A stretch of DNA of 64,000 bases, taken from assembly GCA_016788425.1 (NCBI GenBank), contig JAEURQ010000002.1, positions 124,001 through 188,000 of the forward strand, in the 5' to 3' direction. The position numbers and the translations under genes were made by a program. This DNA is from Chthonomonas sp. (GTDB lineage: Bacteria > Armatimonadota > Fimbriimonadia > Fimbriimonadales > Fimbriimonadaceae). Each line of letters starts with the position of its first letter. The first letter of the stretch is position 1. A model generated the notes under the pieces. That model searched no databases. It was given only the letters and a program-made list of their open reading frames with translations, and was not told where the DNA came from. Below are positions 1-64,000 of this stretch, piece after piece.

Positions 1-576
1 CGCACGCTGTTCGCCCGGACGCCGTTTGCCCCAAGCGCAAACCTTTCCCTCAGTGAGCCGATGCAGCTGGCGGCGATGGGCACCGCGCTCACGGTCTCGG
101 GCGTTGCTCGCGACTTGCCAATTCCGGCGAGCGAGGTCGTGAGCATCGAGGCGGGCGACTGGATTCACCAGAACGATCGGCTGAACGTCACCCTCCAGGC
201 CACCTTTGCGCTCGGCTGTTCGCGGGCGGCGATTGACTTGCTCGCGAAGACGGAAGTCGAGAACGCATTCCTCAGCAAGTGGCACGAACTCGTGGAGTTG
301 GTCAATCAGCAAGGATTGCCCATGGCCGAGAAGCTCGCCATCCGCGCCACCGCGATCGAATTCATGGGCCGCGCCGCCCACGCCGCGCTCATCGCGAGCG
401 GCGGTCGCGGCATCGCGCTCAGCCATTCCGCGCAGCGCATCGCCCGCGAAGCGTTCGTGTTTAGCGTGTCGGCGATCACGCCGGATGTTCAGTCGGCAGC
501 CCTGCGGACCATCGCGAACAACCTCAATCTTGCCGAAAGTCCTAACACTTTGAACGCAAATAAAATTCGGGCGTAA
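1..576 (+). CDS. acyl-CoA dehydrogenase-like protein, C-terminal part (5' end outside window)
   Basis: The reading frame is open from base 1 and ends at TAA 574-576, so the start lies upstream of the window. The visible ~191 residues look like the middle and C-terminal helical bundle of an acyl-CoA dehydrogenase: a segment SGVARDLPIPASEVV, which resembles the end of the middle domain, then a long helix with LGCSRAAIDLL, and later GRAAHAALIASGGRGIAL followed by QRIAREAFVFSVSAITPDVQ, which resembles the C-terminal arm near the flavin. The family oxidises acyl-CoA thioesters or similar substrates with FAD in the cytoplasm. The catalytic base and acyl-binding N-domain cannot be assessed. A flavin-dependent monooxygenase of the same fold is also possible. 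An ATG at 61 exists but is internal to the fold. Confidence 0.6.
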   Translation, partial: RTLFARTPFAPSANLSLSEPMQLAAMGTALTVSGVARDLPIPASEVVSIEAGDWIHQNDRLNVTLQATFALGCSRAAIDLLAKTEVENAFLSKWHELVELVNQQGLPMAEKLAIRATAIEFMGRAAHAALIASGGRGIALSHSAQRIAREAFVFSVSAITPDVQSAALRTIANNLNLAESPNTLNANKIRA

Positions 577-580
577 TTTT

Positions 581-611
581 TTGGCGATGAACCCGTAAAA
601 ACAGCTAGACT
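581..611 (+). promoter_or_regulatory. putative promoter of the Met-rich protein gene
   Basis: TTGGCG (581-586) and TAGACT (606-611) have sigma70-like form, with a long 19-nt spacer. The -10 lies in a short dyad, AGCTAG (603-608) and CTAGCT (618-623). Start codon follows at 636. Confidence 0.4.
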
Positions 612-635
612 AGTTCGCTAGCTTGGGAAAAGACT

Positions 636-1499
636 ATGAATGCTTCGAAAACTCTCGTTTTAATGTTGGCGCTGGGCGCAGTGGGCGTGGCCCAAGCGCA
701 GGACGCCTTCACTCTGCGCCGCATCTTCAAGATGGGCGAAACCATGACCTACAACATGGCCATGACCTCCGAAACCACGGTGGACATCAGCGCCTTCGGT
801 CAAGGTGAGCAAAAGACCACCTTTACGCAGAGCGGCAAAATCTCGTTCAAGACCACCAAGGTTGACGAAGCGAAGAAGGAAGCCAACCTGGAAATCAAGT
901 ACTTCGACATCGACATGAAGATGGAAGGCGGCATGCCCGGAATGGGCGGCGATATGCCGAAGGAGTACTCGGTGATGGCGACCATGGACAGCATGAACCG
1001 CATCAAGGACATGAAGATTGAAGGCATGCCGGGCATGCTCCGCATGATGTCGGAAAGCTCGATGCGACAAAGCCTCGGCGGCGTCCAATTCCCGGAAGCA
1101 GCCGTGAAGGTCGGCGACGGCTGGGACGTGAAGGTTCCGAAGGACGGCATGATGTTCGACACCGACCAAGTGCTGAAGGCCAAGTTCCTCTCGGTGAAGG
1201 ACATCAATGGCAAGAAGGCTTACGAAATCTCGGTGAAGGGCCCGCTGAACCTGAACATGGACCTGAGCAAGATGATGGAGCAAGGCGGCGGCGACAACCC
1301 GATGGCCGGCATGAAGATGGCCATCACCGGCAAGATGGACAACGATTCGGTCGTGACGATTGACGCTGAAACCGGCAACTTCCTGATCATCGATATGAAG
1401 ATGACGCAGGAAATGACGGTGGATATGGTGGACATGGGCGTGAAACTCCCGATGTTCGGCAACACCACCTCGATCATCAAGGCCTCGACGATTAAGTAA
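636..1499 (+). CDS. secreted methionine-rich protein (DUF6263-like)
   Basis: 287 residues beginning with a clear signal peptide (MNASKTLVLMLALGAVGVAQAQ, cleavage probably after Ala-Gln-Ala). The mature part alternates beta-strand-like stretches (TYNMAMTSETTVDI, GKISFKTTKV, ANLEIKYFDIDM) with a methionine- and glycine-rich central segment. I count 35 Met in 287 residues, many as MxM or MPGM. The overall pattern (signal peptide, Gly-Glu near the start of the mature chain, repeated strand-plus-Thr segments, a KVGDGWDVKVP motif) resembles DUF6263-type periplasmic proteins, whose function is unknown. Methionine clusters can bind Cu(I), but no Cys or His set supports that here. It has its own promoter and terminator, so it is probably monocistronic. 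Confidence 0.6.
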   Translation: MNASKTLVLMLALGAVGVAQAQDAFTLRRIFKMGETMTYNMAMTSETTVDISAFGQGEQKTTFTQSGKISFKTTKVDEAKKEANLEIKYFDIDMKMEGGMPGMGGDMPKEYSVMATMDSMNRIKDMKIEGMPGMLRMMSESSMRQSLGGVQFPEAAVKVGDGWDVKVPKDGMMFDTDQVLKAKFLSVKDINGKKAYEISVKGPLNLNMDLSKMMEQGGGDNPMAGMKMAITGKMDNDSVVTIDAETGNFLIIDMKMTQEMTVDMVDMGVKLPMFGNTTSIIKASTIK

Positions 1500-1516
1500 A
1501 TCGTCAGACGCAAAGA

Positions 1517-1550
1517 AGCCCGTCGCTCGATGAGCGGCGGGCTTTTTCTG
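1517..1550 (+). terminator. rho-independent terminator
   Basis: Stem AGCCCGTCGCTC (1517-1528) pairs with 1532-1543 (one G-U), 3-nt loop, then TTTTCTGTTT. It lies 17 nt after the Met-rich gene and just before the stop of convergent glyS, so it may act for both strands. Confidence 0.85.
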
Positions 1551-1551
1551 T

Positions 1552-3543
1552 TTAGCCTTCGATGACGAGCTTCGTCAGATCGCCGATCTCGAGGATTTTG
1601 TCGCGGACACCCTTGGCCAGGCTGAGTCGGGCGCGGCGTGTGTCTGCGTTGTCGTCCATGATCATCGTCGACTCGAAGAAGGCGTGAATCGCCGGGCAGA
1701 GGGAGGCGATTCCCGCGGCGCCGGGTTGGGTTTGCTTCAGCTGGGCGAGGAGCGCCGAGCCCTCGGCGGAGTTGAGTGCCGCGTCGGTAATAGCTTCCAC
1801 CGCGAGCCAGTCGGTGTGGCCCTTTTCCAAAGTCGAATTCACGATCCGAACAGGCCGGAGCGCGGTCTCAACATTACTTGCGCTCGCTTGGAACGCGGTG
1901 AGTTCTTCCACCGCCTTGAGCACGCGAGCCGGGCGCACCATGTTTTGTTCGGTTAGGGCGGCGTTCAGAATGTCGTAGCGGGCATCCACCATCGCCTGAT
2001 ATCGCCCTTCCAGAATCGTCATGAGCGCCTGGTTTGCGGCGGCCGGATCCACCGCGATGCCTTGCTTTTGGTACTCCTTAAGCGCGATCTCAAGGCCGAC
2101 GCGGAGGTCGTCCAGGTGCCCGGCGAAGCCCAGAGAAATCAGATACGTCGCCGCGCGGCGCAGACCCATCGGGTCGCTGGAGCCGCTCGGAACCACGCCG
2201 ATGCCCAGGTATCCGGCGAGTTTGTCGTATTGGTCAGCGGCAATGAGGCCCGCGGCCAGCGGGGAGAGTTCGGCATCGGCCGGGTTCACATATTGTATGC
2301 CAATGGCGTCGCAAACCTCGGCGGCCAGGCCCTCGCGGCGAGCATATTCGCCACCGACCTTGCCTTGCAGAGAGGCGAGTTCACCGACTAATCCGGTCGT
2401 GAGGTCGGCCTTCGCGTAGCGTCCGGCTAAGCGGGCATTTTCGCCGCCGATGGTGGCATCCATGAAGCCTTCGAGACGCTCAGCGCGCTGACGCACGGTG
2501 CCGAGCTTGTCCTGAAAGAGCATGGCTTCGGTCATGCCGAGGAAGTGGTTCAAATCGTACTTTTTGTCCTCGTCAAAGAAAAACTTGGCGTCGTTAAAGC
2601 GCGCATTGAGCACCCACTGGTTGCCGCCTCGCACGGTGTCCTCTTCGCCAGAATTGCGAATCCAAAGGAAGTGCGGCGCGAGCTTGCCCTGCCCTTGGCG
2701 AACCGGGAACATGCGCTCGTGTTTGGCCATGGCGGTGATCAGCACGTCCTCGGGGAGCTCAAGATAATCGCTCGACCAGTTGCCCAGCAGCGGCTGCGGC
2801 CATTCGGTCAGGTACACGTTTTCGTCGATCAGATCGTCGCTCCATTCGACCTGGCAGCCGGTCGGCGCGAGCTCGGCGCCGGCCAGAATCATCGCGCGGC
2901 GCTTGGCCGCGTCGGGCTGCACCTGGTGGGCTTCCAAATCGCGAATGAACTGACCGCCAGTTCGCACCGGAAAGGGTTGCGGAGCATAGAAACGGTGGCC
3001 GCGCGACTCGCCGCCGCTGACGACGCCTTCGATATCAAAGTTCACGATCTGCCCGTCGAAGACGGCGACGATCCAGCGGATCGGGCGCGCGAACCGCATG
3101 CGCGAAGCGCCCCAGCGCATGGTCTTGTCAAAGGTCAAACTACGGACACTCGCGGGAAGAACCTCGGCAAGAACCTCGGCCGAAGGGCGACCCGCCACAA
3201 CCTTGTCCACCCACACATAATCGCCCTCGCGTCGCACCTCCGCGGGCGAAATGCCTTGCCCCCGGCAAAAGCCTTCAAGCGCCTTGGTTGGATTGCCGTC
3301 GGCGTCAAACGCGCTCGAGAGCGCGGGGCCGCGATTGGTGGTGTTGCGGTCGGGTTGACGAAGGTCAATCCCTTGCATGATCACGATCAGGCGGCGGGGA
3401 GTGGCGAAAGTTTCCGTGCGCTCAAATCCAATACCCGCTTCAGCGAGGGCCGTTTCGATATGTCGGGCGAGGTCGTGGCTGGCGCGCGCCACCGACCCGG
3501 CGGGAAGCTCTTCGCAACCCAATTCGAAAACAAGTTCGGGCAT
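1552..3543 (-). CDS. glyS: glycine--tRNA ligase beta subunit
   Basis: 663 residues, close to the usual ~690 for GlyS of the alpha2-beta2 bacterial glycyl-tRNA synthetase. GlyS recognises and binds tRNA-Gly while GlyQ makes glycyl-adenylate. The N-terminus LVFELGCEELPAG (residues 4-16) is the family signature. ETFATPRRL (44-52), KTMRWG (140-145), FARPIRW (151-157) and ITAMAKHERMFPV (269-281) are all conserved GlyS blocks. The C-terminal ~100 residues form the DALR-like anticodon-binding helices. The alpha-subunit gene glyQ is not next to it, unlike the common glyQ-glyS operon, and must be elsewhere. A 364-codon open frame on the opposite strand is a composition shadow. Confidence 0.95.
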   Translation of the reverse strand: MPELVFELGCEELPAGSVARASHDLARHIETALAEAGIGFERTETFATPRRLIVIMQGIDLRQPDRNTTNRGPALSSAFDADGNPTKALEGFCRGQGISPAEVRREGDYVWVDKVVAGRPSAEVLAEVLPASVRSLTFDKTMRWGASRMRFARPIRWIVAVFDGQIVNFDIEGVVSGGESRGHRFYAPQPFPVRTGGQFIRDLEAHQVQPDAAKRRAMILAGAELAPTGCQVEWSDDLIDENVYLTEWPQPLLGNWSSDYLELPEDVLITAMAKHERMFPVRQGQGKLAPHFLWIRNSGEEDTVRGGNQWVLNARFNDAKFFFDEDKKYDLNHFLGMTEAMLFQDKLGTVRQRAERLEGFMDATIGGENARLAGRYAKADLTTGLVGELASLQGKVGGEYARREGLAAEVCDAIGIQYVNPADAELSPLAAGLIAADQYDKLAGYLGIGVVPSGSSDPMGLRRAATYLISLGFAGHLDDLRVGLEIALKEYQKQGIAVDPAAANQALMTILEGRYQAMVDARYDILNAALTEQNMVRPARVLKAVEELTAFQASASNVETALRPVRIVNSTLEKGHTDWLAVEAITDAALNSAEGSALLAQLKQTQPGAAGIASLCPAIHAFFESTMIMDDNADTRRARLSLAKGVRDKILEIGDLTKLVIEG

Positions 3544-3636
3544 AGCGCACCAGTTTACCGTTCTGGAACTTGTACCTCCGATGCGACTTCTGGCCTCCTT
3601 CGAACGTATCTTCGGACGAGGCCCGACCGGATTGTG

Positions 3637-3642
3637 TAGAAT
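3637..3642 (+). promoter_or_regulatory. putative extended -10 box of the 3682 gene
   Basis: TAGAAT preceded by TG (TGTAGAAT) 40 nt before the ATG at 3682; no convincing -35. Confidence 0.3.
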
Positions 3643-3681
3643 TGCCCTACACGTCGATGGACGTGGCGACTGGAAAACAGC

Positions 3682-4179
3682 ATGAAGCAGCTACTTTTGA
3701 TCGCGGCTCTGGGAGCGTCCGCTATGGCATTTAGCCAACAATCGCTCATCAACACTACCGACCTCTCGATCCGCTTGGGCGGCGTCTATCCTCTGGAGCG
3801 CACCACTCGCAACGTGACGAAGAACATGATCGCCATCGGCCTCGATTTCGAAGCACCGTCCAACTTCGTGAAGGGGGGCAAGAACTACTTCTCATTCGAT
3901 TGGTATGGCAAGAGCGGCAGCGGTGCCAAGGGCAACATGTTCCCGATCATGTTCAACGTGCGACTCGGCGATGAGCCGGGCAAGCAGTTCTACTCGTTCC
4001 TCGGCGCGGGTCTGGTGTTCATGGACGTAACCTCGGCTAAGACCGTGTTTGGCGTTCGCGGCGGCATCGGGACTCGTCTGAATGCGAACATCTTCGCCGA
4101 AGCAGCCGCCGTTCTCAGCGGTGATGCAAACGGCGCCAAGGCCAACTCGGTTGGCGTGTTCGTAGGCTACAAGTTCTAA
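3682..4179 (+). CDS. small outer-membrane-beta-barrel-like protein
   Basis: 165 residues with a signal peptide (MKQLLLIAALGASAMAFS, cleavage near Phe-Ser-Gln-Gln). The mature part is made of alternating hydrophobic/polar strands rich in Gly and aromatic residues (YFSFDWYGKSG, FYSFLGAGLVFMDV, VFGVRGGIGTRL, SVGVFVGYKF) and ends in a C-terminal phenylalanine, as many Gram-negative outer-membrane barrels do. The length fits a small 8-stranded barrel. No specific family was recognised and no ligand can be inferred. It is flanked by a promoter-like element and a strong terminator, so it is likely transcribed alone. Confidence 0.6.
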   Translation: MKQLLLIAALGASAMAFSQQSLINTTDLSIRLGGVYPLERTTRNVTKNMIAIGLDFEAPSNFVKGGKNYFSFDWYGKSGSGAKGNMFPIMFNVRLGDEPGKQFYSFLGAGLVFMDVTSAKTVFGVRGGIGTRLNANIFAEAAAVLSGDANGAKANSVGVFVGYKF

Positions 4180-4196
4180 GCCTCGCGGCTTACAAC

Positions 4197-4235
4197 AAAA
4201 AGTGGGCTCCCTCCAAGAGGGAGCCCACTTTACTT
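4197..4235. terminator. bidirectional terminator
   Basis: Perfect 13-bp stem, AGTGGGCTCCCTC (4201-4213) with 4217-4229 and loop CAA, flanked by an A-run on the left and a T-run on the right. It serves the barrel gene on + and rplA on -. Confidence 0.9.
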
Positions 4236-4250
4236 TTGCGGTCAGGTCGC

Positions 4251-4979
4251 TTAGGCGACGCCGGCGAACTTTTGCGCGATGCTCGGGTCGACGCCAACGC
4301 CGGTACCCATGGTCGAAGTCACGGTGATCGAGAGCAGGTACTTGCCCTTGCTGCTCGCCGGCTTCGCCTTCACAATCGCGGTGAGCGCGGCCTTGAAGTT
4401 TTCTTGCAGTTGATCGTCGCTGAAGTTGGCGCGGCCGATGCTGCAGTGGACCACGCCACCCTTGTCGGCGCGATACTCAACGCGGGCACCCGACTTGAGT
4501 TCCTTGACGGCTTGAGCAATCGAGTTGGTCACGGTGCCGTTGCGCTTGTTGGGCGTCTTGGCGCCGAGCGCCTTACCGATCTTCCCAATTTGGGGAGCCA
4601 TTTCGTCGGTCGCGAGAACGACGGTGAAGTTCTTTTCGCCGCCTTGAATCTTGGTGATCAGCTCGTCGGCACCCACAAAGTCCGCGCCCGCGGCTTCGGC
4701 TTCCTTGGCCAGGTCGCCCTTGGCCAGCACCCACACGACGGCCTTCTTGCCGGTCCCGTGGGGCAGGGTGGTGATTCCGCGCACGTTTTGATCGCTCTTG
4801 CGGGAGTCTATGCCAAGGCGAACGCTGATGTCGATGCTCTCGACGAACTTTGCGTTGGCGTTCTTCTTAGCGGCGACAATCGCCTCTTCTACGCCGTGCA
4901 GGGCATCCTTCTCAATGGTCTTGGCGACTTCCGAGTAGCGCGCCGAATGACGAGTCTTGTTGCGAATATTCTTTTTCAA
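4251..4979 (-). CDS. rplA: 50S ribosomal protein L1
   Basis: 242 residues, typical for L1, which forms the L1 stalk on 23S rRNA, helps release E-site tRNA and often represses its own mRNA. N-terminal KKNIRNKTRHSARYSEV, the VESIDISVRLGIDSRKSDQNVRG block, LPHGTGK and the C-terminal SKGKYLLSITVTSTMGTGVGVDP region are characteristic. The start is TTG at 4979, with GGAGG at 4986-4990 six bases upstream; the longer open frame running back to 5207 reads into the neighbouring gene and is not coding. Unusually, rplA is not joined to rplK, rplJ or rplL here: the gene upstream on the same strand encodes a secreted protein. Confidence 0.95.
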   Translation of the reverse strand: MKKNIRNKTRHSARYSEVAKTIEKDALHGVEEAIVAAKKNANAKFVESIDISVRLGIDSRKSDQNVRGITTLPHGTGKKAVVWVLAKGDLAKEAEAAGADFVGADELITKIQGGEKNFTVVLATDEMAPQIGKIGKALGAKTPNKRNGTVTNSIAQAVKELKSGARVEYRADKGGVVHCSIGRANFSDDQLQENFKAALTAIVKAKPASSKGKYLLSITVTSTMGTGVGVDPSIAQKFAGVA

Positions 4980-5041
4980 TTGAGACCTCCGTGGTAGTAG
5001 CGGCCCGAAAGCCTCCCACAGGAACCTGAAAGGATACCCGA

Positions 5042-7261
5042 TTAGCGCGTTCGTTTGACCCGAATATTGTCGAGACTCGCGGCCAGGGCGTTGCCGCCTT
5101 CGAACACGAGCATCCCCGCACGAGCCTTGGCGAAGCCCGGGTTCTTGCCCGGCTCGCTCTCGGCGACCCGCGCCCGCGTGTTCACGTTGTCGAGATTGAA
5201 CCGCCACACCCGCAACCCGTTAAGCCAATGCTCAACGACGCCGGCCTGCACGATGAGGCGCGAATCGTTCCAATGGCCGGGCTCGCGCAAGGGGCGATGC
5301 TTGGCCGCCTCGAAGAAGTCGAGCGAGCCGCCGCCTGTCGGGGCGCCGAGCAACACGCGCAAACTCGTTTTGGCGGGGACGGCCTCGCCGGGTACTCGCA
5401 GGTACAAAGCCGTGGCGCCGCCCGGCGTGCTGCGCCAACGGAACCTCAGCTCAAAGTTGGCAAGCGAATCGTTGGACCACAACTGCCCGCCTTTGGCGGT
5501 CAGGGCGAGAGGTGAGAATCCGGCGGGGTCTTTGGGCTCGGGTGTGGGGGTGACCACCGCCGCCTTCGCGGGGACCCGGCCGACCGAATACCAGAGATCG
5601 CGCGCTCCGAGAAGGCGATTTGAGGTGCTTGTCAGCCCTTGGTTCAGCCGCACGCCCAGAAGTTGACCGCTCGCGAGGCTCGGAATCTCGAGGAAAACGC
5701 GGTTGCGCCAGCGGTTGACGCTGACCGTGGTGATCGGCATGGCTTTCCCTTCCCAAGTTTCAGCCGTGTAGTCCTCGACGCTAAGCCCCATGCCCTCGCT
5801 GAGCGACTCGCTGAGCACGAGTTCGATGCCGTTGGCAAAGAGGCTCGCGTCCACGATTTCAAAGAAGGTGCCGGTTCGAGGCCGGATGGTTACAAGTTGA
5901 CCACCGCCCATGGCGAAGAAATTGGGACCCGCGAGCCGCTCGGACCACGCACCCGAAATAGGGATCATCGCGCCCTGCAGGGTGCCGTTGACCACTTCGG
6001 GAATCCAGCGCCAGGTGCCCGGGCCATCGGTGCGGCCGAACACGTATTGCCCGGCAAACGGCTTCGCGACGATGGGGACCATGTTGCTGGGCGAGGCGTG
6101 AGTCGGCACGCGAAGGGGCGATCCGCCCGCCCAGGGCACAAATGCACCCGGAGCGGCGACCAGCCGCTGCTGATTGGGGCCGGTGCTGACCGAGGTGGCC
6201 CCGCTAATCGTTTCCGTGCTCGGTTCAATGGTGCCATCGGGGCGAGCGGTCACGACGCCCGAGTCCGTGACGATGAACGTGCCATCGGGCGTGACGCTGA
6301 AGTCGCGCGCGTTTGACGATGCCCAACCCGTGGCGCGCACCATGTATTGGTCAAACACGCCGTCTTGGTCGAGGTCGGTCAGCTCAGTGAGTTCGCCGCG
6401 TTGCAACGCCAGTAGCTTGCCGCCGACCATGTGCAGCGCGAGGCAATCATCGAGGCCGCTGGCGAGGGTTTGGCCGGTCGCCAAAATGAACACTCGCGAG
6501 CGATCGCCGACGATGGCGCGGCCACTTGAAAGAATCTCAAAGCAGTTCGCGTCGGCCGGAACCTCACTCACTAGCGAGGTGGTGAACGGAAAGGGGCGAT
6601 CGCTGGTTTCGTAGGCCTTGGCTGCGGGGCGCGGCGAGGGAATCTGCAGTTTGCCGGGGGCAGCAAGCGAGAACGTGGTCGAAACGACGGTCGCGCTATC
6701 GTTGCGCAGCGTGAGCTGCATCGAACTCGGCGACATGCCGGTTTCCTCGGCGTCCGCCAGGGACCCGCTGGTGCTGGCGGGTTGCCGCAGATCCAGGGGA
6801 ATTGTCAGGCTGAGTCGCACATCCTTCGGCAAATCAATCGGATTGAACACGCGCTCCAGCCGATTCTCCGTCGCGGTCAGCGTCTCCTCAATCCGAAACA
6901 GTTGCCCTTGAAAGGGAATGTCGTACAACAAGGTCGCGACGCCCTTGCGAATTCGATACCCGCGAAACACGGCGGGCACGCGGTCGGCGGAGTTGCCTTG
7001 CCGCACGCGCCACGTCGGGTTCATCAAGAGGTCTTCGGCGTAGGCGTCGCCCTCGGTCTTGCCATCGCGCAATCCGCCCGCCCACACCTTGCGGAGTCGG
7101 CCCGTGGCGGCGTCGAACACGACGCTCATGGCTGGGGCAAGGGGCAATACGAGCGATCGCGCCCGACCATCCACCGTCGCGCGGATGACCGGCGGCGAGC
7201 CTTGAACTTGAGCCCAGGGAGTCAGTCCCGATGAAAGTACGAGGGCGGCCACCGAGAACAT
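5042..7261 (-). CDS. secreted protein with C-terminal 3-keto-disaccharide hydrolase-like (DUF1080) domain
   Basis: 739 residues with a short N-terminal hydrophobic export segment (MFSVAALVLSSGLTPWA). Residues ~20-190 look like an all-beta domain. Residues ~230-480 contain propeller-like short repeats with PDGTFIV and DLDQDGVFDQY, as in the heme-less glucose-dehydrogenase-like propellers of planctomycetes and armatimonads. Residues ~600-735 carry a concanavalin-like DUF1080 pattern: NFELRFRWR, ALYLRVPGE, GHWNDSRLIVQAG, VEHWLNGLRVWRF. DUF1080 proteins act on or bind sugars outside the cell, but catalytic residues could not be assigned. A TAGATT box (7269-7274) sits 7 nt before the ATG and no Shine-Dalgarno is seen, so the transcript may be leaderless. 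Confidence 0.6.
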   Translation of the reverse strand: MFSVAALVLSSGLTPWAQVQGSPPVIRATVDGRARSLVLPLAPAMSVVFDAATGRLRKVWAGGLRDGKTEGDAYAEDLLMNPTWRVRQGNSADRVPAVFRGYRIRKGVATLLYDIPFQGQLFRIEETLTATENRLERVFNPIDLPKDVRLSLTIPLDLRQPASTSGSLADAEETGMSPSSMQLTLRNDSATVVSTTFSLAAPGKLQIPSPRPAAKAYETSDRPFPFTTSLVSEVPADANCFEILSSGRAIVGDRSRVFILATGQTLASGLDDCLALHMVGGKLLALQRGELTELTDLDQDGVFDQYMVRATGWASSNARDFSVTPDGTFIVTDSGVVTARPDGTIEPSTETISGATSVSTGPNQQRLVAAPGAFVPWAGGSPLRVPTHASPSNMVPIVAKPFAGQYVFGRTDGPGTWRWIPEVVNGTLQGAMIPISGAWSERLAGPNFFAMGGGQLVTIRPRTGTFFEIVDASLFANGIELVLSESLSEGMGLSVEDYTAETWEGKAMPITTVSVNRWRNRVFLEIPSLASGQLLGVRLNQGLTSTSNRLLGARDLWYSVGRVPAKAAVVTPTPEPKDPAGFSPLALTAKGGQLWSNDSLANFELRFRWRSTPGGATALYLRVPGEAVPAKTSLRVLLGAPTGGGSLDFFEAAKHRPLREPGHWNDSRLIVQAGVVEHWLNGLRVWRFNLDNVNTRARVAESEPGKNPGFAKARAGMLVFEGGNALAASLDNIRVKRTR

Positions 7262-7268
7262 TAGGGAT

Positions 7269-7274
7269 AATCTA
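7269..7274 (-). promoter_or_regulatory. putative -10 box, leaderless start
   Basis: TAGATT on the minus strand with 7 nt between the box and the ATG at 7261. No -35 consensus was found. Confidence 0.4.
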
Positions 7275-7304
7275 CCTTTGCCGACCGGCAGGAGTGAGTC
7301 GAAA

Positions 7305-8138
7305 TTGCCTCTGTATCACAAATTTGATGCGCCTAATTCCGCAAACTTAACGGACATTGACCCGAAGGGGTTGGACATGGACAAGGCGGAGGTGCGGGAG
7401 CGCACCGAAAAGTTGGGCAAGGAACTCAACGAACTGCAGGACCTGATGTTCTATGCCGGGCAGCATTCGTTGCTCCTGGTTCTGCAAGGCATGGACACCG
7501 CCGGCAAGGATGGGGCGATCCGCCACATTTTCAGCATTCTGCACGGCCAGGCGGCCAGCGTCGCCAGCTTTAAGGTCCCGACGCCCGAAGAAATGGCGCA
7601 CGACTTTTTGTGGCGTTGCCACAAGCAGACTCCCGGCCGAGGGGAGATGCGCATTTTCAACCGCAGCCACTACGAAGATGTTCTGGTCGTTCGCGTCCAC
7701 GAGTTTGTGCCGAAGGAAGTCTGGTCGGCGAGGTACGAGCACATCAACAACTTTGAGCAAGTCGTCGCGACGGCCAACACGATGGTTGTCAAGGTGTTTC
7801 TGCACATCAGTAAGGAGGAGCAAGAAGAACGTCTGATCGCTCGCGAGCAAGAGACCGAAAAGGCGTGGAAACTCAGCGTCGGCGATTGGAAAGAGCGCGA
7901 GCGTTGGGACGATTATCAAGCCGCATATCAAGATGTTATTCGCAAGTGCAGCGCCGAGCAAGCGCCATGGTACGTGGTTCCCGCGAACAAGAAGTCGCAG
8001 CGCGACTTGGCGATCACTGAGATTCTGGTGAACACTCTTCGCCCGTTAGCGTCGGAGTGGAAGGAGAAGCTTGTCAAAATTGGCGTCGAAGCGAAGGAGG
8101 AACTGAGTGCATACCGCGCGAGTTTGCCGAAGTCTTAA
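7305..8138 (+). CDS. ppk2: polyphosphate kinase 2 family protein
   Basis: 277 residues from TTG 7305, which is preceded by AGGAG at 7290-7294; another in-frame TTG at 7278 would add nine residues but lacks a ribosome site. PPK2 enzymes transfer phosphate from polyphosphate to nucleotides, or the reverse. Walker A GMDTAGKDG (residues 62-70), Walker B-like NRSHYEDVLVVRVHE (119-133) and the lid region with REQETEKAWKLSVGDWKER are family-typical. A single PPK2 domain of this length with this N-terminal extension fits the class that phosphorylates AMP/ADP, though class assignment by eye is tentative. The gene for an exopolyphosphatase lies 0.6 kb away on the other strand, suggesting a polyphosphate locus. 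Confidence 0.9.
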   Translation: MPLYHKFDAPNSANLTDIDPKGLDMDKAEVRERTEKLGKELNELQDLMFYAGQHSLLLVLQGMDTAGKDGAIRHIFSILHGQAASVASFKVPTPEEMAHDFLWRCHKQTPGRGEMRIFNRSHYEDVLVVRVHEFVPKEVWSARYEHINNFEQVVATANTMVVKVFLHISKEEQEERLIAREQETEKAWKLSVGDWKERERWDDYQAAYQDVIRKCSAEQAPWYVVPANKKSQRDLAITEILVNTLRPLASEWKEKLVKIGVEAKEELSAYRASLPKS

Positions 8139-8751
8139 CGTATTCGCCGCGCTGGCGATTGCGGGGCTCGGTCACGCCCAAGCCACCTACAACGTGATGG
8201 TCGGCGGGCGCGTGGTTGGGCAAGGTAAGTACTTCATCAAGAAGCTGCCCGAAGGTGGTCTCGAAAACTACTTTAGTCTGTACTTTTCGACCGCCGAAGG
8301 GAAGTCGGAGTTTGCCGCGCGCGGAACATACAACAAGAATGGCCGACCCATAAGGGAGAACTATGTGCAGAAATCTCCGGCCGGCAAAAAAACCACATTG
8401 CTGAGTTACTCGGCGGGTTCGGTGAAGGCTGAAGTGGTGACCGACGGCCGTCGCATAACGAAGACAGTGAAGGTCCCCGAAGGGGCCAGTCTCAGCAGCC
8501 CGAGCGTGTTTTGGTTTGTGAAGGCCACACCACGCGCCGGATCGCAAGATCGCGGGTACGAATTCAATTCCGAGTCGCTGCGTTTCGACGACAGGCTTGT
8601 TTCCTACATTGGCAAAGAAACTCTCTTCGCGGGGAACCGCAAGATCGTCAGCCACAAAATCGCGAATGGCATGAAGACCTTTTGGCTGGATGAAAAGGGT
8701 CTACCGGTCAAGATTGACCTAGGAACGTTGCAACTCATCCGCCAATACTAA
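8107..8751 (+). CDS. secreted protein of unknown function (DUF6134-like)
   Basis: 214 residues starting at GTG 8107, overlapping the end of ppk2 by 32 nt with a strong AGGAGG ribosome site at 8095-8100, so translation is probably coupled. Residues 1-25 form a signal peptide ending in GLGHAQA. The mature protein is beta-rich: TYNVMVGGRVVGQGKYFIKK, then SLYFSTAEGKSEFAARGTY, RFDDRLVSYIGKETLFAGNRKIVSHKI, and a final WLDEKGLPVKIDLGTLQLIR. The pattern of a substrate-like beta sheet with a closing 'WLDEKGLPVKI' strand resembles DUF6134/DUF3108-like periplasmic proteins, which have no settled function. Its place between ppk2 and ppx may be only positional. Confidence 0.6.
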   Translation: MHTARVCRSLNVFAALAIAGLGHAQATYNVMVGGRVVGQGKYFIKKLPEGGLENYFSLYFSTAEGKSEFAARGTYNKNGRPIRENYVQKSPAGKKTTLLSYSAGSVKAEVVTDGRRITKTVKVPEGASLSSPSVFWFVKATPRAGSQDRGYEFNSESLRFDDRLVSYIGKETLFAGNRKIVSHKIANGMKTFWLDEKGLPVKIDLGTLQLIRQY

Positions 8752-9651
8752 GCCGTGATCTAGAGCGGCGTAGCGCCAACCGCGGACGCTCACGGCGCAA
8801 TCCAGCCCGTGACACGCCCACAAAAAGCGTTCGAGGATCAACGCGCCGATGTGTAGAGTTCGCTCGCGTCCGGGCTCAATTCCAGGAACCTGGGCGCGCT
8901 CGGCGTCCGTCATCGGCCCGAGCCAACCCGCCGCCTTGCTCACCTCTTCGTAGTCAAGAATCTGCCCATGCACGCGGTCCGGTTGCCAACTCGTGAGCTT
9001 TTCGCGAATGCTGACGAGATTGGTGCCGGTCGCCCCGAGCGTCACCACCGTGCCGCAGGTGTGCGGCCGATATTCCATGCCGATTTCGCGATCGATCGTC
9101 GCGCTCATCGCCATCATCGTGGGGCCGTCCGCCACGCCGCCGGGCGCGAATTCGTCGCGAATTCCAAGCGCCCCCACGGCAACCGACTTGCGCAACTCGA
9201 CCTGCCCGCGAACCCGATCAATGGTGCAAATCTCGGTGCTATGGCCACCCGGATCAATGATCGTCACTCGCTCAGCGCTCGCGAAAAGCGGGTCATCCAC
9301 CACGGCGAACAAGCCCAATTGAGCCTCGGCTTGGGCGGACACCACTTGCACCGGCGTGCCTTGCGCGGCGCAGCGAGCCAGAAACTCGGGTGTGTTGGTC
9401 GCGATTCGCGCGGCCATCGTCGCTCCGGCGATGCAAGGCGCGTCGGTGGCTCGGGCGACGGCGAAGAACTCGGCCAGAGCGGCGAGTGTGCGCCCCATGG
9501 CGGCTTCGCTCAGCAATCCGGTGACCTTGGTTTGGTCGCCGAGGGCCGTCACCTGAGTGCGCTCATCCAGCGTTCGCCACGCGCCATCACGGTGTTCCGC
9601 GATGACCAAAAGCACCGAGTTCGAGCCGACATCAATCACCGCCTTGCGCAT
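8719..9651 (-). CDS. ppx: Ppx/GppA family exopolyphosphatase
   Basis: 310 residues with the sugar-kinase/actin-like fold of Ppx/GppA phosphatases, which release terminal phosphate from polyphosphate or hydrolyse pppGpp. Phosphate 1 motif IDVGSNSVLLVIAE (residues 6-19), ATMAARIATNTPEFL in place of the usual ATxAxRxAxN block, and the phosphate 2 motif IIDPGGHSTEI (131-141; usual IDIGGGSTE) are visible. It has only the two N-terminal actin-like domains, like short Ppx proteins, and lacks the C-terminal HD domain of E. coli Ppx. Its 3' end overlaps the convergent secreted-protein gene by 33 nt. TAAACT (9661-9666) lies 9 nt before the ATG. Confidence 0.85.
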   Translation of the reverse strand: MRKAVIDVGSNSVLLVIAEHRDGAWRTLDERTQVTALGDQTKVTGLLSEAAMGRTLAALAEFFAVARATDAPCIAGATMAARIATNTPEFLARCAAQGTPVQVVSAQAEAQLGLFAVVDDPLFASAERVTIIDPGGHSTEICTIDRVRGQVELRKSVAVGALGIRDEFAPGGVADGPTMMAMSATIDREIGMEYRPHTCGTVVTLGATGTNLVSIREKLTSWQPDRVHGQILDYEEVSKAAGWLGPMTDAERAQVPGIEPGRERTLHIGALILERFLWACHGLDCAVSVRGWRYAALDHGLVLADELQRS

Positions 9652-9660
9652 GCGGGATCA

Positions 9661-9666
9661 AGTTTA
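9661..9666 (-). promoter_or_regulatory. putative -10 box of ppx
   Basis: TAAACT on the minus strand, 9 nt before the ATG at 9651, with no Shine-Dalgarno between; the mRNA would be leaderless or nearly so. Confidence 0.4.
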
Positions 9667-9676
9667 CACGCCCCTA

Positions 9677-9704
9677 TTGTTTGGCGAGTCTGGTCGGGTA
9701 CACT
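9677..9704 (+). promoter_or_regulatory. putative promoter of rpsA
   Basis: TTGTTT (9677-9682), 16-nt spacer, TACACT (9699-9704); leader of about 20 nt to the ATG at 9732. Confidence 0.5.
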
Positions 9705-9731
9705 TTCGCCCGTTCTACGGAATTTCCACTC

Positions 9732-11192
9732 ATGACCATTCAAGACGACATGACCACGACCCCTGAGGAAGCAACTTCAGAAGCGGTCGCACCGACCAGT
9801 GAAGCGCCGGTAACGGCTCCGACCCCGGCACCTGCCGCGCCTGCTGCACCCGCAGCTTCAGCTCAATCCGACGAAGACATGTTCCTCGCCGCGATGGCCG
9901 AGCTTGATACCGAAGGCTCGGTAGACGCAAATCGCCGCCTCAACAAGAACGACCGCATCGAAGCGACGGTCATCCTTGTCGAACCGAACCGCGTGTTCGT
10001 GGACCTTGGCCGCAAGTCGGAAGCGGTGATCCCGCTCAACGAACTTTCTGAGACGAGTCTCACGACCGCCGAAGGCGTGGTCAATGTGGGCGATAAGATC
10101 ATGGTCGTCGTCATCAACCCCTCGGGCAGCGATGGCAACCCGGTCGTCTCGAAGAAGAAGGCCGATTTCGAAGCCACTTGGTACAAGGTCATTGACCAGT
10201 TTGAAAAGGGCGAAACCATGCAAGCGACCATCGTCGAGCGTGTGAAGGGCGGCCTCGTGGCCGACATTGGCGTGCGCGGCTTTGTCCCGGCGACGCACGT
10301 TGGCAACGGCAAGCTCCGCAACATTGACAAGTTTGTTGGCGAAACCATGGAACTCAAGATCATTGAGCTGGATCGCGAACGCAAGAAGGTGGTCCTTTCC
10401 AACCGACAAGCCGAAGACGAAAAGCGCGGCGAAGTCAAGGATCGAATTTTCAACGAAGTCACGGCCGGTGCCGTTCTCGAAGGTACGGTTCGCCGCCTCT
10501 CGGATTACGGTGCGTTTGTGGACCTCGGCGGCATTGATGGCCTGCTCCACATCTCAGAAATGAGCTGGATGCGCATTAACCACCCGCGCGAAGTGCTGAA
10601 GGAAGGCCAAGAAATCAAGGTCATGGTCCTTCGCTTGGACGAGACCACGGGCAAGATCAGCCTCGGTCTCCGTCAAGTGCTCCCGGATCCCTGGAAGCTC
10701 ATTCGCGAAAACTACAAGATTGGCGACAAGATCACCTCGAAGGTGGGTCGCTTGGTGCAGAGCGGTGCATTCATTCGATTGCCCGAAGGTGCCGAAGCAT
10801 TCCTGCCGGTCAGCGAAATCTCGACTCGCCGCATCAACAAGCCGAGCGACGTGCTGGAACTCGATCAAGAAATCGAGATGGCCGTCATCGACTTGAAGCC
10901 GGATGAGCGCCGCATGGTGCTTTCTCTGCGACAAGCGGGCAACGCCATTGAGCCGCCGGAAGATTATGTGGCCGACACCAACTACGAGTCGGATCGTCCG
11001 CGAACCGGTTCGGGCACGGGTCCGCGCCGCAAGCCGGGTCAAGGCGGAGGTCGCGGTCGCCGCGACGACGGAGCGGGCGATATGCCGGGTTCGAGCAGCC
11101 GCCAACCGAGCGGTGGCGCGACCATCGGCGAGCGCCTGGGCATGCTCAAGGGCTTGCTCAGCAAGACCACCGAAGAGTCGGAAGGCGAATAA
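9732..11192 (+). CDS. rpsA: 30S ribosomal protein S1 (four S1 domains)
   Basis: 486 residues from ATG 9732; a frame-extending TTG at 9681 overlaps the promoter and is not used. Four S1/OB RNA-binding repeats are visible at about residues 70-146 (RIEATVILVEPNRVFVDLG), 158-226 (MQATIVERVKGGLVADIGVRGFVP), 243-311 (LEGTVRRLSDYGAFVDLGGIDGLLHISEMS) and 328-401 (SKVGRLVQSGAFIRLPEGAEAFLPVSEIS). The third has the strongest mRNA-binding consensus. S1 delivers mRNA to the 30S subunit. Four domains instead of six is usual outside Proteobacteria. The N-terminal 50 residues are low-complexity (Ala/Pro/Thr/Glu), and the C-terminal ~75 residues form an Arg/Gly-rich tail ending in GERLGMLKGLLSKTTEE, which may bind RNA. 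A strong terminator follows. Confidence 0.9.
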   Translation: MTIQDDMTTTPEEATSEAVAPTSEAPVTAPTPAPAAPAAPAASAQSDEDMFLAAMAELDTEGSVDANRRLNKNDRIEATVILVEPNRVFVDLGRKSEAVIPLNELSETSLTTAEGVVNVGDKIMVVVINPSGSDGNPVVSKKKADFEATWYKVIDQFEKGETMQATIVERVKGGLVADIGVRGFVPATHVGNGKLRNIDKFVGETMELKIIELDRERKKVVLSNRQAEDEKRGEVKDRIFNEVTAGAVLEGTVRRLSDYGAFVDLGGIDGLLHISEMSWMRINHPREVLKEGQEIKVMVLRLDETTGKISLGLRQVLPDPWKLIRENYKIGDKITSKVGRLVQSGAFIRLPEGAEAFLPVSEISTRRINKPSDVLELDQEIEMAVIDLKPDERRMVLSLRQAGNAIEPPEDYVADTNYESDRPRTGSGTGPRRKPGQGGGRGRRDDGAGDMPGSSSRQPSGGATIGERLGMLKGLLSKTTEESEGE

Positions 11193-11214
11193 CCTTTCCT
11201 CAATCGGCGAACAC

Positions 11215-11250
11215 GATGCTGACAGATGAAAATCTGTCAGCATCTTTTGT
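11215..11250 (+). terminator. rho-independent terminator between rpsA and coaE
   Basis: Perfect 13-bp stem (11215-11227 with 11232-11244), GAAA tetraloop, followed by TTTT. The next gene starts only 8 nt after the T-run. Confidence 0.85.
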
Positions 11251-11256
11251 ATCTCT

Positions 11257-11802
11257 ATGATCGCGATTACTGGCGGCGCGGCCTCGGGCAAGTCAACCAT
11301 CCTGCATGCGTTGGCCGATCGCGGCTGGGCCACGATTAGTGCCGACCAGGTGGTGGCCGACCTGTGGCTGGACGAGACCTTTTTGGTGGGCGTCGCGGAA
11401 GTCTTTGATACCGCGCGGCCGACCCGCGAATTGGTCCGAGCCGCGATTCTGCGGGAGCCCGCTAAGCGACGCGCCCTCAACGAGCTCTCGCACCGGCACG
11501 TTATTCATACAATTTTCACGAGCGGTTCCGACGTCGCCGAAGTCCCGCTGCTCATCGAGGCCGGGCTCTTTCACCGATTTAATGAGGTGTGGGTGTGCTC
11601 GTGCGACCGGGAGACTCAGCTTAAGCGCCTACAAGGTCGTGGGTTCTCCCTTGAGGATGCAGGCGCCCTGCTTGCCACCCAGGTGGCAGATTCGGTGCGG
11701 TGTTCATTTGCCGATGAAATTTTTAGAACTAACGGCGAGAGATCGAACGTCCTAAGTCAGATAGACCTAGCCCTACGGCGAAGTCGAACTCAGGACCGGT
11801 AG
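11257..11802 (+). CDS. coaE: dephospho-CoA kinase
   Basis: 181 residues; CoaE phosphorylates the 3'-OH of dephospho-CoA in the last step of coenzyme A synthesis. The P-loop GGAASGKST (residues 6-14), ISADQVVADL (Asp in place of the usual DaD substrate motif), and VPLLIEAGLFHRFNEVWVCSCDRETQLKRL (the VPLLFE..l...vd.v..v block, then the lid region with GRGFSLEDA) identify the family. It is slightly shorter than the usual ~200 residues. The start codon lies 8 nt after the rpsA terminator and no ribosome site is visible, so how it is transcribed and initiated is unclear: read-through or a leaderless start. The C-terminus runs to the promoter of the next locus. Confidence 0.85.
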   Translation: MIAITGGAASGKSTILHALADRGWATISADQVVADLWLDETFLVGVAEVFDTARPTRELVRAAILREPAKRRALNELSHRHVIHTIFTSGSDVAEVPLLIEAGLFHRFNEVWVCSCDRETQLKRLQGRGFSLEDAGALLATQVADSVRCSFADEIFRTNGERSNVLSQIDLALRRSRTQDR

Positions 11803-11805
11803 GGG

Positions 11806-11814
11806 TGCTATACT
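11806..11814 (+). promoter_or_regulatory. putative extended -10 promoter of the envelope locus
   Basis: TG-C-TATACT (TATACT at 11809-11814) just after the coaE stop. It would give a leader of about 150 nt before the start at 11973. Confidence 0.5.
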
Positions 11815-11820
11815 CCCCCG

Positions 11821-11972
11821 GTATGTTTCTTGGGCAAGTTGTCCCCAGCAGGGTCAGCAACAAGCTGTAAGAATCGACTAACATGGGGCTTGCGTGTAGA
11901 TCCCCCAGTTCAACCTCGGTTGGATCACGCACAGGAAGAGTTGAGGATGAGTAAACAGGAGGACGCAGGCCG
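11821..11972 (+). promoter_or_regulatory. structured 5' leader with alternative pairings
   Basis: About 150 nt between the TATACT box and the ATG at 11973. TGGGG (11884-11888) can pair either with CCCCA at 11843-11847 or with CCCCA at 11903-11907. GCGT (11892-11895) plus GATCC (11899-11903) pair with GGATC plus ACGC (11922-11930), enclosing a small CAAC-CTCG-GTTG hairpin (11911-11922). Mutually exclusive stems of this kind are typical of riboswitches and attenuators. I recognise no known riboswitch class: CACGCACAGG resembles part of the c-di-GMP-I consensus but the rest does not follow. Regulatory role is an inference. Confidence 0.4.
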
Positions 11973-11976
11973 ATGA
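11947..11976 (+). CDS. possible 9-residue leader peptide overlapping the next start
   Basis: ATG 11947 opens MSKQEDAGR and stops at TGA 11974-11976, which overlaps the ATG of the 689-residue gene as ATGA. Purine-rich AGGAAGAG lies upstream. The AGGAGG used by the main gene sits inside this small frame, so translation of the peptide could affect initiation downstream. It may equally be chance. Confidence 0.3.
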   Translation: MSKQEDAGR

Positions 11977-14042
11977 GGCAGTTCGTCAAGACAACCAAGT
12001 TCAAGGCTATCAGCTATCTGCTGGTCTTTGCGCTAGTTCTGCCGTTCTACTCCTTTCTTCTAGCAAGGAAGGCAGTGGCGCAGGCGGACGGCCGAGAGCA
12101 GTGGGCAGTGATGCCATTCTATATTGCCAAGCCCATCAAGGATATCGAGATGAGCAAGGCTGGTTCCAATGCACTGAACGATGAGCTCGCCAAGTTGGTG
12201 AAGTTTGCCGAAATGGTGCCCGCCGATACGGTGGATCGCGAAATCGAGAATCTCGGTTTTGCGTCGCCCGTAACGCGAGAGGATCAGTTGATGCGAGTCG
12301 GTCAGAGCCTGGGCGTGGCGAGCGTGGTGACCGGGGAACTGGTGAACCAACAGATTCGCAAGCTAGGCGACGGCCAAAAGGTGGCTGACGTGAAGGTGCG
12401 AGTTGTGGTTCGCGACGTTGCTTCGGGCATGCCCATCAATGGCGCGGCCGTTCTCGGCACGTCTTCGGTGCGGCCCGCAGATACCAGCGACCAAACGCTC
12501 TACGAAGATGCTTTGAAGAGCGCGGCCAACCTGGCCGCGAACAACGTTGCCTCGAACGTTTTGCCGAAGGGCACCGTACTGAACACGACCGATAAGAATG
12601 CCTTGGTCAACATGGGCATCCGATCGGGCTTTAAGGAAGGCCAAAAGGTCATCGTGATTCGTGGCCGCCAACAGGTGGGCATGGCCGAAGTGACCCTGGT
12701 CGAACCCGACACTTCCTACGTTCGCTTGACGAAGTCGACGCGCGGCATTCAGCCCGGCGACCGCATCCAAGCTGTCTTCGACGCTCCGCAAATCGATCCG
12801 GAATTCAAGGCCGGCGGTGGCGTGGGTGTCATCAAGCCTCGCGGTAAGGCGAATACCTCGGGCATCGTCTCGCTCGCCATCATCCTTGGTCTGGTCTTCG
12901 TGCTTGGCTCAAAGAGCAGTGGCAACGCGGCTGTCACCAAGGTTACGGCTCAAGCGTTTGTTGATCCCGACGATCGCTTCGGCGTTCTCGTCAAGTGGCG
13001 CCCGGACAGCTTCGTCAAGGGCAGCAGCCAACGCATTCTGTGGCAAATCTGGCGATCCGACCAGCCTTCGGCTCCGGTCATCGTGGCCAGCGATGCTTCG
13101 CTTGGCGACGTTCCCGAAGTGAAGGACTACGGCATTTCGCCGGCGGGCACGTATTACACGAAGGCCACGACGGGTGACCCCACTTGTCCGACGCCGACGA
13201 CCGGCGGTACGTCCACGACGGCTCCGCACCAATCGGGTGTGCCTTATGTGTACTCGGTCGAACTGTTCTACCGAATCGCAGCTCTGGACAACCCCTACTC
13301 GACCGGAAACTCGGGTACGGCGGGTGGAACGGGCGGCCTTAGCGGTGGCACCACCTCGGGTACGACCAGCGGCACCACGTCCGGTACCACGTCGGGCACG
13401 ACCACTGGTGGTCTGACCGGTGGTCTCGGCGCTCGCGCTGGCTTCTCCGATGCTCGACGCTCGCTGAGCTCGGGCGGTGGCTTCGAAGCTCCGCGTGACC
13501 TGTACTCGTACTACCAAGTACTGACGACGGGAACGACCACGGGTACGACGACTGGCACGACCACGGGTACGACGACCGGCACCACGACCGGTACGACCAC
13601 CGGCGGTACGACCGGTGGCGATAGCGACTGCTACTTCGTGAGCAGCCGCACGGCCTCCAAGAGCACGGCAACCCCGTACGCTCGACCGTTGGCTCAATCG
13701 CCGATCAACAACATCACGGTCACCACGCCGCAGGTGTTCCGCTTCCAAGTGCAGCGCCCCACGGGTGCCTCGGCCATCCTCGAATACGTGATTCAGTTCT
13801 CCGCAGACCTGAGCTTCACGGGCACCGTGCGATCGTCGAAGTCCTTCGTGGATAACTCTTCCAGCGCTAACATTGCGACTCCGGAAGCAATCGCTGACGT
13901 TCTGACCGTCTTCCCCGGCGTGTCGGAAGTCTGGTGGAGAGTGGGCGTACGAAACGTGGCGGACAAGCCCGGCCCCGTTGGTGGTTTTATCTTTAGCCAA
14001 CCGCAAAGATTCAAAAGACCAACGAATCCTCCCAATCCGTAG
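11973..14042 (+). CDS. CsgG/FlgT-like envelope protein with Gly-Thr repeats
   Basis: 689 residues, start ATG 11973 with AGGAGG upstream. Residues 1-37 form a long signal sequence ending in AVAQA. Residues ~42-170 have the CsgG/TolB N-terminal pattern: WAVMPFYI, NALNDELAKLVKFAEMV, VGQSLGVASVVTGELV. Residues ~195-275 resemble the FlgT C-terminal domain: GTVLNTTDKNALVNMGIRSG, KEGQKVIVIRG. A transmembrane-like segment (GIVSLAIILGLVFVLG) sits near 297-312. Then comes a beta-rich region split by two low-complexity arrays of 4-residue units, Gly-Thr-Thr-Ser (~458-480) and Gly-Thr-Thr-Thr (~517-549), and a C-terminal fibronectin-like part. CsgG-type proteins form outer-membrane export channels or flagellar collars; whether this one does is unknown. 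It begins a run of four envelope genes. Confidence 0.6.
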   Translation: MRQFVKTTKFKAISYLLVFALVLPFYSFLLARKAVAQADGREQWAVMPFYIAKPIKDIEMSKAGSNALNDELAKLVKFAEMVPADTVDREIENLGFASPVTREDQLMRVGQSLGVASVVTGELVNQQIRKLGDGQKVADVKVRVVVRDVASGMPINGAAVLGTSSVRPADTSDQTLYEDALKSAANLAANNVASNVLPKGTVLNTTDKNALVNMGIRSGFKEGQKVIVIRGRQQVGMAEVTLVEPDTSYVRLTKSTRGIQPGDRIQAVFDAPQIDPEFKAGGGVGVIKPRGKANTSGIVSLAIILGLVFVLGSKSSGNAAVTKVTAQAFVDPDDRFGVLVKWRPDSFVKGSSQRILWQIWRSDQPSAPVIVASDASLGDVPEVKDYGISPAGTYYTKATTGDPTCPTPTTGGTSTTAPHQSGVPYVYSVELFYRIAALDNPYSTGNSGTAGGTGGLSGGTTSGTTSGTTSGTTSGTTTGGLTGGLGARAGFSDARRSLSSGGGFEAPRDLYSYYQVLTTGTTTGTTTGTTTGTTTGTTTGTTTGGTTGGDSDCYFVSSRTASKSTATPYARPLAQSPINNITVTTPQVFRFQVQRPTGASAILEYVIQFSADLSFTGTVRSSKSFVDNSSSANIATPEAIADVLTVFPGVSEVWWRVGVRNVADKPGPVGGFIFSQPQRFKRPTNPPNP
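13345..13412 (+). repeat. 12-bp in-frame tandem repeats (Gly-Thr-Thr-Ser units)
   Basis: About five degenerate units of form GGYACSACSWSS. Wobble bases differ, which argues for selection on the peptide or age rather than fresh slippage. Copy changes would keep the frame. Confidence 0.8.
13523..13618 (+). repeat. 12-bp in-frame tandem repeats (Gly-Thr-Thr-Thr units)
   Basis: About seven degenerate units encoding Gly-Thr-Thr-Thr, in the same gene as the first array and separated from it by a ~35-residue non-repetitive segment. Confidence 0.8.
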
Positions 14043-14070
14043 GACGTCTGAACCTACGACTGCCAAAACC

Positions 14071-14099
14071 GTGCCCTTCTGTTAACCGCAGAAGGGCAC
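14071..14099 (+). terminator. intercistronic hairpin without T-run
   Basis: Perfect 11-bp stem, GTGCCCTTCTG (14071-14081) with 14089-14099 and a 7-nt loop. No T-run follows, so it is more likely an mRNA stability or processing element, or a weak attenuator, between the first two genes of the envelope locus. Confidence 0.5.
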
Positions 14100-14112
14100 A
14101 ACTGAGCAAACA

Positions 14113-17031
14113 ATGAAAAATCGAACAGCTTTACTTGCTATTGCCTTGGGATTGGGCGTGCTGCCAGCGAGCGCACTTGCCCAAATGTGGGTTAACGAAT
14201 GTATTGATCCGATGAATACGGCTCCGTATTCAACCGACTACGGCGTGAGCGGCATCGGAAACCGCTTTATCAGCATTACCCAGGGTCTTAGCGGCACCGT
14301 TACCTACGGAGGCATGACTGGACCTTGCTATGCCCCGACCGCCCGAACCCTCTCCGCCCAGGGCCGATTTGCTTTTTATACGGCTGGAACCGGGAGTAGT
14401 CAAACCGACTTTGACGACATCTTGGCCTACACGGTGGGCGCTCCCCGCGATGCCGCTGGCGATTTTTGCTACGCCCGCATTGTTCGCTTCGATCCGACCG
14501 ACGTGCCAGCTGACGCCGAGAAGAGCTATCTGTTTGGCGAAGATGGCGTTGGCCACTTTGTTGGAGCAAGCAACCGCTACTTTATCTCCCTTACCGAAAA
14601 CGGTGGTTGCCGCGTAGAATTGCGCGCTGACGCTGTTGGTGACGCCATCCGCATGCGCTGGCGCATGACCAACACCGGCACGACCACCCAAACCTTTGGT
14701 CTTAAGTTCGGCGCTTGGCCGGGCATGTTTGCTCAACCCGGCAGCTATGTGGATCCGGTAACCGGCGACACCCAGCCCTGGACGCAAGCTGGCGCAAACT
14801 TGCCGAGCGCAACCGGTATTGTCAAGCAAGGCACCGGCAACCCGCCTTATCCTTCGTACATTGTTACTCCGGAAAACCGACCGATTCGTGAAGGCCGCTC
14901 GTGGGTTCGCACCACGCCGGGCTTCCCGACCACGGTGAGTTTCACTTTCGGACAGGCTCTACCTTATGGCCTGCGAATCGAAAACGAAGCGAATGATTCG
15001 GTTCCGGATCACAGCCCCGTCGCCGGTTTCGCGATGGAAGACGAGTTATATCTCACCCGCGACAACAACATGGAATCGCGCGTGTTCAACGACCCGGCTT
15101 ACGGCTCGGCGACCGGCGACCCTGTTCTTAACGCAGGTGCCCCGGCCCTTCGAGAGCGCTCGGACGTGGCCGTGCAAAATATGGCCTTCGTGCAAACGTT
15201 CCAACCGCAAAACGTTGGCGCAGGCGGCACGGTCGATTTCGTCAACTATATTCGTTCGAGCTGGTCGGTGGCCAGCTACGCCACCAATGTGGGCACCACT
15301 CCGGCCGCCTACTCGGCGGTTCTGGACGGTCCTTTGCTCATTGGAAACGACCCGAACGGCGGCGCGCTTGCTCCGAACCCGTTCAATGTATTCGTCCACG
15401 TCGACAATACGCTGGCTGAGCTCGATCAAGAAATCACCCTGAACAACGTGAAGGTGACGATCAATTTGCCAGAAGGCATGGGCGTAAGCCTTGCTCCCGG
15501 CGAAACGATTACGAAGATCATCCCCTCGATCAACCCGAAGCAGATTCGCACGGTTCAGTGGGACTTGGAGACCGATGGTACATCGCCTTCGGAAGTGCCT
15601 TACACAGTTACGGTGCAGCCGACGCCCGGTCCGGTCAAGACGCTCGCCGGCAAGTTCAAGATCGCGAGCAGCCCGAACGTTCGACTTGGTGAAGGTGCGA
15701 ACATGGTGAGCTTCCCGTGGTCGTTCACCGATACCTCGCTGGATGCGATCTTTGATCCGCTCGTGAACGGTCAAGACTTCTATGCTTACCGCTGGAATCC
15801 GGACACCGGCGAATATGTACCGGTGACTTCGGCCGAACGCGGCCAAGCCATCTGGATCGTGTCCGACTTGGATACCGGAGTTCTGGATTTAACGGGCGCT
15901 CAACCGGCGGCCGACAACGTGACCGGTGGTTTGGTGACGAACCTTCGACCGGGCTGGAACCAAATCGGGAACCCGTACAGCTACCCGATTCCGCTCAGCC
16001 AACTCGTGGGCTTCGCCGAAGACAATCCTTCGCGATCGCTGACGTGGGCCGAAATGGTGCAAAACCAACTCGTGAGCCCGAGCCTTGCTTTCTGGCAACG
16101 CGATCCGGCTGACCCGACTTCGGGCAGCTACGCCTTCACCGGTTCGAACGCCGACACGCTTCTGCCGAATCAAGGCTACTGGATCTATGTCACAAGCTTC
16201 CAACCGGTTCGCTTGAGCTGGCCGCCGGTGTTCACCGCTGGTCTGCCGGGTTCCACCCGAAGCCAACAAGCCGCAAACGCCTGGACGCAATCGGACAAGC
16301 AGTGGCGACTCAACCTCGTCGCTCGCACCGATAGTGGTGTGGACAGCAGCAACTTCATTGGCGTGGCCAAGAACAAGGCTGAGGCAACTCGTCTGCGAGT
16401 CTACGAGCCGCCGCGCTCGCCGAACGCAAGCGTTGAGCTTTCGGTCCTGGATACCGTGGATGGCAAGCCGGCTCGCCTGGCCCAAGTCCTCAGCGAAACC
16501 TCGGGACGCCGTGAGTTCAAGGTGAATGTCCGCGCCAACGATGCGGGTGATGTCACTCTGCTCTGGCCGAACGTCAACTCGATCCCACGCAACGTTCGCG
16601 TTCAACTGGTGGACACCACCACGAACACGACTCGCGACCTGAGATTCGCCTCGAGCTACAGCTTCAAGATGGAAGCCAACTCGACCCGCGAAATGAAGGT
16701 GCAGATCGAACCGGGCCTCGCCACCAAGGCAGTGATCGGCAACGTGATCGTGACTCGCCCGAGCAAGGATGTCCGCGCTCCGTTCACCATCAACTACAGC
16801 CTCTCGTCGAGCGCCAACACGACGATTCGTGTTCTTGGTAGCAATGGCGGCGAAGTCTACACGGTGACCCGTGGTCGAGCAGACCGCGTCGGCGAAAATT
16901 CGGCGACCTGGACAATGCGCGACAACGCAAACCGTGCGGTGGCCCCGGGCGTCTACCAAGTCGAAATCGTGGCGGAAACCTCCACTGGCGAACGAGTTCG
17001 CAAGCTGGTTCCGGTCAACGTCGTTCGATAA
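14113..17031 (+). CDS. large secreted protein with FlgD-Ig-like C-terminal domain
   Basis: 972 residues with a signal peptide (MKNRTALLAIALGLGVLPASALAQ). The first ~500 residues are beta-rich with two early Cys (ECIDPM, GPCYAPT) and no family I can name. Residues ~525-700 contain motifs seen in large exported proteins of Bacteroidetes and armatimonads: GANMVSFPWSF, FYAYRWNPDTGEYVPV, GWNQIGNPYSYPIPL, NQGYWIYV. Residues ~875-972 form an immunoglobulin-like FlgD/T9SS-tail-type domain: FTINYSLSSSANTTIRVLGSNG, WTMRDNANRAVAPGVYQVEIV. In other systems such tails bind sorting machinery or cap structures. Its stop and the next start share one base (TAATG), so the two proteins are probably made together. 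Confidence 0.65.
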   Translation: MKNRTALLAIALGLGVLPASALAQMWVNECIDPMNTAPYSTDYGVSGIGNRFISITQGLSGTVTYGGMTGPCYAPTARTLSAQGRFAFYTAGTGSSQTDFDDILAYTVGAPRDAAGDFCYARIVRFDPTDVPADAEKSYLFGEDGVGHFVGASNRYFISLTENGGCRVELRADAVGDAIRMRWRMTNTGTTTQTFGLKFGAWPGMFAQPGSYVDPVTGDTQPWTQAGANLPSATGIVKQGTGNPPYPSYIVTPENRPIREGRSWVRTTPGFPTTVSFTFGQALPYGLRIENEANDSVPDHSPVAGFAMEDELYLTRDNNMESRVFNDPAYGSATGDPVLNAGAPALRERSDVAVQNMAFVQTFQPQNVGAGGTVDFVNYIRSSWSVASYATNVGTTPAAYSAVLDGPLLIGNDPNGGALAPNPFNVFVHVDNTLAELDQEITLNNVKVTINLPEGMGVSLAPGETITKIIPSINPKQIRTVQWDLETDGTSPSEVPYTVTVQPTPGPVKTLAGKFKIASSPNVRLGEGANMVSFPWSFTDTSLDAIFDPLVNGQDFYAYRWNPDTGEYVPVTSAERGQAIWIVSDLDTGVLDLTGAQPAADNVTGGLVTNLRPGWNQIGNPYSYPIPLSQLVGFAEDNPSRSLTWAEMVQNQLVSPSLAFWQRDPADPTSGSYAFTGSNADTLLPNQGYWIYVTSFQPVRLSWPPVFTAGLPGSTRSQQAANAWTQSDKQWRLNLVARTDSGVDSSNFIGVAKNKAEATRLRVYEPPRSPNASVELSVLDTVDGKPARLAQVLSETSGRREFKVNVRANDAGDVTLLWPNVNSIPRNVRVQLVDTTTNTTRDLRFASSYSFKMEANSTREMKVQIEPGLATKAVIGNVIVTRPSKDVRAPFTINYSLSSSANTTIRVLGSNGGEVYTVTRGRADRVGENSATWTMRDNANRAVAPGVYQVEIVAETSTGERVRKLVPVNVVR

Positions 17032-19052
17032 TGACTCACAACGGGGTTCGGGCATTTAGGCTCGGACCCCGTTTTTGCGCGTTTTTGGTTGGGCTTTTTT
17101 GCCTGCTGACCTTCGCGTGGGCCAATGGCGGCTCGGCGCAAATGACGTTCTTCCCGGCGATCGCCGTGGGCGATGGCCGCACCAACGTCACGGTGACGGT
17201 CGAGGTCCGCGACTCCACGGGACGGCTGGTGGCCGATGGCACGCAGGTTCTGCTGACCACCACCATCGGCACGATCAACGAGACCATTGTCACGACGCGC
17301 AACGGGATCGCCCGCCTGACTCTGCTCGCGCCGACGCAGGCCGGCATCGCCAAGGTCACGGCAAGCGTGCCGCGCCTCGCGACCAACACCACCATTGATT
17401 ACGAGTTCGTCGCGACCGCCGAAGAACTCAATCAGCTTCAAGATTTTATTCAGGTCAGCGGCCCGGAAAAGCTGCTCTTCGCCAGCGGCGATCGCATCAT
17501 CATGGTAAGCGCGCCGAACCGCGGCGCGCGCATCACCTATCGCAACATCGAGATCCAAGCCGACGATCTGCAGATTAACGTGCCGCAGTTCGAGGTGCGC
17601 GCCCGCAACGCGCTGGTCACGATCTCGGGCAAAAGCACCGTGTTTCGCGAGCTGTACTATCAGCTCAATCGCAAGGCCGGTTATGCGGTCAGTACAGTGG
17701 ATCGCCCGCGCCCGCGTATCAAGCCCGAATGGCCGGTCAAGGTCGCGGTCGAAAAGCGCCAAGTCGTTGGCGTGGTCGAGCTCACCGGGCTGCAAGCGGC
17801 GGAATACAAGCTCACCACCAACCCGCGTTGGTTCGAAATGGCCGATGTGGCCGGGCTAGGGGTTGATGTGCGCGCGAAGAGCGCGACTGTGTGGCCATAC
17901 CGCTACATCTACTTCCGGCAGGCGGAAGTCACTCTCGAAGGGCGTCGCCTTCTGCGGCTGCCGTTGCTAAAAATGGGCACTCAGCCAAACGCGCCCCTTC
18001 TTGGCGAGCAGGTGATGAGCATCACCAACAGCCAGGTCGCGCTAAGCTACCCGTACTATTTGAGCCTCAAGCCCGAGTCGAGCAGCCTGCTCCGTCTCCG
18101 ATCGGGTCTGAAGAGCTCCACCGGTGCGGGCGCCACCGGCGGCAACTTTATAGACTTGGAGCATCGCTGGAACAAGGGCGCCAATAACGATGGCTCGCTC
18201 CTGCTGCGCGGCATCTCGCGTGGCGACTGGAGCGCCGGACTTCAGCAATATCTTCGCCTCAACGACAAGCTCACGGTCAACTTTTTGCTCGACTCGCCGG
18301 CCCACTCCAGCCTGTTCGCGAACCTTCAAGTGGCGCAGCAATTCCGCAAGAGCAGCCTCAACTACACGCTGACCAACAACCGCTCGCTCAAGGGTTTTGC
18401 GTTTGGCAGCGCGACGCACCAACTGGCGCTCGATAACATTCCCGAGGTCCTAGGCAAGAGCGGCATCAACTACACACTAGGTCTTACCGCGCTGCATTTC
18501 GATTCCCGATCGGGCGGGCAGAGCCGGTCGAGTTCCAACGTCGGCGTGCGCGGGCGGTTCTACACCAACTCGCTGCGCCTAGCCAAAGGCACCAGCATGA
18601 ACAGCGCGGTGGCCATCACCCACCGTCTAGCGCGCAACCAAAGCCAGGGCACCGCGTTTCAATGGACCACCTCGGTGTACCAATTGCTCGGGCGGTTTGG
18701 CACGTTGCAGGCGGGCTACGATTTCTTGGAAGACCCGATCTCCTCGTCGTTCAACACCGGGCGGCACCGCGTGAACGCCAGCGCGACTTGGGATCAGGGG
18801 CGCTTCTCGCTGGGACTGTACGGCGGCAAGACGCTCGACGCACGGCGGTACAACTTGACCGGGCGCGTCGGGTATGTTCTCAGTTCGGCTTGGCGTTTCC
18901 AAGCCGTCCATTCCTTGGACCGGTTCACCGATAGTTACTTCGGCGAGACCAGCTTGATTATCAGCCGGCCGATTCAGGGCATAGAAGTTGGGGTGAGTTA
19001 TTCGAGTCGTACACGTCGCCTTGGTCTTGAATTGTTGGGGGCTGGTTTCTAG
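17031..19052 (+). CDS. Ig-like / OstA-like / outer-membrane beta-barrel protein
   Basis: 673 residues; start ATG overlaps the previous stop by one base. Residues 12-37 form the signal sequence (FCAFLVGLFCLLTFAWANGGSAQ). Residues ~42-125 match a Big_1 (invasin/intimin-type) Ig domain: TNVTVTVEVRDSTGRLVADGTQVLLTT, GIARLTLLAPTQAGIAKVTAS. Residues ~145-210 carry an OstA/LptA-like pattern (RIIMVSAPNRGARITYRNIEIQADDLQINV), where a nucleated beta-jellyroll accepts lipid or polymer. From ~300 to the end, alternating strands with Gly and aromatic residues resemble an LptD-type or other large barrel, and the last residue is Phe. LptD moves lipopolysaccharide to the outer leaflet; the added Ig domain and the context suggest a different cargo. 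Function is inferred only. Confidence 0.6.
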   Translation: MTHNGVRAFRLGPRFCAFLVGLFCLLTFAWANGGSAQMTFFPAIAVGDGRTNVTVTVEVRDSTGRLVADGTQVLLTTTIGTINETIVTTRNGIARLTLLAPTQAGIAKVTASVPRLATNTTIDYEFVATAEELNQLQDFIQVSGPEKLLFASGDRIIMVSAPNRGARITYRNIEIQADDLQINVPQFEVRARNALVTISGKSTVFRELYYQLNRKAGYAVSTVDRPRPRIKPEWPVKVAVEKRQVVGVVELTGLQAAEYKLTTNPRWFEMADVAGLGVDVRAKSATVWPYRYIYFRQAEVTLEGRRLLRLPLLKMGTQPNAPLLGEQVMSITNSQVALSYPYYLSLKPESSSLLRLRSGLKSSTGAGATGGNFIDLEHRWNKGANNDGSLLLRGISRGDWSAGLQQYLRLNDKLTVNFLLDSPAHSSLFANLQVAQQFRKSSLNYTLTNNRSLKGFAFGSATHQLALDNIPEVLGKSGINYTLGLTALHFDSRSGGQSRSSSNVGVRGRFYTNSLRLAKGTSMNSAVAITHRLARNQSQGTAFQWTTSVYQLLGRFGTLQAGYDFLEDPISSSFNTGRHRVNASATWDQGRFSLGLYGGKTLDARRYNLTGRVGYVLSSAWRFQAVHSLDRFTDSYFGETSLIISRPIQGIEVGVSYSSRTRRLGLELLGAGF

Positions 19053-20712
19053 CGCGTCGGCGCAAGCGTTCGGCCCGTTTGGTTTTGCCGATTCGTCGCC
19101 GAAACTCCTCGATTTTGAGTTTGATCAGGAGGGCCTTCGAGCCGCCGTTCCGGCATCGGACAAGCTCCTTTTCTGGGAGCCGGTGACTCCTCCCACGCCG
19201 CAATACGTCAACGCGATGGAGCGGTTGCTGGTCACCAACGTGCGCTCGCTCAACCCCAGCAAGTTTCGCCTGGCGCAGGCCGGGCTCGGCATCGAAGCGT
19301 ATTTTCCCGATGGCATCGGGCTGCGATGTCGGTCGCTGACGGCGCCGTTCCTTAGCTGGCCGGGCGGCAGCGCCGGCCCGGGCGTGCCGGTGCCGCCGAG
19401 CAAGTGGCTCATGATCTCGTTTGGCGAGGCGCAACCGCCGGTCATGATGTCGTTCCTCTCCAGCAAGACGACCCTGAAGGTTGAGGGCCGCACGGGCGAC
19501 TGGACCGTGAAATCACCCCTCGATTACAAAGGCTGGGTGCGGTTTTTGCTCCCCACCGGGCACGAATCGGTCGGCACGAGCGGCGTGCAAAGCCTCGGCC
19601 AACTCGCCACGCGCGTGGCAAATCTGGCGACGTTTTGGGAAAAACCGATTCCGAAACTGGTGAACTTCCGCGCTGAGAACGTGGCGGGCGGCGTCAACGC
19701 GACCTGGGTGTTCGACCGTCCGGGCGCGATGGTGCCCGCCGCAGCCCATGCGGCTCGCGCAAACGGCTACATGCTCGAAGTCCGTTCGCCGCTGGACGTG
19801 ATGAAGAAGCCGATTGTCGCCGGAGTCCGCGCCTTTAGCCGAACAAAGGAACTGACAATTTTCTTTCCGATGCTGCCGAAGCTCAGCGGGCGACCGCTCG
19901 GCACGGGCATGATCGCGCCGCTGCTGCAAGGCGAGGCGCAAGACCCGCCGAACTACTACCGGCAAGCGATTCAGGCGATGTTCTTGAGCATTGCGCCGGG
20001 GCCGAAAAAGTGGATGGAAGATTCGCAGGCTCGCCTTGCCGCGGCCGGACCGTGGTCGCGCAATCTCACGAACAACCCCACTCGGTTTGATTCGAAAGGT
20101 CGCGGCTACTGGGAACTGGCCTACGCCGGCTGGTTTGAGCTCTTGCTCACGGGCAAGTCGGATGATCTGGACCAAGCGTGGCGCGGCGTGGACATGGCGG
20201 CGTGGGAGCCGGGCTACCTGGCGCAGGGCCAAAACAACCGCGTGGCGGCCTACATGGCGCTGGCCGGGTTCAGCGGAACCGCGCGCGATCGCGCGCTCGC
20301 GGGGATGATCCACGCCGGCGATATCGCCCGGCGGCAAGCCGGTTCGCTGCGCGTGCTCGAAGGCGTCCGTAAGAGTCTGTTCACGGCAAAGCCCGCCGAC
20401 AATCTCGGGCGGTTTTGGCAGAGCCCAATTCGCATTCTTTCCGGGCCGCTGCCCACGTTCCGGCGCACGCCAACCGTGCTTTCGCTCGCCTTCGCGGGCG
20501 GCACGTTGCGGCTCAGTTGCGTGCGTCGCTACGAGATTGTGGATATCGATGGCGAGGCCGACTACACATGGGGAACCGCCGAAGGGCGGGCCGTGTTTAC
20601 GGTGAAAGGACTGGCGGGGAAGACGACCGTGGTGAAGCTGCGGGACTTGCGCGACCATCCGCTGCCCGCGTTTCCGGCGCTACCGGATTACGTAGAGCAG
20701 ATTCAACCGTAA
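19021..20712 (+). CDS. secreted protein of unknown function
   Basis: 563 residues from TTG 19021, inside the last 32 nt of the barrel gene. The start is doubtful: from the only upstream in-frame stop (18994) to 19021 there is no ATG, GTG or TTG, yet the TTG start leaves a truncated-looking signal peptide (MVLNCWGLVSSASAQA). An ATT at 19000 would restore a full one. The mature protein has a beta-rich N-terminal half. An alpha-rich C-terminal half includes GYWELAYAGWFELLLTGKSDD and NNRVAAYMALAGFSGTARDRALAG, reminiscent of alpha/alpha-toroid repeats, and ends in a small beta domain. No catalytic motif was recognised. Its overlap with the barrel gene puts it in the same operon. Confidence 0.55.
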   Translation: MVLNCWGLVSSASAQAFGPFGFADSSPKLLDFEFDQEGLRAAVPASDKLLFWEPVTPPTPQYVNAMERLLVTNVRSLNPSKFRLAQAGLGIEAYFPDGIGLRCRSLTAPFLSWPGGSAGPGVPVPPSKWLMISFGEAQPPVMMSFLSSKTTLKVEGRTGDWTVKSPLDYKGWVRFLLPTGHESVGTSGVQSLGQLATRVANLATFWEKPIPKLVNFRAENVAGGVNATWVFDRPGAMVPAAAHAARANGYMLEVRSPLDVMKKPIVAGVRAFSRTKELTIFFPMLPKLSGRPLGTGMIAPLLQGEAQDPPNYYRQAIQAMFLSIAPGPKKWMEDSQARLAAAGPWSRNLTNNPTRFDSKGRGYWELAYAGWFELLLTGKSDDLDQAWRGVDMAAWEPGYLAQGQNNRVAAYMALAGFSGTARDRALAGMIHAGDIARRQAGSLRVLEGVRKSLFTAKPADNLGRFWQSPIRILSGPLPTFRRTPTVLSLAFAGGTLRLSCVRRYEIVDIDGEADYTWGTAEGRAVFTVKGLAGKTTVVKLRDLRDHPLPAFPALPDYVEQIQP

Positions 20713-20737
20713 CCTGGGGCCGTCCTGGTCGAGCTAC

Positions 20738-20769
20738 AAAAAAACACACCGGCGAAATTCGCCGGTGTG
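20738..20769 (-). terminator. terminator for the leftward gene ending at 20793
   Basis: 10-bp stem CACACCGGCG/CGCCGGTGTG (20745-20769, loop AAATT). Read on the minus strand it is followed by seven T (20738-20744). It lies after the rightward envelope locus as well, where it lacks a T-run. Confidence 0.85.
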
Positions 20770-20792
20770 ACTCATGCTTCGAGGCTACAAAC

Positions 20793-21515
20793 CTACTTGC
20801 TGCGGAACTCGAACTTCTCGCCGTCGGTGTTGATGGAGATTGTCCAGTCGCCATCAGTCGGAACCTTGGCGCGCTGACTCGGCGTCAGGTCGCTCGCGCG
20901 CAAGTAGCCTTGCGACTTCATCTTTGCGCGTTGTTCTGGCGTGAGCGAAGCGATCAGGTCCTTGTGCGAGTTGGTTTGCCACTTGCGCATGCCCTTCTCA
21001 ATCTCGGGCTTAATCTTCTTCAGCTCGATCTTCATCTTCTCCATGTCGGGCTTGATGTCCTTCATTTCGATGTGGAACTTTTCCATTTCCTTCATCATCT
21101 TTTCGGAGTCTTCCGGGGAGAAGCGGGGCAGAACCTTGAGGTCGAAGTCCTTGAAGCCTTCGAGTTCCTTGAGCTCGCTCAGGTCCTTAAAGTCAAACTT
21201 CAGGTCTTCAAAGTGCTTGTGGAGCGACTTCATGTCGGGCATTTCCCATGAGTTGCTCATGCCATCGGCGTCGACGTGGACCTTCATGATCCGCTCCTTG
21301 CCGTTGGACTTAATCTTGATTTCGAGCGGCTCGCCCGCCTTCACTTGGATGCGCTGGCCGTTCACGTAGACCTCCACGTCCTTGGCGGCCGACTTTTGAA
21401 CTTCCACCTTCGGCGGCGTTTTGGCTTGCACCGGGGTGGCGTCGTCGACTAAATGCAGACCGACCGCACCAGCGGCGACGAGCAAGGCTGAATAAGCAAT
21501 GTTTGTAAAAGGCAT
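20793..21515 (-). CDS. membrane-anchored protein with charged helical region
   Basis: 240 residues from ATG 21515, chosen because GGAGG lies five bases upstream; an ATG six codons earlier lacks this. Residues 5-22 are a hydrophobic anchor or signal (IAYSALLVAAGAVGLHLV). Residues ~47-85 look like a small beta domain (VEVYVNGQRIQVKAGEPLEIKIKSNGK). Residues ~100-190 are strongly charged and helical, with repeated KDLSELKELEGFKDF, MMKEMEKFHIEMKDIKPDMEKMKIELKKIKPEIEK, suggesting a coiled coil. The C-terminus holds ASLTPEQRAKMKSQGYLRASDLTPSQRAK. The motif GYLR also occurs in the small protein encoded just upstream. I recognise no family; the gene order suggests that the two proteins work together. 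Confidence 0.6.
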   Translation of the reverse strand: MPFTNIAYSALLVAAGAVGLHLVDDATPVQAKTPPKVEVQKSAAKDVEVYVNGQRIQVKAGEPLEIKIKSNGKERIMKVHVDADGMSNSWEMPDMKSLHKHFEDLKFDFKDLSELKELEGFKDFDLKVLPRFSPEDSEKMMKEMEKFHIEMKDIKPDMEKMKIELKKIKPEIEKGMRKWQTNSHKDLIASLTPEQRAKMKSQGYLRASDLTPSQRAKVPTDGDWTISINTDGEKFEFRSK

Positions 21516-21593
21516 CGTTTCCTCCAACTGCATTTACAAACGAAGCACGCAGGGGAGTTCCCGCGAAATTTTGCCTAGGACTTTGGTGCCAGG

Positions 21594-21860
21594 CTACTTG
21601 GTATCGCCTTCGACGCGGGATTCGCCTTGGCGAAGGTAACCGTGCGCGCGCAAAATTTCTTCGCGGCGGGCCGGATTTTCAAAGTTGGCTTGCTCCATCA
21701 GCAGGCTGCTCTTACGGGCGGCGACGGCCGTCGTGGCCTCGCGAGCGAGCTTGGCTTCGTTGCGTTGGCGGAGAACCTCGCGCCACACGGGCAGGCTGAG
21801 GGCGACCCCGCAACATGCGGCGATCAGTAAGATGCGCGAACCGTTCCTTCGTTTCTTCAT
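21594..21860 (-). CDS. small single-pass membrane protein
   Basis: 88 residues from the ATG at 21860, which has AGGA 8 nt upstream; another in-frame ATG at 21869 would add MVV. The sequence is KKRRNG (basic, cytoplasmic), then a transmembrane helix (ILLIAACCGVALSLPVWREV), a charged helix (RQRNEAKLAREATTAVAARKSSLLMEQANF) and a tail with REEILRAHGYLRQGESR. The tail shares the GYLR motif and the preceding Arg/Glu helix with the neighbouring 240-residue protein. It lies 47 nt after the pyk stop on the same strand. Function unknown. Confidence 0.55.
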   Translation of the reverse strand: MKKRRNGSRILLIAACCGVALSLPVWREVLRQRNEAKLAREATTAVAARKSSLLMEQANFENPARREEILRAHGYLRQGESRVEGDTK

Positions 21861-21907
21861 GACGACCATCCTGGACGTACTCGCTATAGTACACCAAGTG
21901 GGCGCGA

Positions 21908-23317
21908 TTAATCTACGAATTCAAACTGAATCAGGTTGGTTCGGCCCGGAACGCCCGCCGGAACGCCAGCCGTGACGACCACAGGATCGCCGGACCGTAA
22001 GCGCTTTGTGTCTTTAAAACCGCCGATCGCGCGTCGGACCACCTCTTCGTTGGCATCGGCAAACTCAACGAGCGCGGTTTCCACGCCCCATGAAATCGAA
22101 AGTCGCCGTTGCACGCGCGGATCCCAGGTGGCGCAGAACACCGGACAATCGGGTCGGAATTTGGCCACGAGGCGTGGCGTCATGCCGCTGGTGGAGGTGC
22201 AGACAATCGCCTTGGTTTTGAGCGTCGTCGCGAGTTGCACCGCGGATTGAGCCACGGCCTCGGTGTGGCGAATGTCGACATCCTTTTGCCCCAAGTGCGA
22301 TCGATCGAAATGGCTTTCGTGGTCGAACGCGCCATCGCTGCGCTCGGCGATTTTGGCCATGGTGCGCACACATTCCAGCGGGAAGTTGCCGGCAGCGGTT
22401 TCGCCGCTCAGCATCAAGGCGTCGGTGCCGTCCATCACGGCGTTGGCGATGTCGGTGGCCTCGGCGCGGGTTGGGCGAGGCGAATCGATCATGCTTTCCA
22501 TCATCTGGGTCGCCGTAATCACCGGCTTGCCAAACCGCAAGCAGCGCCGAATAATCTGCTTTTGCATGATCGGTACGTCCTCGATATCCACTTGCAGGCC
22601 CAGGTCGCCGCGCGCAACCATGATCACGTCGCTGGCTTCGATAATGCTGTCGATATTGCGGACGGCCTCGCGCGTCTCCACCTTGGCGCAGAGCGAGATG
22701 AACGGATCATAGTCGTTCACGAGATCGCGAAGCTCCACCATTTCGTCGGCGGTGCGAACGTAGCTCAGGGCGATAAAGTCCACGCCCGCCGCGCAGGCTT
22801 GGCGCACGTCGTCGCGATCTTTGGCGGTCAGGCTCTCCACCGGGAACGAGCGCCCCACCACGGTCACGCCTTGCTTGGTTTTCACCACGCCGCCCGAAAT
22901 CACGGAGACCATCACGGCGTTGTCCACCCGCGCTGTTACGCGGAGTTCGACGTGGCCGTCGCCAATGAGGACGCGATCGCCGAGGGCGAGCGCGTTAAAA
23001 ATCCGTTCGTCGGGCACGCTCAGGTGCGGGCCATCGAGTTGGGTGATGGTGGCGGTTTGGCCGGTCTCCAAGGTCACGGCGTCGTTGGGCAAAATGCCGA
23101 GCCGAATTTTAGGCCCCTGGAGGTCGGCAAGGACTCCGACGCGGTTGGAAAACTCCGAATCGCGTAGCCAGGCGATCCACTGACGTTTGGCATCCCAATC
23201 GCCGTGAGAACAGTTCAAGCGCAACACGTTGACGCCCGCTTGGAGCAGGGCTAGCAGCTTTTCTTGCGAATGAATCGCGGGCCCCAGCGTGGCGACAATT
23301 TTGGTACGGCGTCTCAC
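21908..23317 (-). CDS. pyk: pyruvate kinase
   Basis: 469 residues; converts phosphoenolpyruvate and ADP to pyruvate and ATP at the end of glycolysis. TKIVATLGPA (residues 5-14), VLRLNCSHG (with Cys where most have FS), ADLQGPKIRLG, the ALSYVRTADEM block, the active-site region ISLCAKVETREAVRN, MVARGDLGLQV, and ITATQMMESMIDSPRPTRAEATDIANAVMDG are all conserved. The C-terminal domain is complete (IVCTSTSGMTPRLVAKFRPDCPVFCAT) and there is no extra PEP-utiliser domain. The start is GTG at 23317 with TATTAC 6 nt before it, so the mRNA may be leaderless. It is divergent from acpP-fabF. Confidence 0.95.
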   Translation of the reverse strand: MRRRTKIVATLGPAIHSQEKLLALLQAGVNVLRLNCSHGDWDAKRQWIAWLRDSEFSNRVGVLADLQGPKIRLGILPNDAVTLETGQTATITQLDGPHLSVPDERIFNALALGDRVLIGDGHVELRVTARVDNAVMVSVISGGVVKTKQGVTVVGRSFPVESLTAKDRDDVRQACAAGVDFIALSYVRTADEMVELRDLVNDYDPFISLCAKVETREAVRNIDSIIEASDVIMVARGDLGLQVDIEDVPIMQKQIIRRCLRFGKPVITATQMMESMIDSPRPTRAEATDIANAVMDGTDALMLSGETAAGNFPLECVRTMAKIAERSDGAFDHESHFDRSHLGQKDVDIRHTEAVAQSAVQLATTLKTKAIVCTSTSGMTPRLVAKFRPDCPVFCATWDPRVQRRLSISWGVETALVEFADANEEVVRRAIGGFKDTKRLRSGDPVVVTAGVPAGVPGRTNLIQFEFVD

Positions 23318-23368
23318 CTTATAGTAATATTGGCAGGGAATGCGATTCCTTGGAAGTTGGAACGGCGG

Positions 23369-23374
23369 TACACT
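23369..23374 (+). promoter_or_regulatory. putative -10 box of acpP-fabF
   Basis: TACACT in context GGTACACTCG, close to the rpsA -10 context (GGTACACTTTCG). Leader of about 30 nt; a TTCCTT at 23346-23351 is a weak -35 with 17-nt spacing. Confidence 0.4.
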
Positions 23375-23410
23375 CGCACTCGTATCCTAACCAGGACGCA
23401 GAGAAGTCAG

Positions 23411-23644
23411 ATGGATCGAAACGAAATTTTGCAAAAAGTGATCGACATTACCGTGAAGGAACTCGTGGTAAAGGCAGAAGAAGTGACCGAAGCGAGTAGC
23501 TTCACCGAAGATTTGGGCGCCGACTCGCTGGACGTAGTTGAGCTGGTCATGGCCCTGGAAGATGAGTTTGGCAAGGACATTCCGGACGAAGACGTGCAGA
23601 ACCTGAAGACGGTGAAGGACGTCGTCGACTACCTGGCAGGCTAA
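23411..23644 (+). CDS. acpP: acyl carrier protein
   Basis: 77 residues from ATG 23411; the open frame further upstream overlaps the promoter and is not coding. The protein carries growing acyl chains of fatty acid synthesis on a phosphopantetheine attached to Ser39 in the motif GADSLDVVELVMALEDEF. It is acidic and all-helical, with the usual DEDVQNLKTVKDVVDYL C-terminus. fabF follows after 9 nt, the classic acpP-fabF arrangement, so the two are co-transcribed. Confidence 0.97.
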   Translation: MDRNEILQKVIDITVKELVVKAEEVTEASSFTEDLGADSLDVVELVMALEDEFGKDIPDEDVQNLKTVKDVVDYLAG

Positions 23645-23653
23645 CCAGGACCT

Positions 23654-24904
23654 ATGGAACCTCGGGCGTCAGGTCGAGTTGTAGTCACGGGTATTGGAGC
23701 GGTCACGCCGCTCGGTACAGGTATCGAACAAGCCTGGCCAAAAATTTTGGCCGGTGAAAATGCGGTGGATAACATCACCATCATGGATACCAGCGACTAC
23801 TCCACGCGCTTTGCGGCCGAGGTTCGCGATTTCAACCCCGAAGATTGGGTGGACCGCAAGGAGGCCAAGCGCCTCGACCGGTTTATCATGTACGGCGTCG
23901 CGGCCTCGCGAATGGCGCTGGACGACTCGGGATTTCCCCTCAACGACGACAACCGCGACTGGGTTGGTGCGCTCGTGGGCAGCGGAATTGGCGGCCACAA
24001 TGTGCTCGCCGAGAACGCTCACCGACTTATCGAAGGTGGCCCCTCGCGGGTCTCGCCGTTCTTTGTGCCCTACATCATTCCCGACATGGCGAGCGGGATG
24101 ACCTCGATTACCCTCGGTTTGCGCGGCCCCTCCACTTGCGTGGTCACGGCCTGCGCCACGGGCACCGACTCAATCGGCGACGCTTATCACATGATTAAGC
24201 GCGGCGACGCTATTGCGATGCTTGCGGGCGGAACCGAAGCTGCGATCAACGAATTGGGCCTCAGCGGATTCTGCGCGGCGCGCGCCATGAGCACGCGCAA
24301 CGACGACCCCAAGCATGCCTCCCGACCCTTTGACGCGGATCGTGACGGATTTGTGATGGGCGAAGGGGCGGGCGTGCTGATGCTCGAAGATTACGACCAC
24401 GCGGTGGCGCGCGGGGCGAAGATTTACGGCGAAGTGGTGGGCTACGGATTCACCAGCGACGCCCACCACATTACGGCTCCCCACCCCGAAGGCGAGGGCG
24501 CGGTCCGTGCCATGCGCAACGCGCTGAATCGGGCTGGAATTACCACCGAGCAAGTCGGCTACATCAACGCGCACGGCACCTCGACTCAGTTGAACGACAA
24601 GGGCGAGACGGCGGCGGTGAAAAAGCTCTTTGGCGAGACCGCCTACAAGATTCCGATGTCGAGCACCAAGTCCATGATCGGGCATACGCTTGGCGCGACC
24701 GGCGCCCTGGAAGCGATTTTCTGCTTGCTGGCCATGCGCGACGGCATCTTGCCGCCCACGATCAATTACGAAACTCCGGACCCGGAATGCGACCTCGATT
24801 ACATCACCGAAGGCGCGCGGAAGGCGGACGTTCAGTACTCGTTGAGTAACTCGTTTGGGTTTGGCGGGCACAATGCGTGCCTCGTGCTGAAGCGCGACGC
24901 CTAA
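23654..24904 (+). CDS. fabF: beta-ketoacyl-ACP synthase II
   Basis: 416 residues; condenses malonyl-ACP with acyl-ACP in fatty acid elongation. The catalytic triad is Cys167 (TACATGTDS), His307 (INAHGTSTQLND) and His344 (SMIGHTLGATGALEA), with Lys339 in SSTKS. GEGAGVLMLEDYDHAVARGAKIYGEVVG and NSFGFGGHNACLVL are typical of FabF. Start ATG 23654 has AGGA upstream. Full length for the family and directly downstream of acpP. No clear terminator separates it from the convergent glycosyltransferase gene 80 nt away. Confidence 0.96.
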   Translation: MEPRASGRVVVTGIGAVTPLGTGIEQAWPKILAGENAVDNITIMDTSDYSTRFAAEVRDFNPEDWVDRKEAKRLDRFIMYGVAASRMALDDSGFPLNDDNRDWVGALVGSGIGGHNVLAENAHRLIEGGPSRVSPFFVPYIIPDMASGMTSITLGLRGPSTCVVTACATGTDSIGDAYHMIKRGDAIAMLAGGTEAAINELGLSGFCAARAMSTRNDDPKHASRPFDADRDGFVMGEGAGVLMLEDYDHAVARGAKIYGEVVGYGFTSDAHHITAPHPEGEGAVRAMRNALNRAGITTEQVGYINAHGTSTQLNDKGETAAVKKLFGETAYKIPMSSTKSMIGHTLGATGALEAIFCLLAMRDGILPPTINYETPDPECDLDYITEGARKADVQYSLSNSFGFGGHNACLVLKRDA

Positions 24905-24985
24905 GCGGGCCTCGGGCGTACTCTCTCCCCTTAGGAACAACTACCCTCGGACCCAAAAATAACTTTACCTTATGGTCAAGGCGAT

Positions 24986-26230
24986 TTAAGCCCTCGTATT
25001 TTTGCTAACCGCAGTTTCGATGAGATTGCAAATATTGCGCTCAAAGGAACCTGGCTCGTGCAGTTGCGCGATGGCGCTTGCGCTCTCGGCGCAAGAACGG
25101 ACAAGCTCGGGGCTGTCCATCAGTTTGCGAATTCCTTCGCCAATGGACGCCGGCGAATCAATATCCACCTCGACGCCGATGTTGTAGCGGCGCGTGTACC
25201 AGCCAATGAGCCCTTGGTTCATGGCGACAACCGGCTTGCCCGCGATGCAGGCCTGCACGAGCACGCCACTCATGGTCCAGTGGCCCTTGTACCCCAGCCA
25301 AATCGCGTCGGCGGTGGCAAAGGCGCGTCCTTCTATGAGGTCATCGGCGAAGCCTTCTTTCACGATGAGCCGACCGCTCGCCATGTGGCGCTTGGCTGAA
25401 TCGGATTCGAGGAGCACCTTGGCTTCGGGGCGCGCGGAACCGACCATGAGCACGCGCGCTTTTTCGGGCCACTCTGCGTGATCCATCGCGGCCAGAATCT
25501 CCGCGATCCCCTTGCGCGGGTGGAGCCACCCAAAGCTGAGGAGCACAAACTCGTCGCTCGCGATGCCGAGTTCCGCGTGGAGCGATTGCTCGCGGGGCAC
25601 CACCATCAGCTTGCCGATGTCGGGCACGAAGGTCACCTTTTCGCCGCCGGGAAGCTTTTCTTTTTGGATGTACTCCTCCAGAAGCGGGTCGATGATCGCC
25701 AGTTTTGTGAGTTCCTTGCGGCGCAGGAAGCGGCGGAAAAACTTCGGGCTGAAGATGCTCTCAAACTTGCCCATCGGCACGGGAATGCCCATCGGCGCGT
25801 AGTGGAAGCTGCGCCCCATGAGCATGCCGGTGAGCGGCGTGCCGCCCGCGTCGAACCCGAGGATCGCCACGCTCCGCTCCAGACTCTCGAAGTTGACCAT
25901 GTAGATGGCGTCGGGCGTGAACACTTTCCGAGACTCGGCCAGCCCGGTCAAGTAGGCCTTGCGATGCGCGAAATCGGGCACGAGGATTCGGCGAAACTCA
26001 TTGAGGAAGGGCCATTTTTTCACCTCGGGATGCGGGTTTGGCATGAGCGAGAACGTGAGCTTGTCGCCGAATTCGGCCTGCAAAACCGGCCAAGTTTTGT
26101 GCTGCGTCACGGCCTCGGGCACGACCAAATGCGTGGTCCAGCCCCGGCGATGGCACTCGTGCAGGATGGTGCGGGCGTGCAAAATCAGTTGGTGCCCCTC
26201 GGCCACGCTCGCAAACAGTAAAACCTTCAT
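24986..26230 (-). CDS. glycosyltransferase (GT4-like)
   Basis: 414 residues from the ATG at 26230; the longer open frame upstream overlaps galK. The N-terminal Rossmann domain starts KVLLFASVAEGHQLILHARTI, reminiscent of GT-B enzymes. The C-terminal domain has the GT4 pattern LLSFGWLHPRKGIAEILAAMDHAEWPEKARVLMVGSA, then KEGFADDLIEGRAFATADAIWLGYKGHWTMSGVLVQACIAGKPVVAMNQGLIGWYTRRYNIGVEVD in several adjoining blocks where the sugar-nucleotide phosphates bind. It would move a sugar from a nucleotide donor to an unknown acceptor. It lies 16 nt after galK on the same strand, in line with use of UDP-galactose or UDP-glucose supplied by galT/galK. Confidence 0.75.
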   Translation of the reverse strand: MKVLLFASVAEGHQLILHARTILHECHRRGWTTHLVVPEAVTQHKTWPVLQAEFGDKLTFSLMPNPHPEVKKWPFLNEFRRILVPDFAHRKAYLTGLAESRKVFTPDAIYMVNFESLERSVAILGFDAGGTPLTGMLMGRSFHYAPMGIPVPMGKFESIFSPKFFRRFLRRKELTKLAIIDPLLEEYIQKEKLPGGEKVTFVPDIGKLMVVPREQSLHAELGIASDEFVLLSFGWLHPRKGIAEILAAMDHAEWPEKARVLMVGSARPEAKVLLESDSAKRHMASGRLIVKEGFADDLIEGRAFATADAIWLGYKGHWTMSGVLVQACIAGKPVVAMNQGLIGWYTRRYNIGVEVDIDSPASIGEGIRKLMDSPELVRSCAESASAIAQLHEPGSFERNICNLIETAVSKNTRA

Positions 26231-26246
26231 CGCTTGAGTTGAGGGT

Positions 26247-27215
26247 TTACCCCGGTTCGGAAACGAACCGCGCCCCATCAACAGGTTCCACAAATCGGGC
26301 TTCGGGCACTGCACGGTGGAAGGCAGCTTTTCGGTTTTGGTGAACCAGAGCGACGACGGAACCGCCGAATCCGCCGCCCGTCATACGCGCGCCGATGCAA
26401 CCCGGCGCGGCCCACGCTCGGGCCGCCGCCGCGTTGAGTTCGGGGCAGGAGACGCGATAGAGTTGGTCGAGGCTCTCGTGGCTGGCCCGCATGAGGGCTC
26501 CGGCTACGGTCTCGTCGGCGTTAAGGAGGGCGGCGCAAAAGGCTTCGGCGCGGGCGATCTCGTCCACCACGTGCGTGGCGAGAGGGTCACTTTTTACTTG
26601 ATCGGCGGTGGAGTTGCGTAGCGTCGTGAGCCCCAATCGCTGGGCGGTCGCCATGGTCGCCGCGCGGCGTTGACCGTACTCGGTGGACGCGAGTTCGTGC
26701 GTCACACCGGTAGGAATCAGCGCGATGGTCCACGCTTCGGGAATGGGAATCGGGGTGATCGTTTCGGTTTGCAGGTCGATTCTTAGCGCGCGACCTGCCT
26801 GTCCGTAGCTGACGGCCAGTTGATCCATGAGGCCACACATCACCCCGGCGTATTCGTGCTCGGCGCGCTGAGCGAGTTTGGCGAGTGTCAGCCGGTTGAT
26901 TGGCTGGCCCTGGAAGTTCGCGCCCAAATGAGCGAACGCAACCGCAATCGCCGCGCTAGAACTGAGGCCCGCGCCAACGGGCAACGTGGACTCGACGTGC
27001 GCGGCAAATGGCGGAACCTCGCCCAGCAGTTCGATAACGCCGCGCGGTAAGCATTGCCACTGCTCTCCGACCGAAGCCGACGTGGTCCACGGCCCGTCGT
27101 CGAGCTCGGCCCGCACCGTGATAAACGCATTGATGGCGCACGGCACGACGATGCCGTCGTGATAGTCCACGTGATCGCCCATGAGGTTCACCCGGCCCGG
27201 CACGCGGATGGTCAT
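26247..27215 (-). CDS. galK: galactokinase (GHMP family)
   Basis: 322 residues from ATG 27215, which overlaps the galT stop as ATGA; the longer frame upstream runs inside galT. It phosphorylates galactose to galactose-1-phosphate with ATP. The galactose-binding block GRVNLMGDHVDYHDG (residues 7-21), the ATP motif LPVGAGLSSSAAIAVAF, MCGLMDQLAVSYG and the C-terminal GARMTGGGFGGSVVALV are all present. It is shorter than E. coli GalK (382), mostly at the N-terminus, but has all three GHMP motifs. Other GHMP sugar kinases are possible, but the neighbouring galT makes galactokinase the best reading. Confidence 0.88.
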   Translation of the reverse strand: MTIRVPGRVNLMGDHVDYHDGIVVPCAINAFITVRAELDDGPWTTSASVGEQWQCLPRGVIELLGEVPPFAAHVESTLPVGAGLSSSAAIAVAFAHLGANFQGQPINRLTLAKLAQRAEHEYAGVMCGLMDQLAVSYGQAGRALRIDLQTETITPIPIPEAWTIALIPTGVTHELASTEYGQRRAATMATAQRLGLTTLRNSTADQVKSDPLATHVVDEIARAEAFCAALLNADETVAGALMRASHESLDQLYRVSCPELNAAAARAWAAPGCIGARMTGGGFGGSVVALVHQNRKAAFHRAVPEARFVEPVDGARFVSEPG

Positions 27216-28171
27216 CGAACACACTCCCGGAGCCGAGCAGCGGCTTGCTCGGGCGTAAGGTCGCGCTGAGGTTCGGCGAGCAACTCGAACCCGACCATGA
27301 ACTTGCGGACGCTCGCCGAGCGCAGAAGCGGCGGATAAAAGTGCGCGTGAAGTTGCCACTTGCTGGCCTCGGCGGGCGCTGGATGCCAACCCATGCTATA
27401 CGGAAAAGGGCACTCGAACAGGCGATCGTACGCCCACAACAACTGGCCGAGAATCTCGGCGAGCGGTCCCGGCTCGGCTTCGGCTAAACGGCGCATGCTC
27501 CGGCGTGGCAAGAGCAGGGTTTCGAACGGCCAAGCCGCCCAAAACGGTACCACCACCAGCCAGTCGTCGTTGAGCGCCACGACTCGCTCGCCGCTCGCGA
27601 TTTCGGCGGCGGCCACCTCCATGAGGAGCTCGCCGGGGTGGCTCGCTTGATGCTCCATTTCCCGCTGCACGAGGCTCGGCAGAAATTTGGTCGCCCACAC
27701 CTGGCCGTGCGGGTGCGGGTTTGAGGCTCCCATCGCCTCGCCACGATTCTCGAAAATTTGAACGTAGGTGTGGTCGCGAAACAGCTCGTTCTCGTGCGCC
27801 TGCCATAGCTGGATGACGGCCTCGATATCGGCCTGAGAAAACTGGCTGAGCGGGCGGTGATGGTCCGGTCCGTAGAGCAACACTCGGCACGTGCCATCGG
27901 CGGGCTCGGCTCGGAACAAGCCCTGCGGCTCACTAACCTGCGACAAGGCGAGGGCGGGGAAGTCGTTGGCGAACCACCACGGTCCTTCGTACAGCGAGTT
28001 CACCTCGCCGGAGGCGCGCGTCGCGCCCGGGCACAGCGTGCATCCATCCGCGCTGGCCGGGGGTGCAAAAGGCTCGGCCGCGCCCAGCCACGGCCGGTCG
28101 CTGCGGTGTGGCGAAACCACGACCCATTCGCCAGTCAGCAGGTTCAAACGTCGATGGCTCCCGGTCGGCAT
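27212..28171 (-). CDS. galT: galactose-1-phosphate uridylyltransferase
   Basis: 319 residues; exchanges UMP between UDP-glucose and galactose-1-phosphate (Leloir pathway). The nucleophile motif is HPHGQ at 153-157 in NPHPHGQVWA, with His155 as the expected uridylylated residue. Zinc-ligand-like CTLCPG (44-49), RVLLYGPDHHRPLSQF, and the second HIT-type half with HAHFYPPLLRS are visible. RRLNLLTGEWVVVSPHR at the N-terminus is typical. It starts the leftward galT-galK-glycosyltransferase operon and is divergent, across only 35 nt, from a sugar ABC importer. Confidence 0.92.
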   Translation of the reverse strand: MPTGSHRRLNLLTGEWVVVSPHRSDRPWLGAAEPFAPPASADGCTLCPGATRASGEVNSLYEGPWWFANDFPALALSQVSEPQGLFRAEPADGTCRVLLYGPDHHRPLSQFSQADIEAVIQLWQAHENELFRDHTYVQIFENRGEAMGASNPHPHGQVWATKFLPSLVQREMEHQASHPGELLMEVAAAEIASGERVVALNDDWLVVVPFWAAWPFETLLLPRRSMRRLAEAEPGPLAEILGQLLWAYDRLFECPFPYSMGWHPAPAEASKWQLHAHFYPPLLRSASVRKFMVGFELLAEPQRDLTPEQAAARLRECVR

Positions 28172-28179
28172 GTACGGCT

Positions 28180-28200
28180 AGGTTACCGCCGTGCTAGACT
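28180..28200. promoter_or_regulatory. two divergent -10 boxes in a 35-nt gap
   Basis: Minus strand TAACCT (28180-28185) lies 8 nt before galT; plus strand TAGACT (28195-28200, preceded by TGC) lies 6 nt before the ATG at 28207. Neither gene has room for a leader, so both transcripts would start at or near the start codon. Confidence 0.45.
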
Positions 28201-28206
28201 TGCGAC

Positions 28207-29568
28207 ATGATGCGTGTGACGCTCGTTTCGATGGTGGTGGGAGCCGGGCTCCTTTTGGCAGGTTGCGGCTCCGGCGGTGGCTCCGAAAGCGCCTCCGGTG
28301 GCGCGAGTAAATCCAGTGGATTTGCGGCTCTCAAAATGGGCAACAAGGTGGAGGTATCGAGCTTCCAAGGCGGTTACGGCCTGGACATGTTTGAAGAGTT
28401 CGGCAAGGAGTTTGCCGCCGCCAAGAAAGTGGAAGTCAAGGTCGGGGGCGACCCGCGCATTTGGCTGCAACTTCAGCCGCGATTCGTCGGTGGAAACCCG
28501 CCCGATTTGACCTGGCCGGGTTGGGGCATGGACTATTGGAAGTTGGTGAAGGAAAACCAACTCATGCAGCTGGACGAAGCGCTGGATTCGATGGCCGCCG
28601 ACGGCAAAACCAAGTGGCGCGAAACGTTCGAACCGGGCCTCCTTGCGCTCGGGCAAGAAGACGGCAAGACCTGGATGCTGCCGTACCATTTCAACATCAA
28701 TGGCTGGTGGGCGAACAAAACCGTGTTCGACAAGAACGGCCTGAAGGTGCCGACGACCTACGAAGAACTGCTCACGGTCGGCGAGCAACTTAAGGCGAAG
28801 GGCATCGCGCCGATCACTTTCCAAGGTCAATATCCGTATTACAGCATCTTCGGATTCGTGCTTCCGTGGGCCATTTCGGCGGGCGGAATGCAGCAACTCG
28901 ACGACATGCAGAACCTGGTGCCGGGCGCTTGGGGCTCGGCGGCGGTGGTGAAGGCGGCAGAAATGATGACCGAACTCCGCACGAAGGGATTCTTCCAATC
29001 GGGCGCAACCGGCATGTCGCACACCGAATCGCAGAGCGAATTCTTGCTCGGCAAGGCGGCCATGATTCCCTGCGGCACGTGGCTCCATTCGGAGATGAAG
29101 GACGTGTGGCCAAAGGGCGCCGAGGCGGTCTTTATGCTGCCGCCGGCGCTCGCGAGCGGCAAGGACGCGACCAACATTTGCGTTGGCATTGAGCCGTGGG
29201 TCATTCCGGCGAAGGGTAAGAATCCGCTCGGCGGCATTGAGCTTTACAAGTACATGACCACCCAAGAAAACGCGGTGCGATTTGTCGAGGCGAAGGGCAC
29301 GTTGATGGGCATAAAGGGCGCGAACGAAAAGGCAAAGTTGCCTGAGCATCTGAAGGAGCCGGCGCGCTTGTTTGGCCAGAGCCAAGCCGTGTGGTCGCCC
29401 ATGTTTAGCATTTGGTATCCCAAGTTTAAAAAGGCGCTGGAGGGCGCGACGGCTCAGCTGATGAATGGCGAGATTACGCCGAAGCAGTTTGCCGAAGCTT
29501 GCGAGGCGGCGGCGGAAGAAACCCGTAACGACGCCAAGGTGATGAAGCACAAGTATTCGCGCGGATGA
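28207..29568 (+). CDS. ABC transporter sugar-binding lipoprotein
   Basis: 453 residues with a lipoprotein signal (LLLAGC, Cys20) followed by a Gly/Ser linker. It is a cluster-B extracellular solute-binding protein (family 1): VEVSSFQGGYGLDMFEEFGKEF, QLQPRFVGGNPPDLTWPG, PYHFNINGWWANKTVFDKNGLKVPTTYEELL, and a hinge region near KAAMIPCGTWLHSEM. This family binds oligosaccharides and feeds two permeases, which follow with 4-nt overlaps. Divergence from galT-galK suggests a galactose or galactoside ligand, but this is inference. The ATPase is not in the cluster; such importers often share a general MsmK/MsmX-type ATPase. Confidence 0.88.
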   Translation: MMRVTLVSMVVGAGLLLAGCGSGGGSESASGGASKSSGFAALKMGNKVEVSSFQGGYGLDMFEEFGKEFAAAKKVEVKVGGDPRIWLQLQPRFVGGNPPDLTWPGWGMDYWKLVKENQLMQLDEALDSMAADGKTKWRETFEPGLLALGQEDGKTWMLPYHFNINGWWANKTVFDKNGLKVPTTYEELLTVGEQLKAKGIAPITFQGQYPYYSIFGFVLPWAISAGGMQQLDDMQNLVPGAWGSAAVVKAAEMMTELRTKGFFQSGATGMSHTESQSEFLLGKAAMIPCGTWLHSEMKDVWPKGAEAVFMLPPALASGKDATNICVGIEPWVIPAKGKNPLGGIELYKYMTTQENAVRFVEAKGTLMGIKGANEKAKLPEHLKEPARLFGQSQAVWSPMFSIWYPKFKKALEGATAQLMNGEITPKQFAEACEAAAEETRNDAKVMKHKYSRG

Positions 29569-30449
29569 AGCGCGGCGGCGGCTGGTTTAGGTTTGCGTTC
29601 TTAGCCCCGGCTATGGGGCTGTACGGGTTGCTCTTTTTGTATCCCGTAGCGCAAGCCTTTTTCATGTCGCTGTTTAACTGGTCCGGGCTCAGCGATAACC
29701 GCGAATACGTTGGTCTTAAGAACTTTCAGGACCTCGCGAAGGATAAGATATTTGTTGGCGCGATTCAGCATAACCTGATCATTTTTGTGGGCTGCGGAAT
29801 CGCGGTTCTCTTGATTGCCATTGTTGTCGCGCATTTGCTCCAAGGGAATGGTCGCCTGACCAAGGCTTTGCGCGCGAGTTATCTGCTTCCACACATGGTG
29901 AGCATGGTCATCGTCGCGGTGATGTGGCGGTTTATTTTCAACCCCACGTTAGGGCCGGTCACCATCATCGCGAAAGCACTCGGGGTGAAGGATCCGCCGG
30001 CTTGGCTCGGGGATACAAAAACCGCGCTGCTGTGCGTGATGGTCGCCTTTATCTGGTATGGATTCTGCTTTTACTCCATGCTGTTCGCGGCCGGGATCAA
30101 GGGAATCCCGGAAGAGATTTATGAAGCCGCCGACCTCGATGGTGTTCGACCTTGGCAGCGGTTTCGGCAGATTACGTGGCCGCTCTTGTGGTCGATCAAG
30201 CGCATGACGCTGACCCATGTTGCGATTGCGACGATGAACATGTTTGCGCTGGTGCAACTCATGACCGCTGGCGGCCCGAACCGTAGTAGCGAAGTGATGC
30301 TGACTTACCTGTACGAAACGGGGTTCTCGAACAGCGATTTCGGTTACGCGACGGCGCTCGCCACGGTGAACCTGGTTGTCGTGTTAGCAGTGGCGGGGGT
30401 GATCAACTTCATCTATCGGCGAAATCCTTCAGGAGGGCGTGACTCGTGA
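29565..30449 (+). CDS. sugar ABC transporter permease (MalF/UgpA type)
   Basis: 294 residues with six predicted transmembrane segments beginning FAFLAPAMGLYGLLFLYPVAQAFFMSLFNWSG. The EAA loop that docks the ATPase is at EEIYEAADLDGVRPWQRFRQITWPLL. The N-terminus and the LYPVAQAFFMSLFNW motif are typical of the first permease of carbohydrate importers. The start overlaps the stop of the binding-protein gene by 4 nt (ATGA) and its stop overlaps the next start in the same way, so the three are translationally coupled. Confidence 0.92.
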   Translation: MKRGGGWFRFAFLAPAMGLYGLLFLYPVAQAFFMSLFNWSGLSDNREYVGLKNFQDLAKDKIFVGAIQHNLIIFVGCGIAVLLIAIVVAHLLQGNGRLTKALRASYLLPHMVSMVIVAVMWRFIFNPTLGPVTIIAKALGVKDPPAWLGDTKTALLCVMVAFIWYGFCFYSMLFAAGIKGIPEEIYEAADLDGVRPWQRFRQITWPLLWSIKRMTLTHVAIATMNMFALVQLMTAGGPNRSSEVMLTYLYETGFSNSDFGYATALATVNLVVVLAVAGVINFIYRRNPSGGRDS

Positions 30450-31261
30450 AACTCACCCGCGCCACGCTGACATGGCTGTTCCTCGCCATCGTTATTCTGC
30501 CGTTCGTGTGGATTGTGTTCAACTCGTTCAAGCCCGGCAACGAGATCATCAGCCACCCGTGGAGTTTGCCGAAGAGTCCGAACTTTGCCAACTATGTCAA
30601 CGCGTGGACCAAGTCCGAGTTTAGCAAGTACTTCGTCAATAGTCTGGTCACGGTCATCATGACCTTGGCCATTCTCATCCCGATCTCGGCGATGGCTTCT
30701 TATGTGCTGGCGAAGTTCCCGTTTCGGGGGAGCAAGCTCATTCTTTCCGGGTTTAGCGCGGGGATGATTGTGCCGCAGTTTTTAGCGATTGTGCCGCTGT
30801 TTATGCTGGCGCAAATGCTGCACCTTTACAACACACAGCTCGGATTAATCTTGATCTACGTGGCGTTTTCGCTGCCGTTTACGGTGTTTGTGCTGTTCGG
30901 GTTTTTCCAGATTCTTCCCGACGAGCTGATCGAATCAGCTTCCGTGGACGGAGCGAGTCACGCGCAAACGTTTTGGCGAGTGATGTTGCCGCTCGCCAAA
31001 CCTGGACTCCTGGTAGCGCTGATCTTCAACATCATCGGGCTCTGGAACGAGTACTCGCTCGCCCTAGTGCTGATCTCCGACACGGACAAGTACACCATGC
31101 CGGTGGGCATGGGCCGCATCATGATGACCCAGCAATATCAAGGCGATTGGGGCGCGCTCTTTGCGGGCATGGTGATTGTGATGGTGCCGCTGATGATTGT
31201 CTACTTTGTGTTCCGGGAGAAGATTCAGCAAACCATGGTGGCGGGGGCCGTTAAGGGCTAA
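30446..31261 (+). CDS. sugar ABC transporter permease (MalG/UgpE type)
   Basis: 271 residues, six transmembrane segments, N-terminal TWLFLAIVILPFVWIVFNSFKPGNEI typical of the second permease of carbohydrate importers. The EAA loop reads DELIESASVDGASHAQTFWRVMLPLAKPGL. FFQILPDE precedes it as in MalG-type proteins. Last gene of the three-gene operon; its 3' end overlaps the convergent crcB stop by 4 nt, and no ATPase gene follows. Confidence 0.92.
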   Translation: MKLTRATLTWLFLAIVILPFVWIVFNSFKPGNEIISHPWSLPKSPNFANYVNAWTKSEFSKYFVNSLVTVIMTLAILIPISAMASYVLAKFPFRGSKLILSGFSAGMIVPQFLAIVPLFMLAQMLHLYNTQLGLILIYVAFSLPFTVFVLFGFFQILPDELIESASVDGASHAQTFWRVMLPLAKPGLLVALIFNIIGLWNEYSLALVLISDTDKYTMPVGMGRIMMTQQYQGDWGALFAGMVIVMVPLMIVYFVFREKIQQTMVAGAVKG

Positions 31262-31605
31262 CTGCCAATGCGAAAGCCGGCCCAGCACCCGAGCACGCAC
31301 AGAACCAACGTGACAACCGCGTAGGCTGCCACCATTCGCCATGAGGAGTGTTGCGCGAGAACCACGTTTTCCAGGGCAAAGGTGCTCATGGTGGTAAGCC
31401 CACCACAGAATCCGACTCCGGCGAGCAACCACTCGGCGCGCTCGCGGTCGGACCCCATCCGGGCGAAGAGCCATCCCAACAGCAGACTGCCGATGATGTT
31501 CACGACCAGGGTGGGCCACGGCGAGTTGAGCGGTAGCCTAAGCCCAAGTTGCCATCGCACCAAACCGCCGAGCCCGCTTCCGAGAAACACCATTGCGCCG
31601 TTCAT
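31258..31605 (-). CDS. crcB: fluoride exporter CrcB/Fluc
   Basis: 115 residues with four transmembrane helices; Fluc channels form antiparallel dimers that release cytoplasmic fluoride. Motifs GSGLGGLVRWQLGL near the start, NIIGSLLLGWLF (conserved Asn), and GFCGGLTTMSTFALE (the Gly-Gly-x-Thr-Thr-x-Ser-Thr-Phe sodium and phenylalanine-box region) are diagnostic. Full length for the family. No crcB/fluoride riboswitch is possible upstream because a TAAACT box lies 6 nt before the ATG. Confidence 0.93.
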   Translation of the reverse strand: MNGAMVFLGSGLGGLVRWQLGLRLPLNSPWPTLVVNIIGSLLLGWLFARMGSDRERAEWLLAGVGFCGGLTTMSTFALENVVLAQHSSWRMVAAYAVVTLVLCVLGCWAGFRIGS

Positions 31606-31611
31606 GGTTTC

Positions 31612-31617
31612 AGTTTA
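31612..31617 (-). promoter_or_regulatory. putative -10 box of crcB, leaderless start
   Basis: TAAACT on the minus strand, 6 nt before the ATG at 31605, with no Shine-Dalgarno. Confidence 0.45.
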
Positions 31618-31663
31618 GTCCAATGTATGTGACCATTCGGTTCCAAATGCCGTCCTAAGGTTG

Positions 31664-32179
31664 ATGCCCCCGGGACGACCCCGAAAATTGCCCAAGGACG
31701 AGATGCTTGACGCCGCTCTCATCCCGTTCATGCGCAACGGCCTGCACGCGACATCGCTTTCCGACCTGGAAATCGCGACCGGCCTCAGCAAGGGCAGCCT
31801 CTATAAGGCTTATCCCAGCAAGCGCGAGATGTTTATCGCGGTTCTTCAGCGTTGCCTCACGGATTTGCAGGCCCGCCTCAACGACGCCGACCTTGACGAG
31901 TGGTTTGCGATGTGGTGTTGCGACCCGGAAGACATGCATCCTGGAATTGAGCTCGCCGTTCGCACGGCGGCCATGGCGAGCTACGACGACCCCGAGGTCG
32001 GCCGCGAACTGGCCGCGTTTTTCGAGACTTGCCGCCAGAACCTCAAGCCGAAACTGGCTCAAAACCGCGCAATGGAAGTGCTGGGCCTGGCCCAGGGTTT
32101 CGCGGTCGAGGCGATCCGTCAAGATCGCCAAGTGAAGCCAAGCATCCGCGACGCGGCCCTTGCCAAACTGCTGGCCTAA
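31664..32179 (+). CDS. TetR/AcrR family regulator
   Basis: 171 residues from ATG 31664; a TTG three bases earlier is also possible. The N-terminal helix-turn-helix is clear at residues ~10-56: DEMLDAALIPFMRNGLHATSLSDLEIATGLSKGSLYKAYPSKREMFIAVLQ, here given as the span of the motif rather than a string to match. The C-terminal ligand domain (~60-171) is helical with AMASYDDPEVGRELAAFFETCRQ. TetR proteins repress promoters until a small ligand binds. The target is unknown; a 16-nt palindrome at 32188-32203 just after the gene is one candidate operator. Confidence 0.88.
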   Translation: MPPGRPRKLPKDEMLDAALIPFMRNGLHATSLSDLEIATGLSKGSLYKAYPSKREMFIAVLQRCLTDLQARLNDADLDEWFAMWCCDPEDMHPGIELAVRTAAMASYDDPEVGRELAAFFETCRQNLKPKLAQNRAMEVLGLAQGFAVEAIRQDRQVKPSIRDAALAKLLA

Positions 32180-32187
32180 TCAAAATA

Positions 32188-32203
32188 CTGGCAATATTGC
32201 CGG
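32188..32203. promoter_or_regulatory. palindrome, possible operator
   Basis: CTGGCAATATTGCCGG, symmetric with one wobble, between the TetR gene and the -10 box of the PEP-CTERM gene (32237-32242). Too short and AT-centred for a terminator and without T-run. Confidence 0.35.
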
Positions 32204-32236
32204 AGTGGTTCGCCCCCGTTTTCTCCTTGGTTGAAC

Positions 32237-32242
32237 TATACT
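32237..32242 (+). promoter_or_regulatory. putative -10 box of PEP-CTERM gene
   Basis: TATACT, 43 nt before the ATG at 32286. The leader holds a small hairpin GGCGG/CCGCC (32253-32269) and an AAGGGAG ribosome site. Confidence 0.5.
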
Positions 32243-32285
32243 AATGAAGTCTGGCGGGGTTTGTCCGCCGCAAAGAAGGGAGTAT

Positions 32286-33353
32286 ATGAAAATCAAAGCA
32301 ACCTTAGTGGTGGCGGGAATTGTGGCCGGTGTGGCTGCAACAGCGGCGCCCATTAACGCAAATAATCTCGTGGTGATGCGAGCCGGAACTGGTTCTGGCG
32401 CGCTGACGGCATCCACGGCAGCAGTATTTCTTGACGAATACACCACCAGTGGCGTGCTCGTCCAGTCCATCTCCGTTGCATCGTCCGGCGCAAACGCACT
32501 TACGGTCGGCGGTACAGGCGTAACCGAAGGGATCCTCAGCCTCTCCAACGACGGCTCGCGGATTTCGTTCGGCGGTTATCGCCGCGATGCGGGCCTCGCG
32601 ACCAGCACTGGTCGGGCGGTTGGCTCAGTGGACTTAGCCGGAAACGTTGATACGCTTACGGATGTCACTGGTATCTCCGGCATCTTCCGCAGTGCAGTCA
32701 CCAACAATGGTGGCCAGTATTGGATTGGCAGTGCCAGTTCGGTCGCGTACATCGGTGGGGCTGGGTCTTCGCAAGCGGCAACCGTGGTTGACGCTCGAAA
32801 CTCGCGACAAGTAAACATGTTCGGTGGCAATCTTTGGGCTTCGAACGGTTCAACCGCAATCACCGGCAAGGTGCAAACGTACGGCAACATGCCAACTGGA
32901 ACCACGGCCGCCAACCCCATCTATTCGCCTGGCCTTAACAACGCCGTTCACGGCTTTATTGCCTTGGACCTCGATGCATCCGTCGCGGGTGTTGACACTC
33001 TTTACGCCATGGATACGGTGGCCAGCCGCCTCATCAAGATGAGCCTGGTCGGTGGGATTTGGGTTTCCAACGGCAACAATGGTTCATCGTTTGGTTCGTT
33101 CCAAAACCTCACGGCCATAAAGAACGGCAATGACGTGGAGCTCTACGCAACCAGCCCGACTCAAATCGGCAAGATTGTAGACTCGACGGGTTACAACGGC
33201 ACGCTCGGCGCGAGCTCCTTCTCGGCGATCGCGACGGCGGCCACCAACACCGCCTACCGTGGCATCAGCAGCTTCAAGCCAGTCCCCGAGCCGGGTTCGC
33301 TCCTTGCTCTCGGTCTTGGCGCGGCGCTGTTCATTCGCCGCAAGAAAGCCTAA
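32286..33353 (+). CDS. PEP-CTERM sorting-domain protein
   Basis: 355 residues from ATG 32286 with AAGGGAG upstream. Signal peptide MKIKATLVVAGIVAGVAATAAPINA. The body has propeller-like or beta-helical Gly/Asn/Ser-rich repeats (SLSNDGSRISFGGYRRDAG, FIALDLDASVAGVDTLYAMDTVASRLIKMSL), low in Cys and charged residues. The C-terminus is a PEP-CTERM anchor: VPEPGSLLALGLGAALFIRRKKA. In organisms with an exosortase this tail is cut and the protein is sent to the surface or the exopolysaccharide matrix. No exosortase gene is in the window. Function of the body unknown. Confidence 0.8.
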   Translation: MKIKATLVVAGIVAGVAATAAPINANNLVVMRAGTGSGALTASTAAVFLDEYTTSGVLVQSISVASSGANALTVGGTGVTEGILSLSNDGSRISFGGYRRDAGLATSTGRAVGSVDLAGNVDTLTDVTGISGIFRSAVTNNGGQYWIGSASSVAYIGGAGSSQAATVVDARNSRQVNMFGGNLWASNGSTAITGKVQTYGNMPTGTTAANPIYSPGLNNAVHGFIALDLDASVAGVDTLYAMDTVASRLIKMSLVGGIWVSNGNNGSSFGSFQNLTAIKNGNDVELYATSPTQIGKIVDSTGYNGTLGASSFSAIATAATNTAYRGISSFKPVPEPGSLLALGLGAALFIRRKKA

Positions 33354-33376
33354 CCACTCCCGACCAATCAACACAA

Positions 33377-33424
33377 AAAAGAGAGCCCCGGCCACCTGCA
33401 GTGCCGGGGTCTCTCCTTTTTTTA
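33377..33424. terminator. bidirectional terminator
   Basis: 12-bp stem GAGAGCCCCGGC/GCCGGGG(T)CTCTC around a 10-nt loop (33381-33415), with A6 on the left and T7 on the right. Serves the PEP-CTERM gene and the convergent aminopeptidase gene. Confidence 0.9.
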
Positions 33425-33426
33425 GC

Positions 33427-35568
33427 TTAGTTTCCGGCGCGAATCGCGGCATCGGCGGCGCGCTTGATGCGGCCCCGCATGTCGTCAATCTTGGCGGCGG
33501 ATTCAAAGGTGCCGCGGTTGCCCTTGGCGTCCCATGCTTGCAGGGCGCGAATGGCGTTCACCACCACCTCGACCGGACTCTTATCGTTGATGAGGTCGCG
33601 GAGCGCACGGCTGGCCTCGGCGTTGGCGCCCAGCCGACCCAGCGCGTTGACCGCGGCGGCGCGACGATCGAAGTCTTGGTGAGCGAGTTCCTCCATCCAA
33701 AAGGCGCGTTGCCCTTCTTCGGCCTTCGCCACCAGGGTGTTGGTCGAGCGAATCATGGGGAAGTGCTCGCGATCTTTGCGGGCGGCGGCGATGGCGGCGG
33801 GAAGGTTGCCCGCGCCGACCACCTGATCGAACGCTCGCTGCAGGTCGGTGGCATCCCAGCCATGAGCGAGAATCGCCTCGGCTTGCTCGTTGGTCCAGGG
33901 GGTGTTGACCATCTCGCGCAGGAAGTCATGTTCCGGATCGAGAATCACGGCCACGGTATCGGAGGGCACGGAGAGCGTGAACTCCTCTTGTTGCTTGCTG
34001 ATGCGAATCGGACGCGTGCCGCGCTGACCGCCCTTGGTGATGTAGCCCACTTCGGCCGGAATGGTGTAGATCGGGGTGCCGTCGTCGGTCTTTTGAACCT
34101 GCTTGACGGTGAGCATCAGCGCGGTATCGAGCAAACGCCAGGAGGTTTCCAGCACCGGGTGGCCCGGTTTGTCGATCCATTGATCCCAAAACGGCTCGAC
34201 ATTAATGCCGGTTCCTTCGGCAAACGCGCGGCGAAGTTGAGCGCTCTCCACCGGCGTGTGACGCCACTTCGTGAGGTAGTAGTTCAGCCCTTGATAGAAG
34301 GCTTCGTCCCCAATCTGCTTGCGCAACGTGTGCAGCACCACGCCGCCCTTGGGGTAACTATGCGAATCGAACATGGCGTCGGCGTTCGAATAGAACTTGG
34401 TCGAAATCGGTCGCTTGTAACGCCGCGCCTCGAAGAAGTAGCTGCGCATCGCGCCCTCGATTTCCCAGTCCAGCCCGGCCTTGCCGCGACTGTGCTCGAA
34501 GTAGAGAATTTGGAAGTACGTCGCAAAGCTCTCGTTGAGCCACGCATCGCCCCAGTGCATGCAGCTCACAAGGTCGCCAAACCATTGGTGAGCCAGCTCG
34601 TGCGAGTTCAGGCTGTCCATCTCGAAGTAGCCTTCGCGCTTTTCGGTCAGCGAGTTTTGCCCAAGAGTGGTGGCGCTGACATTTTCCATGCCGCCGCCAA
34701 AGTCGTACATCGCGTTTTGAGCGTATTTCGGCCAGGGGTATTTCACATTCAGCACGTTGCTGAAGAAGGTCAGCATGTCCTTGGTGTTGCCAAACGAGTC
34801 TTCCAGGTACTTGCCCTTGCCGCGCGGCCCGACGTACCAAAGGTCCACGTCCTGCCACTTGTCCTTTTTGATGTCCAGTGGTCCGCCGGCCAGACTCAAA
34901 AGGTAGGTCGCGTGGGGCTGGGTCATCGTCCATTCAAAGGTTTTTTTGTTGCCGCTTGTGGTTTCTTTGGTGAGGGTGCCGTTGCCGATGGCGGTCCAAT
35001 CGGACTGAACCGTGACGCGCACCTTGCTCGTCGCGAAGTCGTTGGGATAGTCCCACGTGGGCGCCCATTGCGAGTTGTATCCGGTTTCGCCTTGCGTCCA
35101 AAATCCAACGCGGGTCGGGGTGTCGGCGGTCGGTTCGATCCAGTGGAAGCCGCCGCCGCCCGAACCGAATCCGGTGCCTTTGGAGTTGGATTGCGAATAC
35201 TGCACGCCGATTGTGAGCTCTTGACCCTTTTTGAGCTTGCCGGTGCTCACGTAGAGCATGCCCTTGTCGCGGCGATAGGCCGCGGGCTGATTGTTAAGCG
35301 TCACCGCCATGATCGTGAGTTGCGGGCCGGCCATGATGCCGACCTCTTCAATGCCGTTGCGCAGCGCGGCCATGCGGCTGCGGCTGGTGCCGCTGAACGA
35401 GCGCGCCGGGTAGTCCACGTTGATGTCCACTTCCACGTTCAGGAGGTCGCAGGTGCGCGAGGGCGCGTAGGTCATGGTGGCGGTGGTCGCCGAAAACGGG
35501 TTGTTCTGTCCAAACGCAAAGGGAGATAGCCCGGCCAATCCGATGGCCAGGGCATGTCGTGTTGCCAT
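33427..35568 (-). CDS. M1 family zinc aminopeptidase with C-terminal HEAT-like repeats
   Basis: 713 residues, secreted (signal peptide ending in FAFGQ near residue 21). The M1 catalytic core is complete: GGGMEN exopeptidase motif at 291-296, zinc-binding HELAH at 323-327 and the third ligand Glu346 in WLNESFATY, with downstream catalytic Tyr expected in the SHSYPKGGVVLHTLR region. The C-terminal ~150 residues have short helical repeats (AAAVNALGRLGANAEASRALRDLINDKSPVEVVVNAIRALQAW), HEAT-like, in place of the ERAP-type C-domain. M1 enzymes remove N-terminal residues from peptides. The export signal suggests periplasmic or external peptide use. A 756-codon frame on the opposite strand is a shadow. 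Confidence 0.92.
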   Translation of the reverse strand: MATRHALAIGLAGLSPFAFGQNNPFSATTATMTYAPSRTCDLLNVEVDINVDYPARSFSGTSRSRMAALRNGIEEVGIMAGPQLTIMAVTLNNQPAAYRRDKGMLYVSTGKLKKGQELTIGVQYSQSNSKGTGFGSGGGGFHWIEPTADTPTRVGFWTQGETGYNSQWAPTWDYPNDFATSKVRVTVQSDWTAIGNGTLTKETTSGNKKTFEWTMTQPHATYLLSLAGGPLDIKKDKWQDVDLWYVGPRGKGKYLEDSFGNTKDMLTFFSNVLNVKYPWPKYAQNAMYDFGGGMENVSATTLGQNSLTEKREGYFEMDSLNSHELAHQWFGDLVSCMHWGDAWLNESFATYFQILYFEHSRGKAGLDWEIEGAMRSYFFEARRYKRPISTKFYSNADAMFDSHSYPKGGVVLHTLRKQIGDEAFYQGLNYYLTKWRHTPVESAQLRRAFAEGTGINVEPFWDQWIDKPGHPVLETSWRLLDTALMLTVKQVQKTDDGTPIYTIPAEVGYITKGGQRGTRPIRISKQQEEFTLSVPSDTVAVILDPEHDFLREMVNTPWTNEQAEAILAHGWDATDLQRAFDQVVGAGNLPAAIAAARKDREHFPMIRSTNTLVAKAEEGQRAFWMEELAHQDFDRRAAAVNALGRLGANAEASRALRDLINDKSPVEVVVNAIRALQAWDAKGNRGTFESAAKIDDMRGRIKRAADAAIRAGN

Positions 35569-35691
35569 GCTCTAACGCTACCTTGCGGCCCCAATTCTCG
35601 CTCAGCACGGCCAACATTGCGGCAAAAGAGCAATAAGAAACTTGTAAGAATTAGGTTCAAAGTGGAATAAATACGTGGGGAGAAGGTTTGT

Positions 35692-38103
35692 ATGACTGTA
35701 CGTAATCGACTTATCCTCACCGTGGCCCTGTCATTGCTGGGCGCGATTGGATTGCTGATCGCCACGGTCACGGCGCCGATGCAGCGCACCTTTACCGACC
35801 TCGATCACCGCGACGGCGAGCAGCAACTGCAGCGGATCGGCGAGGCATTTCGGCTTGTCAACAAGACCCAGTACGACCGGGCGATTGACTGGGCACAATG
35901 GGACGACGCTTACCGCTTTCTGATCGACAAGAGCCCTGAGTTCGTTACGGTCAACATGACGCCGCAGACGGTGAGCGAAATGAAGCTCGATGCGCTGGCC
36001 TTCTTCCGGCCCGATGGATCGCTGTTTGAAGGCTCGTTTCCTCGGCGGATTACGGATTTGGCGCCGTTGGACTTGAACATGGTTCAGGAATCGTTGCGCT
36101 GGCCGCAATTGCTGGCCGAGCCCGGCTTCAAGAAAGAGGGTGTTCACGGCTATGTCCTGGTCGGGCGCGAACTGGTTTCCGTGATCGTGAGGCCGGTGTT
36201 GCGGTCGGATCAGACCGGACCAAGCAATGGCTACCTGTTGTTCGCGCGCCGGTACGGCCACGACTTTCAAGCGATTGTCCGCGACGTCACGCAGATTGAT
36301 GCAAGCGTGCGCGACCTCGATGACGCCGAGGTGACCGGCTCCATGCGCGCCACGATTGCGGGAACCGGGATGTTCGCGCCGCGGCTGGATGACGTGCAAC
36401 GGCACGGATACCTACAACTGAAAAGCATCTTCGGCGAGCCGATCGCTTTGGTGCGCGCACCCCTGAAGCACAGCATCGCCGAGGCAGGGATGAAGAGTGT
36501 GAGCCGACTGAGTTGGTCCATTTTTGGCGTCGGACTGCTAGCTTGCGTGCTCATTACCGTGCTCGTAGATCGCTTCGTGCTGCGTCGGCTCTTTAGTCTG
36601 CGGGCCCAGATGCAGGCGATTCGCTCCAGCGAAGGTGCGCGCGTGGCCATGTCCGGCACCGACGAGTTTGCCGACCTAGCGGGGACGGTCAACGACATGC
36701 TCGCCACGCTGGACCAAGAATCGCTGAAGCTGCGCCAGTCGCAAGATGAACTGCGCTCGCAAAACACCTCGTTGAACTCAGCTATCGAAACTGTGGAATA
36801 CCAAGCGAACCACGATGCCCTCACGGGTTTGGCCAATCGCGCGCTGTTCAACCGCTGTTTGCTGGCATCGTTGGAGCGCGGCCGCGCCGAGGGTCACGCG
36901 GTGGCGGTCGCGTATCTGGACCTCGACTCGTTTAAGATGGTGAACGACAGCCTGGGGCACATGGCCGGCGATGAACTGCTGGTGATGGTGGGTCGGCGGT
37001 TGCAGCAATGCGTGCGCTCGGAGGACGTGATCGCGCGGCTGGGCGGCGACGAGTTTGTGGTGCTCGTGCGAGATTTGGTGAGCAAAGATGACGCCGCGAG
37101 CATTATCGCGCGCATCATGGAGGACCTTTCGTTCCCTTATGTGCTGGCCGGGCAAGAGCTTTTCGCGATGGCGAGTATCGGCGTGGCGTACGCGCCGCGG
37201 TGCCGGGATAGCGCCGAGGAGATGATGAAGAAGGCCGACACCGCGCTGTACGCGGCGAAGGCTCGCGGCAAGGGCTGTTTCGAGTTCTTTAGCGACGACA
37301 TGGATCACGCCTCGACCGAGCGCCTGGAGCTCAGCAACATGCTGCGCAAGGCCGTGGTGAACCACGAAATTGACGTCCACTTTCAGCCGATTGTGGACTT
37401 GCAAACCGGCCTCGTGCATGGCGCGGAAGCCTTGGCGCGGTGGACTCACGCGCGGCGCGGACCGATTTCGCCGGCGGAGTTCATTCCCATTGCCGAGCAG
37501 TGCGGCCTCATCGGCGAACTCGGATATCGGGTGATGGAAAAGGCATGCGAGGCGGCGTTCGCCTGGACGCAACTTCCGGGCTACGAGGGTTTCCGGATGA
37601 GCGTCAACCTCTCGGGGCGGCAACTCGCGCAAAGCGACGTGGTGAGCAAGGTCCGAGCTATTTTGGAGCGCACCGGTCTGCCGGCCCCCAACCTGCAAAT
37701 TGAGCTGACCGAATCGGTGCTGATTGACGAGGACTCGGCGAAATCGAAGATTTCCGCCTTGCGCGAGCTTGGCGTGGCGTTTGCGCTGGACGACTTTGGC
37801 ACCGGCTATTCCTCGCTTTCGACGCTGCATCAGCATCCGATTGACTGCCTGAAAATCGACCGCTCGTTTGTCATGACGATTGACGAGGACGAGCACGCCC
37901 GCGCGGTGGTGGAGGCGATTCTTTCGATGACGAAGGTGATGCGGATCGACGTGGTGGCCGAGGGGATTGAGACGGTCACGCAAGGCGAGTTTTTGCGCGG
38001 CCAGCAGTGCCAGTTCGGGCAGGGATACTTCTACAGCCGCCCCATCCCGGGCGCGGAATTCGAACGGTTGCTGGCGGGTTGGTCGTCGGCCGAGGCTGCG
38101 TGA
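35692..38103 (+). CDS. membrane GGDEF-EAL protein with CHASE4-like sensor and HAMP
   Basis: 803 residues. Transmembrane helix 1 at ~7-29, a periplasmic CHASE4-like domain (~35-270; VNKTQYDRAIDWAQWDDAYRF is the signature area), helix 2 at ~275-297, HAMP ~298-350, then GGDEF with intact RLGGDEF near 450 and EAL with EALARW near 577, ELTES, DDFGTGYSSL, KIDRSFV, AEGIET and GQGYFYSRP. Both output motifs look complete, so it could make or break cyclic di-GMP; which activity dominates cannot be told. The I-site RxxD five residues before GGDEF is not evident (VIARLGGDEF). It starts at ATG 35692 after GGGGAGAAGG. Monocistronic, followed by tRNA-Val. Confidence 0.93.
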   Translation: MTVRNRLILTVALSLLGAIGLLIATVTAPMQRTFTDLDHRDGEQQLQRIGEAFRLVNKTQYDRAIDWAQWDDAYRFLIDKSPEFVTVNMTPQTVSEMKLDALAFFRPDGSLFEGSFPRRITDLAPLDLNMVQESLRWPQLLAEPGFKKEGVHGYVLVGRELVSVIVRPVLRSDQTGPSNGYLLFARRYGHDFQAIVRDVTQIDASVRDLDDAEVTGSMRATIAGTGMFAPRLDDVQRHGYLQLKSIFGEPIALVRAPLKHSIAEAGMKSVSRLSWSIFGVGLLACVLITVLVDRFVLRRLFSLRAQMQAIRSSEGARVAMSGTDEFADLAGTVNDMLATLDQESLKLRQSQDELRSQNTSLNSAIETVEYQANHDALTGLANRALFNRCLLASLERGRAEGHAVAVAYLDLDSFKMVNDSLGHMAGDELLVMVGRRLQQCVRSEDVIARLGGDEFVVLVRDLVSKDDAASIIARIMEDLSFPYVLAGQELFAMASIGVAYAPRCRDSAEEMMKKADTALYAAKARGKGCFEFFSDDMDHASTERLELSNMLRKAVVNHEIDVHFQPIVDLQTGLVHGAEALARWTHARRGPISPAEFIPIAEQCGLIGELGYRVMEKACEAAFAWTQLPGYEGFRMSVNLSGRQLAQSDVVSKVRAILERTGLPAPNLQIELTESVLIDEDSAKSKISALRELGVAFALDDFGTGYSSLSTLHQHPIDCLKIDRSFVMTIDEDEHARAVVEAILSMTKVMRIDVVAEGIETVTQGEFLRGQQCQFGQGYFYSRPIPGAEFERLLAGWSSAEAA

Positions 38104-38123
38104 TGGGGTATGATTTCGGGACT

Positions 38124-38198
38124 GGTCGGTTAGCTCAGTGGTAGAGCACTTCGTTCACACCGAAGGGGTCGTAGGTTCAAATCCTATACCGACCACCA
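38124..38198 (+). tRNA. tRNA-Val (CAC)
   Basis: Complete cloverleaf: acceptor GGTCGGT (38124-38130) with 38188-38194, D-arm TAGCTCAGTGGTAGAGCA, anticodon stem CTTCG (38149-38153) with CGAAG (38161-38165) and loop TTCACAC with anticodon CAC (38156-38158), T-arm GTAGG-TTCAAAT-CCTAT, discriminator A and encoded CCA (38196-38198). The 3' half is overlapped by the antisense end of the KAP NTPase gene, the usual sign of insertion at a tRNA 3' end. Confidence 0.95.
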
Positions 38199-40338
38199 TT
38201 TCCGCTGAGCAAGCTTCCTGTTTTTCAAACTTGAAATCATCGGCCACCATCTTGATTCCCGCCGCATTTTGGAAATAATGTTCTCTGGCAGCGATGCCGT
38301 CTTGTGTCAGTAACGTGCGGTCAAGTGCTTGCAGCGATATCCAGTATTGCGATCCGGGTTCGGCAGCAACCGTTCCGACATTATTGCGCCAGCGGCTTGC
38401 AAGAACTGTATTTACATAGCTTGCCAACCACTCCGGTAACTTGGCTCTACTTTCGAACCAATTGGAGTATTCATTTGGCCCCAGCAATCCCCTCAGGCTA
38501 TCAAAATAAACTTCTACATGATTAGATTGGAAAAAGTCTTCTGAATCACAGGCCTTTAAGAGGAGAGGAAGAATGAAATTTCGGACAGACTCCATTTGTT
38601 CTCGGGTACACCACTCTCCACCACGGTGAGCAACAGTTATATTATTGTTCTCCATCGCGCAGACATAGCTTAAACAACACAGTGCTTTTGTACAAAGCCA
38701 CACTTCTCCGATAACGTCTTCAGCAGGCTCCTCTTTGAGAAGTCGGCTCAGACACGCAGCAGAAATGCGACGAACAACTGTAAGAGGTCTGGGGTCTTCC
38801 CACGAGCTAATCCTCAGATTGCTTTGGGATTCTCCCCATGTTAGCACGCCTGTAAGAAGTGCCATCGCCTCGACAACCGATAACTCATGTGCTCTATCGG
38901 CAACAATGTTTGAAAATCTTGTCCTACTTACTTCCTCGTCTAGAAACACCAACCATTTGTCGCCGTTCTCGCCATCAGCGAGTTGCCTTCTTAACTCGAG
39001 CCACTCTTCTTCGCGCATTGAGGCTCGTCCGGAGTCATACCCAAAATAGACGTGGGTCCAATGGATTGAGGCGAAACGCCGATCTCGATGCTGTGGTAAT
39101 CCCCAAGTTCTTCCAACACCGTCTGTATCTGTAATATTATCCTGGAGGAGTCTTAGGACCTCCATAGAAAGTGTCTTTAACGGTTCTGCAGGCGGTGTGG
39201 CCGCGTCGCGGGCGGCCTTGCGCACCCTGCTTAGCTCCTCAGGAAAACCGTACTCTTGAACGATGCCACCCGGAACTGGAGAATATTCGTCTCGCAACAC
39301 CTCATAAAGCGTGGGCACGGTTTGCCTAAGAAACTCCAGGGCAAGGAAGTCTGCTGGGTCAACGTTACGAATGTTACCGCTAGTTACACCCGGAAGCAAA
39401 GACTGCACGGTCCCAACATAGCGCTTCATCTGACGGACGGTCTTAAGGCCCGGCAAAAGGATGCATAGGAATACATCATGGAGACGCTCCTTAGCGTTGC
39501 CTTCAACACTGTGTAGATCAAGACCTTCTAGAAACCTCGTCAGAGTTAGCTGACGTTGCAATATTGTAGTATGAGGAAGGTGGAATGCTTGTCCAATGAT
39601 TTTTTCAACGAAGGCATTACTGTCATGGACCGAATCGCTTAGTGAGAATACTACTTGATCATGATCGTACAGTAGCAGATATCGAACATTGGGAAAGTCG
39701 GCGCAAGCTTTTATTAGCTGGAAGACAGTGCGAACCTCCGCGCAGTCTAGGCGGTCGATATCGTCTATCATTACGACCACTGGTTTTTCCAGATCAACTA
39801 GGGTTTTCGAAAGCGAGTCCCTCGCTTCTCTAAGAGTTGGCTGTTGAGCCTGCTCTGCCAACCCCTTCACGGCGATCTCCATGGCTTTTCTGGAGCTTCG
39901 CAGAGCCTTTCCGGCCGCACCGGCAAGCGGCACCCCTAGAGATCCGGTGGCGTCGGCGGTGAGGGCAAGGGCATCCAATGCTAATGCTGTATATCTGTAG
40001 AACTTAGCCCGTTTCTCCCTAGATTCCTTTGAGTTATCCTTCGGCAGTACCGCCTTTCCGAGCTCCTTAAAGAATTCGCGCGCCAAAGCCTCCGGCGTAC
40101 TCACCATCCACGGCTCAAATCGAACCACGTTGATCGACGGATCAGTGGCTAGAACGCGAGCAATAACGAAGTTCGCCACCGTGCTCTTTCCTGTTCCCCA
40201 TCCGCCGGTTAGCCCAACGACTGTCGCTCGCTTTTTGTTCTCTGCCAGCAGAGCATGTGCTACGAGAGCCGCAAATGGTCCGCGACCCAGCTCATCATGC
40301 TCCTCATCTTCCAACGGATTATCATTCCAATCGATCAT
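38155..40338 (-). CDS. KAP-family P-loop NTPase
   Basis: 727 residues. Walker A GGWGTGKST at 45-53, the KAP-typical FEPWMVSTPEALAREFFKELG shortly after, hydrophobic segment ~115-145 that may be the family's membrane hairpin, and Walker B KPVVVMIDDIDRLD with DD at 192-193 followed by the sensor FQLIKACADFPNVRYLLLYDHDQV. KAP NTPases are membrane-associated STAND-like ATPases; several take part in phage defence (for example QatA), others in signalling. The last ~15 codons (MVVGIGFEPTTPSV) are antisense tRNA-Val sequence, so the native C-terminus was probably replaced on insertion. The gene is clearly lower in G+C than its surroundings (21 G/C of 60 at 38521-38580; 25 of 60 at 39541-39600). No integrase or partner gene of a known system is adjacent. 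Confidence 0.85.
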   Translation of the reverse strand: MIDWNDNPLEDEEHDELGRGPFAALVAHALLAENKKRATVVGLTGGWGTGKSTVANFVIARVLATDPSINVVRFEPWMVSTPEALAREFFKELGKAVLPKDNSKESREKRAKFYRYTALALDALALTADATGSLGVPLAGAAGKALRSSRKAMEIAVKGLAEQAQQPTLREARDSLSKTLVDLEKPVVVMIDDIDRLDCAEVRTVFQLIKACADFPNVRYLLLYDHDQVVFSLSDSVHDSNAFVEKIIGQAFHLPHTTILQRQLTLTRFLEGLDLHSVEGNAKERLHDVFLCILLPGLKTVRQMKRYVGTVQSLLPGVTSGNIRNVDPADFLALEFLRQTVPTLYEVLRDEYSPVPGGIVQEYGFPEELSRVRKAARDAATPPAEPLKTLSMEVLRLLQDNITDTDGVGRTWGLPQHRDRRFASIHWTHVYFGYDSGRASMREEEWLELRRQLADGENGDKWLVFLDEEVSRTRFSNIVADRAHELSVVEAMALLTGVLTWGESQSNLRISSWEDPRPLTVVRRISAACLSRLLKEEPAEDVIGEVWLCTKALCCLSYVCAMENNNITVAHRGGEWCTREQMESVRNFILPLLLKACDSEDFFQSNHVEVYFDSLRGLLGPNEYSNWFESRAKLPEWLASYVNTVLASRWRNNVGTVAAEPGSQYWISLQALDRTLLTQDGIAAREHYFQNAAGIKMVADDFKFEKQEACSAEMVVGIGFEPTTPSV

Positions 40339-40547
40339 CGTCTACTATTTGCAACCTCGTTAAATCGCAGTGTACGTGACTTGCATGTGGAATATTGGTG
40401 GGTTCGTACCCTGCAGCACAGCAATTTTGAGTTACATGAGTCGAGTCCTTCTGGCCCAGGACCAGCGCCCCGCACAATTACCGGAAACCGCACCCCAAGA
40501 GCCGCATTCCGGCGACCTGCAGTATAACCACCAGGAAGGTGAGCGAT
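40339..40547. other. intergenic region, island boundary
   Basis: 209 nt between the divergent KAP and PEP-CTERM genes. It holds a TATAAC box (40523-40528) for the rightward gene and a ribosome site AGGAAGG. A weak T-arm-like stretch, GTGGGTTCGTACCCTGC, lies inside it but lacks the conserved A58, so an attachment-site repeat is not established. Confidence 0.4.
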
Positions 40548-41159
40548 ATGCAGATTTCTCGAAGTGTTTTCGTGAGTGCAGTGATCGGTTGGGCGGCGAC
40601 GAGTTCGGCCCTGACCACGACTTTTAGTACCGGCTTTGAGGGCTGGACGCAGACGAGCGGGGTGACGCACCAGGTGGCGGGCGGCAACCTGGGCGGGCAT
40701 CTGCAGTTCGCCGATTCGGGTCCGGCGAACGGCGGGCAGATCGTCGCGCCGAACACCTACTTGGGCAATTGGCTGACCTCGTACGGCGCCAACGGCACAT
40801 TCTCCCTGGACTATCGCGTCGTGCGAGCCGGCGTGTTTATGCCGTTCCCCATGGGCGTCACCATCACCGGCACGTCCGGTTCGATGTCGCACAGCTTCCC
40901 GGGCAACTTCACGGCGGCGTTTGGCTGGACCAACTGGTCCAGCGCCCTGAACGCCAACACCTGGTCGGTCAGCGGAAATCTGAACTCGATTTTGGGCAAC
41001 GTAACCGAAGTGCGGGTGTTCATGCCGTGCTCCTCCGACGCGCTGGAAATCACCGGCGTTGACAACATCTCGGTGGCCGCGGTCCCCGAGCCGGCATCGG
41101 CGCTAGCCTTTGCTGGGTTTGCGCTGGTGCTGCTCAAGGGTGGACGTCGTCGGCGATAA
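40548..41159 (+). CDS. PEP-CTERM sorting-domain protein
   Basis: 203 residues from ATG 40548; a GTG three codons upstream is possible but AGGAAGG fits the ATG. Signal peptide MQISRSVFVSAVIGWAATSSA. The body is a single beta-sandwich-like domain: STGFEGWTQTSGVTHQVAGGNLGG, FSLDYRVVRAG, EVRVFMPCSSDALEITGVDNISVAAV, a pattern common to laminin-G/CBM-like PEP-CTERM proteins that begin with FEGW. The C-terminal anchor is VPEPASALAFAGFALVLLKGGRRRR. High G+C, unlike the flanking KAP and PIN genes, so it is probably native. Function unknown. Confidence 0.8.
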   Translation: MQISRSVFVSAVIGWAATSSALTTTFSTGFEGWTQTSGVTHQVAGGNLGGHLQFADSGPANGGQIVAPNTYLGNWLTSYGANGTFSLDYRVVRAGVFMPFPMGVTITGTSGSMSHSFPGNFTAAFGWTNWSSALNANTWSVSGNLNSILGNVTEVRVFMPCSSDALEITGVDNISVAAVPEPASALAFAGFALVLLKGGRRRR

Positions 41160-41580
41160 CAGCCGCACCCTCGGCGTAAGGATTCGGTGCATCGACCTGC
41201 CCGTTCCCGATTGGGGCGGGCACGGCGAGATTTGGATCGGCATTCAAAGCGGCAAGGATGTTGTTCAGCGAGTAAAGCTGCCCGCCGACAGCATCACTTT
41301 TGAAGCGGAGTTGCGGCTTGGCAACGAGCCCGGCGCGGCGCCGCCGAACTTCCTGGGGCCGTTTGCGCAAGGCACGGTGCAGGAGCGGTTCATCTATGTC
41401 TGCTGGGGGCGGCCGAGCTTCGGCGGGTGGAGCGGATTCCGCCGGGCGAAGCTGCCGTTAACAGGGATCAGTTGGGAGATGGTGGCCTCGGGCGCGGTGA
41501 CGGGAACGTTCGTATGCACCGACGCCAAGGGCGGTCCGACGTGCGCCACCGTGAAGCCCGATCGCCTTACCTGGCAATAA
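41140..41580 (+). CDS. DUF5990-like protein
   Basis: 146 residues from GTG 41140, within the last codons of the PEP-CTERM gene; a longer frame to 41110 is possible. RIRCIDLPVPDWGGHGEIWIGIQSGKDVVQRV, then FEAELRLG, NFLGPFAQGTVQERFIYVCWGR and FRRAKLPLTGISWEMV follow the DUF5990 pattern of a small beta-rich protein with a 'GPfvqG...RFvYv' core and an Arg-Arg-Ala-Lys strand. DUF5990 is widespread and uncharacterised. No signal peptide, so cytoplasmic. Confidence 0.6.
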   Translation: MDVVGDNSRTLGVRIRCIDLPVPDWGGHGEIWIGIQSGKDVVQRVKLPADSITFEAELRLGNEPGAAPPNFLGPFAQGTVQERFIYVCWGRPSFGGWSGFRRAKLPLTGISWEMVASGAVTGTFVCTDAKGGPTCATVKPDRLTWQ

Positions 41581-41612
41581 TTTTGTCGCTCATCTGACAG
41601 ATTGCGTGTATT

Positions 41613-42512
41613 ATGTGCGGCATGGGGTGGAGGGCTTGGCTCAGCAACAAGGCTGACCGTATTGAATTTAAGAATGTGCTCATCGCATTCGACACCAGCA
41701 CGCTGCTGAAGTTGTACAAGTTGCCGGTCGGCACAACAGAGACTTACTTAAAGATTCTGGAGAAGCTGCGCAGCCCAGAACTGGCAAACCAAAGCGTGTC
41801 GGTCAAGATTCCGCCGCAAGTGGTGTTTGAGTTCGTAACTCTGTTTGCGAAGGCCAAAAGCGATGCTCTGGAGGTGTACGATGGCGTGTTATCGAAGCTG
41901 AGCTCGGTGCACTCGATTCTGGAAGATGCGCCGGACTATGTGAGCGGCCAGATGAAGCCGGAATGGCGCGATGCCTCGACCAAGTTCGCGGCTCCTTTCA
42001 TTGCTACGCTTGAGAAACAAAGGAAGGAAATCAAGGACCGCAATACAAAGGATCCCGTTTTCAAGTTTCTAGAGTCGTTGTTTGACGAAACCAAGCGGTG
42101 CGAGCCAACGGACGAAGAGTTGCAATGGATCACTTTGAACGGAGCAGAGCGGTATCGAATGGTTGTTCCGCCGGGGTTCGAAGACCAATCGAAGTCCTCA
42201 AGCGGCGAGGATGACCCGGCAAGCTACTACATTTACAGCGCCGAGCGGAAGATGTTCCGCATGTTTGGCGACCTCCTGGTGTGGAGGCAATTGCTCGATT
42301 GCGCCACCTCCCTCAAGCAAAAGCAAAAAGCTCTTAGCCGAATCATTCTGGTGACTGACGATGAAAAGCCAGACTGGTTTAAGGGTCGCGCAGAAAAAGG
42401 TCGTCAGCACCCTCTGCTTACGGTAGAGGCGATGAAGGCAGGTTTTCACCTGAATATTATCAACTCGGATCAGTTCTTGCGCTACGCATCCAAGGCGCTA
42501 AGCATCGCGTAG
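41613..42512 (+). CDS. PIN-like (PIN_8/DUF4935) domain protein, putative nuclease
   Basis: 299 residues. The N-terminal strand VLIAFDTSTLLKLYKL with Asp27, PPQVVFEFVTLF (acidic Glu), ERYRMVVPPGFEDQSKSS, FGDLLVWRQLLDCA and the C-terminal IILVTDDEKPDWF follow the PIN_8 (PIN-like, formerly DUF4935) pattern, in which acidic residues bind metal and cut RNA or DNA. PIN_8 proteins often occur in defence-related gene neighbourhoods. Start is uncertain: ATG at 41613 or 41622, neither with a ribosome site. Base composition is lower in G+C than the flanks (26 of 60 at 42001-42060), suggesting transfer. No antitoxin-like partner with a DNA-binding domain is adjacent. Confidence 0.75.
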   Translation: MCGMGWRAWLSNKADRIEFKNVLIAFDTSTLLKLYKLPVGTTETYLKILEKLRSPELANQSVSVKIPPQVVFEFVTLFAKAKSDALEVYDGVLSKLSSVHSILEDAPDYVSGQMKPEWRDASTKFAAPFIATLEKQRKEIKDRNTKDPVFKFLESLFDETKRCEPTDEELQWITLNGAERYRMVVPPGFEDQSKSSSGEDDPASYYIYSAERKMFRMFGDLLVWRQLLDCATSLKQKQKALSRIILVTDDEKPDWFKGRAEKGRQHPLLTVEAMKAGFHLNIINSDQFLRYASKALSIA

Positions 42513-42565
42513 AGTCCTCGGACTTCGAAGCGTTGAGGTTGGTTACGACCGAGGCGTTACCCGCC

Positions 42566-42886
42566 ATGACATCTCAAAAGGAAGTCAAGGTGCTTTCACC
42601 AGGCGTGGAGGGCGGAGTCATAACTATTTCACTAAAACACGCCGTCCAAAACCCGGTGGCAAAGTTTGCCTTTGATCAGCAGTTTCGAATGACTCCAACC
42701 GTGAACATTCAGGTTGAAGGTGGAAAGAAAACCGCTGTGAAGTGTTCGGTCGGGATGCTCGCAAACGGCAACTTCAACATCCACCTGTACGCGGCAAAAC
42801 ATGGTGATCCGGTGCCGGAGGGGACGTATGTACTTCGGTACCGTGCGGAGGCCGCATCCGAGCCCTCGACACTGAAATCCACCTAA
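42566..42886 (+). CDS. small protein of unknown function
   Basis: 106 residues from ATG 42566 (an in-frame TTG at 42533 would add 11). Starts 53 nt after the PIN gene on the same strand. Beta-rich with no signal: KEVKVLSPGVEGGVITISLKH, QFRMTPTVNIQVEGGKKTAVKCSVGM, NFNIHLYAAKHGDPVPEGTYVLRYRAE. It resembles no family I know; the last part reads like an Ig-type strand pair. It could be a partner of the PIN-like protein, but nothing in the sequence proves it. Confidence 0.5.
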   Translation: MTSQKEVKVLSPGVEGGVITISLKHAVQNPVAKFAFDQQFRMTPTVNIQVEGGKKTAVKCSVGMLANGNFNIHLYAAKHGDPVPEGTYVLRYRAEAASEPSTLKST

Positions 42887-42934
42887 CCCGAAAATCGCGG
42901 CACTTCTCGCACGTGTACTTGCGTCTACTATCGC

Positions 42935-43426
42935 ATGGACGTGCGAACCGCCCTCAAGAATCAGCACCACGCCGCGCTCGCCATGATGCGGCAGGCCATC
43001 GAAGCCGCGCCCGAGCATGTGTGGCTGGGCGGCGAGCACCCGCGAAACTACTGGCGGATTGCGTTCCACGCCCTCGCGTATGCGCACCTCTATCTCTTTC
43101 CGAACCTGGCCGAGTGGGAAAAGTGGGAGCACCATCGCCAGGATTGCACCTACTTGGAGGGCGATGATGTGCCGGTCGCCGAGCCCTACACGCGGGCCCA
43201 GATGCTGGAGTTTTGCGAGGTGACCGACCAGATGGTGGACGCCAAAATCGACGTCATGGACCTGGACGAGCCGACCTGCGGCTACACCTGGTACCCCACG
43301 GTGAGCCGCCTAGAGCTGCAAATTCTGAGCCTGCGGCACCTGCATGGGCACATCGGGCAGCTCACCGAAATCATGATCGCGAACGGCCTCGACGTCACCT
43401 GGCTGGGAGGGCGCCCCACCCCGTAA
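42935..43426 (+). CDS. DinB/YfiT-superfamily protein
   Basis: 163 residues, four-helix bundle pattern of the DinB superfamily of putative metal-dependent thiol transferases. Candidate metal-binding His residues are in NYWRIAFHALAYAHLYLF and RHLHGHIGQLTEIM, the latter close to the usual H-x-x-x-H pair at the end of the bundle. TWLGGRPTP ends the protein. Substrate unknown. TACTAT (42926-42931) lies very near the ATG. Confidence 0.7.
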   Translation: MDVRTALKNQHHAALAMMRQAIEAAPEHVWLGGEHPRNYWRIAFHALAYAHLYLFPNLAEWEKWEHHRQDCTYLEGDDVPVAEPYTRAQMLEFCEVTDQMVDAKIDVMDLDEPTCGYTWYPTVSRLELQILSLRHLHGHIGQLTEIMIANGLDVTWLGGRPTP

Positions 43427-43473
43427 GGATTTATTCACAAAGAAGCTTGCGCGCTGTGCCGAAAATCTAAGGC

Positions 43474-44817
43474 GTGAGTCTTCTGTTTGTTTCCAAAGCA
43501 ACAATTTTGACCGCCCTTAGCCGCGCGCTCGACCTCGTCGAAGGGCAGCCGCCGGGGCACGCCCTGCGGACGGCGCACATTGCGGTGCGTCTGGCCGAGG
43601 CGTTGCAGATGCCGGAAGAAGCCAAAGAAGACCTCTACTTTGCCGCGCTGCTCAAGGATTCGGGCTGCTCGAACAACTCGGTGCGGATTCAAAAAATCTT
43701 TGGCGGCGACGAGCACCTGGCGAAGCGCGCGGTGAAGCTGATCGACTGGTCGAGCACCACCGAATCGCTGAAGTTTGCATGGCAAAACACGGAGCGCGGG
43801 CAGACTCTGGTCGCCAAACTCCGCCGCATGGCGAGCAATTTGGGGCCGCCGACCAAGGTGATGAACGAGGTGACCGAGGCGCGCTGCACCCGCGGCGCGG
43901 CCATCGCCAGCCTGCTGAATTTCCGGGTGAGCGTGGCCGGCGCTATCCTTTATCTTGATGAACACTGGGACGGCAAGGGCGCGCCCTACGGCAAGCGCGA
44001 GCAGGAGATTCCGGCCCTGGCGCGCATCCTCGGATTTGCCCAGACCTTCGAGATTTTCCTCGCCACGTTTGGTCTGACCGAAGCCCTCGACATGGCCAAG
44101 GGCCGCAGCGGATCGTGGTTCGAGCCGCAGATTGTCAAGGCGCTCGACGCTTTTGCCAACGACAGCGCCTTCTGGGAGAAAATCGGCGACGAGGATTTCA
44201 GCTTCGAGCAGCTTCCGCAGCTGCACGAGCAGGTGCTGGACTCGGACGTGGATGGCATCTGCGAAGCCTTCGCCATGATCGTTGACGCCAAGTCGAGCTT
44301 CACCGCCGAGCACTCCACGCGCGTAATGCAGTACTCCGTGGCGCTCGCCGACCACTTCGATTTCGAGCCGCACCGCCGTTTGAACCTGCGCCGCGCGGCT
44401 CTGCTCCACGATATCGGCAAACTCGGCGTGCCGACCGGCATTCTCGAAAAGCCGGGTCGCCTGGACGCGACTGAGTTCGATCGCATTAAGCTCCACCCGG
44501 AGAACGGATACCGCATTCTCAGTGAGATACCGGGGTTCGAATACGCGGCGGAAATCGCCTCGTCGCACCACGAAAAACTCGATGGCACCGGCTATTGGCA
44601 GGGCAAAAAAGGCGACGAACTCAGCCTCGATGTGCGCATCGTGACGGTCTGCGACGTGTTCGATGCCCTGACCGCCAAGCGGCCGTATCGCGACCCGATG
44701 CCGCTGGCGCTCGTGCACAAAATCCTAACCGATGACATTGGCGTGGCGTTCGATGGCGACTGCGTCGCCGCGATTAAGGAGATTGTGCAGGAAGAGAATC
44801 TGCCGATTGCGGCGTAG
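43474..44817 (+). CDS. tandem HD-GYP protein (putative cyclic-di-GMP phosphodiesterase)
   Basis: 447 residues from GTG 43474. The C-terminal half (~270-447) is a full HD-GYP domain: EHSTRVMQYS (His near 280), ALLHDIGKLGVP (HD pair near 311), HPENGYRIL, SSHHEKLDGTGYW (HHExxDGxGY near 365) and ARIV/VCDVFDALTAKRPYR-type ending. The N-terminal half repeats the pattern in decayed form: GHALRTAHIAVRLAEAL, YFAALLKDSGC (HD replaced by KD), LDEHWDGKGAPYG (HHE reduced to DEH), suggesting an inactive regulatory copy. HD-GYP enzymes degrade c-di-GMP. No membrane segment. Its 3' end overlaps the convergent antiporter gene by 44 nt. Confidence 0.9.
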   Translation: MSLLFVSKATILTALSRALDLVEGQPPGHALRTAHIAVRLAEALQMPEEAKEDLYFAALLKDSGCSNNSVRIQKIFGGDEHLAKRAVKLIDWSSTTESLKFAWQNTERGQTLVAKLRRMASNLGPPTKVMNEVTEARCTRGAAIASLLNFRVSVAGAILYLDEHWDGKGAPYGKREQEIPALARILGFAQTFEIFLATFGLTEALDMAKGRSGSWFEPQIVKALDAFANDSAFWEKIGDEDFSFEQLPQLHEQVLDSDVDGICEAFAMIVDAKSSFTAEHSTRVMQYSVALADHFDFEPHRRLNLRRAALLHDIGKLGVPTGILEKPGRLDATEFDRIKLHPENGYRILSEIPGFEYAAEIASSHHEKLDGTGYWQGKKGDELSLDVRIVTVCDVFDALTAKRPYRDPMPLALVHKILTDDIGVAFDGDCVAAIKEIVQEENLPIAA

Positions 44818-46006
44818 GCTCGGTCTGGCCAAGCTTCACCATGATCCATTTGAGGGTCGTGCCCTGAATGAGCACGGTCGCGAGGACGATCACGAACACG
44901 ACATCGAAGATCTTCGCCGCGTTGGGGAGACCGGCCAGCAGCGGGTAGGTTGCGAGCAAAATCGCCACCGCGCCGCGCAACCCGCACCAGGCGACCATCG
45001 CCTGCTCGCGGTAGCGCATGCGGAATGGCAATAGCGCGATGTGGACGCCGATGGGTCGCGCCAAGAAAATCAGGATCAGCGCCAATGCGATGCCGACCAA
45101 CGCAACCTCGGGGAGTTTGCTCGGGAACACCAGCAGCCCCAGCACAAAGAACATCGCCATTTGCATGATCCACGCGATGCCGTCGTGGAAGCGCCGCAGC
45201 CCTTTCACCTGCGAGAAGTCGCCGTTGCCAAAGGTAACTCCCGCGACGTAAACCGCCAAGAATCCGTTGCCTTTCATCAGGGCGATGGCGCCGAAGCTAA
45301 TGAGCACCAGCGCGATGCTGACAACGTGGAACAGCCCTTGTGCGTGGAGCCGCACCTTGCGCATGGCGATGACTCCGGCGCGACCGAACAGCCACCCGCC
45401 AAACCCGCCGAGGAGCATTTCCCAAACAAAGTGCCCGGCCACCGACCAAGTCAATTGGTTACCGGATTGGACTACGCTGATGAGCGCGCTGGTGAGGAAG
45501 ATTGCCGTAGGGTCGTTGGTGCCCGATTCGAGCTCGATGATGTCATGAATTTTTTGCTTCAGTCGGGGTTCGCCGCGGGGCAACACGCTGAAGATGGCGG
45601 CGGCATCGGTGGAACTCACAATCGCGCCGAGGAGCAGCGCCTCCATCATGCTGATTTTGAGCAAAGCGTGTGACGCCGCGCCGATGCAGATGGCGGTGAT
45701 GACCACGCCGATCGAGGACAACGCGAGAGCGGGCGCTACTCGCGACTTGGCCTTATGCCAGTGAAGGTCCATGCCGCCGGCAAAGAGGATAAACAGCAGG
45801 CACACCGTGCCGGTGCGTTGCGCGATTTGGGCGTCGGCAAAATAGATTCCGCCCGGACCATCCGACCCGGCCAACATGCCCAAGCCGACAAACGCAATCA
45901 GCACGGGCACGCCAAGCTTGGTGGCGAATTTTGCGCTGACTACGCAGATGGCGAGCAGCATGCCGACGATCAGCAACACTGCCTCAAGGGAAAGGTTGGA
46001 ACCCAC
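44774..46006 (-). CDS. cation/proton antiporter (CPA1, NhaP-like)
   Basis: 410 residues with about 12 transmembrane segments. LGVPVLIAFVGLGMLAGSDGPGGI, then the transport-site region LLGAIVSSTDAAAIFSVL (with the Thr-Asp-Ala of the CPA fold) and IIELESGTNDPTAIFLTSAL (the conserved Glu-Ser-Gly-x-Asn-Asp-Pro) and WCGLRGAVAILLATYPLLAG near the C-terminus identify a CPA1-type Na+(K+)/H+ antiporter. It resembles NhaP2/CvrA but lacks the C-terminal TrkA-C domain of that protein. Start GTG 46006, with TATACT (46018-46023) 11 nt upstream. Confidence 0.88.
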   Translation of the reverse strand: MGSNLSLEAVLLIVGMLLAICVVSAKFATKLGVPVLIAFVGLGMLAGSDGPGGIYFADAQIAQRTGTVCLLFILFAGGMDLHWHKAKSRVAPALALSSIGVVITAICIGAASHALLKISMMEALLLGAIVSSTDAAAIFSVLPRGEPRLKQKIHDIIELESGTNDPTAIFLTSALISVVQSGNQLTWSVAGHFVWEMLLGGFGGWLFGRAGVIAMRKVRLHAQGLFHVVSIALVLISFGAIALMKGNGFLAVYVAGVTFGNGDFSQVKGLRRFHDGIAWIMQMAMFFVLGLLVFPSKLPEVALVGIALALILIFLARPIGVHIALLPFRMRYREQAMVAWCGLRGAVAILLATYPLLAGLPNAAKIFDVVFVIVLATVLIQGTTLKWIMVKLGQTEPTPQSADSLPAQSP

Positions 46007-46017
46007 GGCTTGAGTTC

Positions 46018-46023
46018 AGTATA
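46018..46023 (-). promoter_or_regulatory. putative -10 box of the antiporter gene
   Basis: TATACT on the minus strand, 11 nt before GTG 46006; leader would be only a few nucleotides. Confidence 0.4.
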
Positions 46024-46035
46024 GCCCTGTGAATA

Positions 46036-46632
46036 TTATGGTGCTTCGATCTGTTCGGTGGACACGTCCACCTCGGCAAAGAAATTCGGGCTGTGGAAGT
46101 ACGGCGTGGCTGTGCCGATTCGAGCCCAACTGCCCCAGTGCGGATGGCTGTTCGCCTCGGCGCATTTGTAAAAATTCGCGTGCCACACGTGGGGGTTCAC
46201 CGGGCCGAACTCGCGCAGAATGGCGAAGGGCAACAGGTACTCCACGCTCCACTCGCGAGGAGCCGGGTCTTCCGGCACTATCAGTTCGCCGGGATTCACG
46301 GTGAGCTCCATTTGCGCCGCAACATCGGGAGAAAGAACCGTCGTGTTTTCGCCGCGACCCGTTTGCCGATTGAACAGAATGCCGCCGGCAATGTTGGTCT
46401 CAATGTTGAAATAAAAGTCGCTTTCGCCAGGGCAAGGGTTAAAGAAAAACTCGACGCACGAATCTTCCCAGACACGGCCATTGAAGTCTTGCGTGCGGCC
46501 CAAGACAAAGGCGTCTTGCACGACAAACCGCAGTCGCAGAGCTTCGCCCTCGCGGGTGAGGTCCACCGTGGTTTGCGGACGCCAGGCGTCGGCGCGCTGC
46601 CAAGGGAACTCGTTGATCTCAAACGTGGGCAC
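46036..46632 (-). CDS. CBM9-like carbohydrate-binding protein
   Basis: 198 residues from GTG 46632, no signal peptide. Beta-sandwich pattern of family 9-like domains: RLRFVVQDAFVLGRTQDFNGRVWEDSCVEFFFNP, DFYFNIETNIAGGILFN, EWSVEYLLPFAILREFG, WHANFYKCAEANSHPHWGSWARIG, ending TPYFHSPNFFAEVDV. The VWEDSCVEFF, YFNIETN and WHANFYKC blocks are the strongest. Such proteins bind sugars, usually outside the cell; here it seems cytoplasmic, as in many stand-alone CBM9-like proteins next to sugar genes. It is divergent from the phosphotransferase gene across 53 nt, with TAACAT (46638-46643) 5 nt before its GTG. Confidence 0.75.
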   Translation of the reverse strand: MPTFEINEFPWQRADAWRPQTTVDLTREGEALRLRFVVQDAFVLGRTQDFNGRVWEDSCVEFFFNPCPGESDFYFNIETNIAGGILFNRQTGRGENTTVLSPDVAAQMELTVNPGELIVPEDPAPREWSVEYLLPFAILREFGPVNPHVWHANFYKCAEANSHPHWGSWARIGTATPYFHSPNFFAEVDVSTEQIEAP

Positions 46633-46667
46633 AGCAAATGTTAGCTGTTTCCCCGAGCGTCGTGGCG

Positions 46668-46673
46668 TATACT
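46668..46673 (+). promoter_or_regulatory. putative -10 box of the phosphotransferase gene
   Basis: TATACT in context GCGTATACTTTCGG, 12 nt before the ATG at 46686; leader of about 5 nt. Confidence 0.5.
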
Positions 46674-46685
46674 TTCGGCGTTAAC

Positions 46686-47930
46686 ATGGCCTTGACTTTG
46701 GTGGAACAAGCCCTGATTCGTCCCAGCGGATTGAACGGCGGAACGAACGACTACTCGGCGGACGACCTGCGCTATGTCGTGTCCCAGTTCCAGGTCGATC
46801 TGCCGATCTACCTGGACGATTTCCCCGAAAAGGGCAACATCAATCTGCATACCTACGCATTGGAAACCGCCACGGGCAAGCAGTTCCTTTTGCAAAAGGT
46901 GAATAGCAGTGTGTTTACGCGGCCCGCGCGGGTGATGGACTCGATGGGGGCGTGCCTCGATGCCCAGCGACGAAATCTGGAGGCGGGCGCATTTTGGGAG
47001 CCGATCGAATTGGTCCCGACTCGCGACGGCAAGTCCAACTTCGCGATCAGCGACGAGCACGGCTGGTCGGTCTGGCGATTAATGCACCGCATTCAGCGGG
47101 TCGTGAGCTTTAAGAGCCTCGCCGAAGTGCCCGCCGATCGCCGCATGTTCGTGGCCGAGCAGGTTGGCGCGGGTCTGGCCCAGTTTGGCGACCTGACTGC
47201 CGACATGCCAGTGGACCTCCCGAGCCCGCTGCCCGGATACCGACGCACGGATATCTACTTCCGTCAACTTGACGCCGCGCTTGACGATCTGCGCGACCCG
47301 TTGGAAGCGGCGCCCTACATGCCCGAAACCGAAGAACTCCGCGAGGCCTGCGGCCCGCACTTCTTTGTCAAGGCGAGTCCCGAGGTTGCCGCCGAGCGGC
47401 AAGAACGCGCGCGGCCCTGGATCAATTTTCTGCAAGAGCATCGCCCGCAGGCCATGCGGCTTTACGAAGCTCTGTCAGCAGGCAAGGTCCGCCGCACCAT
47501 GATTCACGGCGACACGAAGATTGAGAACTTTCTGTTCTGCCAGGAGACGCTGCGCGTGAAGGCGCTGGTGGACTTGGACACGATTGTCAGCAGCACGTGG
47601 CTGGCCGATTACGGCGACATGGTGCGTTCGCTGGTGAATGTGGCCGGTGAAAAGGAACCCGACCTCGACCGGGTTCAGGTGAACACCGAGGTCTACGACG
47701 CGGTTCAGCGCGGCTTCTTGAGCGCGGCTCCGGGCATCACGGATGCCGAGCGCGCCTTGATGCACGACGCGGTAATCAGCATCACGATGGAACTGGGCAC
47801 GCGGTTCTTGACCGATTACCTGCGCGGTGATACGTACTTTGGGGTGCCCGCCAGCGATCCAGAACTGAACCTCACTCGAGCGGCCGTGCAGTTGACTCTC
47901 GCGGATCGATTGATGCAGATTCAGAAGTAG
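46686..47930 (+). CDS. APH-family phosphotransferase resembling N-acetylhexosamine kinase
   Basis: 414 residues from ATG 46686; the open frame further upstream overlaps the promoter. Kinase-like fold of the aminoglycoside phosphotransferase family. The catalytic loop is MIHGDTKIENFLF (HGD at about 276) and the metal-binding motif VDLDTIVSSTWLADYGDMVRS follows, the same arrangement as in N-acetylhexosamine 1-kinase (NahK). The N-lobe reads NLHTYALETATGKQFLLQKVNSSVFTRP, also as in NahK. It probably phosphorylates a sugar. Divergence from a CBM9-like protein fits carbohydrate metabolism. Exact substrate unknown. Confidence 0.8.
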   Translation: MALTLVEQALIRPSGLNGGTNDYSADDLRYVVSQFQVDLPIYLDDFPEKGNINLHTYALETATGKQFLLQKVNSSVFTRPARVMDSMGACLDAQRRNLEAGAFWEPIELVPTRDGKSNFAISDEHGWSVWRLMHRIQRVVSFKSLAEVPADRRMFVAEQVGAGLAQFGDLTADMPVDLPSPLPGYRRTDIYFRQLDAALDDLRDPLEAAPYMPETEELREACGPHFFVKASPEVAAERQERARPWINFLQEHRPQAMRLYEALSAGKVRRTMIHGDTKIENFLFCQETLRVKALVDLDTIVSSTWLADYGDMVRSLVNVAGEKEPDLDRVQVNTEVYDAVQRGFLSAAPGITDAERALMHDAVISITMELGTRFLTDYLRGDTYFGVPASDPELNLTRAAVQLTLADRLMQIQK

Positions 47931-47993
47931 TCAACCTAGGCACGATTTCCCCCGTATTTTTACGGGAAAAATGCCCAAAATTGCGTTGCTCAC

Positions 47994-48002
47994 TGCTATA
48001 AT
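47994..48002 (+). promoter_or_regulatory. extended -10 promoter of PEP-CTERM gene
   Basis: TG-C-TATAAT (TATAAT at 47997-48002). The ~42-nt leader contains hairpin GGAGT/ACTCC (48014-48027) and a purine-rich ribosome site. Confidence 0.55.
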
Positions 48003-48050
48003 CCCATGGTCTCGGAGTTGTCACTCCGGTTTTTTAAAGGAAAGGAAAAT

Positions 48051-48731
48051 ATGAAACTTCGACTCGTTTCGATTCTTGCAATCGCGACTTCGATTTCGTT
48101 TGCGGCCGACATGACTGCAGACTTCTCGATCGTGAATGGCAACCCCAATGGCGCATGGAGCTACGGCTACAAGAGCAATCTGGCGGGCTCGTTCAATGCT
48201 CTCACGAACACAAGCACCGTGAACTTCGGCTCTGGCACCTTTGACGTTTGGAACACGCCGTTGGTCCCCGATCTTCATGTCGCGCAGTTGACCTCCGGCA
48301 CAATGAACGGCTACAACGGGGGAGTCGGTGGCGTGGCCGTCGGCGAAACCACCATGCACGGCGGTCCGAACGGCGAGCTTTCGACGACCCGATTCACGGT
48401 CGGCGCAAGTGGCCTTTACAACCTCAGCGGCTTCTTCAAGTCGGGCGACGCGCTTGGTAGCGTGTACGGCAACATCGACGGCTACCTTTACCATAACTCG
48501 ACGGTGCTGTATAGCACTCTGAATACCGGTGTGACCCAAAGCTTCAGCCTCAGCTCGGTGTCGCTGTTGGCCGGGGACACGCTTGATCTGATGGTCGGGA
48601 TGGGTCAAGATCAGTACTTCTATGACACGACCCCGGTGAACCTGACGATTACTGCGGTGCCTGAACCCGGCACGATCGCCGTGCTCGGACTCGGCGCCGT
48701 GGCACTGTTGCGACGACGCAAGTCGGCTTAA
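48051..48731 (+). CDS. PEP-CTERM sorting-domain protein
   Basis: 226 residues from ATG 48051 with AAAGGAAAGG upstream. Signal peptide MKLRLVSILAIATSISFAA. Beta-rich body: DFSIVNGNPNGAWSYGYKSN is a frequent opening of PEP-CTERM proteins (NPNGVWSYG), and LAGDTLDLMVGMGQDQYFYDTTPVNLTITAV leads into the anchor VPEPGTIAVLGLGAVALLRRRKSA. Probably displayed on the surface after exosortase cleavage. Own promoter and terminator. Confidence 0.85.
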   Translation: MKLRLVSILAIATSISFAADMTADFSIVNGNPNGAWSYGYKSNLAGSFNALTNTSTVNFGSGTFDVWNTPLVPDLHVAQLTSGTMNGYNGGVGGVAVGETTMHGGPNGELSTTRFTVGASGLYNLSGFFKSGDALGSVYGNIDGYLYHNSTVLYSTLNTGVTQSFSLSSVSLLAGDTLDLMVGMGQDQYFYDTTPVNLTITAVPEPGTIAVLGLGAVALLRRRKSA

Positions 48732-48755
48732 CCAGGCCTTTCCGTAAACCGGAAT

Positions 48756-48789
48756 AAGGGAGGTCCTTCATCGGAGGGCCTCCTTTGTT
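48756..48789 (+). terminator. rho-independent terminator
   Basis: 11-bp stem (48756-48766 with 48776-48786, two G-U pairs), 9-nt loop, ending in CTTTGTT; 24 nt after the PEP-CTERM gene. Confidence 0.7.
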
Positions 48790-48858
48790 CGGAGAAAGCT
48801 AAAATTTTTCTAAAATTAGCATGCAACTTTGCGGGTGGTGTGTTACAAATGAAGTGCT

Positions 48859-50058
48859 ATGAACGCACGCTTTTCCTCTCTTATGCTGCTTACCAGCATT
48901 GCTCTTGCGCCAACCGCCGCTCATGCAACTGTCGGAGTTGCCACTCAAACCTGGTACGTGACCTACGTCCAAAACTCCAACGCCCAGCCGGTCGCCGCCA
49001 GCTCGTCATCCGCGGTGGCTCTTATGGTTTACGACTCGGACGCCGACATGCCTTCCGCAACCTGGTCGGGCCCAAGCGGCCCGTTGCCGGACTTTATCAT
49101 CACGCCTTCACTGGCCATCACTTACTCCAGCGACTACGGCTCCCAGGTTGGCAACTTCCTGGCCGACTATCCCGCCGGTTCTTATGTGTTCTCGGCAACG
49201 AGCGGGCCGCTCAATGGGCTCTTTGCCCAACTCAATGCCACTCCGCATGATTTTCCCGCGCAGACTCCGTTTTTCACCGGACTCACGTACACCTCGGCTC
49301 AACTGTGCCCAGCAAGCGGCGCACTGAACGTGTCGTGGAACGCGTGGAGTTCACCGGCGGCTGGCCACGACAAGTCAACCACTCTCTCGGTGGTCGGCTA
49401 CACGGTGCCCGGCGACAACTATTCCCTGATCACGCCGAATACAACGACTTCGGCGACGATTCCTGGCTCGGCGCTCAGCTCCGGTCGGCACTACTTTATG
49501 GAAGTTGCGTTCCAGTCGGCGAAGAGCGCGGGGAACACTGGCTTCGGCAACACGGTTCCCGTGAGCTGGGGCTTCAACAAGCGAACCTACTTCCAGTTCT
49601 CAGTGGATGCCGCGCCGGGCACGGTGGCTGGTCAGCTCACGCTCGCCAACTTCAATCGTCCCGCTGGCGAACTCATCGACTGGGAAGTGATCAACACGGC
49701 GGATGTCGTTTTGGATTCCGGCACGATGGCCCTGGGCTACGACAACTGGTATGCCTTTAACACGACCGCGGTGGGGAACTATCGCGTGCGATTCAAGGGC
49801 CGGCACTGGCTGAGCAAGGTCTCATCCGTGCAGCCGATTGCCGCGGGGGTCAACTTCCTGAACCTGACCCTCACGAACGGGGACGTGAATGGCGATAACA
49901 TCGTTGACATCGCCGACTACACGCGGCTGGCGTTGGCGTTCGACGCTCAACCGGGCGATCCTAACTACGATGAACCCGCCGATCTCGACGGGTCGTCGCT
50001 GGTGGATATCGCCGACTACAGCTACCTGGCGGCGGGCTTCGACCAAGTCGGCGAATAA
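48859..50058 (+). CDS. secreted protein with dockerin-like C-terminal repeats
   Basis: 399 residues, signal peptide MNARFSSLMLLTSIALAPTAAHA. A beta-rich body of ~330 residues of no recognised family is followed by a dockerin type I-like pair of calcium loops at ~342-399: GDVNGDNIVDIADYTRL and ADLDGSSLVDIADYSYL, each with Asp/Asn at positions 1, 3, 5 and 12. In planctomycetes and armatimonads such domains occur widely without cellulosomes and may mediate surface attachment. No cohesin is visible in the window. It follows a PEP-CTERM gene, and a perfect palindrome follows it. Confidence 0.75.
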   Translation: MNARFSSLMLLTSIALAPTAAHATVGVATQTWYVTYVQNSNAQPVAASSSSAVALMVYDSDADMPSATWSGPSGPLPDFIITPSLAITYSSDYGSQVGNFLADYPAGSYVFSATSGPLNGLFAQLNATPHDFPAQTPFFTGLTYTSAQLCPASGALNVSWNAWSSPAAGHDKSTTLSVVGYTVPGDNYSLITPNTTTSATIPGSALSSGRHYFMEVAFQSAKSAGNTGFGNTVPVSWGFNKRTYFQFSVDAAPGTVAGQLTLANFNRPAGELIDWEVINTADVVLDSGTMALGYDNWYAFNTTAVGNYRVRFKGRHWLSKVSSVQPIAAGVNFLNLTLTNGDVNGDNIVDIADYTRLALAFDAQPGDPNYDEPADLDGSSLVDIADYSYLAAGFDQVGE

Positions 50059-50067
50059 ACAACAAAC

Positions 50068-50105
50068 TACGCCGAGATAGTTGCGCGCGCAACTATCTCG
50101 GCGTA
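50068..50105. promoter_or_regulatory. 38-bp perfect palindrome, probable operator over promoter
   Basis: Two 19-nt arms (50068-50086 and 50087-50105) are exact reverse complements; the core reads TAGTTGCGCGCGCAACTA. The -35 box TTGCGC (50081-50086) is at the centre and the -10 TAGAAT (50104-50109) at the right edge, 17 nt apart, with the ATG at 50115. There is no T-run, so an operator bound by a dimeric repressor (MarR-type is my guess) is more likely than a terminator. Confidence 0.65.
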
Positions 50106-50109
50106 GAAT
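50081..50109 (+). promoter_or_regulatory. promoter of the dioxygenase gene, leaderless
   Basis: TTGCGC (50081-50086), 17-nt spacer, TAGAAT (50104-50109), then 5 nt to ATG 50115. Confidence 0.55.
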
Positions 50110-50114
50110 GAGGC

Positions 50115-51026
50115 ATGGGAAGCCCGTTTCAACTCACCGGAATCCACCACGTCACGGCCATGGCCAGCGATCCGCAGGCCAACATCAACTTCTACGAGGG
50201 CGTTCTCGGCCTGCGCCTGGTCAAGGTCACCATCAACTACGACGACCCGAGCATGGTGCACCTGTACTATGCCAACGGCAACGCCGAAGTCGGCAGCACG
50301 TTGACTTTCTTCCCGATTCCGGGCATGCGGCAAGGCGTGAGCGGACGCGGCGCGGCCCGGTCGCTGACCTATTCCGTGCCCACGGGCACCGTCCCGGCGT
50401 GGCAGGACTATTTGGCAAGCGAGGGGGTTGCAACCCTACTGAACGAAGCCGGCGAGGTAGTTCTACGAGACCCGGACGGCATGGAGGTTCGGCTTCGACC
50501 CTCGGCGGAAGCGCCCGATCTCTACTCCGGCGGTCGCCGGCCACTCGAACTCGCGCCGCAGCGCATTGTCGGCGTGGAACTGCATAGCTTCAAACCCGCC
50601 GAGACTCAGCGATTTCTCACCGGTCTTGGCGCAACCGAGGACTTGGTGCTGGCCGATGGCGCGCAGGTCTCTCTCGTGCCGGCGTCTAACCAAACTTCGC
50701 TCAATCCGGGGGCGGGCACCTTCCACCACGTCGCCTTTACGTCGAGTCAATCCATCGAGGACACGCATGCCGCGATCATCGAAACGGGACGCCACATCTC
50801 GCCGATCATGGAGCGCGACTACTTCCGCAGCATCTATTTCCGCGAGCCGGGAGCGGTGCTGTTTGAAGTGGCGACCCTGGAGCCTGGCTTTACTTTCGAT
50901 GAGCCTTTAGAGGCCCTGGGCACGTCCGTACGAATACCAGATTGGCTGACCTTGGGGAGGGAAAGCGTGAAAAACAGTCTGCCCGAACTTCATCATTTCG
51001 ACGGAAATATGATATTGTTAGGATAA
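50115..51026 (+). CDS. ring-cleaving dioxygenase-like VOC protein (MhqO type)
   Basis: 303 residues with two glyoxalase/VOC modules. The N-terminal one starts LTGIHHVTAMASDPQANINFYEGVLGLRLVKVTINYDD, the C-terminal one is GVELHSFKPAETQRFLTGL...FHHVAFTSSQSIEDTHAAI...YFREPGAVLFEVATLEPGF. Metal-ligand candidates are His in GIHH, His in FHHVAF and Glu in LFEVAT. MhqO/LinE-like dioxygenases open hydroquinone or catechol rings, often as defence against quinones. A palindromic operator over its promoter fits control by a quinone- or redox-sensing repressor; that repressor is not adjacent. The AraC-type regulator follows 4 nt after. Confidence 0.85.
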   Translation: MGSPFQLTGIHHVTAMASDPQANINFYEGVLGLRLVKVTINYDDPSMVHLYYANGNAEVGSTLTFFPIPGMRQGVSGRGAARSLTYSVPTGTVPAWQDYLASEGVATLLNEAGEVVLRDPDGMEVRLRPSAEAPDLYSGGRRPLELAPQRIVGVELHSFKPAETQRFLTGLGATEDLVLADGAQVSLVPASNQTSLNPGAGTFHHVAFTSSQSIEDTHAAIIETGRHISPIMERDYFRSIYFREPGAVLFEVATLEPGFTFDEPLEALGTSVRIPDWLTLGRESVKNSLPELHHFDGNMILLG

Positions 51027-51030
51027 CGTT

Positions 51031-51861
51031 ATGACGCCCCCGCCAGATTCAGTGACCGCCGACGTTCTCTCCTACCGCGAGGTGGGGGGAGTTCAGTTCA
51101 TGGCGGGCAAGAATCTGCCGGGGGTCGTCAAGCCGCGACACTCGCATGAGTTTGCGTTCTTTAATTTCGTGATTTCCGGCAGTGCCGAAGAAATCGTCGA
51201 GGCGGGTCCGACAGTGCTCTATCGCCCGTTTGAGATTCACTTCCACCCCCGCCACGAAATCCACACCTCCATTGTCGGCAAGGAAGGCAACATCGGCTTT
51301 GCCGTGACCCCGCGCTCTAACGACCTAGATCGCCTGCGCCGCAAAGGCGTGGACGTTTCGTCGCGGTTTGTCATGGGCGATGACGGGCGCGAGGTCGCAC
51401 GTCACTTCTGCCACGCCTTTGAGGCCCCCGCTGGTCGCGCCGAAGTGTGGCTCATGGAGCTTTACGAAAAGCTCCTCGACGTCACGATGGCATCGCGCAG
51501 CGGGCCCGGCATTTCCGTGCAACCCTGGCTGATCCAAGCCCGCGAGATTATGCAGGAAACGTTTCGCGACCCCAAAAGCCTCAAGGAGATCGCGACCATG
51601 GTCGGCATTCATCCGGTTCATCTGGCGCAGGAATTCAAGAAGAACTACGCCGAGACGGTGGGCGAATACATGCGTCGCCTGCGCCTGGAAGAGGCCAAGT
51701 ATTGGCTTGGCTCATCGGAGCTCAGTATCGCGGCCGTGAGCAAGAAACTCGGCTTCTACGATCACGCGCACTTTGTCAAGGTGTTCCGCACCGAGTCGGG
51801 CATGACCCCGAGCATGTATCGTCAGCTGAGCCGCGAGGCGCCTACCAGCGAATTGGTGTAA
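51031..51861 (+). CDS. AraC family transcriptional regulator
   Basis: 276 residues. N-terminal cupin-like sensor (~1-130; PRHSHEFAFFNFVISGSAEEIVEAGPT, IHFHPRHEIHTSIV). The C-terminal double helix-turn-helix runs from ~165 to 270: ARE-IMQETFRDPKSLKEIATMVGIHPVHLAQEFKKNYAETVGEYMRRLR, LEEAKYWLGSSELSIAAVSKKLGFYDHAHFVKVFRTESGMTPSMYR, with the family-typical GF.D.sHF.k.FK...G.tP..yR ending. It begins 4 nt after the dioxygenase gene and may be in one transcript with it. A candidate regulator of the dioxygenase or of itself. Convergent overlap of 20 nt with the DUF5916 gene. Confidence 0.9.
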   Translation: MTPPPDSVTADVLSYREVGGVQFMAGKNLPGVVKPRHSHEFAFFNFVISGSAEEIVEAGPTVLYRPFEIHFHPRHEIHTSIVGKEGNIGFAVTPRSNDLDRLRRKGVDVSSRFVMGDDGREVARHFCHAFEAPAGRAEVWLMELYEKLLDVTMASRSGPGISVQPWLIQAREIMQETFRDPKSLKEIATMVGIHPVHLAQEFKKNYAETVGEYMRRLRLEEAKYWLGSSELSIAAVSKKLGFYDHAHFVKVFRTESGMTPSMYRQLSREAPTSELV

Positions 51862-53818
51862 CCCACTTCACGGCGAGTCGCGTGCGGAAGCTCGGCGCAT
51901 TCGGATCGCCGAGAATCACGAAGAACTCGCTGCCCTCGAACCCGGCCTCACGATACGCAAGGTAGGAATTCAGGTTGCCGTCGCTTTGCACCAGACGTCC
52001 TGACAGGCTCCGCTTGGCATCGAATTGGTAGCTCGCCGTGCCTACCAACTGCGAAACGAAACTGTCCGAGCGCTCCTCAAAGTAGCGGACTCCAAGGTCG
52101 AGCTTGGGGATCGGTCGGCGCTGAATTCCCAAGGAGCGGGACTCGACTTTCTGCGGCCCGCGACTGCCCACGTTGTAGTTGAGGCTCAGCACGTTGTAGG
52201 GGTCCCGACGCGAGAAGTTGTAGAACGCCCCGACCTCGCGGTCGGTCGAATCGGAAAACTGCATGCTCGAGACGTACGCGCCGAAGTTGTGAAACGAGCG
52301 AAGCGCGATGGATGCCAATCCGAACGCTCCGCGTCGGTGAATGCTGCCATCGAACTTGTGCTCGAGGGCCAGCTCATTCTCAAACCTCACTCGCTCAATC
52401 GGCCCTTTGCTGGGCTGCGAGACATATTCCGAGTAAGAAAACGCGCCGGTGTAGCCGCGGAATGGAATGAGGCCCAAGTACGGATTAAAGTCCGTCGGCA
52501 CACTGCGGTAAGTGACCGTGTTGAAGAAGTTCGTGACGTTGTAATCCGCGGACACTTGGTAGGTCGTGGAGTTGTTGCGGGTGCCGGAAAGCACCGCTCC
52601 ATGTCCGAAAAGTAAGTGATTCCCGAAGCGGTAATTGGCCGACGAGCCGAGTAGCGTTTCGCGCAGATTGTCGTCGCGGTGGGCCGTCGCGTAGACAGCC
52701 GCGCTCCCCAATGCGCCAAGGTTGCGATTGATCCGCCCGGCAAAGTTGTATTCGCTGTTGGGGCTGGCCGTGGCCAACGCGCCCACCGTGGTGCTCGGAT
52801 TCAGTTGGCCATACACCTTTGCCGCCGCGTCGATCTCACCGATGCGCCGCGAATAGAAACCGCGGCCAATGCCAAACATGGAGAGCATGCTAAACAGCTG
52901 ACCACCTTCGGCGAAGAAAGGACGGCGGTCTTCCAGAAAGCGCTCGGTGCGAGTGAAGCCAACCGCCTCGACTTGCTGCTCGATGTTCTGGAAGTCCGGC
53001 GAAATCGTCGCGATGCCGTTGAGGCTTTCCGTCAGACGGACTTTCGCATCGAGACCGTATCGCAGGCGCAGGTAGTCGGGGCTGCGCCGCCCTTCGGCGC
53101 TGACATAGCCCAGCAACTGCGGCTTGCGATCGAGCTTGCCCTTGGGCATCTCGACATCCACCCAAATGCCGTCGTTTTCGCCGCGGTTCGGGCGACCGAG
53201 GTCACTCCAAAAGTAGGTGCGGGCGCGTTGGGGACAGTGGCGAAAGACGTTGAAACTCACCGAGCGCTTGCCATCGGGGCGGCTAATAATATCCCACGGA
53301 ATCGCCATTTCGACGGTATAGCCGTTCGCCGTACGAGTGACCGCACTACGCCAAAGGCCGCGCCACTCACGCTTTCCGGCGCGACCACCGGCGAGATCCT
53401 CGCCCTGCGTGCCGAGCGGGTTCACTCGAAACGTGTTGCGATTGCCTTGCCGCGTGAGGAAAGGATCGATCTGAAACCCGACATGATCCTCCTGGCCCAT
53501 GGCCGCGCCGGGCTGAATCTCGCGCGCCAGGATCGGTTCGCCGTCAAGCGATTCGCATCGCACGGCGACGTAAATTGCCTTGCTGTCGTACGTGACCCAG
53601 GCTTCCGTGGGCATGTTAATTGGCTCGCCGCTGGAGGCATCGTAGAAGTTGGAAAGCCTGGTTGAGGCTGCCCATTCGCCGTCGGAAATCACGCCGTCGA
53701 TCGCCGGGGGAACCGCAGTTGCCGTGGCCGGAAGCTGCCGCGAGGAGTCTCCAGCCCAGCAAAGGGAACTTGTGAGGGAAACTGTTGTTATAATAAATGT
53801 GCGGAATTCGCGGGTCAT
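51842..53818 (-). CDS. DUF5916-type outer-membrane protein with CBM9-like domain
   Basis: 658 residues from ATG 53818, which has GGAG 7 nt upstream; the longer frame to 53917 overlaps the divergent promoter. Signal peptide MTREFRTFIITTVSLTSSLCWAG. Residues ~30-200 form a CBM9-like domain (AIDGVISDGEWAASTRLSNF, AWVTYDSKAIYVAVRCES, GNRNTFRVNPLGTQ, EMAIPWDII). From ~230 the sequence becomes DUF5916-like, with DARLRYGLDAKV-type strands, FLEDRRPFFAEGGQLF, and repeated barrel strands to the end. DUF5916 proteins are uncharacterised outer-membrane or periplasmic proteins often next to peptidases. No catalytic motif. Confidence 0.8.
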   Translation of the reverse strand: MTREFRTFIITTVSLTSSLCWAGDSSRQLPATATAVPPAIDGVISDGEWAASTRLSNFYDASSGEPINMPTEAWVTYDSKAIYVAVRCESLDGEPILAREIQPGAAMGQEDHVGFQIDPFLTRQGNRNTFRVNPLGTQGEDLAGGRAGKREWRGLWRSAVTRTANGYTVEMAIPWDIISRPDGKRSVSFNVFRHCPQRARTYFWSDLGRPNRGENDGIWVDVEMPKGKLDRKPQLLGYVSAEGRRSPDYLRLRYGLDAKVRLTESLNGIATISPDFQNIEQQVEAVGFTRTERFLEDRRPFFAEGGQLFSMLSMFGIGRGFYSRRIGEIDAAAKVYGQLNPSTTVGALATASPNSEYNFAGRINRNLGALGSAAVYATAHRDDNLRETLLGSSANYRFGNHLLFGHGAVLSGTRNNSTTYQVSADYNVTNFFNTVTYRSVPTDFNPYLGLIPFRGYTGAFSYSEYVSQPSKGPIERVRFENELALEHKFDGSIHRRGAFGLASIALRSFHNFGAYVSSMQFSDSTDREVGAFYNFSRRDPYNVLSLNYNVGSRGPQKVESRSLGIQRRPIPKLDLGVRYFEERSDSFVSQLVGTASYQFDAKRSLSGRLVQSDGNLNSYLAYREAGFEGSEFFVILGDPNAPSFRTRLAVKWVTPIRW

Positions 53819-53896
53819 ACGGTTGCTCCGATCTATACTGAGGTCAAAGGTGAATCGTGCCCATGGGTTTGAACGTAATTCACTTGGGAGCCAAAT

Positions 53897-54703
53897 ATGG
53901 AGCCGAATAGACAACAAGAACGTAAGTTTTTACAAGTAAACAATCCTGCCTTTAGGGAGGATGCCTTCGACGCGGGTGCGGTTCCGGCCGCCGAGGCATC
54001 GACGGTCAACGGAGCCATCGGGAAGACTCTCTTCCTTCTGATGCTCGTGCTGATGACCGGCGTGATCGGCTACGCGATTCCGAATATTGGTATTGCCATT
54101 GGCTGCATCATCGGCACCATCGTGCTGGGTTTTGTGATAGGTTTCAAGCCCCATCTCGCACCATCAGTTTCGCCGGTGTACGCGCTGGCGCAGGGTTATG
54201 CGGTCGGTGTGATCAGCTTCGCGATCAACCGGGCGATTGGCGCTTCGATCGCGGAACGTGGCGGTCGCGGTGGCGCGAGCCTGATCTTCAACAACGCGAT
54301 TCCCGCTGCGATTTTGGGCACCGCCCTGACGGTTGGCGTGATGCTGTTCCTCTATAAGGCGCAGATCATCAAGGTTACCGAGACGTTCAAGGCCGTAGTT
54401 CTTGGCGCGACGGCTGCGGTTTTTCTGCTGTATCTCGTGGTCCTCGCGCTTGTGTTCTTTGTCCCGTCGCTTCAGCAGATGGGCATCTTCCGGCCTACGT
54501 TGACAGGGATTTTGTTCAGCGTGTTGGTGATCGCGATCGCCGCGTTCAACTTGATCCTCGACTTCCACTGGATTGATGAAGCTGCCGCGAAGCGACTTCC
54601 GAAATACTATGAGTGGTATGTCGGTTTCGGCCTCATGGTCACCATCGTGTGGCTGTATGTTGAGATTCTCAAGCTCATTTGGAAGCTCAGCGCGCGTCGC
54701 TAA
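53897..54703 (+). CDS. Bax inhibitor-1/YccA family membrane protein
   Basis: 268 residues with about seven transmembrane segments after a polar N-terminal ~40 residues. The C-terminal part is diagnostic: TLTGILFSVLVIAIAAFNLILDFHWIDEAAAKRLPKYYEWYVGFGLMVTIVWLYVEILKLIWKL, here referenced as the family's last three helices, including the Asp-containing AFNLILDFHWID region. BI-1 proteins are pH-dependent calcium leak channels; bacterial roles are poorly known. SD GGGAG precedes ATG 53897. Followed by a terminator. Confidence 0.88.
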   Translation: MEPNRQQERKFLQVNNPAFREDAFDAGAVPAAEASTVNGAIGKTLFLLMLVLMTGVIGYAIPNIGIAIGCIIGTIVLGFVIGFKPHLAPSVSPVYALAQGYAVGVISFAINRAIGASIAERGGRGGASLIFNNAIPAAILGTALTVGVMLFLYKAQIIKVTETFKAVVLGATAAVFLLYLVVLALVFFVPSLQQMGIFRPTLTGILFSVLVIAIAAFNLILDFHWIDEAAAKRLPKYYEWYVGFGLMVTIVWLYVEILKLIWKLSARR

Positions 54704-54721
54704 ATCGTCCGCGTTAGGTTC

Positions 54722-54760
54722 AAAAAGTGCCCTCGACTTCGGTCGCGGGCACTTTTTTCA
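54722..54760 (+). terminator. rho-independent terminator
   Basis: AAAAGTGCCC (54723-54732) pairs with GGGCACTTTT (54747-54756); an inner GAC-TTCG-GTC tetraloop closes it and T6 follows. Confidence 0.9.
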
Positions 54761-54778
54761 TCTTTTTTCGGCGAACTC

Positions 54779-54807
54779 TTGCAATGTATCTATTTGTCTA
54801 CTATACT
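54779..54807 (+). promoter_or_regulatory. promoter of recN, leaderless
   Basis: TTGCAA (54779-54784), 17-nt spacer, TATACT (54802-54807), then 7 nt to ATG 54815. The best sigma70-like promoter in the window, with no space for a ribosome site. Confidence 0.7.
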
Positions 54808-54814
54808 GGTAGAC

Positions 54815-56479
54815 ATGATCGTCGAATTGGTCATCGAGAATTTTGCCCTGATCCATCGGGCCTGCCTGCGATTGCGCGAGGGATTCACCGCCATAAGCGG
54901 CGAAACGGGTGTCGGCAAATCGCTGGTATTGCAAGCCATTCAGCTCGTGCTCGGCGGGCGCGCAGACTACGGGTTGGTGCGGGACGGGGCGTCGGCCGGC
55001 TTGGTCGGAATGACTCTGGACTTGGGCGATAATCCCGGTTTGCGGGAGCGTTTGCTGGAGCACGGGATTGTGCTCGAAGACTCGATGCTGTTTTTGCAGC
55101 GGCAGATTTCGTCCGACGGGAAGTCGGTTTGCCGCGTCAACGGCAAGCAAGTGCCGGCGATGGTGCTACGTCAAGTTGGCGAACTCACGGTGCAGATTCA
55201 TGCGCAGCACGATCACCAACTGCTTTCCTCGGCGGAGCGGCCGATGGAGATTCTGGACCTGTATATCGGTCAGGAAGCGCGCCGCTTGCGGGGTTTAGTC
55301 GAGGCGGAGTATCAGGAGTTGCGGCGGCTGGAGGTGGCCCGGGACGGGTTGGTGACGTCGGCTCGCGAACGCGAGCAGCGCATGGACTTGCTTCGCTATC
55401 AAGTTGAGGAGATTTCGGGGGCTGGCGTGTGCGTGGGCGAACTCGACCGACTGGTGGGGGAGTTGGCGCGGGTGCGGCACCTTTCTAAACTCGAAGAGCA
55501 TTTGGCCCAGCTCGACCAGTTACTCGAAGGGGAGGAAGGGTCGGCGCTCGGCTCGTTGCGGCTTGCGGCGCGCTCAGCGCACGCGGTGGAGCAGATTGAT
55601 GGCGAGTTCGCGGCGATTCGGGCCGGGCTGGACGAAACGCTCATCTGCGCGGAGGAGAGCTTCCGTTCGATTCAGCAGTACCGAAGTCAATTGGAGATCG
55701 ACCCGGCGCGCCTCGCCGAGCTTGAGGATCGGACCGAAGCGATTCGTCGCCTGCGCCGGAAGTACGGCGACTCGGAGTTGGAGATCATCGCCTTTGGGGA
55801 TGCGGCGGCGATCGAGCTGGCGCAACTGGAGAACGCCGAGTTTGCCCTGGCGGCGATGGATGAACAAGTTCAGCGCTCGGCCGAGGCGCTCGATGAAGTG
55901 TGTGTGGCCCTGACCGACCTTCGGACGGCGGCGGCGCCGCGGATGGCTGAGGACGTGGCTCGCCACTTGGGCGATCTCGGTTTGGCCAGCGCCGTGTTCG
56001 TGGTGAGCGTTGCGGCGGGCGGGCTGGGCATTACCGGTCGCGATGCCGTTTCGTTGCAGTTCTCGGCGAACCCGGGATCCGCGCCACGCGACATCGTGAA
56101 GATCGCCAGCGGCGGCGAAATGGCGCGCGTGATGCTTGCCGTTCAGGCGATGCTCGCGCATCGCGAAGGAATTCCGACGTTGATCTTTGATGAGGTGGAC
56201 ACGGGCTTGAGCGGCCGGGCGGCGGCGGCGGTCGGTCGCAAGCTGGCTGAGCTCGCCGGCAGCGGGCAGGTGATGGCTGTCAGTCACCTAGCGCAGGTCG
56301 TGTGCCACGCGGAGCACCACTTCCGAATTGACAAGGCTCAAGGGGAGGGCCACACTCATACGGTCGTGGAGGCGCTTGAGGGCACGACCCGTATTGAAGA
56401 AGTGGCGAGGCTGCTGAGCGGCGACGAGGTCGGCGAGACCGCCTTGCGGAATGCGGAGGCGCTTTTGGGAGTCGGGTAG
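54815..56479 (+). CDS. recN: DNA repair protein RecN
   Basis: 554 residues from ATG 54815. SMC-like ATPase that acts early in double-strand break repair. Walker A GETGVGKS at 29-36, long coiled-coil centre (about 160-360) with high Glu/Arg/Leu, the signature-type SGGEMARVMLAVQAML, and Walker B LIFDEVDTGLSGRAAAAV near 455, then VMAVSHLAQVVCHAEHHFRIDK. AQHDHQLL (from about 131) is a RecN-specific motif. Full length for the family. The promoter is 7 nt upstream, so the mRNA is probably leaderless. Classic RecN is LexA-regulated; no LexA box was seen in the short upstream gap. Confidence 0.95.
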   Translation: MIVELVIENFALIHRACLRLREGFTAISGETGVGKSLVLQAIQLVLGGRADYGLVRDGASAGLVGMTLDLGDNPGLRERLLEHGIVLEDSMLFLQRQISSDGKSVCRVNGKQVPAMVLRQVGELTVQIHAQHDHQLLSSAERPMEILDLYIGQEARRLRGLVEAEYQELRRLEVARDGLVTSAREREQRMDLLRYQVEEISGAGVCVGELDRLVGELARVRHLSKLEEHLAQLDQLLEGEEGSALGSLRLAARSAHAVEQIDGEFAAIRAGLDETLICAEESFRSIQQYRSQLEIDPARLAELEDRTEAIRRLRRKYGDSELEIIAFGDAAAIELAQLENAEFALAAMDEQVQRSAEALDEVCVALTDLRTAAAPRMAEDVARHLGDLGLASAVFVVSVAAGGLGITGRDAVSLQFSANPGSAPRDIVKIASGGEMARVMLAVQAMLAHREGIPTLIFDEVDTGLSGRAAAAVGRKLAELAGSGQVMAVSHLAQVVCHAEHHFRIDKAQGEGHTHTVVEALEGTTRIEEVARLLSGDEVGETALRNAEALLGVG

Positions 56480-56498
56480 AGCCCGGTAAAATGAACTC

Positions 56499-56990
56499 AT
56501 GGCGGCAGAATTTAGCTTCGACATTGTTTCGCGAGTTGACAAACAAGAGGTGCGCAACGCGGTGGACCAGGCTCAAAAGGAGCTGGGCAATCGCTGGGAC
56601 CTCAAGAACACCAACACCGAGATCGAGTTTGAGAAGGATGAGATTGAGCTGGTGGCGGGCGACGAAATGAAGCTGCAGATGGTGCGAGACATTCTGTTGA
56701 GCAAGTTCATCAAGCGCAGTATCGATCCGCGGCAGGTTGATTTTGGCAAGGAAGAACCGGCCAGCGGCATGACCGTGCGGCAAAAGGTGACCTTTAAGGT
56801 GGGGATCGAGCAGCAGAAAGCCAAGGCGTTGGTGAAGCAGATCAAGGATACTGGGATGAAGGTGAACGCCCAGATTCAAGGCGAAGAGGTCCGTGTTTCG
56901 GGCAAAAGCAAGGACGACTTGCAAAAGGCGATGCAGGCGGTCAAGGGTCTCGACCTGGATTACCCGGTCGATTTTGTGAACTTCCGATGA
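56499..56990 (+). CDS. yajQ: YajQ family nucleotide-binding protein
   Basis: 163 residues, the usual length. SFDIVSRVDKQEVRNAVDQAQKELGNRWDLKN (start), EIELVAGDEMKLQMVRDIL, and VRQKVTFKVGIEQQKAKALVKQIKDTGMKVNAQIQGEEVRVSGKSKDDLQ are all YajQ blocks of two ferredoxin-like halves. Some YajQ proteins bind cyclic di-GMP and affect transcription; others have been reported to bind RNA or nucleotides. 19 nt after recN, and its stop overlaps the next start (ATGA). Confidence 0.95.
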   Translation: MAAEFSFDIVSRVDKQEVRNAVDQAQKELGNRWDLKNTNTEIEFEKDEIELVAGDEMKLQMVRDILLSKFIKRSIDPRQVDFGKEEPASGMTVRQKVTFKVGIEQQKAKALVKQIKDTGMKVNAQIQGEEVRVSGKSKDDLQKAMQAVKGLDLDYPVDFVNFR

Positions 56991-57877
56991 TTTTTGAGGT
57001 CGAGCCAGGCAGGATTTGGGGGATTGACTCCGGGCTCGGCCATGAGCGGTGCACCGCCGTTTACGTGTTGCGCGCGGCCGCGGGATGGGTGCTCATTGAT
57101 TGCTCGGCGGCGGCATGCTCGCCTCGCGTGCTGGCCGGTTTGGCCGAAATCGGCGTGGATGCGTTGGTCGGGATTCTTCCGACGCACGTGCACTTGGATC
57201 ATGCCGGGGGCGCGGGAGTGATTTCAGCGCAGTTTCCCGGCGCAAAGGTGATTGCGCATCCCCGCGCCGCGCGGCATCTCGCCAACCCGAGCCGCTTGGT
57301 GGCGGGCGCGCGGGAGGTATGGGGTGCGGAGCGGTTCGCCGCTCTCTACGGCGAGACTTTGCCGGTGCCGGAGGACCGCCTGGTGGTGGCCGAGGATGGC
57401 GACGAATACTTCGGGCTCAGGTTCTTCGACGCGCCGGGCCATGCCCGACACCACTACATGGTGTGGGATGAGACGAGCGGCACGCTCTTTGCTGGCGACG
57501 CGTTTGGCCTTGCCTACGAGGGCGGCGTCAGCTACCCGAGCAGCTCGCCGGTGCAGTTTGATCCGGACGCCGCGCGGGCAACGATTCGCCAGATCGTTGA
57601 CCTCAAGCCGGAACGGGTAGCCATCGCTCACTTCGGCGTATTGCAAGATGTCGCGGCCCGGGCGGAGCAACTGATTGAGATGCTCGACGAGTTTGAAGCG
57701 GTTGCCCGGCGCTATGAGCGCGAACCGGACCGAGTGCCGCGCATTCGCGAGGCCCTTCGCGAACTGCATCCGCCGAACGCAAACCGCGAGCGCTACGAAA
57801 CGGACATCGAAATCAACGCCGACGGCCTGGATTTCTGGTTGCGGAGTCAGTCCGCGGGATATAGTAAGTCATCATGA
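56987..57877 (+). CDS. metallo-beta-lactamase-fold hydrolase
   Basis: 296 residues. First metal motif PTHVHLDHAGG with H67-x-H69-x-D71-H72, next ligand in FFDAPGHARHHYMVWDE, then LFAGDAFG (Asp) and AIAHFGVL (last His). This set fits a glyoxalase-II-like or other MBL hydrolase. The C-terminal ~80 residues (AEQLIEMLDEFEAVARRYERE) are helical and family-variable. Substrate unknown. Start and stop overlap both neighbours by 4 nt, so it is translated in a tight operon. Confidence 0.88.
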   Translation: MIFEVEPGRIWGIDSGLGHERCTAVYVLRAAAGWVLIDCSAAACSPRVLAGLAEIGVDALVGILPTHVHLDHAGGAGVISAQFPGAKVIAHPRAARHLANPSRLVAGAREVWGAERFAALYGETLPVPEDRLVVAEDGDEYFGLRFFDAPGHARHHYMVWDETSGTLFAGDAFGLAYEGGVSYPSSSPVQFDPDAARATIRQIVDLKPERVAIAHFGVLQDVAARAEQLIEMLDEFEAVARRYEREPDRVPRIREALRELHPPNANRERYETDIEINADGLDFWLRSQSAGYSKSS

Positions 57878-58812
57878 AGGCCGCGCTACTTGCCATCTTG
57901 CTTCTATCGGCGGCCATTGCTCCGGCGCAAGACTTGGCGCCATTGCAGGCCAAACTGAACAAGATTTGCAAAGGATTTCAGGGGCGGATGGGCTACTCGC
58001 TGAAGGTCCTCAAGACCGGAAAACAGATTTCCTTTAATGGCGACGAGCGATTTCCCTCGGCGAGCACCATCAAAACCGGGGTCGCCCTCGCCGCGCTCCA
58101 GATGGTTGACGAAGGCAAGATGAAAATGTCCGACAAGCGAGCGCTCCCGCCGCCGGCGGGTCGCGAAAGCAGCATGTGGTCGTTCTTCTTCCGGGACGGA
58201 TTGAAGCTGGATTTGGACGGCTGGGTGAACCTGATGGTGACGGTGAGCGATAACACCGCGACCATGGTGGTGCGCGATTGGCTCGGCACGATGGAAGTGA
58301 ATCGCCGGCTCGCAGCGCTGGGCCTCGCGAATACAAAGATTCTCGGCAACGCGCCAAAAGAGGAGGTCATGATTCAGCGGCTGCGACGACAGTTCGGGAT
58401 GGGTATGACCACGCCCAACGAGATGAACCGCCTCCTTGAATTGATCTATCAACGAAAAGCAGGGAGCCCGGCCGTGTGCGAGAAAATGGTCCGCATCCTC
58501 TCGCACCAATATTGGGATGATTGGATCGGGGGCAGCGTGCCGCCGGGCGTCACTTGCGCGAGCAAGTCGGGCGCGATCAGCCGGAGCCGTAGCGACACGG
58601 CGATCGTCTTCTCGCCTACGAATCCCTACATTCTCACGATCTATACCGACTCGCAAAAGGACCGTCGCTGGGCGTCAGACAACGAAGGGGATGCTTCCCT
58701 CAAGAAGATGGCTGGCATGATATGGAACCACTTGCATCCAAATTCACCCTACACCATGCCCGCGGGCTACGACAAGTTCTATCCCACCGGAGGCGGCGTT
58801 GAAGACTCCTGA
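57874..58812 (+). CDS. class A beta-lactamase-like serine hydrolase
   Basis: 312 residues, signal peptide MKAALLAILLLSAAIAPAQ. Active-site motifs are in class A order: Ser64-Thr-Ile-Lys67 in SASTIKTG, SDN at 125-127 in VTVSDNTATMV, and Lys-Ser-Gly at 231-233 (SKSGA). TTPNEMNRLLELIY after the SDN is typical. The omega-loop E-x-x-L-N that holds the deacylating Glu is not evident (GNAPKEEVMIQ), so it may be a periplasmic peptidase or esterase of the same fold rather than an active beta-lactamase. Start overlaps the MBL gene by 4 nt and its stop overlaps mtnP by 14 nt. Confidence 0.8.
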   Translation: MKAALLAILLLSAAIAPAQDLAPLQAKLNKICKGFQGRMGYSLKVLKTGKQISFNGDERFPSASTIKTGVALAALQMVDEGKMKMSDKRALPPPAGRESSMWSFFFRDGLKLDLDGWVNLMVTVSDNTATMVVRDWLGTMEVNRRLAALGLANTKILGNAPKEEVMIQRLRRQFGMGMTTPNEMNRLLELIYQRKAGSPAVCEKMVRILSHQYWDDWIGGSVPPGVTCASKSGAISRSRSDTAIVFSPTNPYILTIYTDSQKDRRWASDNEGDASLKKMAGMIWNHLHPNSPYTMPAGYDKFYPTGGGVEDS

Positions 58813-59530
58813 TTACATGCTCATCGGCGGCTCGGGCATTGGGTCACGCCTAGAGAAACTCGCGGGTCCGCGCGTGGCCATCCCCTGCGAAGGCGGGGTG
58901 ATCAAAGGCCGAATGGTGACGCTCGGCGGCAAGAGCGTGCTCGCTGTGCAGCGCCACTCCGGCGGGCACAAAACACCGCCGCACCTGGTGAACTACGCCG
59001 CCTTTGCCAAGGCCGCCGCTCAGCTCGGCGTCAAGGGCGTGTTCGCCACTGCCGCCGTCGGAAGCCTCGTGCCGACCTGGACGCCAGGAACCTTTGTGAT
59101 TTGTAGCGACTTCCTCGATGCGAGTTGTCGACAAACGACCGTGTTCGATCGCACGGTGGTGCACCGCGACTTTACGCATCCTTTTGATCCAAGTTTGCGC
59201 CAGGCCCTGATCGACGCCGCCAAGAGGGCCAACGAAAAGGTCGAGGAGCGCGGCGTTTACATGACGCTGAATGGACCGCGCTATGAGACTCCCGCCGAGA
59301 TCAAGATGCTGCAAAGCTGGGGGGCGGAACTGGTCGGCATGACCGCCAGCACAGAGGCCATCGTGATGCGAGAATGCATGGTGCCTTACTGCTGTTTCGC
59401 CGTCGTCACCAATCTGGCGGCGGGAATCAGCGAGACCGAACTCGATCACAGCGAAGTGCTGGATGTCATGGAGGCGCGAGGCGGCAAGGTCTTGCAACTC
59501 ATCGAATCGGCCATCGCAGGGCTAGGTTGA
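58799..59530 (+). CDS. mtnP: S-methyl-5'-thioadenosine phosphorylase family protein
   Basis: 243 residues from TTG 58799, supported by GGAGG at 58790-58794. Phosphorolysis of methylthioadenosine or a purine nucleoside. GGSGIGSRLEKL and MVTLGGKSVLAVQRHSGGH near the start, LVNYAAFAKAAAQLGVKGVFATAAVGSLVP, the HPFDPSLRQ block, ERGVYMTLNGPRYETPAEIKMLQSWGAELVGMTASTEAIVMRE (substrate pocket, with Met-Thr in VGMT), and NLAAGISETELDHSEV are typical of MTAP/PNP family 2. It is a little shorter than usual (~260). DprA-like gene follows after 4 nt. Confidence 0.88.
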   Translation: MKTPDYMLIGGSGIGSRLEKLAGPRVAIPCEGGVIKGRMVTLGGKSVLAVQRHSGGHKTPPHLVNYAAFAKAAAQLGVKGVFATAAVGSLVPTWTPGTFVICSDFLDASCRQTTVFDRTVVHRDFTHPFDPSLRQALIDAAKRANEKVEERGVYMTLNGPRYETPAEIKMLQSWGAELVGMTASTEAIVMRECMVPYCCFAVVTNLAAGISETELDHSEVLDVMEARGGKVLQLIESAIAGLG

Positions 59531-59534
59531 CCTC

Positions 59535-60401
59535 ATGGACGCCACGGAACTCGCGCTCGCCCTGCAACTCTGCCGCGGAATCGGTTCGAACACCACCACG
59601 CGCGCGCTGATGCGCAATCAGTTGCTCGGCTACAAGGCGGAAGGGTTCTGCGAACTCAACGAGGCAACCCTCGTCGAGGAATTCAAGTTCACCAAAACCG
59701 CCGCGAACAATTGGGTAGCAAATAGAACCCAATTGGTATCAAAAGCAAAGGAGCTTAAGAGCGACCTCGCCAAGCGCGGTGTGCGCGTCGCGAGCACCAT
59801 GGACGCGCTCTATCCATATTCGCTGGAGAAGTTTCTCGATAGCCCGCCCGCGCTGCTCTTTCTCTACGGCAACATGCGCCTGCTCAACACGAAGACTTTC
59901 GCCGTCATGAGCTCGCGCAAGTCGCCGATGGCGTACCTGGAACAGATTGAGAAGCTCGCCGAAGAAGGCATTGAGCACTCCGAGGTGCTTGTCGCTGGGC
60001 ACGATACCAAAGAGTATCAGCGAGCCGCGATTGTGCCGCTGCGCTGGGGATCGCCGCGCATTTTGGTGCTGGATATGGGCATGTTCGCCGCCCTCGGCGA
60101 GAACCTTGACGACGAACCGTTCCGCACCGCACGGCTGTGGCGATACAAATTCGATCCGCAAACCGATCTCGTGGTCAGCGCGATCAACCCGGTGTGGACG
60201 ACTCACCCCGCGGCGAACAGCAAGCGGGACGGCCTCATCGCGGGGCTCGCGCAGCGCATCGACTTCGCGCAAGTGCGTGAGGGCGGCAACATGGATCAGC
60301 TACTTCAGCGGGCCCTGGAGGTGGGCAAGCCCGTAAGAGTGAGCGACCTCAACCTGCAAGCCAGCGAATACCGACGCAAGGGCGCGGCGCTTATTGCTTG
60401 A
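59535..60401 (+). CDS. divergent DprA/Smf-like Rossmann protein
   Basis: 288 residues. LCRGIGSNTTTRALMRNQLLGYK and the later YPYSLEKFLDSPPALLFLYGNMRLLNTKTFAVMSSRKSP follow the DprA pattern (helical N-domain, then YP..L..i.d.P.vL...G). The usual Gly-Thr-Arg and SG.A.GID phosphate motifs are replaced by MSSRKSP and LVAGHDTKEYQRA, so binding may differ. The C-terminal part (SAINPVWTTHPAANSKRDGLIAGLAQRIDFAQVREGGNMDQLLQRALEVGKPV) resembles the DprA region that ends in an allele-specific dimer face. DprA loads RecA in transformation. A SLOG-fold relative with another role is possible. It lies 4 nt after mtnP in the recN-to-dprA run. Confidence 0.6.
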   Translation: MDATELALALQLCRGIGSNTTTRALMRNQLLGYKAEGFCELNEATLVEEFKFTKTAANNWVANRTQLVSKAKELKSDLAKRGVRVASTMDALYPYSLEKFLDSPPALLFLYGNMRLLNTKTFAVMSSRKSPMAYLEQIEKLAEEGIEHSEVLVAGHDTKEYQRAAIVPLRWGSPRILVLDMGMFAALGENLDDEPFRTARLWRYKFDPQTDLVVSAINPVWTTHPAANSKRDGLIAGLAQRIDFAQVREGGNMDQLLQRALEVGKPVRVSDLNLQASEYRRKGAALIA

Positions 60402-61311
60402 CCATCTTGCGATAGTGACGACCAAGAAGGTCGATCGCATCCAAGAGGTTTTCGGTTTCTTGCACGCGAATCTGCGCCGCTTGCGCCATGGATTCGGCTC
60501 GAATCGGCATCTGTAAGGCGCTGGCGATCATGTCAGTCAAGGCGTCGAGCGAGTCAAACCACAATCCGGTCGCGCGGTCGTCCACATATTCGGCGAGGCC
60601 GCTGTCCTCGGGCACCATCACGGGCGCTCCGGCGGCCATGGCATGCAACAAGCACATGCTCGCGCCCTTCTCCAACGCCGGAAACACCACCAGCGAAGCC
60701 ACGGCGAACAATTCGGCGCGGTCCTGGTCGCCTGCAACCACGATGTTGGCATCGGAAATGCGCGCCTGAACGCGCGAAACATCCGGCACCAAACCGGCAT
60801 CATCCGAAAAAGAGACGATATGAGACTGTTCGGGATCTAATCCCAACGCCAAGCAGCAAGTCTCGCGAGACAAAGAACCGCCGTCAAAGGAGGACAAGCC
60901 CAACCGAGTGACTTTCAGGAAATCAGCGCCATACCAGCCAAGACGTTTGCGCACATACTCGCTGCAACAGTACCCAGCGCGCGCCTTGTTCAGGCGCTCC
61001 ATCAACAAATCATGCGTCGAACCGGGCATGTCGTAGGCCGTATACACCCATGGCTTCTTATCGCCGAAAGCGTCAGCAAGAGCCCAACTCATTCGGTAAC
61101 CGAATGAATGCACCAAGTCATAGCTGTCCAAGCGCTTAATTAGGGACTGACTGGTCCCTTTATTGAGTTTAGGATCCGTCTCAACAGGAACGACATCGGC
61201 AAAGTCGATCAAATCAATGGAGAGTTCCGGCGACCGCAAACCCTGCGCGAGCAGTTTGGCGTACTCCTGAATCCCCCGTCGCGAATTGTGAAACGCGAAC
61301 GCAACCCTCAC
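60391..61311 (-). CDS. glycosyltransferase (GT4 type)
   Basis: 306 residues from GTG 61311, overlapping the lipoprotein stop by 4 nt (GTGA), with GGAAGGCGG upstream; the longer frame to 61452 lies inside the neighbour. GT-B fold: VRVAFAFHNSRRGIQEYAKLLAQGL at the start, DLVHSFGYRM, VYTAYDMPGSTHDLLMERL, and the donor-binding part DRAELFAVASLVVFPALEKGASMCLLHAMAAGAPVMVPEDSGLAEYV with Glu and Gly of the family. Acceptor unknown. Its 3' end overlaps the DprA-like gene by 11 nt. Last gene of the leftward glycan-like operon. Confidence 0.78.
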   Translation of the reverse strand: MRVAFAFHNSRRGIQEYAKLLAQGLRSPELSIDLIDFADVVPVETDPKLNKGTSQSLIKRLDSYDLVHSFGYRMSWALADAFGDKKPWVYTAYDMPGSTHDLLMERLNKARAGYCCSEYVRKRLGWYGADFLKVTRLGLSSFDGGSLSRETCCLALGLDPEQSHIVSFSDDAGLVPDVSRVQARISDANIVVAGDQDRAELFAVASLVVFPALEKGASMCLLHAMAAGAPVMVPEDSGLAEYVDDRATGLWFDSLDALTDMIASALQMPIRAESMAQAAQIRVQETENLLDAIDLLGRHYRKMVKQ

Positions 61312-62471
61312 TTGTCCGCCTTCCCATAAGGGTTGCACAAGGGGTCGCCGATGACGATGTCTTTCCAGTGCAATAGCGGCGAGGCCGCGTAGAACGACTC
61401 GGCCAAATTGAAACCGTTCAGATACCTTGTGAACAGCACGTCGGCGCGGCAAAGCGCAATGGTGTAGGGCTCGCTCACATAGCCCTTCACTCCGGTGATG
61501 CCGCTCGCAATCAAGTCGGCGATCAAGCTTTGCCCCTTATCGGTCGGCAACATCGTGCGCCCGCTGGTGGAAACAAAGGTCTCCGCTAAGGCACCTGGCA
61601 AAAACCGCAAAGCCTTGTAGGCGGCCGCGTCAAAGGCGCCATCGTTGCTGCCCCAACTGCAGTAGCCCATCAGCGCCCGGCCAGGATTCACAAACTTGCC
61701 CGTCGTCTCCAACGTCACGTCCACACCCGCGCCTTTCATCATGCGGTGGGCGTTCACCATGGTTTCCTGCAATTCGCCATAGCCGCCGCCTTTGCGGTTG
61801 TCGGCGCAGTCAAAAAAGTACGGCCCTTTCACGGGTTTTGCCGTTAGGGAACGGTCCACCAGACCCTTAATGTGCTCCCATTTGTAGCCATCCAGGCGCG
61901 TAACCAGGGTCATGTTGTACTTGCGGGAGGAAAATCCTTCGGTCGCGCCGGCATAGGGGTTGGCGTTGCGGCGCATCGCGGATTCGGCCTCGGCTTCGGG
62001 CACCTTTTCCAGCGAGGCCGGAATCGGCGCGCCGTCGCGGTTCATCGCCATCAGCTTGGCGTCCACCGAATAGCCGCTGCTATCGCCCACCCGCAGCGGA
62101 ATGCCCTTGGTCAACACCACAAAATCAATCTGGTTTTTGCTCAGGCTCAGCACCGCCCGCACCTTGTTTTCAATGTCGCTGCGGTAGGCGGTTTCGCCCA
62201 TTTGCTCGCCGTCCAAACACTTCACGCCGATCACCTGAGTGCGCGGAATGCGGCGCTTCGAGCCGTAGTACTCGGCAATCTTGCGGCTGATCGGGCTGGT
62301 CGCGTTATACACCACCAGCACCCGCTTGCTTTCGCGCGGCGATTTGGCCGGGTCCACTCCGTAGCGTCCGCTTTCCACGTCGGGGGGAGGGGGCGGTTCC
62401 ACCAGCGGTGCTTTGGGAGTCGAGCACCCCGCCGCCAAACTCAGCCACACGCTAAAGGAGGCGACGACCAT
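61308..62471 (-). CDS. TIGR03790-family lipoprotein
   Basis: 387 residues from ATG 62471 (GGAGG upstream), lipobox LAAGC at Cys16 followed by a Pro-rich linker. VLVVYNATSPISRKIAEYYGSKRRIP, then DFVVLTKGIPLRVG, LVTRLDGYKWEHIKGLVDRSL, ALMGYCSWGSND and KGYVSEPYTIALCRADVLFTRYLNGFNLAESFYAASPLLHWKDIVIGDPLCNPY are TIGR03790 blocks. This family is common in planctomycetes, armatimonads and acidobacteria and is uncharacterised; a peptidase-like fold has been suggested for the caspase-like relatives, which I cannot confirm here. It sits between two glycosyltransferases, with overlaps on both sides. Confidence 0.82.
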   Translation of the reverse strand: MVVASFSVWLSLAAGCSTPKAPLVEPPPPPDVESGRYGVDPAKSPRESKRVLVVYNATSPISRKIAEYYGSKRRIPRTQVIGVKCLDGEQMGETAYRSDIENKVRAVLSLSKNQIDFVVLTKGIPLRVGDSSGYSVDAKLMAMNRDGAPIPASLEKVPEAEAESAMRRNANPYAGATEGFSSRKYNMTLVTRLDGYKWEHIKGLVDRSLTAKPVKGPYFFDCADNRKGGGYGELQETMVNAHRMMKGAGVDVTLETTGKFVNPGRALMGYCSWGSNDGAFDAAAYKALRFLPGALAETFVSTSGRTMLPTDKGQSLIADLIASGITGVKGYVSEPYTIALCRADVLFTRYLNGFNLAESFYAASPLLHWKDIVIGDPLCNPYGKADK

Positions 62472-63150
62472 TTTTCGACCTCCGTTGTTTGCGTTTGCGG
62501 GTCGCGATCTCGCGATTGCGAGTCTGCACCAGAGCTTTGGCAATTTCGGCATACATTTTTGTTCGGGCCGCCGTGCCTTGCACAAAGCCCATTTTTTCTT
62601 CCTTGTGAGTGTTGCTCACGCCGTGCAAAAGCACGCGGCGCACCCGCAAAAACTGCTTCTTCGCCGCCTGATTCAGCGCAAGCTCAATGCCAAACCGCAC
62701 GTCGGGGTTGATTTGGATGCTCGCAAAGAACGTGCGGAACATGGCGCGCTGCCCGCTAAAGTGGGGGGTCACGCGCTGGGCGGTTTCACTCCAAAACTTG
62801 CCGCCCCGGAATACGCCCACCACCATGTCGGCGGTGCCGCTCAGCAGCGGCAGAATAATTTTGTCGATGTGCTCGGGTCGCAAATCCAAGAGGTCGGCGT
62901 CCACAAAGCAGATAATCTCGCAGTCGGTGGAAGTCACGCCCATGGCCATCGCGCCGCCTTTGCCGACGTTCTGCTTCAGGTCAATCACGCGCACCTCGGG
63001 GAAGGTGGCGGCCACCTCGGCGGTGCGGTCGGTACAGCCATCGCACACCACCAGAATCTCGTGCGGCAACGCGGCCGCCGTAATGGGGCGGAGCACGTTC
63101 GCAATGCGGTGCTCCTCGTTGTAGGCGGGAATGATGACGGCGACCCTCAC
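62452..63150 (-). CDS. family 2 glycosyltransferase
   Basis: 232 residues from GTG 63150. GT-A fold: MRVAVIIPAYNEEHRIANVL, VVCDGCTDRTAEVA, NVGKGGAMAMG and CFVDADLLDL (DxD metal site) are all clear, and GVFRGGKFWSETAQRVTPHFSGQRA follows. The C-terminus ends in a basic tail (RKRKQRRSKNGRRL) and has no transmembrane segment, unlike dolichyl-phosphate-type enzymes. Similar to glycosyltransferases that add a single sugar to a lipid carrier or wall polymer. Its end overlaps the lipoprotein start by 20 nt and its start is 3 nt after the upstream stop. Confidence 0.88.
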   Translation of the reverse strand: MRVAVIIPAYNEEHRIANVLRPITAAALPHEILVVCDGCTDRTAEVAATFPEVRVIDLKQNVGKGGAMAMGVTSTDCEIICFVDADLLDLRPEHIDKIILPLLSGTADMVVGVFRGGKFWSETAQRVTPHFSGQRAMFRTFFASIQINPDVRFGIELALNQAAKKQFLRVRRVLLHGVSNTHKEEKMGFVQGTAARTKMYAEIAKALVQTRNREIATRKRKQRRSKNGRRLL

Positions 63151-63153
63151 TGG

Positions 63154-64000
63154 TTAGTGGAGCCCCTTTCCTTCAAGTCGTTTTCTAATTTGTTGCTCAA
63201 CTTTCCAACCCATGTTTTTGGCCCAAAGGCCGACGGTTCCGGCGGCGGGCGAGCCCTTCACCATCAAACGCACATTCCGCAGCGACCGTTGCGGTTGCCA
63301 GCGCCGCTTGTAGGCTTCGGCTCCGCGCAAAAAGTCAAACTCCGCATCGCCGCGTTCAATTGCCGCGCGAATCGCGCTCGCCACCAACACTGTTCCCGGT
63401 GACAGTTGATTATACGCAGGGTCGAAGCCCGACTGATAGAAGTACGTGCGTCCAGGGACGCGCATTCCGTAAAGAACGCCCGCCGGTTGATCATTCATCC
63501 ACAACAAATGGAAGTGCGCGTGGCCTTCGGCCCGCTGCAACCACTCGTAGTGAAGCCGTTTGAGGTGGGGCAGGGCAAACGCACCCGGCAGCCCGCGCTT
63601 GCGCCAGCGTTGCGCGTGCAGCTCTAAGAAAATGTCAAAGGCGCGGCGCATCGCCTCGGGTTCAGTGGCGGTTTCTAGCCGCGCGCCTTGGGTGAGGTAA
63701 GGCTCCTTTTCCGGGCGACGGACCTCGTAGCGCAAGCTCTTGTTCAGCGATTTGGCGTAGGCATCCCACGTGTCGGGGAGGTCGAGCACCAGGCATTCAG
63801 CTTGGTCGGTGGTCTCGCTGGAGGGAGCCGCGGCGAGGAGCGGATGGTTTTCGCGAATCTGGTGCAGGTCCAGCACGTCCGCCGGAAGCTGAGTGAGCGC
63901 GTCCCACATGGCGGCGGCGATGTCGGCGCGGTTCTCTAGAATCAACGGCCCCAGATAGTCACTCGGGCCGGTGCCCAACGGACGCACGCTGAGCCAAGGC
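63154..64000 (-). CDS. GNAT/FemAB-like acyltransferase (5' end outside window)
   Basis: At least 282 residues; the frame stays open through base 64000 (PWLSVRPLGTGPSDYLGPLI), so the start lies beyond the window. The pattern is that of the FemAB-like/CelD (BcsL) acyltransferases: LVLDLPDTWDAYAKSLNKSLRYEVRR, then FDIFLELHAQRWRKRGLPGAF, HFHLLWMNDQPAGVLYGMRVPGRTYFYQSGFDPAYNQLSPGTVLVASAIRAAIERGDAEFDFLRGAEAYKRRW. The YFYQSGFDP...SPG and FDFLRG-x-E-x-YK blocks are diagnostic. Such proteins occur in exopolysaccharide and cell-surface clusters. First gene (as far as visible) of the leftward operon with two glycosyltransferases. Confidence 0.85.
   Translation of the reverse strand, partial: PWLSVRPLGTGPSDYLGPLILENRADIAAAMWDALTQLPADVLDLHQIRENHPLLAAAPSSETTDQAECLVLDLPDTWDAYAKSLNKSLRYEVRRPEKEPYLTQGARLETATEPEAMRRAFDIFLELHAQRWRKRGLPGAFALPHLKRLHYEWLQRAEGHAHFHLLWMNDQPAGVLYGMRVPGRTYFYQSGFDPAYNQLSPGTVLVASAIRAAIERGDAEFDFLRGAEAYKRRWQPQRSLRNVRLMVKGSPAAGTVGLWAKNMGWKVEQQIRKRLEGKGLH

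Follow-up and report, generated by a model that had tools for sequence, protein, structure and literature searches.

PifA, encoded by the F plasmid, is an abortive-infection protein that excludes phage T7 (PMC8594841), and Tmn is a KAP NTPase with two transmembrane domains (PMC11846954). For genomic islands mapped to tRNA genes, Islander serves as a reference (PMC4383910). Here, we analyzed a window of 64,000 nucleotides from the genome of Chthonomonas sp. (contig JAEURQ010000002.1, positions 124,001 to 188,000), which carries a PifA-type KAP NTPase gene whose last codons and stop are the antisense strand of a tRNA-Val gene, and compared this locus with those of its relatives. The coordinates of the features are given in Table 1.

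Table 1. Features of the KAP locus in the window, and the tRNA-Val(CAC) pieces of relative G024
Feature	Position	Strand	Basis and remarks
Left neighbour, CHASE4-HAMP-GGDEF-EAL protein	35692..38103	+	host composition
tRNA-Val, anticodon CAC	38124..38198	+	ARAGORN; intact, CCA encoded
Putative attachment core, tRNA positions 27-75	38150..38198	+	analogy with relatives' 3'-half copies starting at 27 (G001) or 25 (G024); second copy not seen in this genome
KAP tail, last 14 codons (residues 714-727, MVVGIGFEPTTPSV) and TGA	38155..38199	-	antisense of tRNA positions 32-75 plus 1 nt outside; predicted disordered
PifA-type KAP P-loop NTPase, 727 aa	38155..40338	-	Pfam, PADLOC, composition (GC3 0.49), AlphaFold model
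Low-GC block, presumed island	38199..40450		right boundary approximate; host GC resumes between about 40400 and 40600
Walker B region, invariant DDIDR (about residues 187-196)	39751..39780	-	alignments
Walker A region, GGWGTGKST (about residues 45-53)	40180..40206	-	alignments
Right neighbour, secreted protein, Laminin_B match, PEP-CTERM-like end	40539..41159	+	host composition
G024, intact divergent tRNA copy	L043:7499-7573	+	
G024, tRNA 5' half (1-40)	L043:9764-9803	-	
G024, tRNA 3' half (25-75)	L042:9922-9972	-	

The KAP gene ends within an intact tRNA-Val(CAC) gene

ARAGORN identified a single tRNA gene in the window, the tRNA-Val(CAC), and this is the only one with a CAC anticodon among the tRNA-Val genes of this genome that were checked, the others being GAC and UAC. 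The KAP open reading frame enters this tRNA from its 3' end. Apart from a single base in the first of their codons, residues 714-727 are antisense tRNA. The TGA stop (38155-38157) complements tRNA positions 32-34, where U33 and the first two anticodon bases lie. The KAP ORF runs up to the tRNA with no in-frame stop, and the antisense overlap is therefore real whichever start codon or annotation is chosen. An earlier note on this DNA had described the gene as inserted antisense into the 3' half of the tRNA, with a C-terminus made of tRNA sequence. The tRNA-derived C-terminus and the antisense overlap were both confirmed; the tRNA itself is not disrupted, and the gene abuts its 3' end.

To our knowledge, U33 is universal in tRNAs. 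Since the KAP stop is the complement of U33 and the start of the anticodon, the frame would be expected to close at the same place in other tRNA-Val genes, and when the copies of the relatives were translated in the KAP frame, nearly all had a stop there. Once a 3' end has been joined to the tRNA in frame, a run-on of 14 codons is about what chance predicts, the odds of meeting no stop in 14 codons being roughly even by our own arithmetic. It is the junction that is informative, together with the composition and the hotspot, and the length of the run-on is unremarkable. For the most part, the locus is what genomic islands ordinarily leave behind, apart from a single unusual detail; in the literature searched, which was covered in part, we found no report of genes terminating within a tRNA in such a manner.

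The composition break is confined to the KAP gene

The KAP gene has a G+C content of 50.4% and a GC3 of 0.488, compared to 0.60-0.87 for all other window genes measured and normal values of 0.78 and 0.80 for the two flanking genes. As proposed in the earlier note, the gene is thus far below both flanks in G+C, and the break in composition is confined to it. The KAP gene is a foreign, single and recently acquired gene. Further to the right, a gene at 41613-42512 (+) encodes a PIN_8-domain protein (9.5e-31) and is followed by a small ORF with a lower GC3 (0.61); this region, slightly low in GC, is possibly another acquired gene. An island reaching as far as the PIN_8 gene was also considered; the GC3 of that gene (0.67) falls in the ordinary range of the window genes.

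Neither an integrase nor an excisionase was found near the KAP gene, all PF00589 matches of this genome lying elsewhere. Neither the tRNA nor the segment 38155-38198 recurs in the window, in agreement with the earlier remark that no integrase or second attachment repeat is visible. A repeat of 38155-38198 beyond the island, for which a search had been suggested, did not materialize in the window either; among the other genome matches to the tRNA segment that were listed, all are tRNA-Val(GAC) and tRNA-Val(UAC) genes. A T-arm-like string at 40398-40420 was rejected as a relic of the tRNA at the far end, as its local alignment scores were no better than those of shuffles, and the right-hand intergenic region (40320-40560) had no match in any of 60 relatives. 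With regard to the features of tRNA islands, the locus therefore has a junction at the 3' end of an intact tRNA, and the same tRNA is used by integrases of relatives (see below), while an integrase within the island and a displaced tRNA fragment at the far end are missing.

The KAP protein is PifA-like and its predicted fold ends where the tRNA begins

The window protein matched the Pfam KAP_NTPase domain (PF07693, 3.7e-37, residues 19-314) and contains both Walker motifs, which upholds its earlier assignment as a KAP NTPase. The GxGK residues of Walker A and the DDxDR of Walker B were invariant across 49 aligned KAP sequences. In PADLOC, the PifA model (PDLC02361) matched nearly the full length of the protein (2.2e-62, residues 5-646 of 727), whereas the QatA model gave a weak match that covers part of it (2e-8). 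PifA was also the top-scoring model for the Fimbriimonadales KAP relatives and for two tRNA-adjacent members of other phyla. In addition, the gene stands alone with no partner of foreign composition, its neighbours being the GGDEF-EAL and secreted proteins of host composition. The link to QatA drawn in the earlier note is thus replaced by a PifA-like assignment. The closest KAP protein comes from the same order (54% identity). Judged by sequence similarity, the window gene most likely acts against phages.

The AlphaFold model of the protein is confident (mean pLDDT 87.5). Its final helix spans residues 679-712 and residues 713-727 have a pLDDT below 50, so the predicted KAP fold ends where the tRNA begins. 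In many KAP NTPases, transmembrane segments interrupt the stretch from Walker A to Walker B. In the window protein, a helical hairpin (residues 104-160) lies there with a best hydropathy of 1.26, under the usual transmembrane threshold, and nowhere in the protein did the mean over 19 residues, about 1.5 at its highest, attain the hydropathy usual for such segments. Searching the PDB by sequence returned nothing useful, and the fold search returned ORC/Cdc6, RdrA and Apaf-1-like ATPases with low TM scores; these matches to the model are consistent with an ATPase of the STAND/AAA+ type, though not diagnostic. The alignment to KAP relatives is continuous up to about residue 690-700. Beyond it, the C-terminal tails of the relatives vary in length and sequence, so the original tail of the window protein cannot be reconstructed and no proper lost end is defined.

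tRNA-Val(CAC) is an integration hotspot in relatives

A 324-aa tyrosine integrase was found in 3 of 61 genomes (G002, G003 and G021), from three genera and 91-95% identical, and in all three it starts exactly 92 nt behind tRNA-Val(CAC). Compared to the G021 copy, the G003 integrase is 94% identical and the G002 integrase, which is split into two frames, 91-95% identical. This integrase is absent from the window genome at E<=1e-60. In G021, two complete tRNA-Val(CAC) copies flank an 11.7-kb element, which encodes the integrase, ThyX, a cytosine methylase, HD-CE, an ORC-CDC6-like ATPase, a CARF protein and a DUF3854 protein. Within this element (L041:7393-12646), the genes for an HTH protein, the cytosine methylase, HD-CE, the ORC-CDC6-like ATPase and the CARF6-type protein are all co-directional, and this set looks like a multi-gene conflict system. 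G021 has three tRNA-Val(CAC) copies (L041:3504-3578, 15232-15306 and 16862-16936), of which the first is a hybrid with a G-A mismatch between its acceptor 5' strand (GGGCGGT) and 3' strand (ACCGACC), as expected if an element supplied the 3' half.

In G024, the native tRNA-Val(CAC) is split, with positions 1-40 and 25-75 on different contigs, and the 5' half adjoins an integrase, different from the 324-aa one, and a NucC-like nuclease. Past the integrase and the NucC-like DUF6602 protein, at 2.2 kb from this 5' half, there is an intact but divergent tRNA-Val(CAC) (84%); by analogy to tRNA-dependent lysogeny (PMC10865867), it is possibly an element-borne replacement. Furthermore, the congener G001 has tRNA copies of positions 27-75 and 55-75 that are 3.2 kb apart. 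In these two genomes (G001 and G024), the tRNA fragments that begin at positions 25-27 are the marks of old integrations. To judge from such 3'-half copies, the crossover falls within the anticodon stem-loop and no further right than the KAP stop codon, and an element using the site in the window genome would carry the KAP tail along. Integrases lie beside tRNA-Val(CAC) in four other genera. Taken together, the integrases and tRNA fragments show that tRNA-Val(CAC) is a genuine integration hotspot in the family (Armatimonadota, Fimbriimonadales), in keeping with the remark of the earlier note that tRNA 3' ends are classic integration sites.

KAP genes occur near tRNAs and at other sites

In G033 (Armatimonadetes bacterium Uphvl-Ar2), a PifA-type KAP gene lies 407 nt behind tRNA-Val(CAC), on the same strand as the tRNA, and its product is 34% identical to the window KAP. 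The window KAP is closer to the KAP of G038 (54%) than to that of G033. Given this low identity and the opposite orientation, the window and G033 genes look like independent arrivals. In G004, from the same genus as G033, the tRNA and its immediate left flank are 99% identical to those of G033, and a different gene with a GC3 of 0.46 occupies the KAP slot. Its 446-aa product (L045:5120-6460, minus strand) had no match in Pfam or PADLOC; by eye, an R-x-x-x-H-like motif near its end is reminiscent of HEPN ribonucleases. The odds that one of the seven KAP genes first found in relatives would lie so near tRNA-Val(CAC) are about 1% by our own arithmetic (a target of ~3 kb in 2.6 Mb, times seven).

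Most Fimbriimonadales KAP genes have no adjacent tRNA. A 4.5-kb block that contains a KAP gene distinguishes the near-identical strains G094 and G018; no tRNA lies at this site, which means that KAP genes have entry points other than the tRNA. In this block (G094 L172:8616-12276), missing from the 98% identical G018, the PifA-type KAP gene stands beside a gene for a 485-aa protein starting MPEYKVFYSWQSDLPNATNRGFI, which by eye is of a TIR-like or nucleotide-sensing type. In a set of 75 KAP loci drawn from many phyla, tRNAs were 3.8 times as dense within 700 nt of the KAP gene (seven tRNAs) as elsewhere in the loci; this test is modest (binomial P about 0.007) and has no phylogenetic correction. 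The KAP gene was on the 3' side of the tRNA in 6 of the 7 tRNA-adjacent cases. At L111, L112, L134 and L137, which belong to unrelated bacteria (Vibrio, Microbacterium, Leifsonia and Oscillospiraceae), a distance of about 80-410 nt separates a PifA-type KAP gene from a tRNA gene. Among the other KAP genes with an adjacent tRNA that were examined, none terminates within that tRNA, and no credible gene ends in the tRNA at the other tRNA-Val(CAC) loci examined; long antisense ORFs entering tRNA-Val(CAC) in G034 and G010 were rejected as shadow frames by their composition.

The earlier note had proposed comparing this locus in close relatives for empty sites and other cargo. Other cargo was indeed found (the G033 KAP gene, the G004 low-GC3 gene and the integrases), and an empty site was not: the congener G001 showed no shared synteny, and its assembly yielded no intact tRNA-Val(CAC). 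The synteny of the flanks is not conserved in the relatives examined, even in this one congener, and hence no empty site was available for comparison with the window genome. The note had also held that relatives carrying the same KAP gene with its own conserved C-terminus, at a position unrelated to tRNA-Val, would speak against its reading. KAP relatives with tails of their own do lie away from this tRNA, but these tails are variable rather than conserved, and the G033 KAP gene is at the same tRNA.

Discussion

We propose, with a probability of about 0.68, that the PifA-like KAP gene arrived with, or was left by, an element targeting tRNA-Val(CAC), that the integrase and far end of this element are gone or were never captured, and that its attachment core supplies the last codons. 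The KAP gene would have been acquired as a short module at a repeatedly used landing site of tyrosine integrases. The element would cross over in the anticodon stem-loop and leave the tRNA whole, since it would bring along a tRNA 3' half of its own. At the edge of the element, the KAP gene would be oriented toward the attachment core, which would in this way give the last codons and the stop. The integrase and the distal attachment fragment may have been lost later, or the KAP gene may have been captured without them; in this genome, we infer both the site-specific integration and the loss of the remainder. The 14-residue tail is probably neutral.

Alternatively, the gene could have entered beside the tRNA by illegitimate or homologous recombination with no site-specific integrase, in which case the hotspot would be coincidental and the run-on a truncated 3' end. 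The failure to find an integrase or an attachment repeat agrees with such an entry, as do the turnover of KAP blocks at non-tRNA sites and the distance of the G033 KAP gene from its tRNA, the intervening sequence being common to G033 and its congener. However, the junction falls at the tRNA 3' end and integrases adjoin the same tRNA in four other genera, and we consider entry by recombination rather unlikely, if worth keeping in mind. An artefact, either a frameshift near the 3' end that removed the true stop or a contig that is chimeric at the tRNA, is barely credible: although the variable tails of the relatives make the true KAP end uncheckable by alignment, the genome is in 4 contigs and 99.9% complete, the window lies within a 1.1 Mb contig, the nearest KAP protein is from the same order and the KAP alignment is unbroken to about residue 690-700.

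The tRNA-encoded C-terminus might also have been selected: the attachment core would serve as a portable C-terminus and stop, and the frame would be intact in every tRNA-Val(CAC) target and also in the circle after excision. Elements at this tRNA indeed carry along a segment (positions 25/27-75) that includes the tail codons and the stop, and a stop fixed by U33 and the anticodon gives the same frame end in nearly all tRNA-Val copies of the relatives. Nevertheless, the tail is predicted to be disordered, the two long ORFs at other tRNA-Val(CAC) loci are likely shadow frames, no other tRNA-adjacent KAP gene shares this ending, and a single case cannot demonstrate selection; we give very little credence to a selected tail. 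It is likewise very unlikely that this is a mobile defence gene in the form of a one-gene cassette, whose frame the tRNA target itself closes by way of the complement of U33 and the anticodon and which would hence be complete at whichever tRNA-Val(CAC) it occupies, as well as in the excised circle. Under the favoured reading, in which an element targeting tRNA-Val(CAC) delivered the gene, a tRNA can supply the last codons and the stop of a gene that abuts an attachment core, and genuine proteins with GFEPTT-like tails could be mistaken for annotation errors. Moreover, tRNA-Val(CAC) is documented here as a hotspot with defence-type cargo in the Fimbriimonadales, a poorly studied lineage in which PifA-like KAP genes turn over as short modules.

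Compared to PifA of the F plasmid, the window KAP is alike in its best profile match (residues 5-646), in being a single gene of about 700 aa and in its intact Walker A and B; it differs in its distant sequence, its chromosomal location in Armatimonadota and its C-terminus from a tRNA, and the likeness, from which an anti-phage function may be surmised, is one of sequence. With QatA, it shares the KAP-type NTPase domain, whereas its flanks are unlike a Qat operon and the PifA model fits far better. Like Tmn, it belongs to the KAP family and would, by homology, act as a single-gene defence; unlike Tmn, it has no segment at transmembrane hydropathy, and the hairpin at 104-160 occupies the interval between Walker A and B. 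The islands mapped by Islander likewise consist of foreign DNA running from the 3' end of an intact tRNA at a tyrosine-integrase site (PMC4383910); since the window island has no integrase or displaced tRNA fragment, its ends cannot be mapped in that way. As in the defence islands at integration hotspots of E. coli (PMC10121019), differing defence-type genes fill one slot across strains, and here the slot is tRNA-Val(CAC) in Fimbriimonadales, filled by single genes or short sets.
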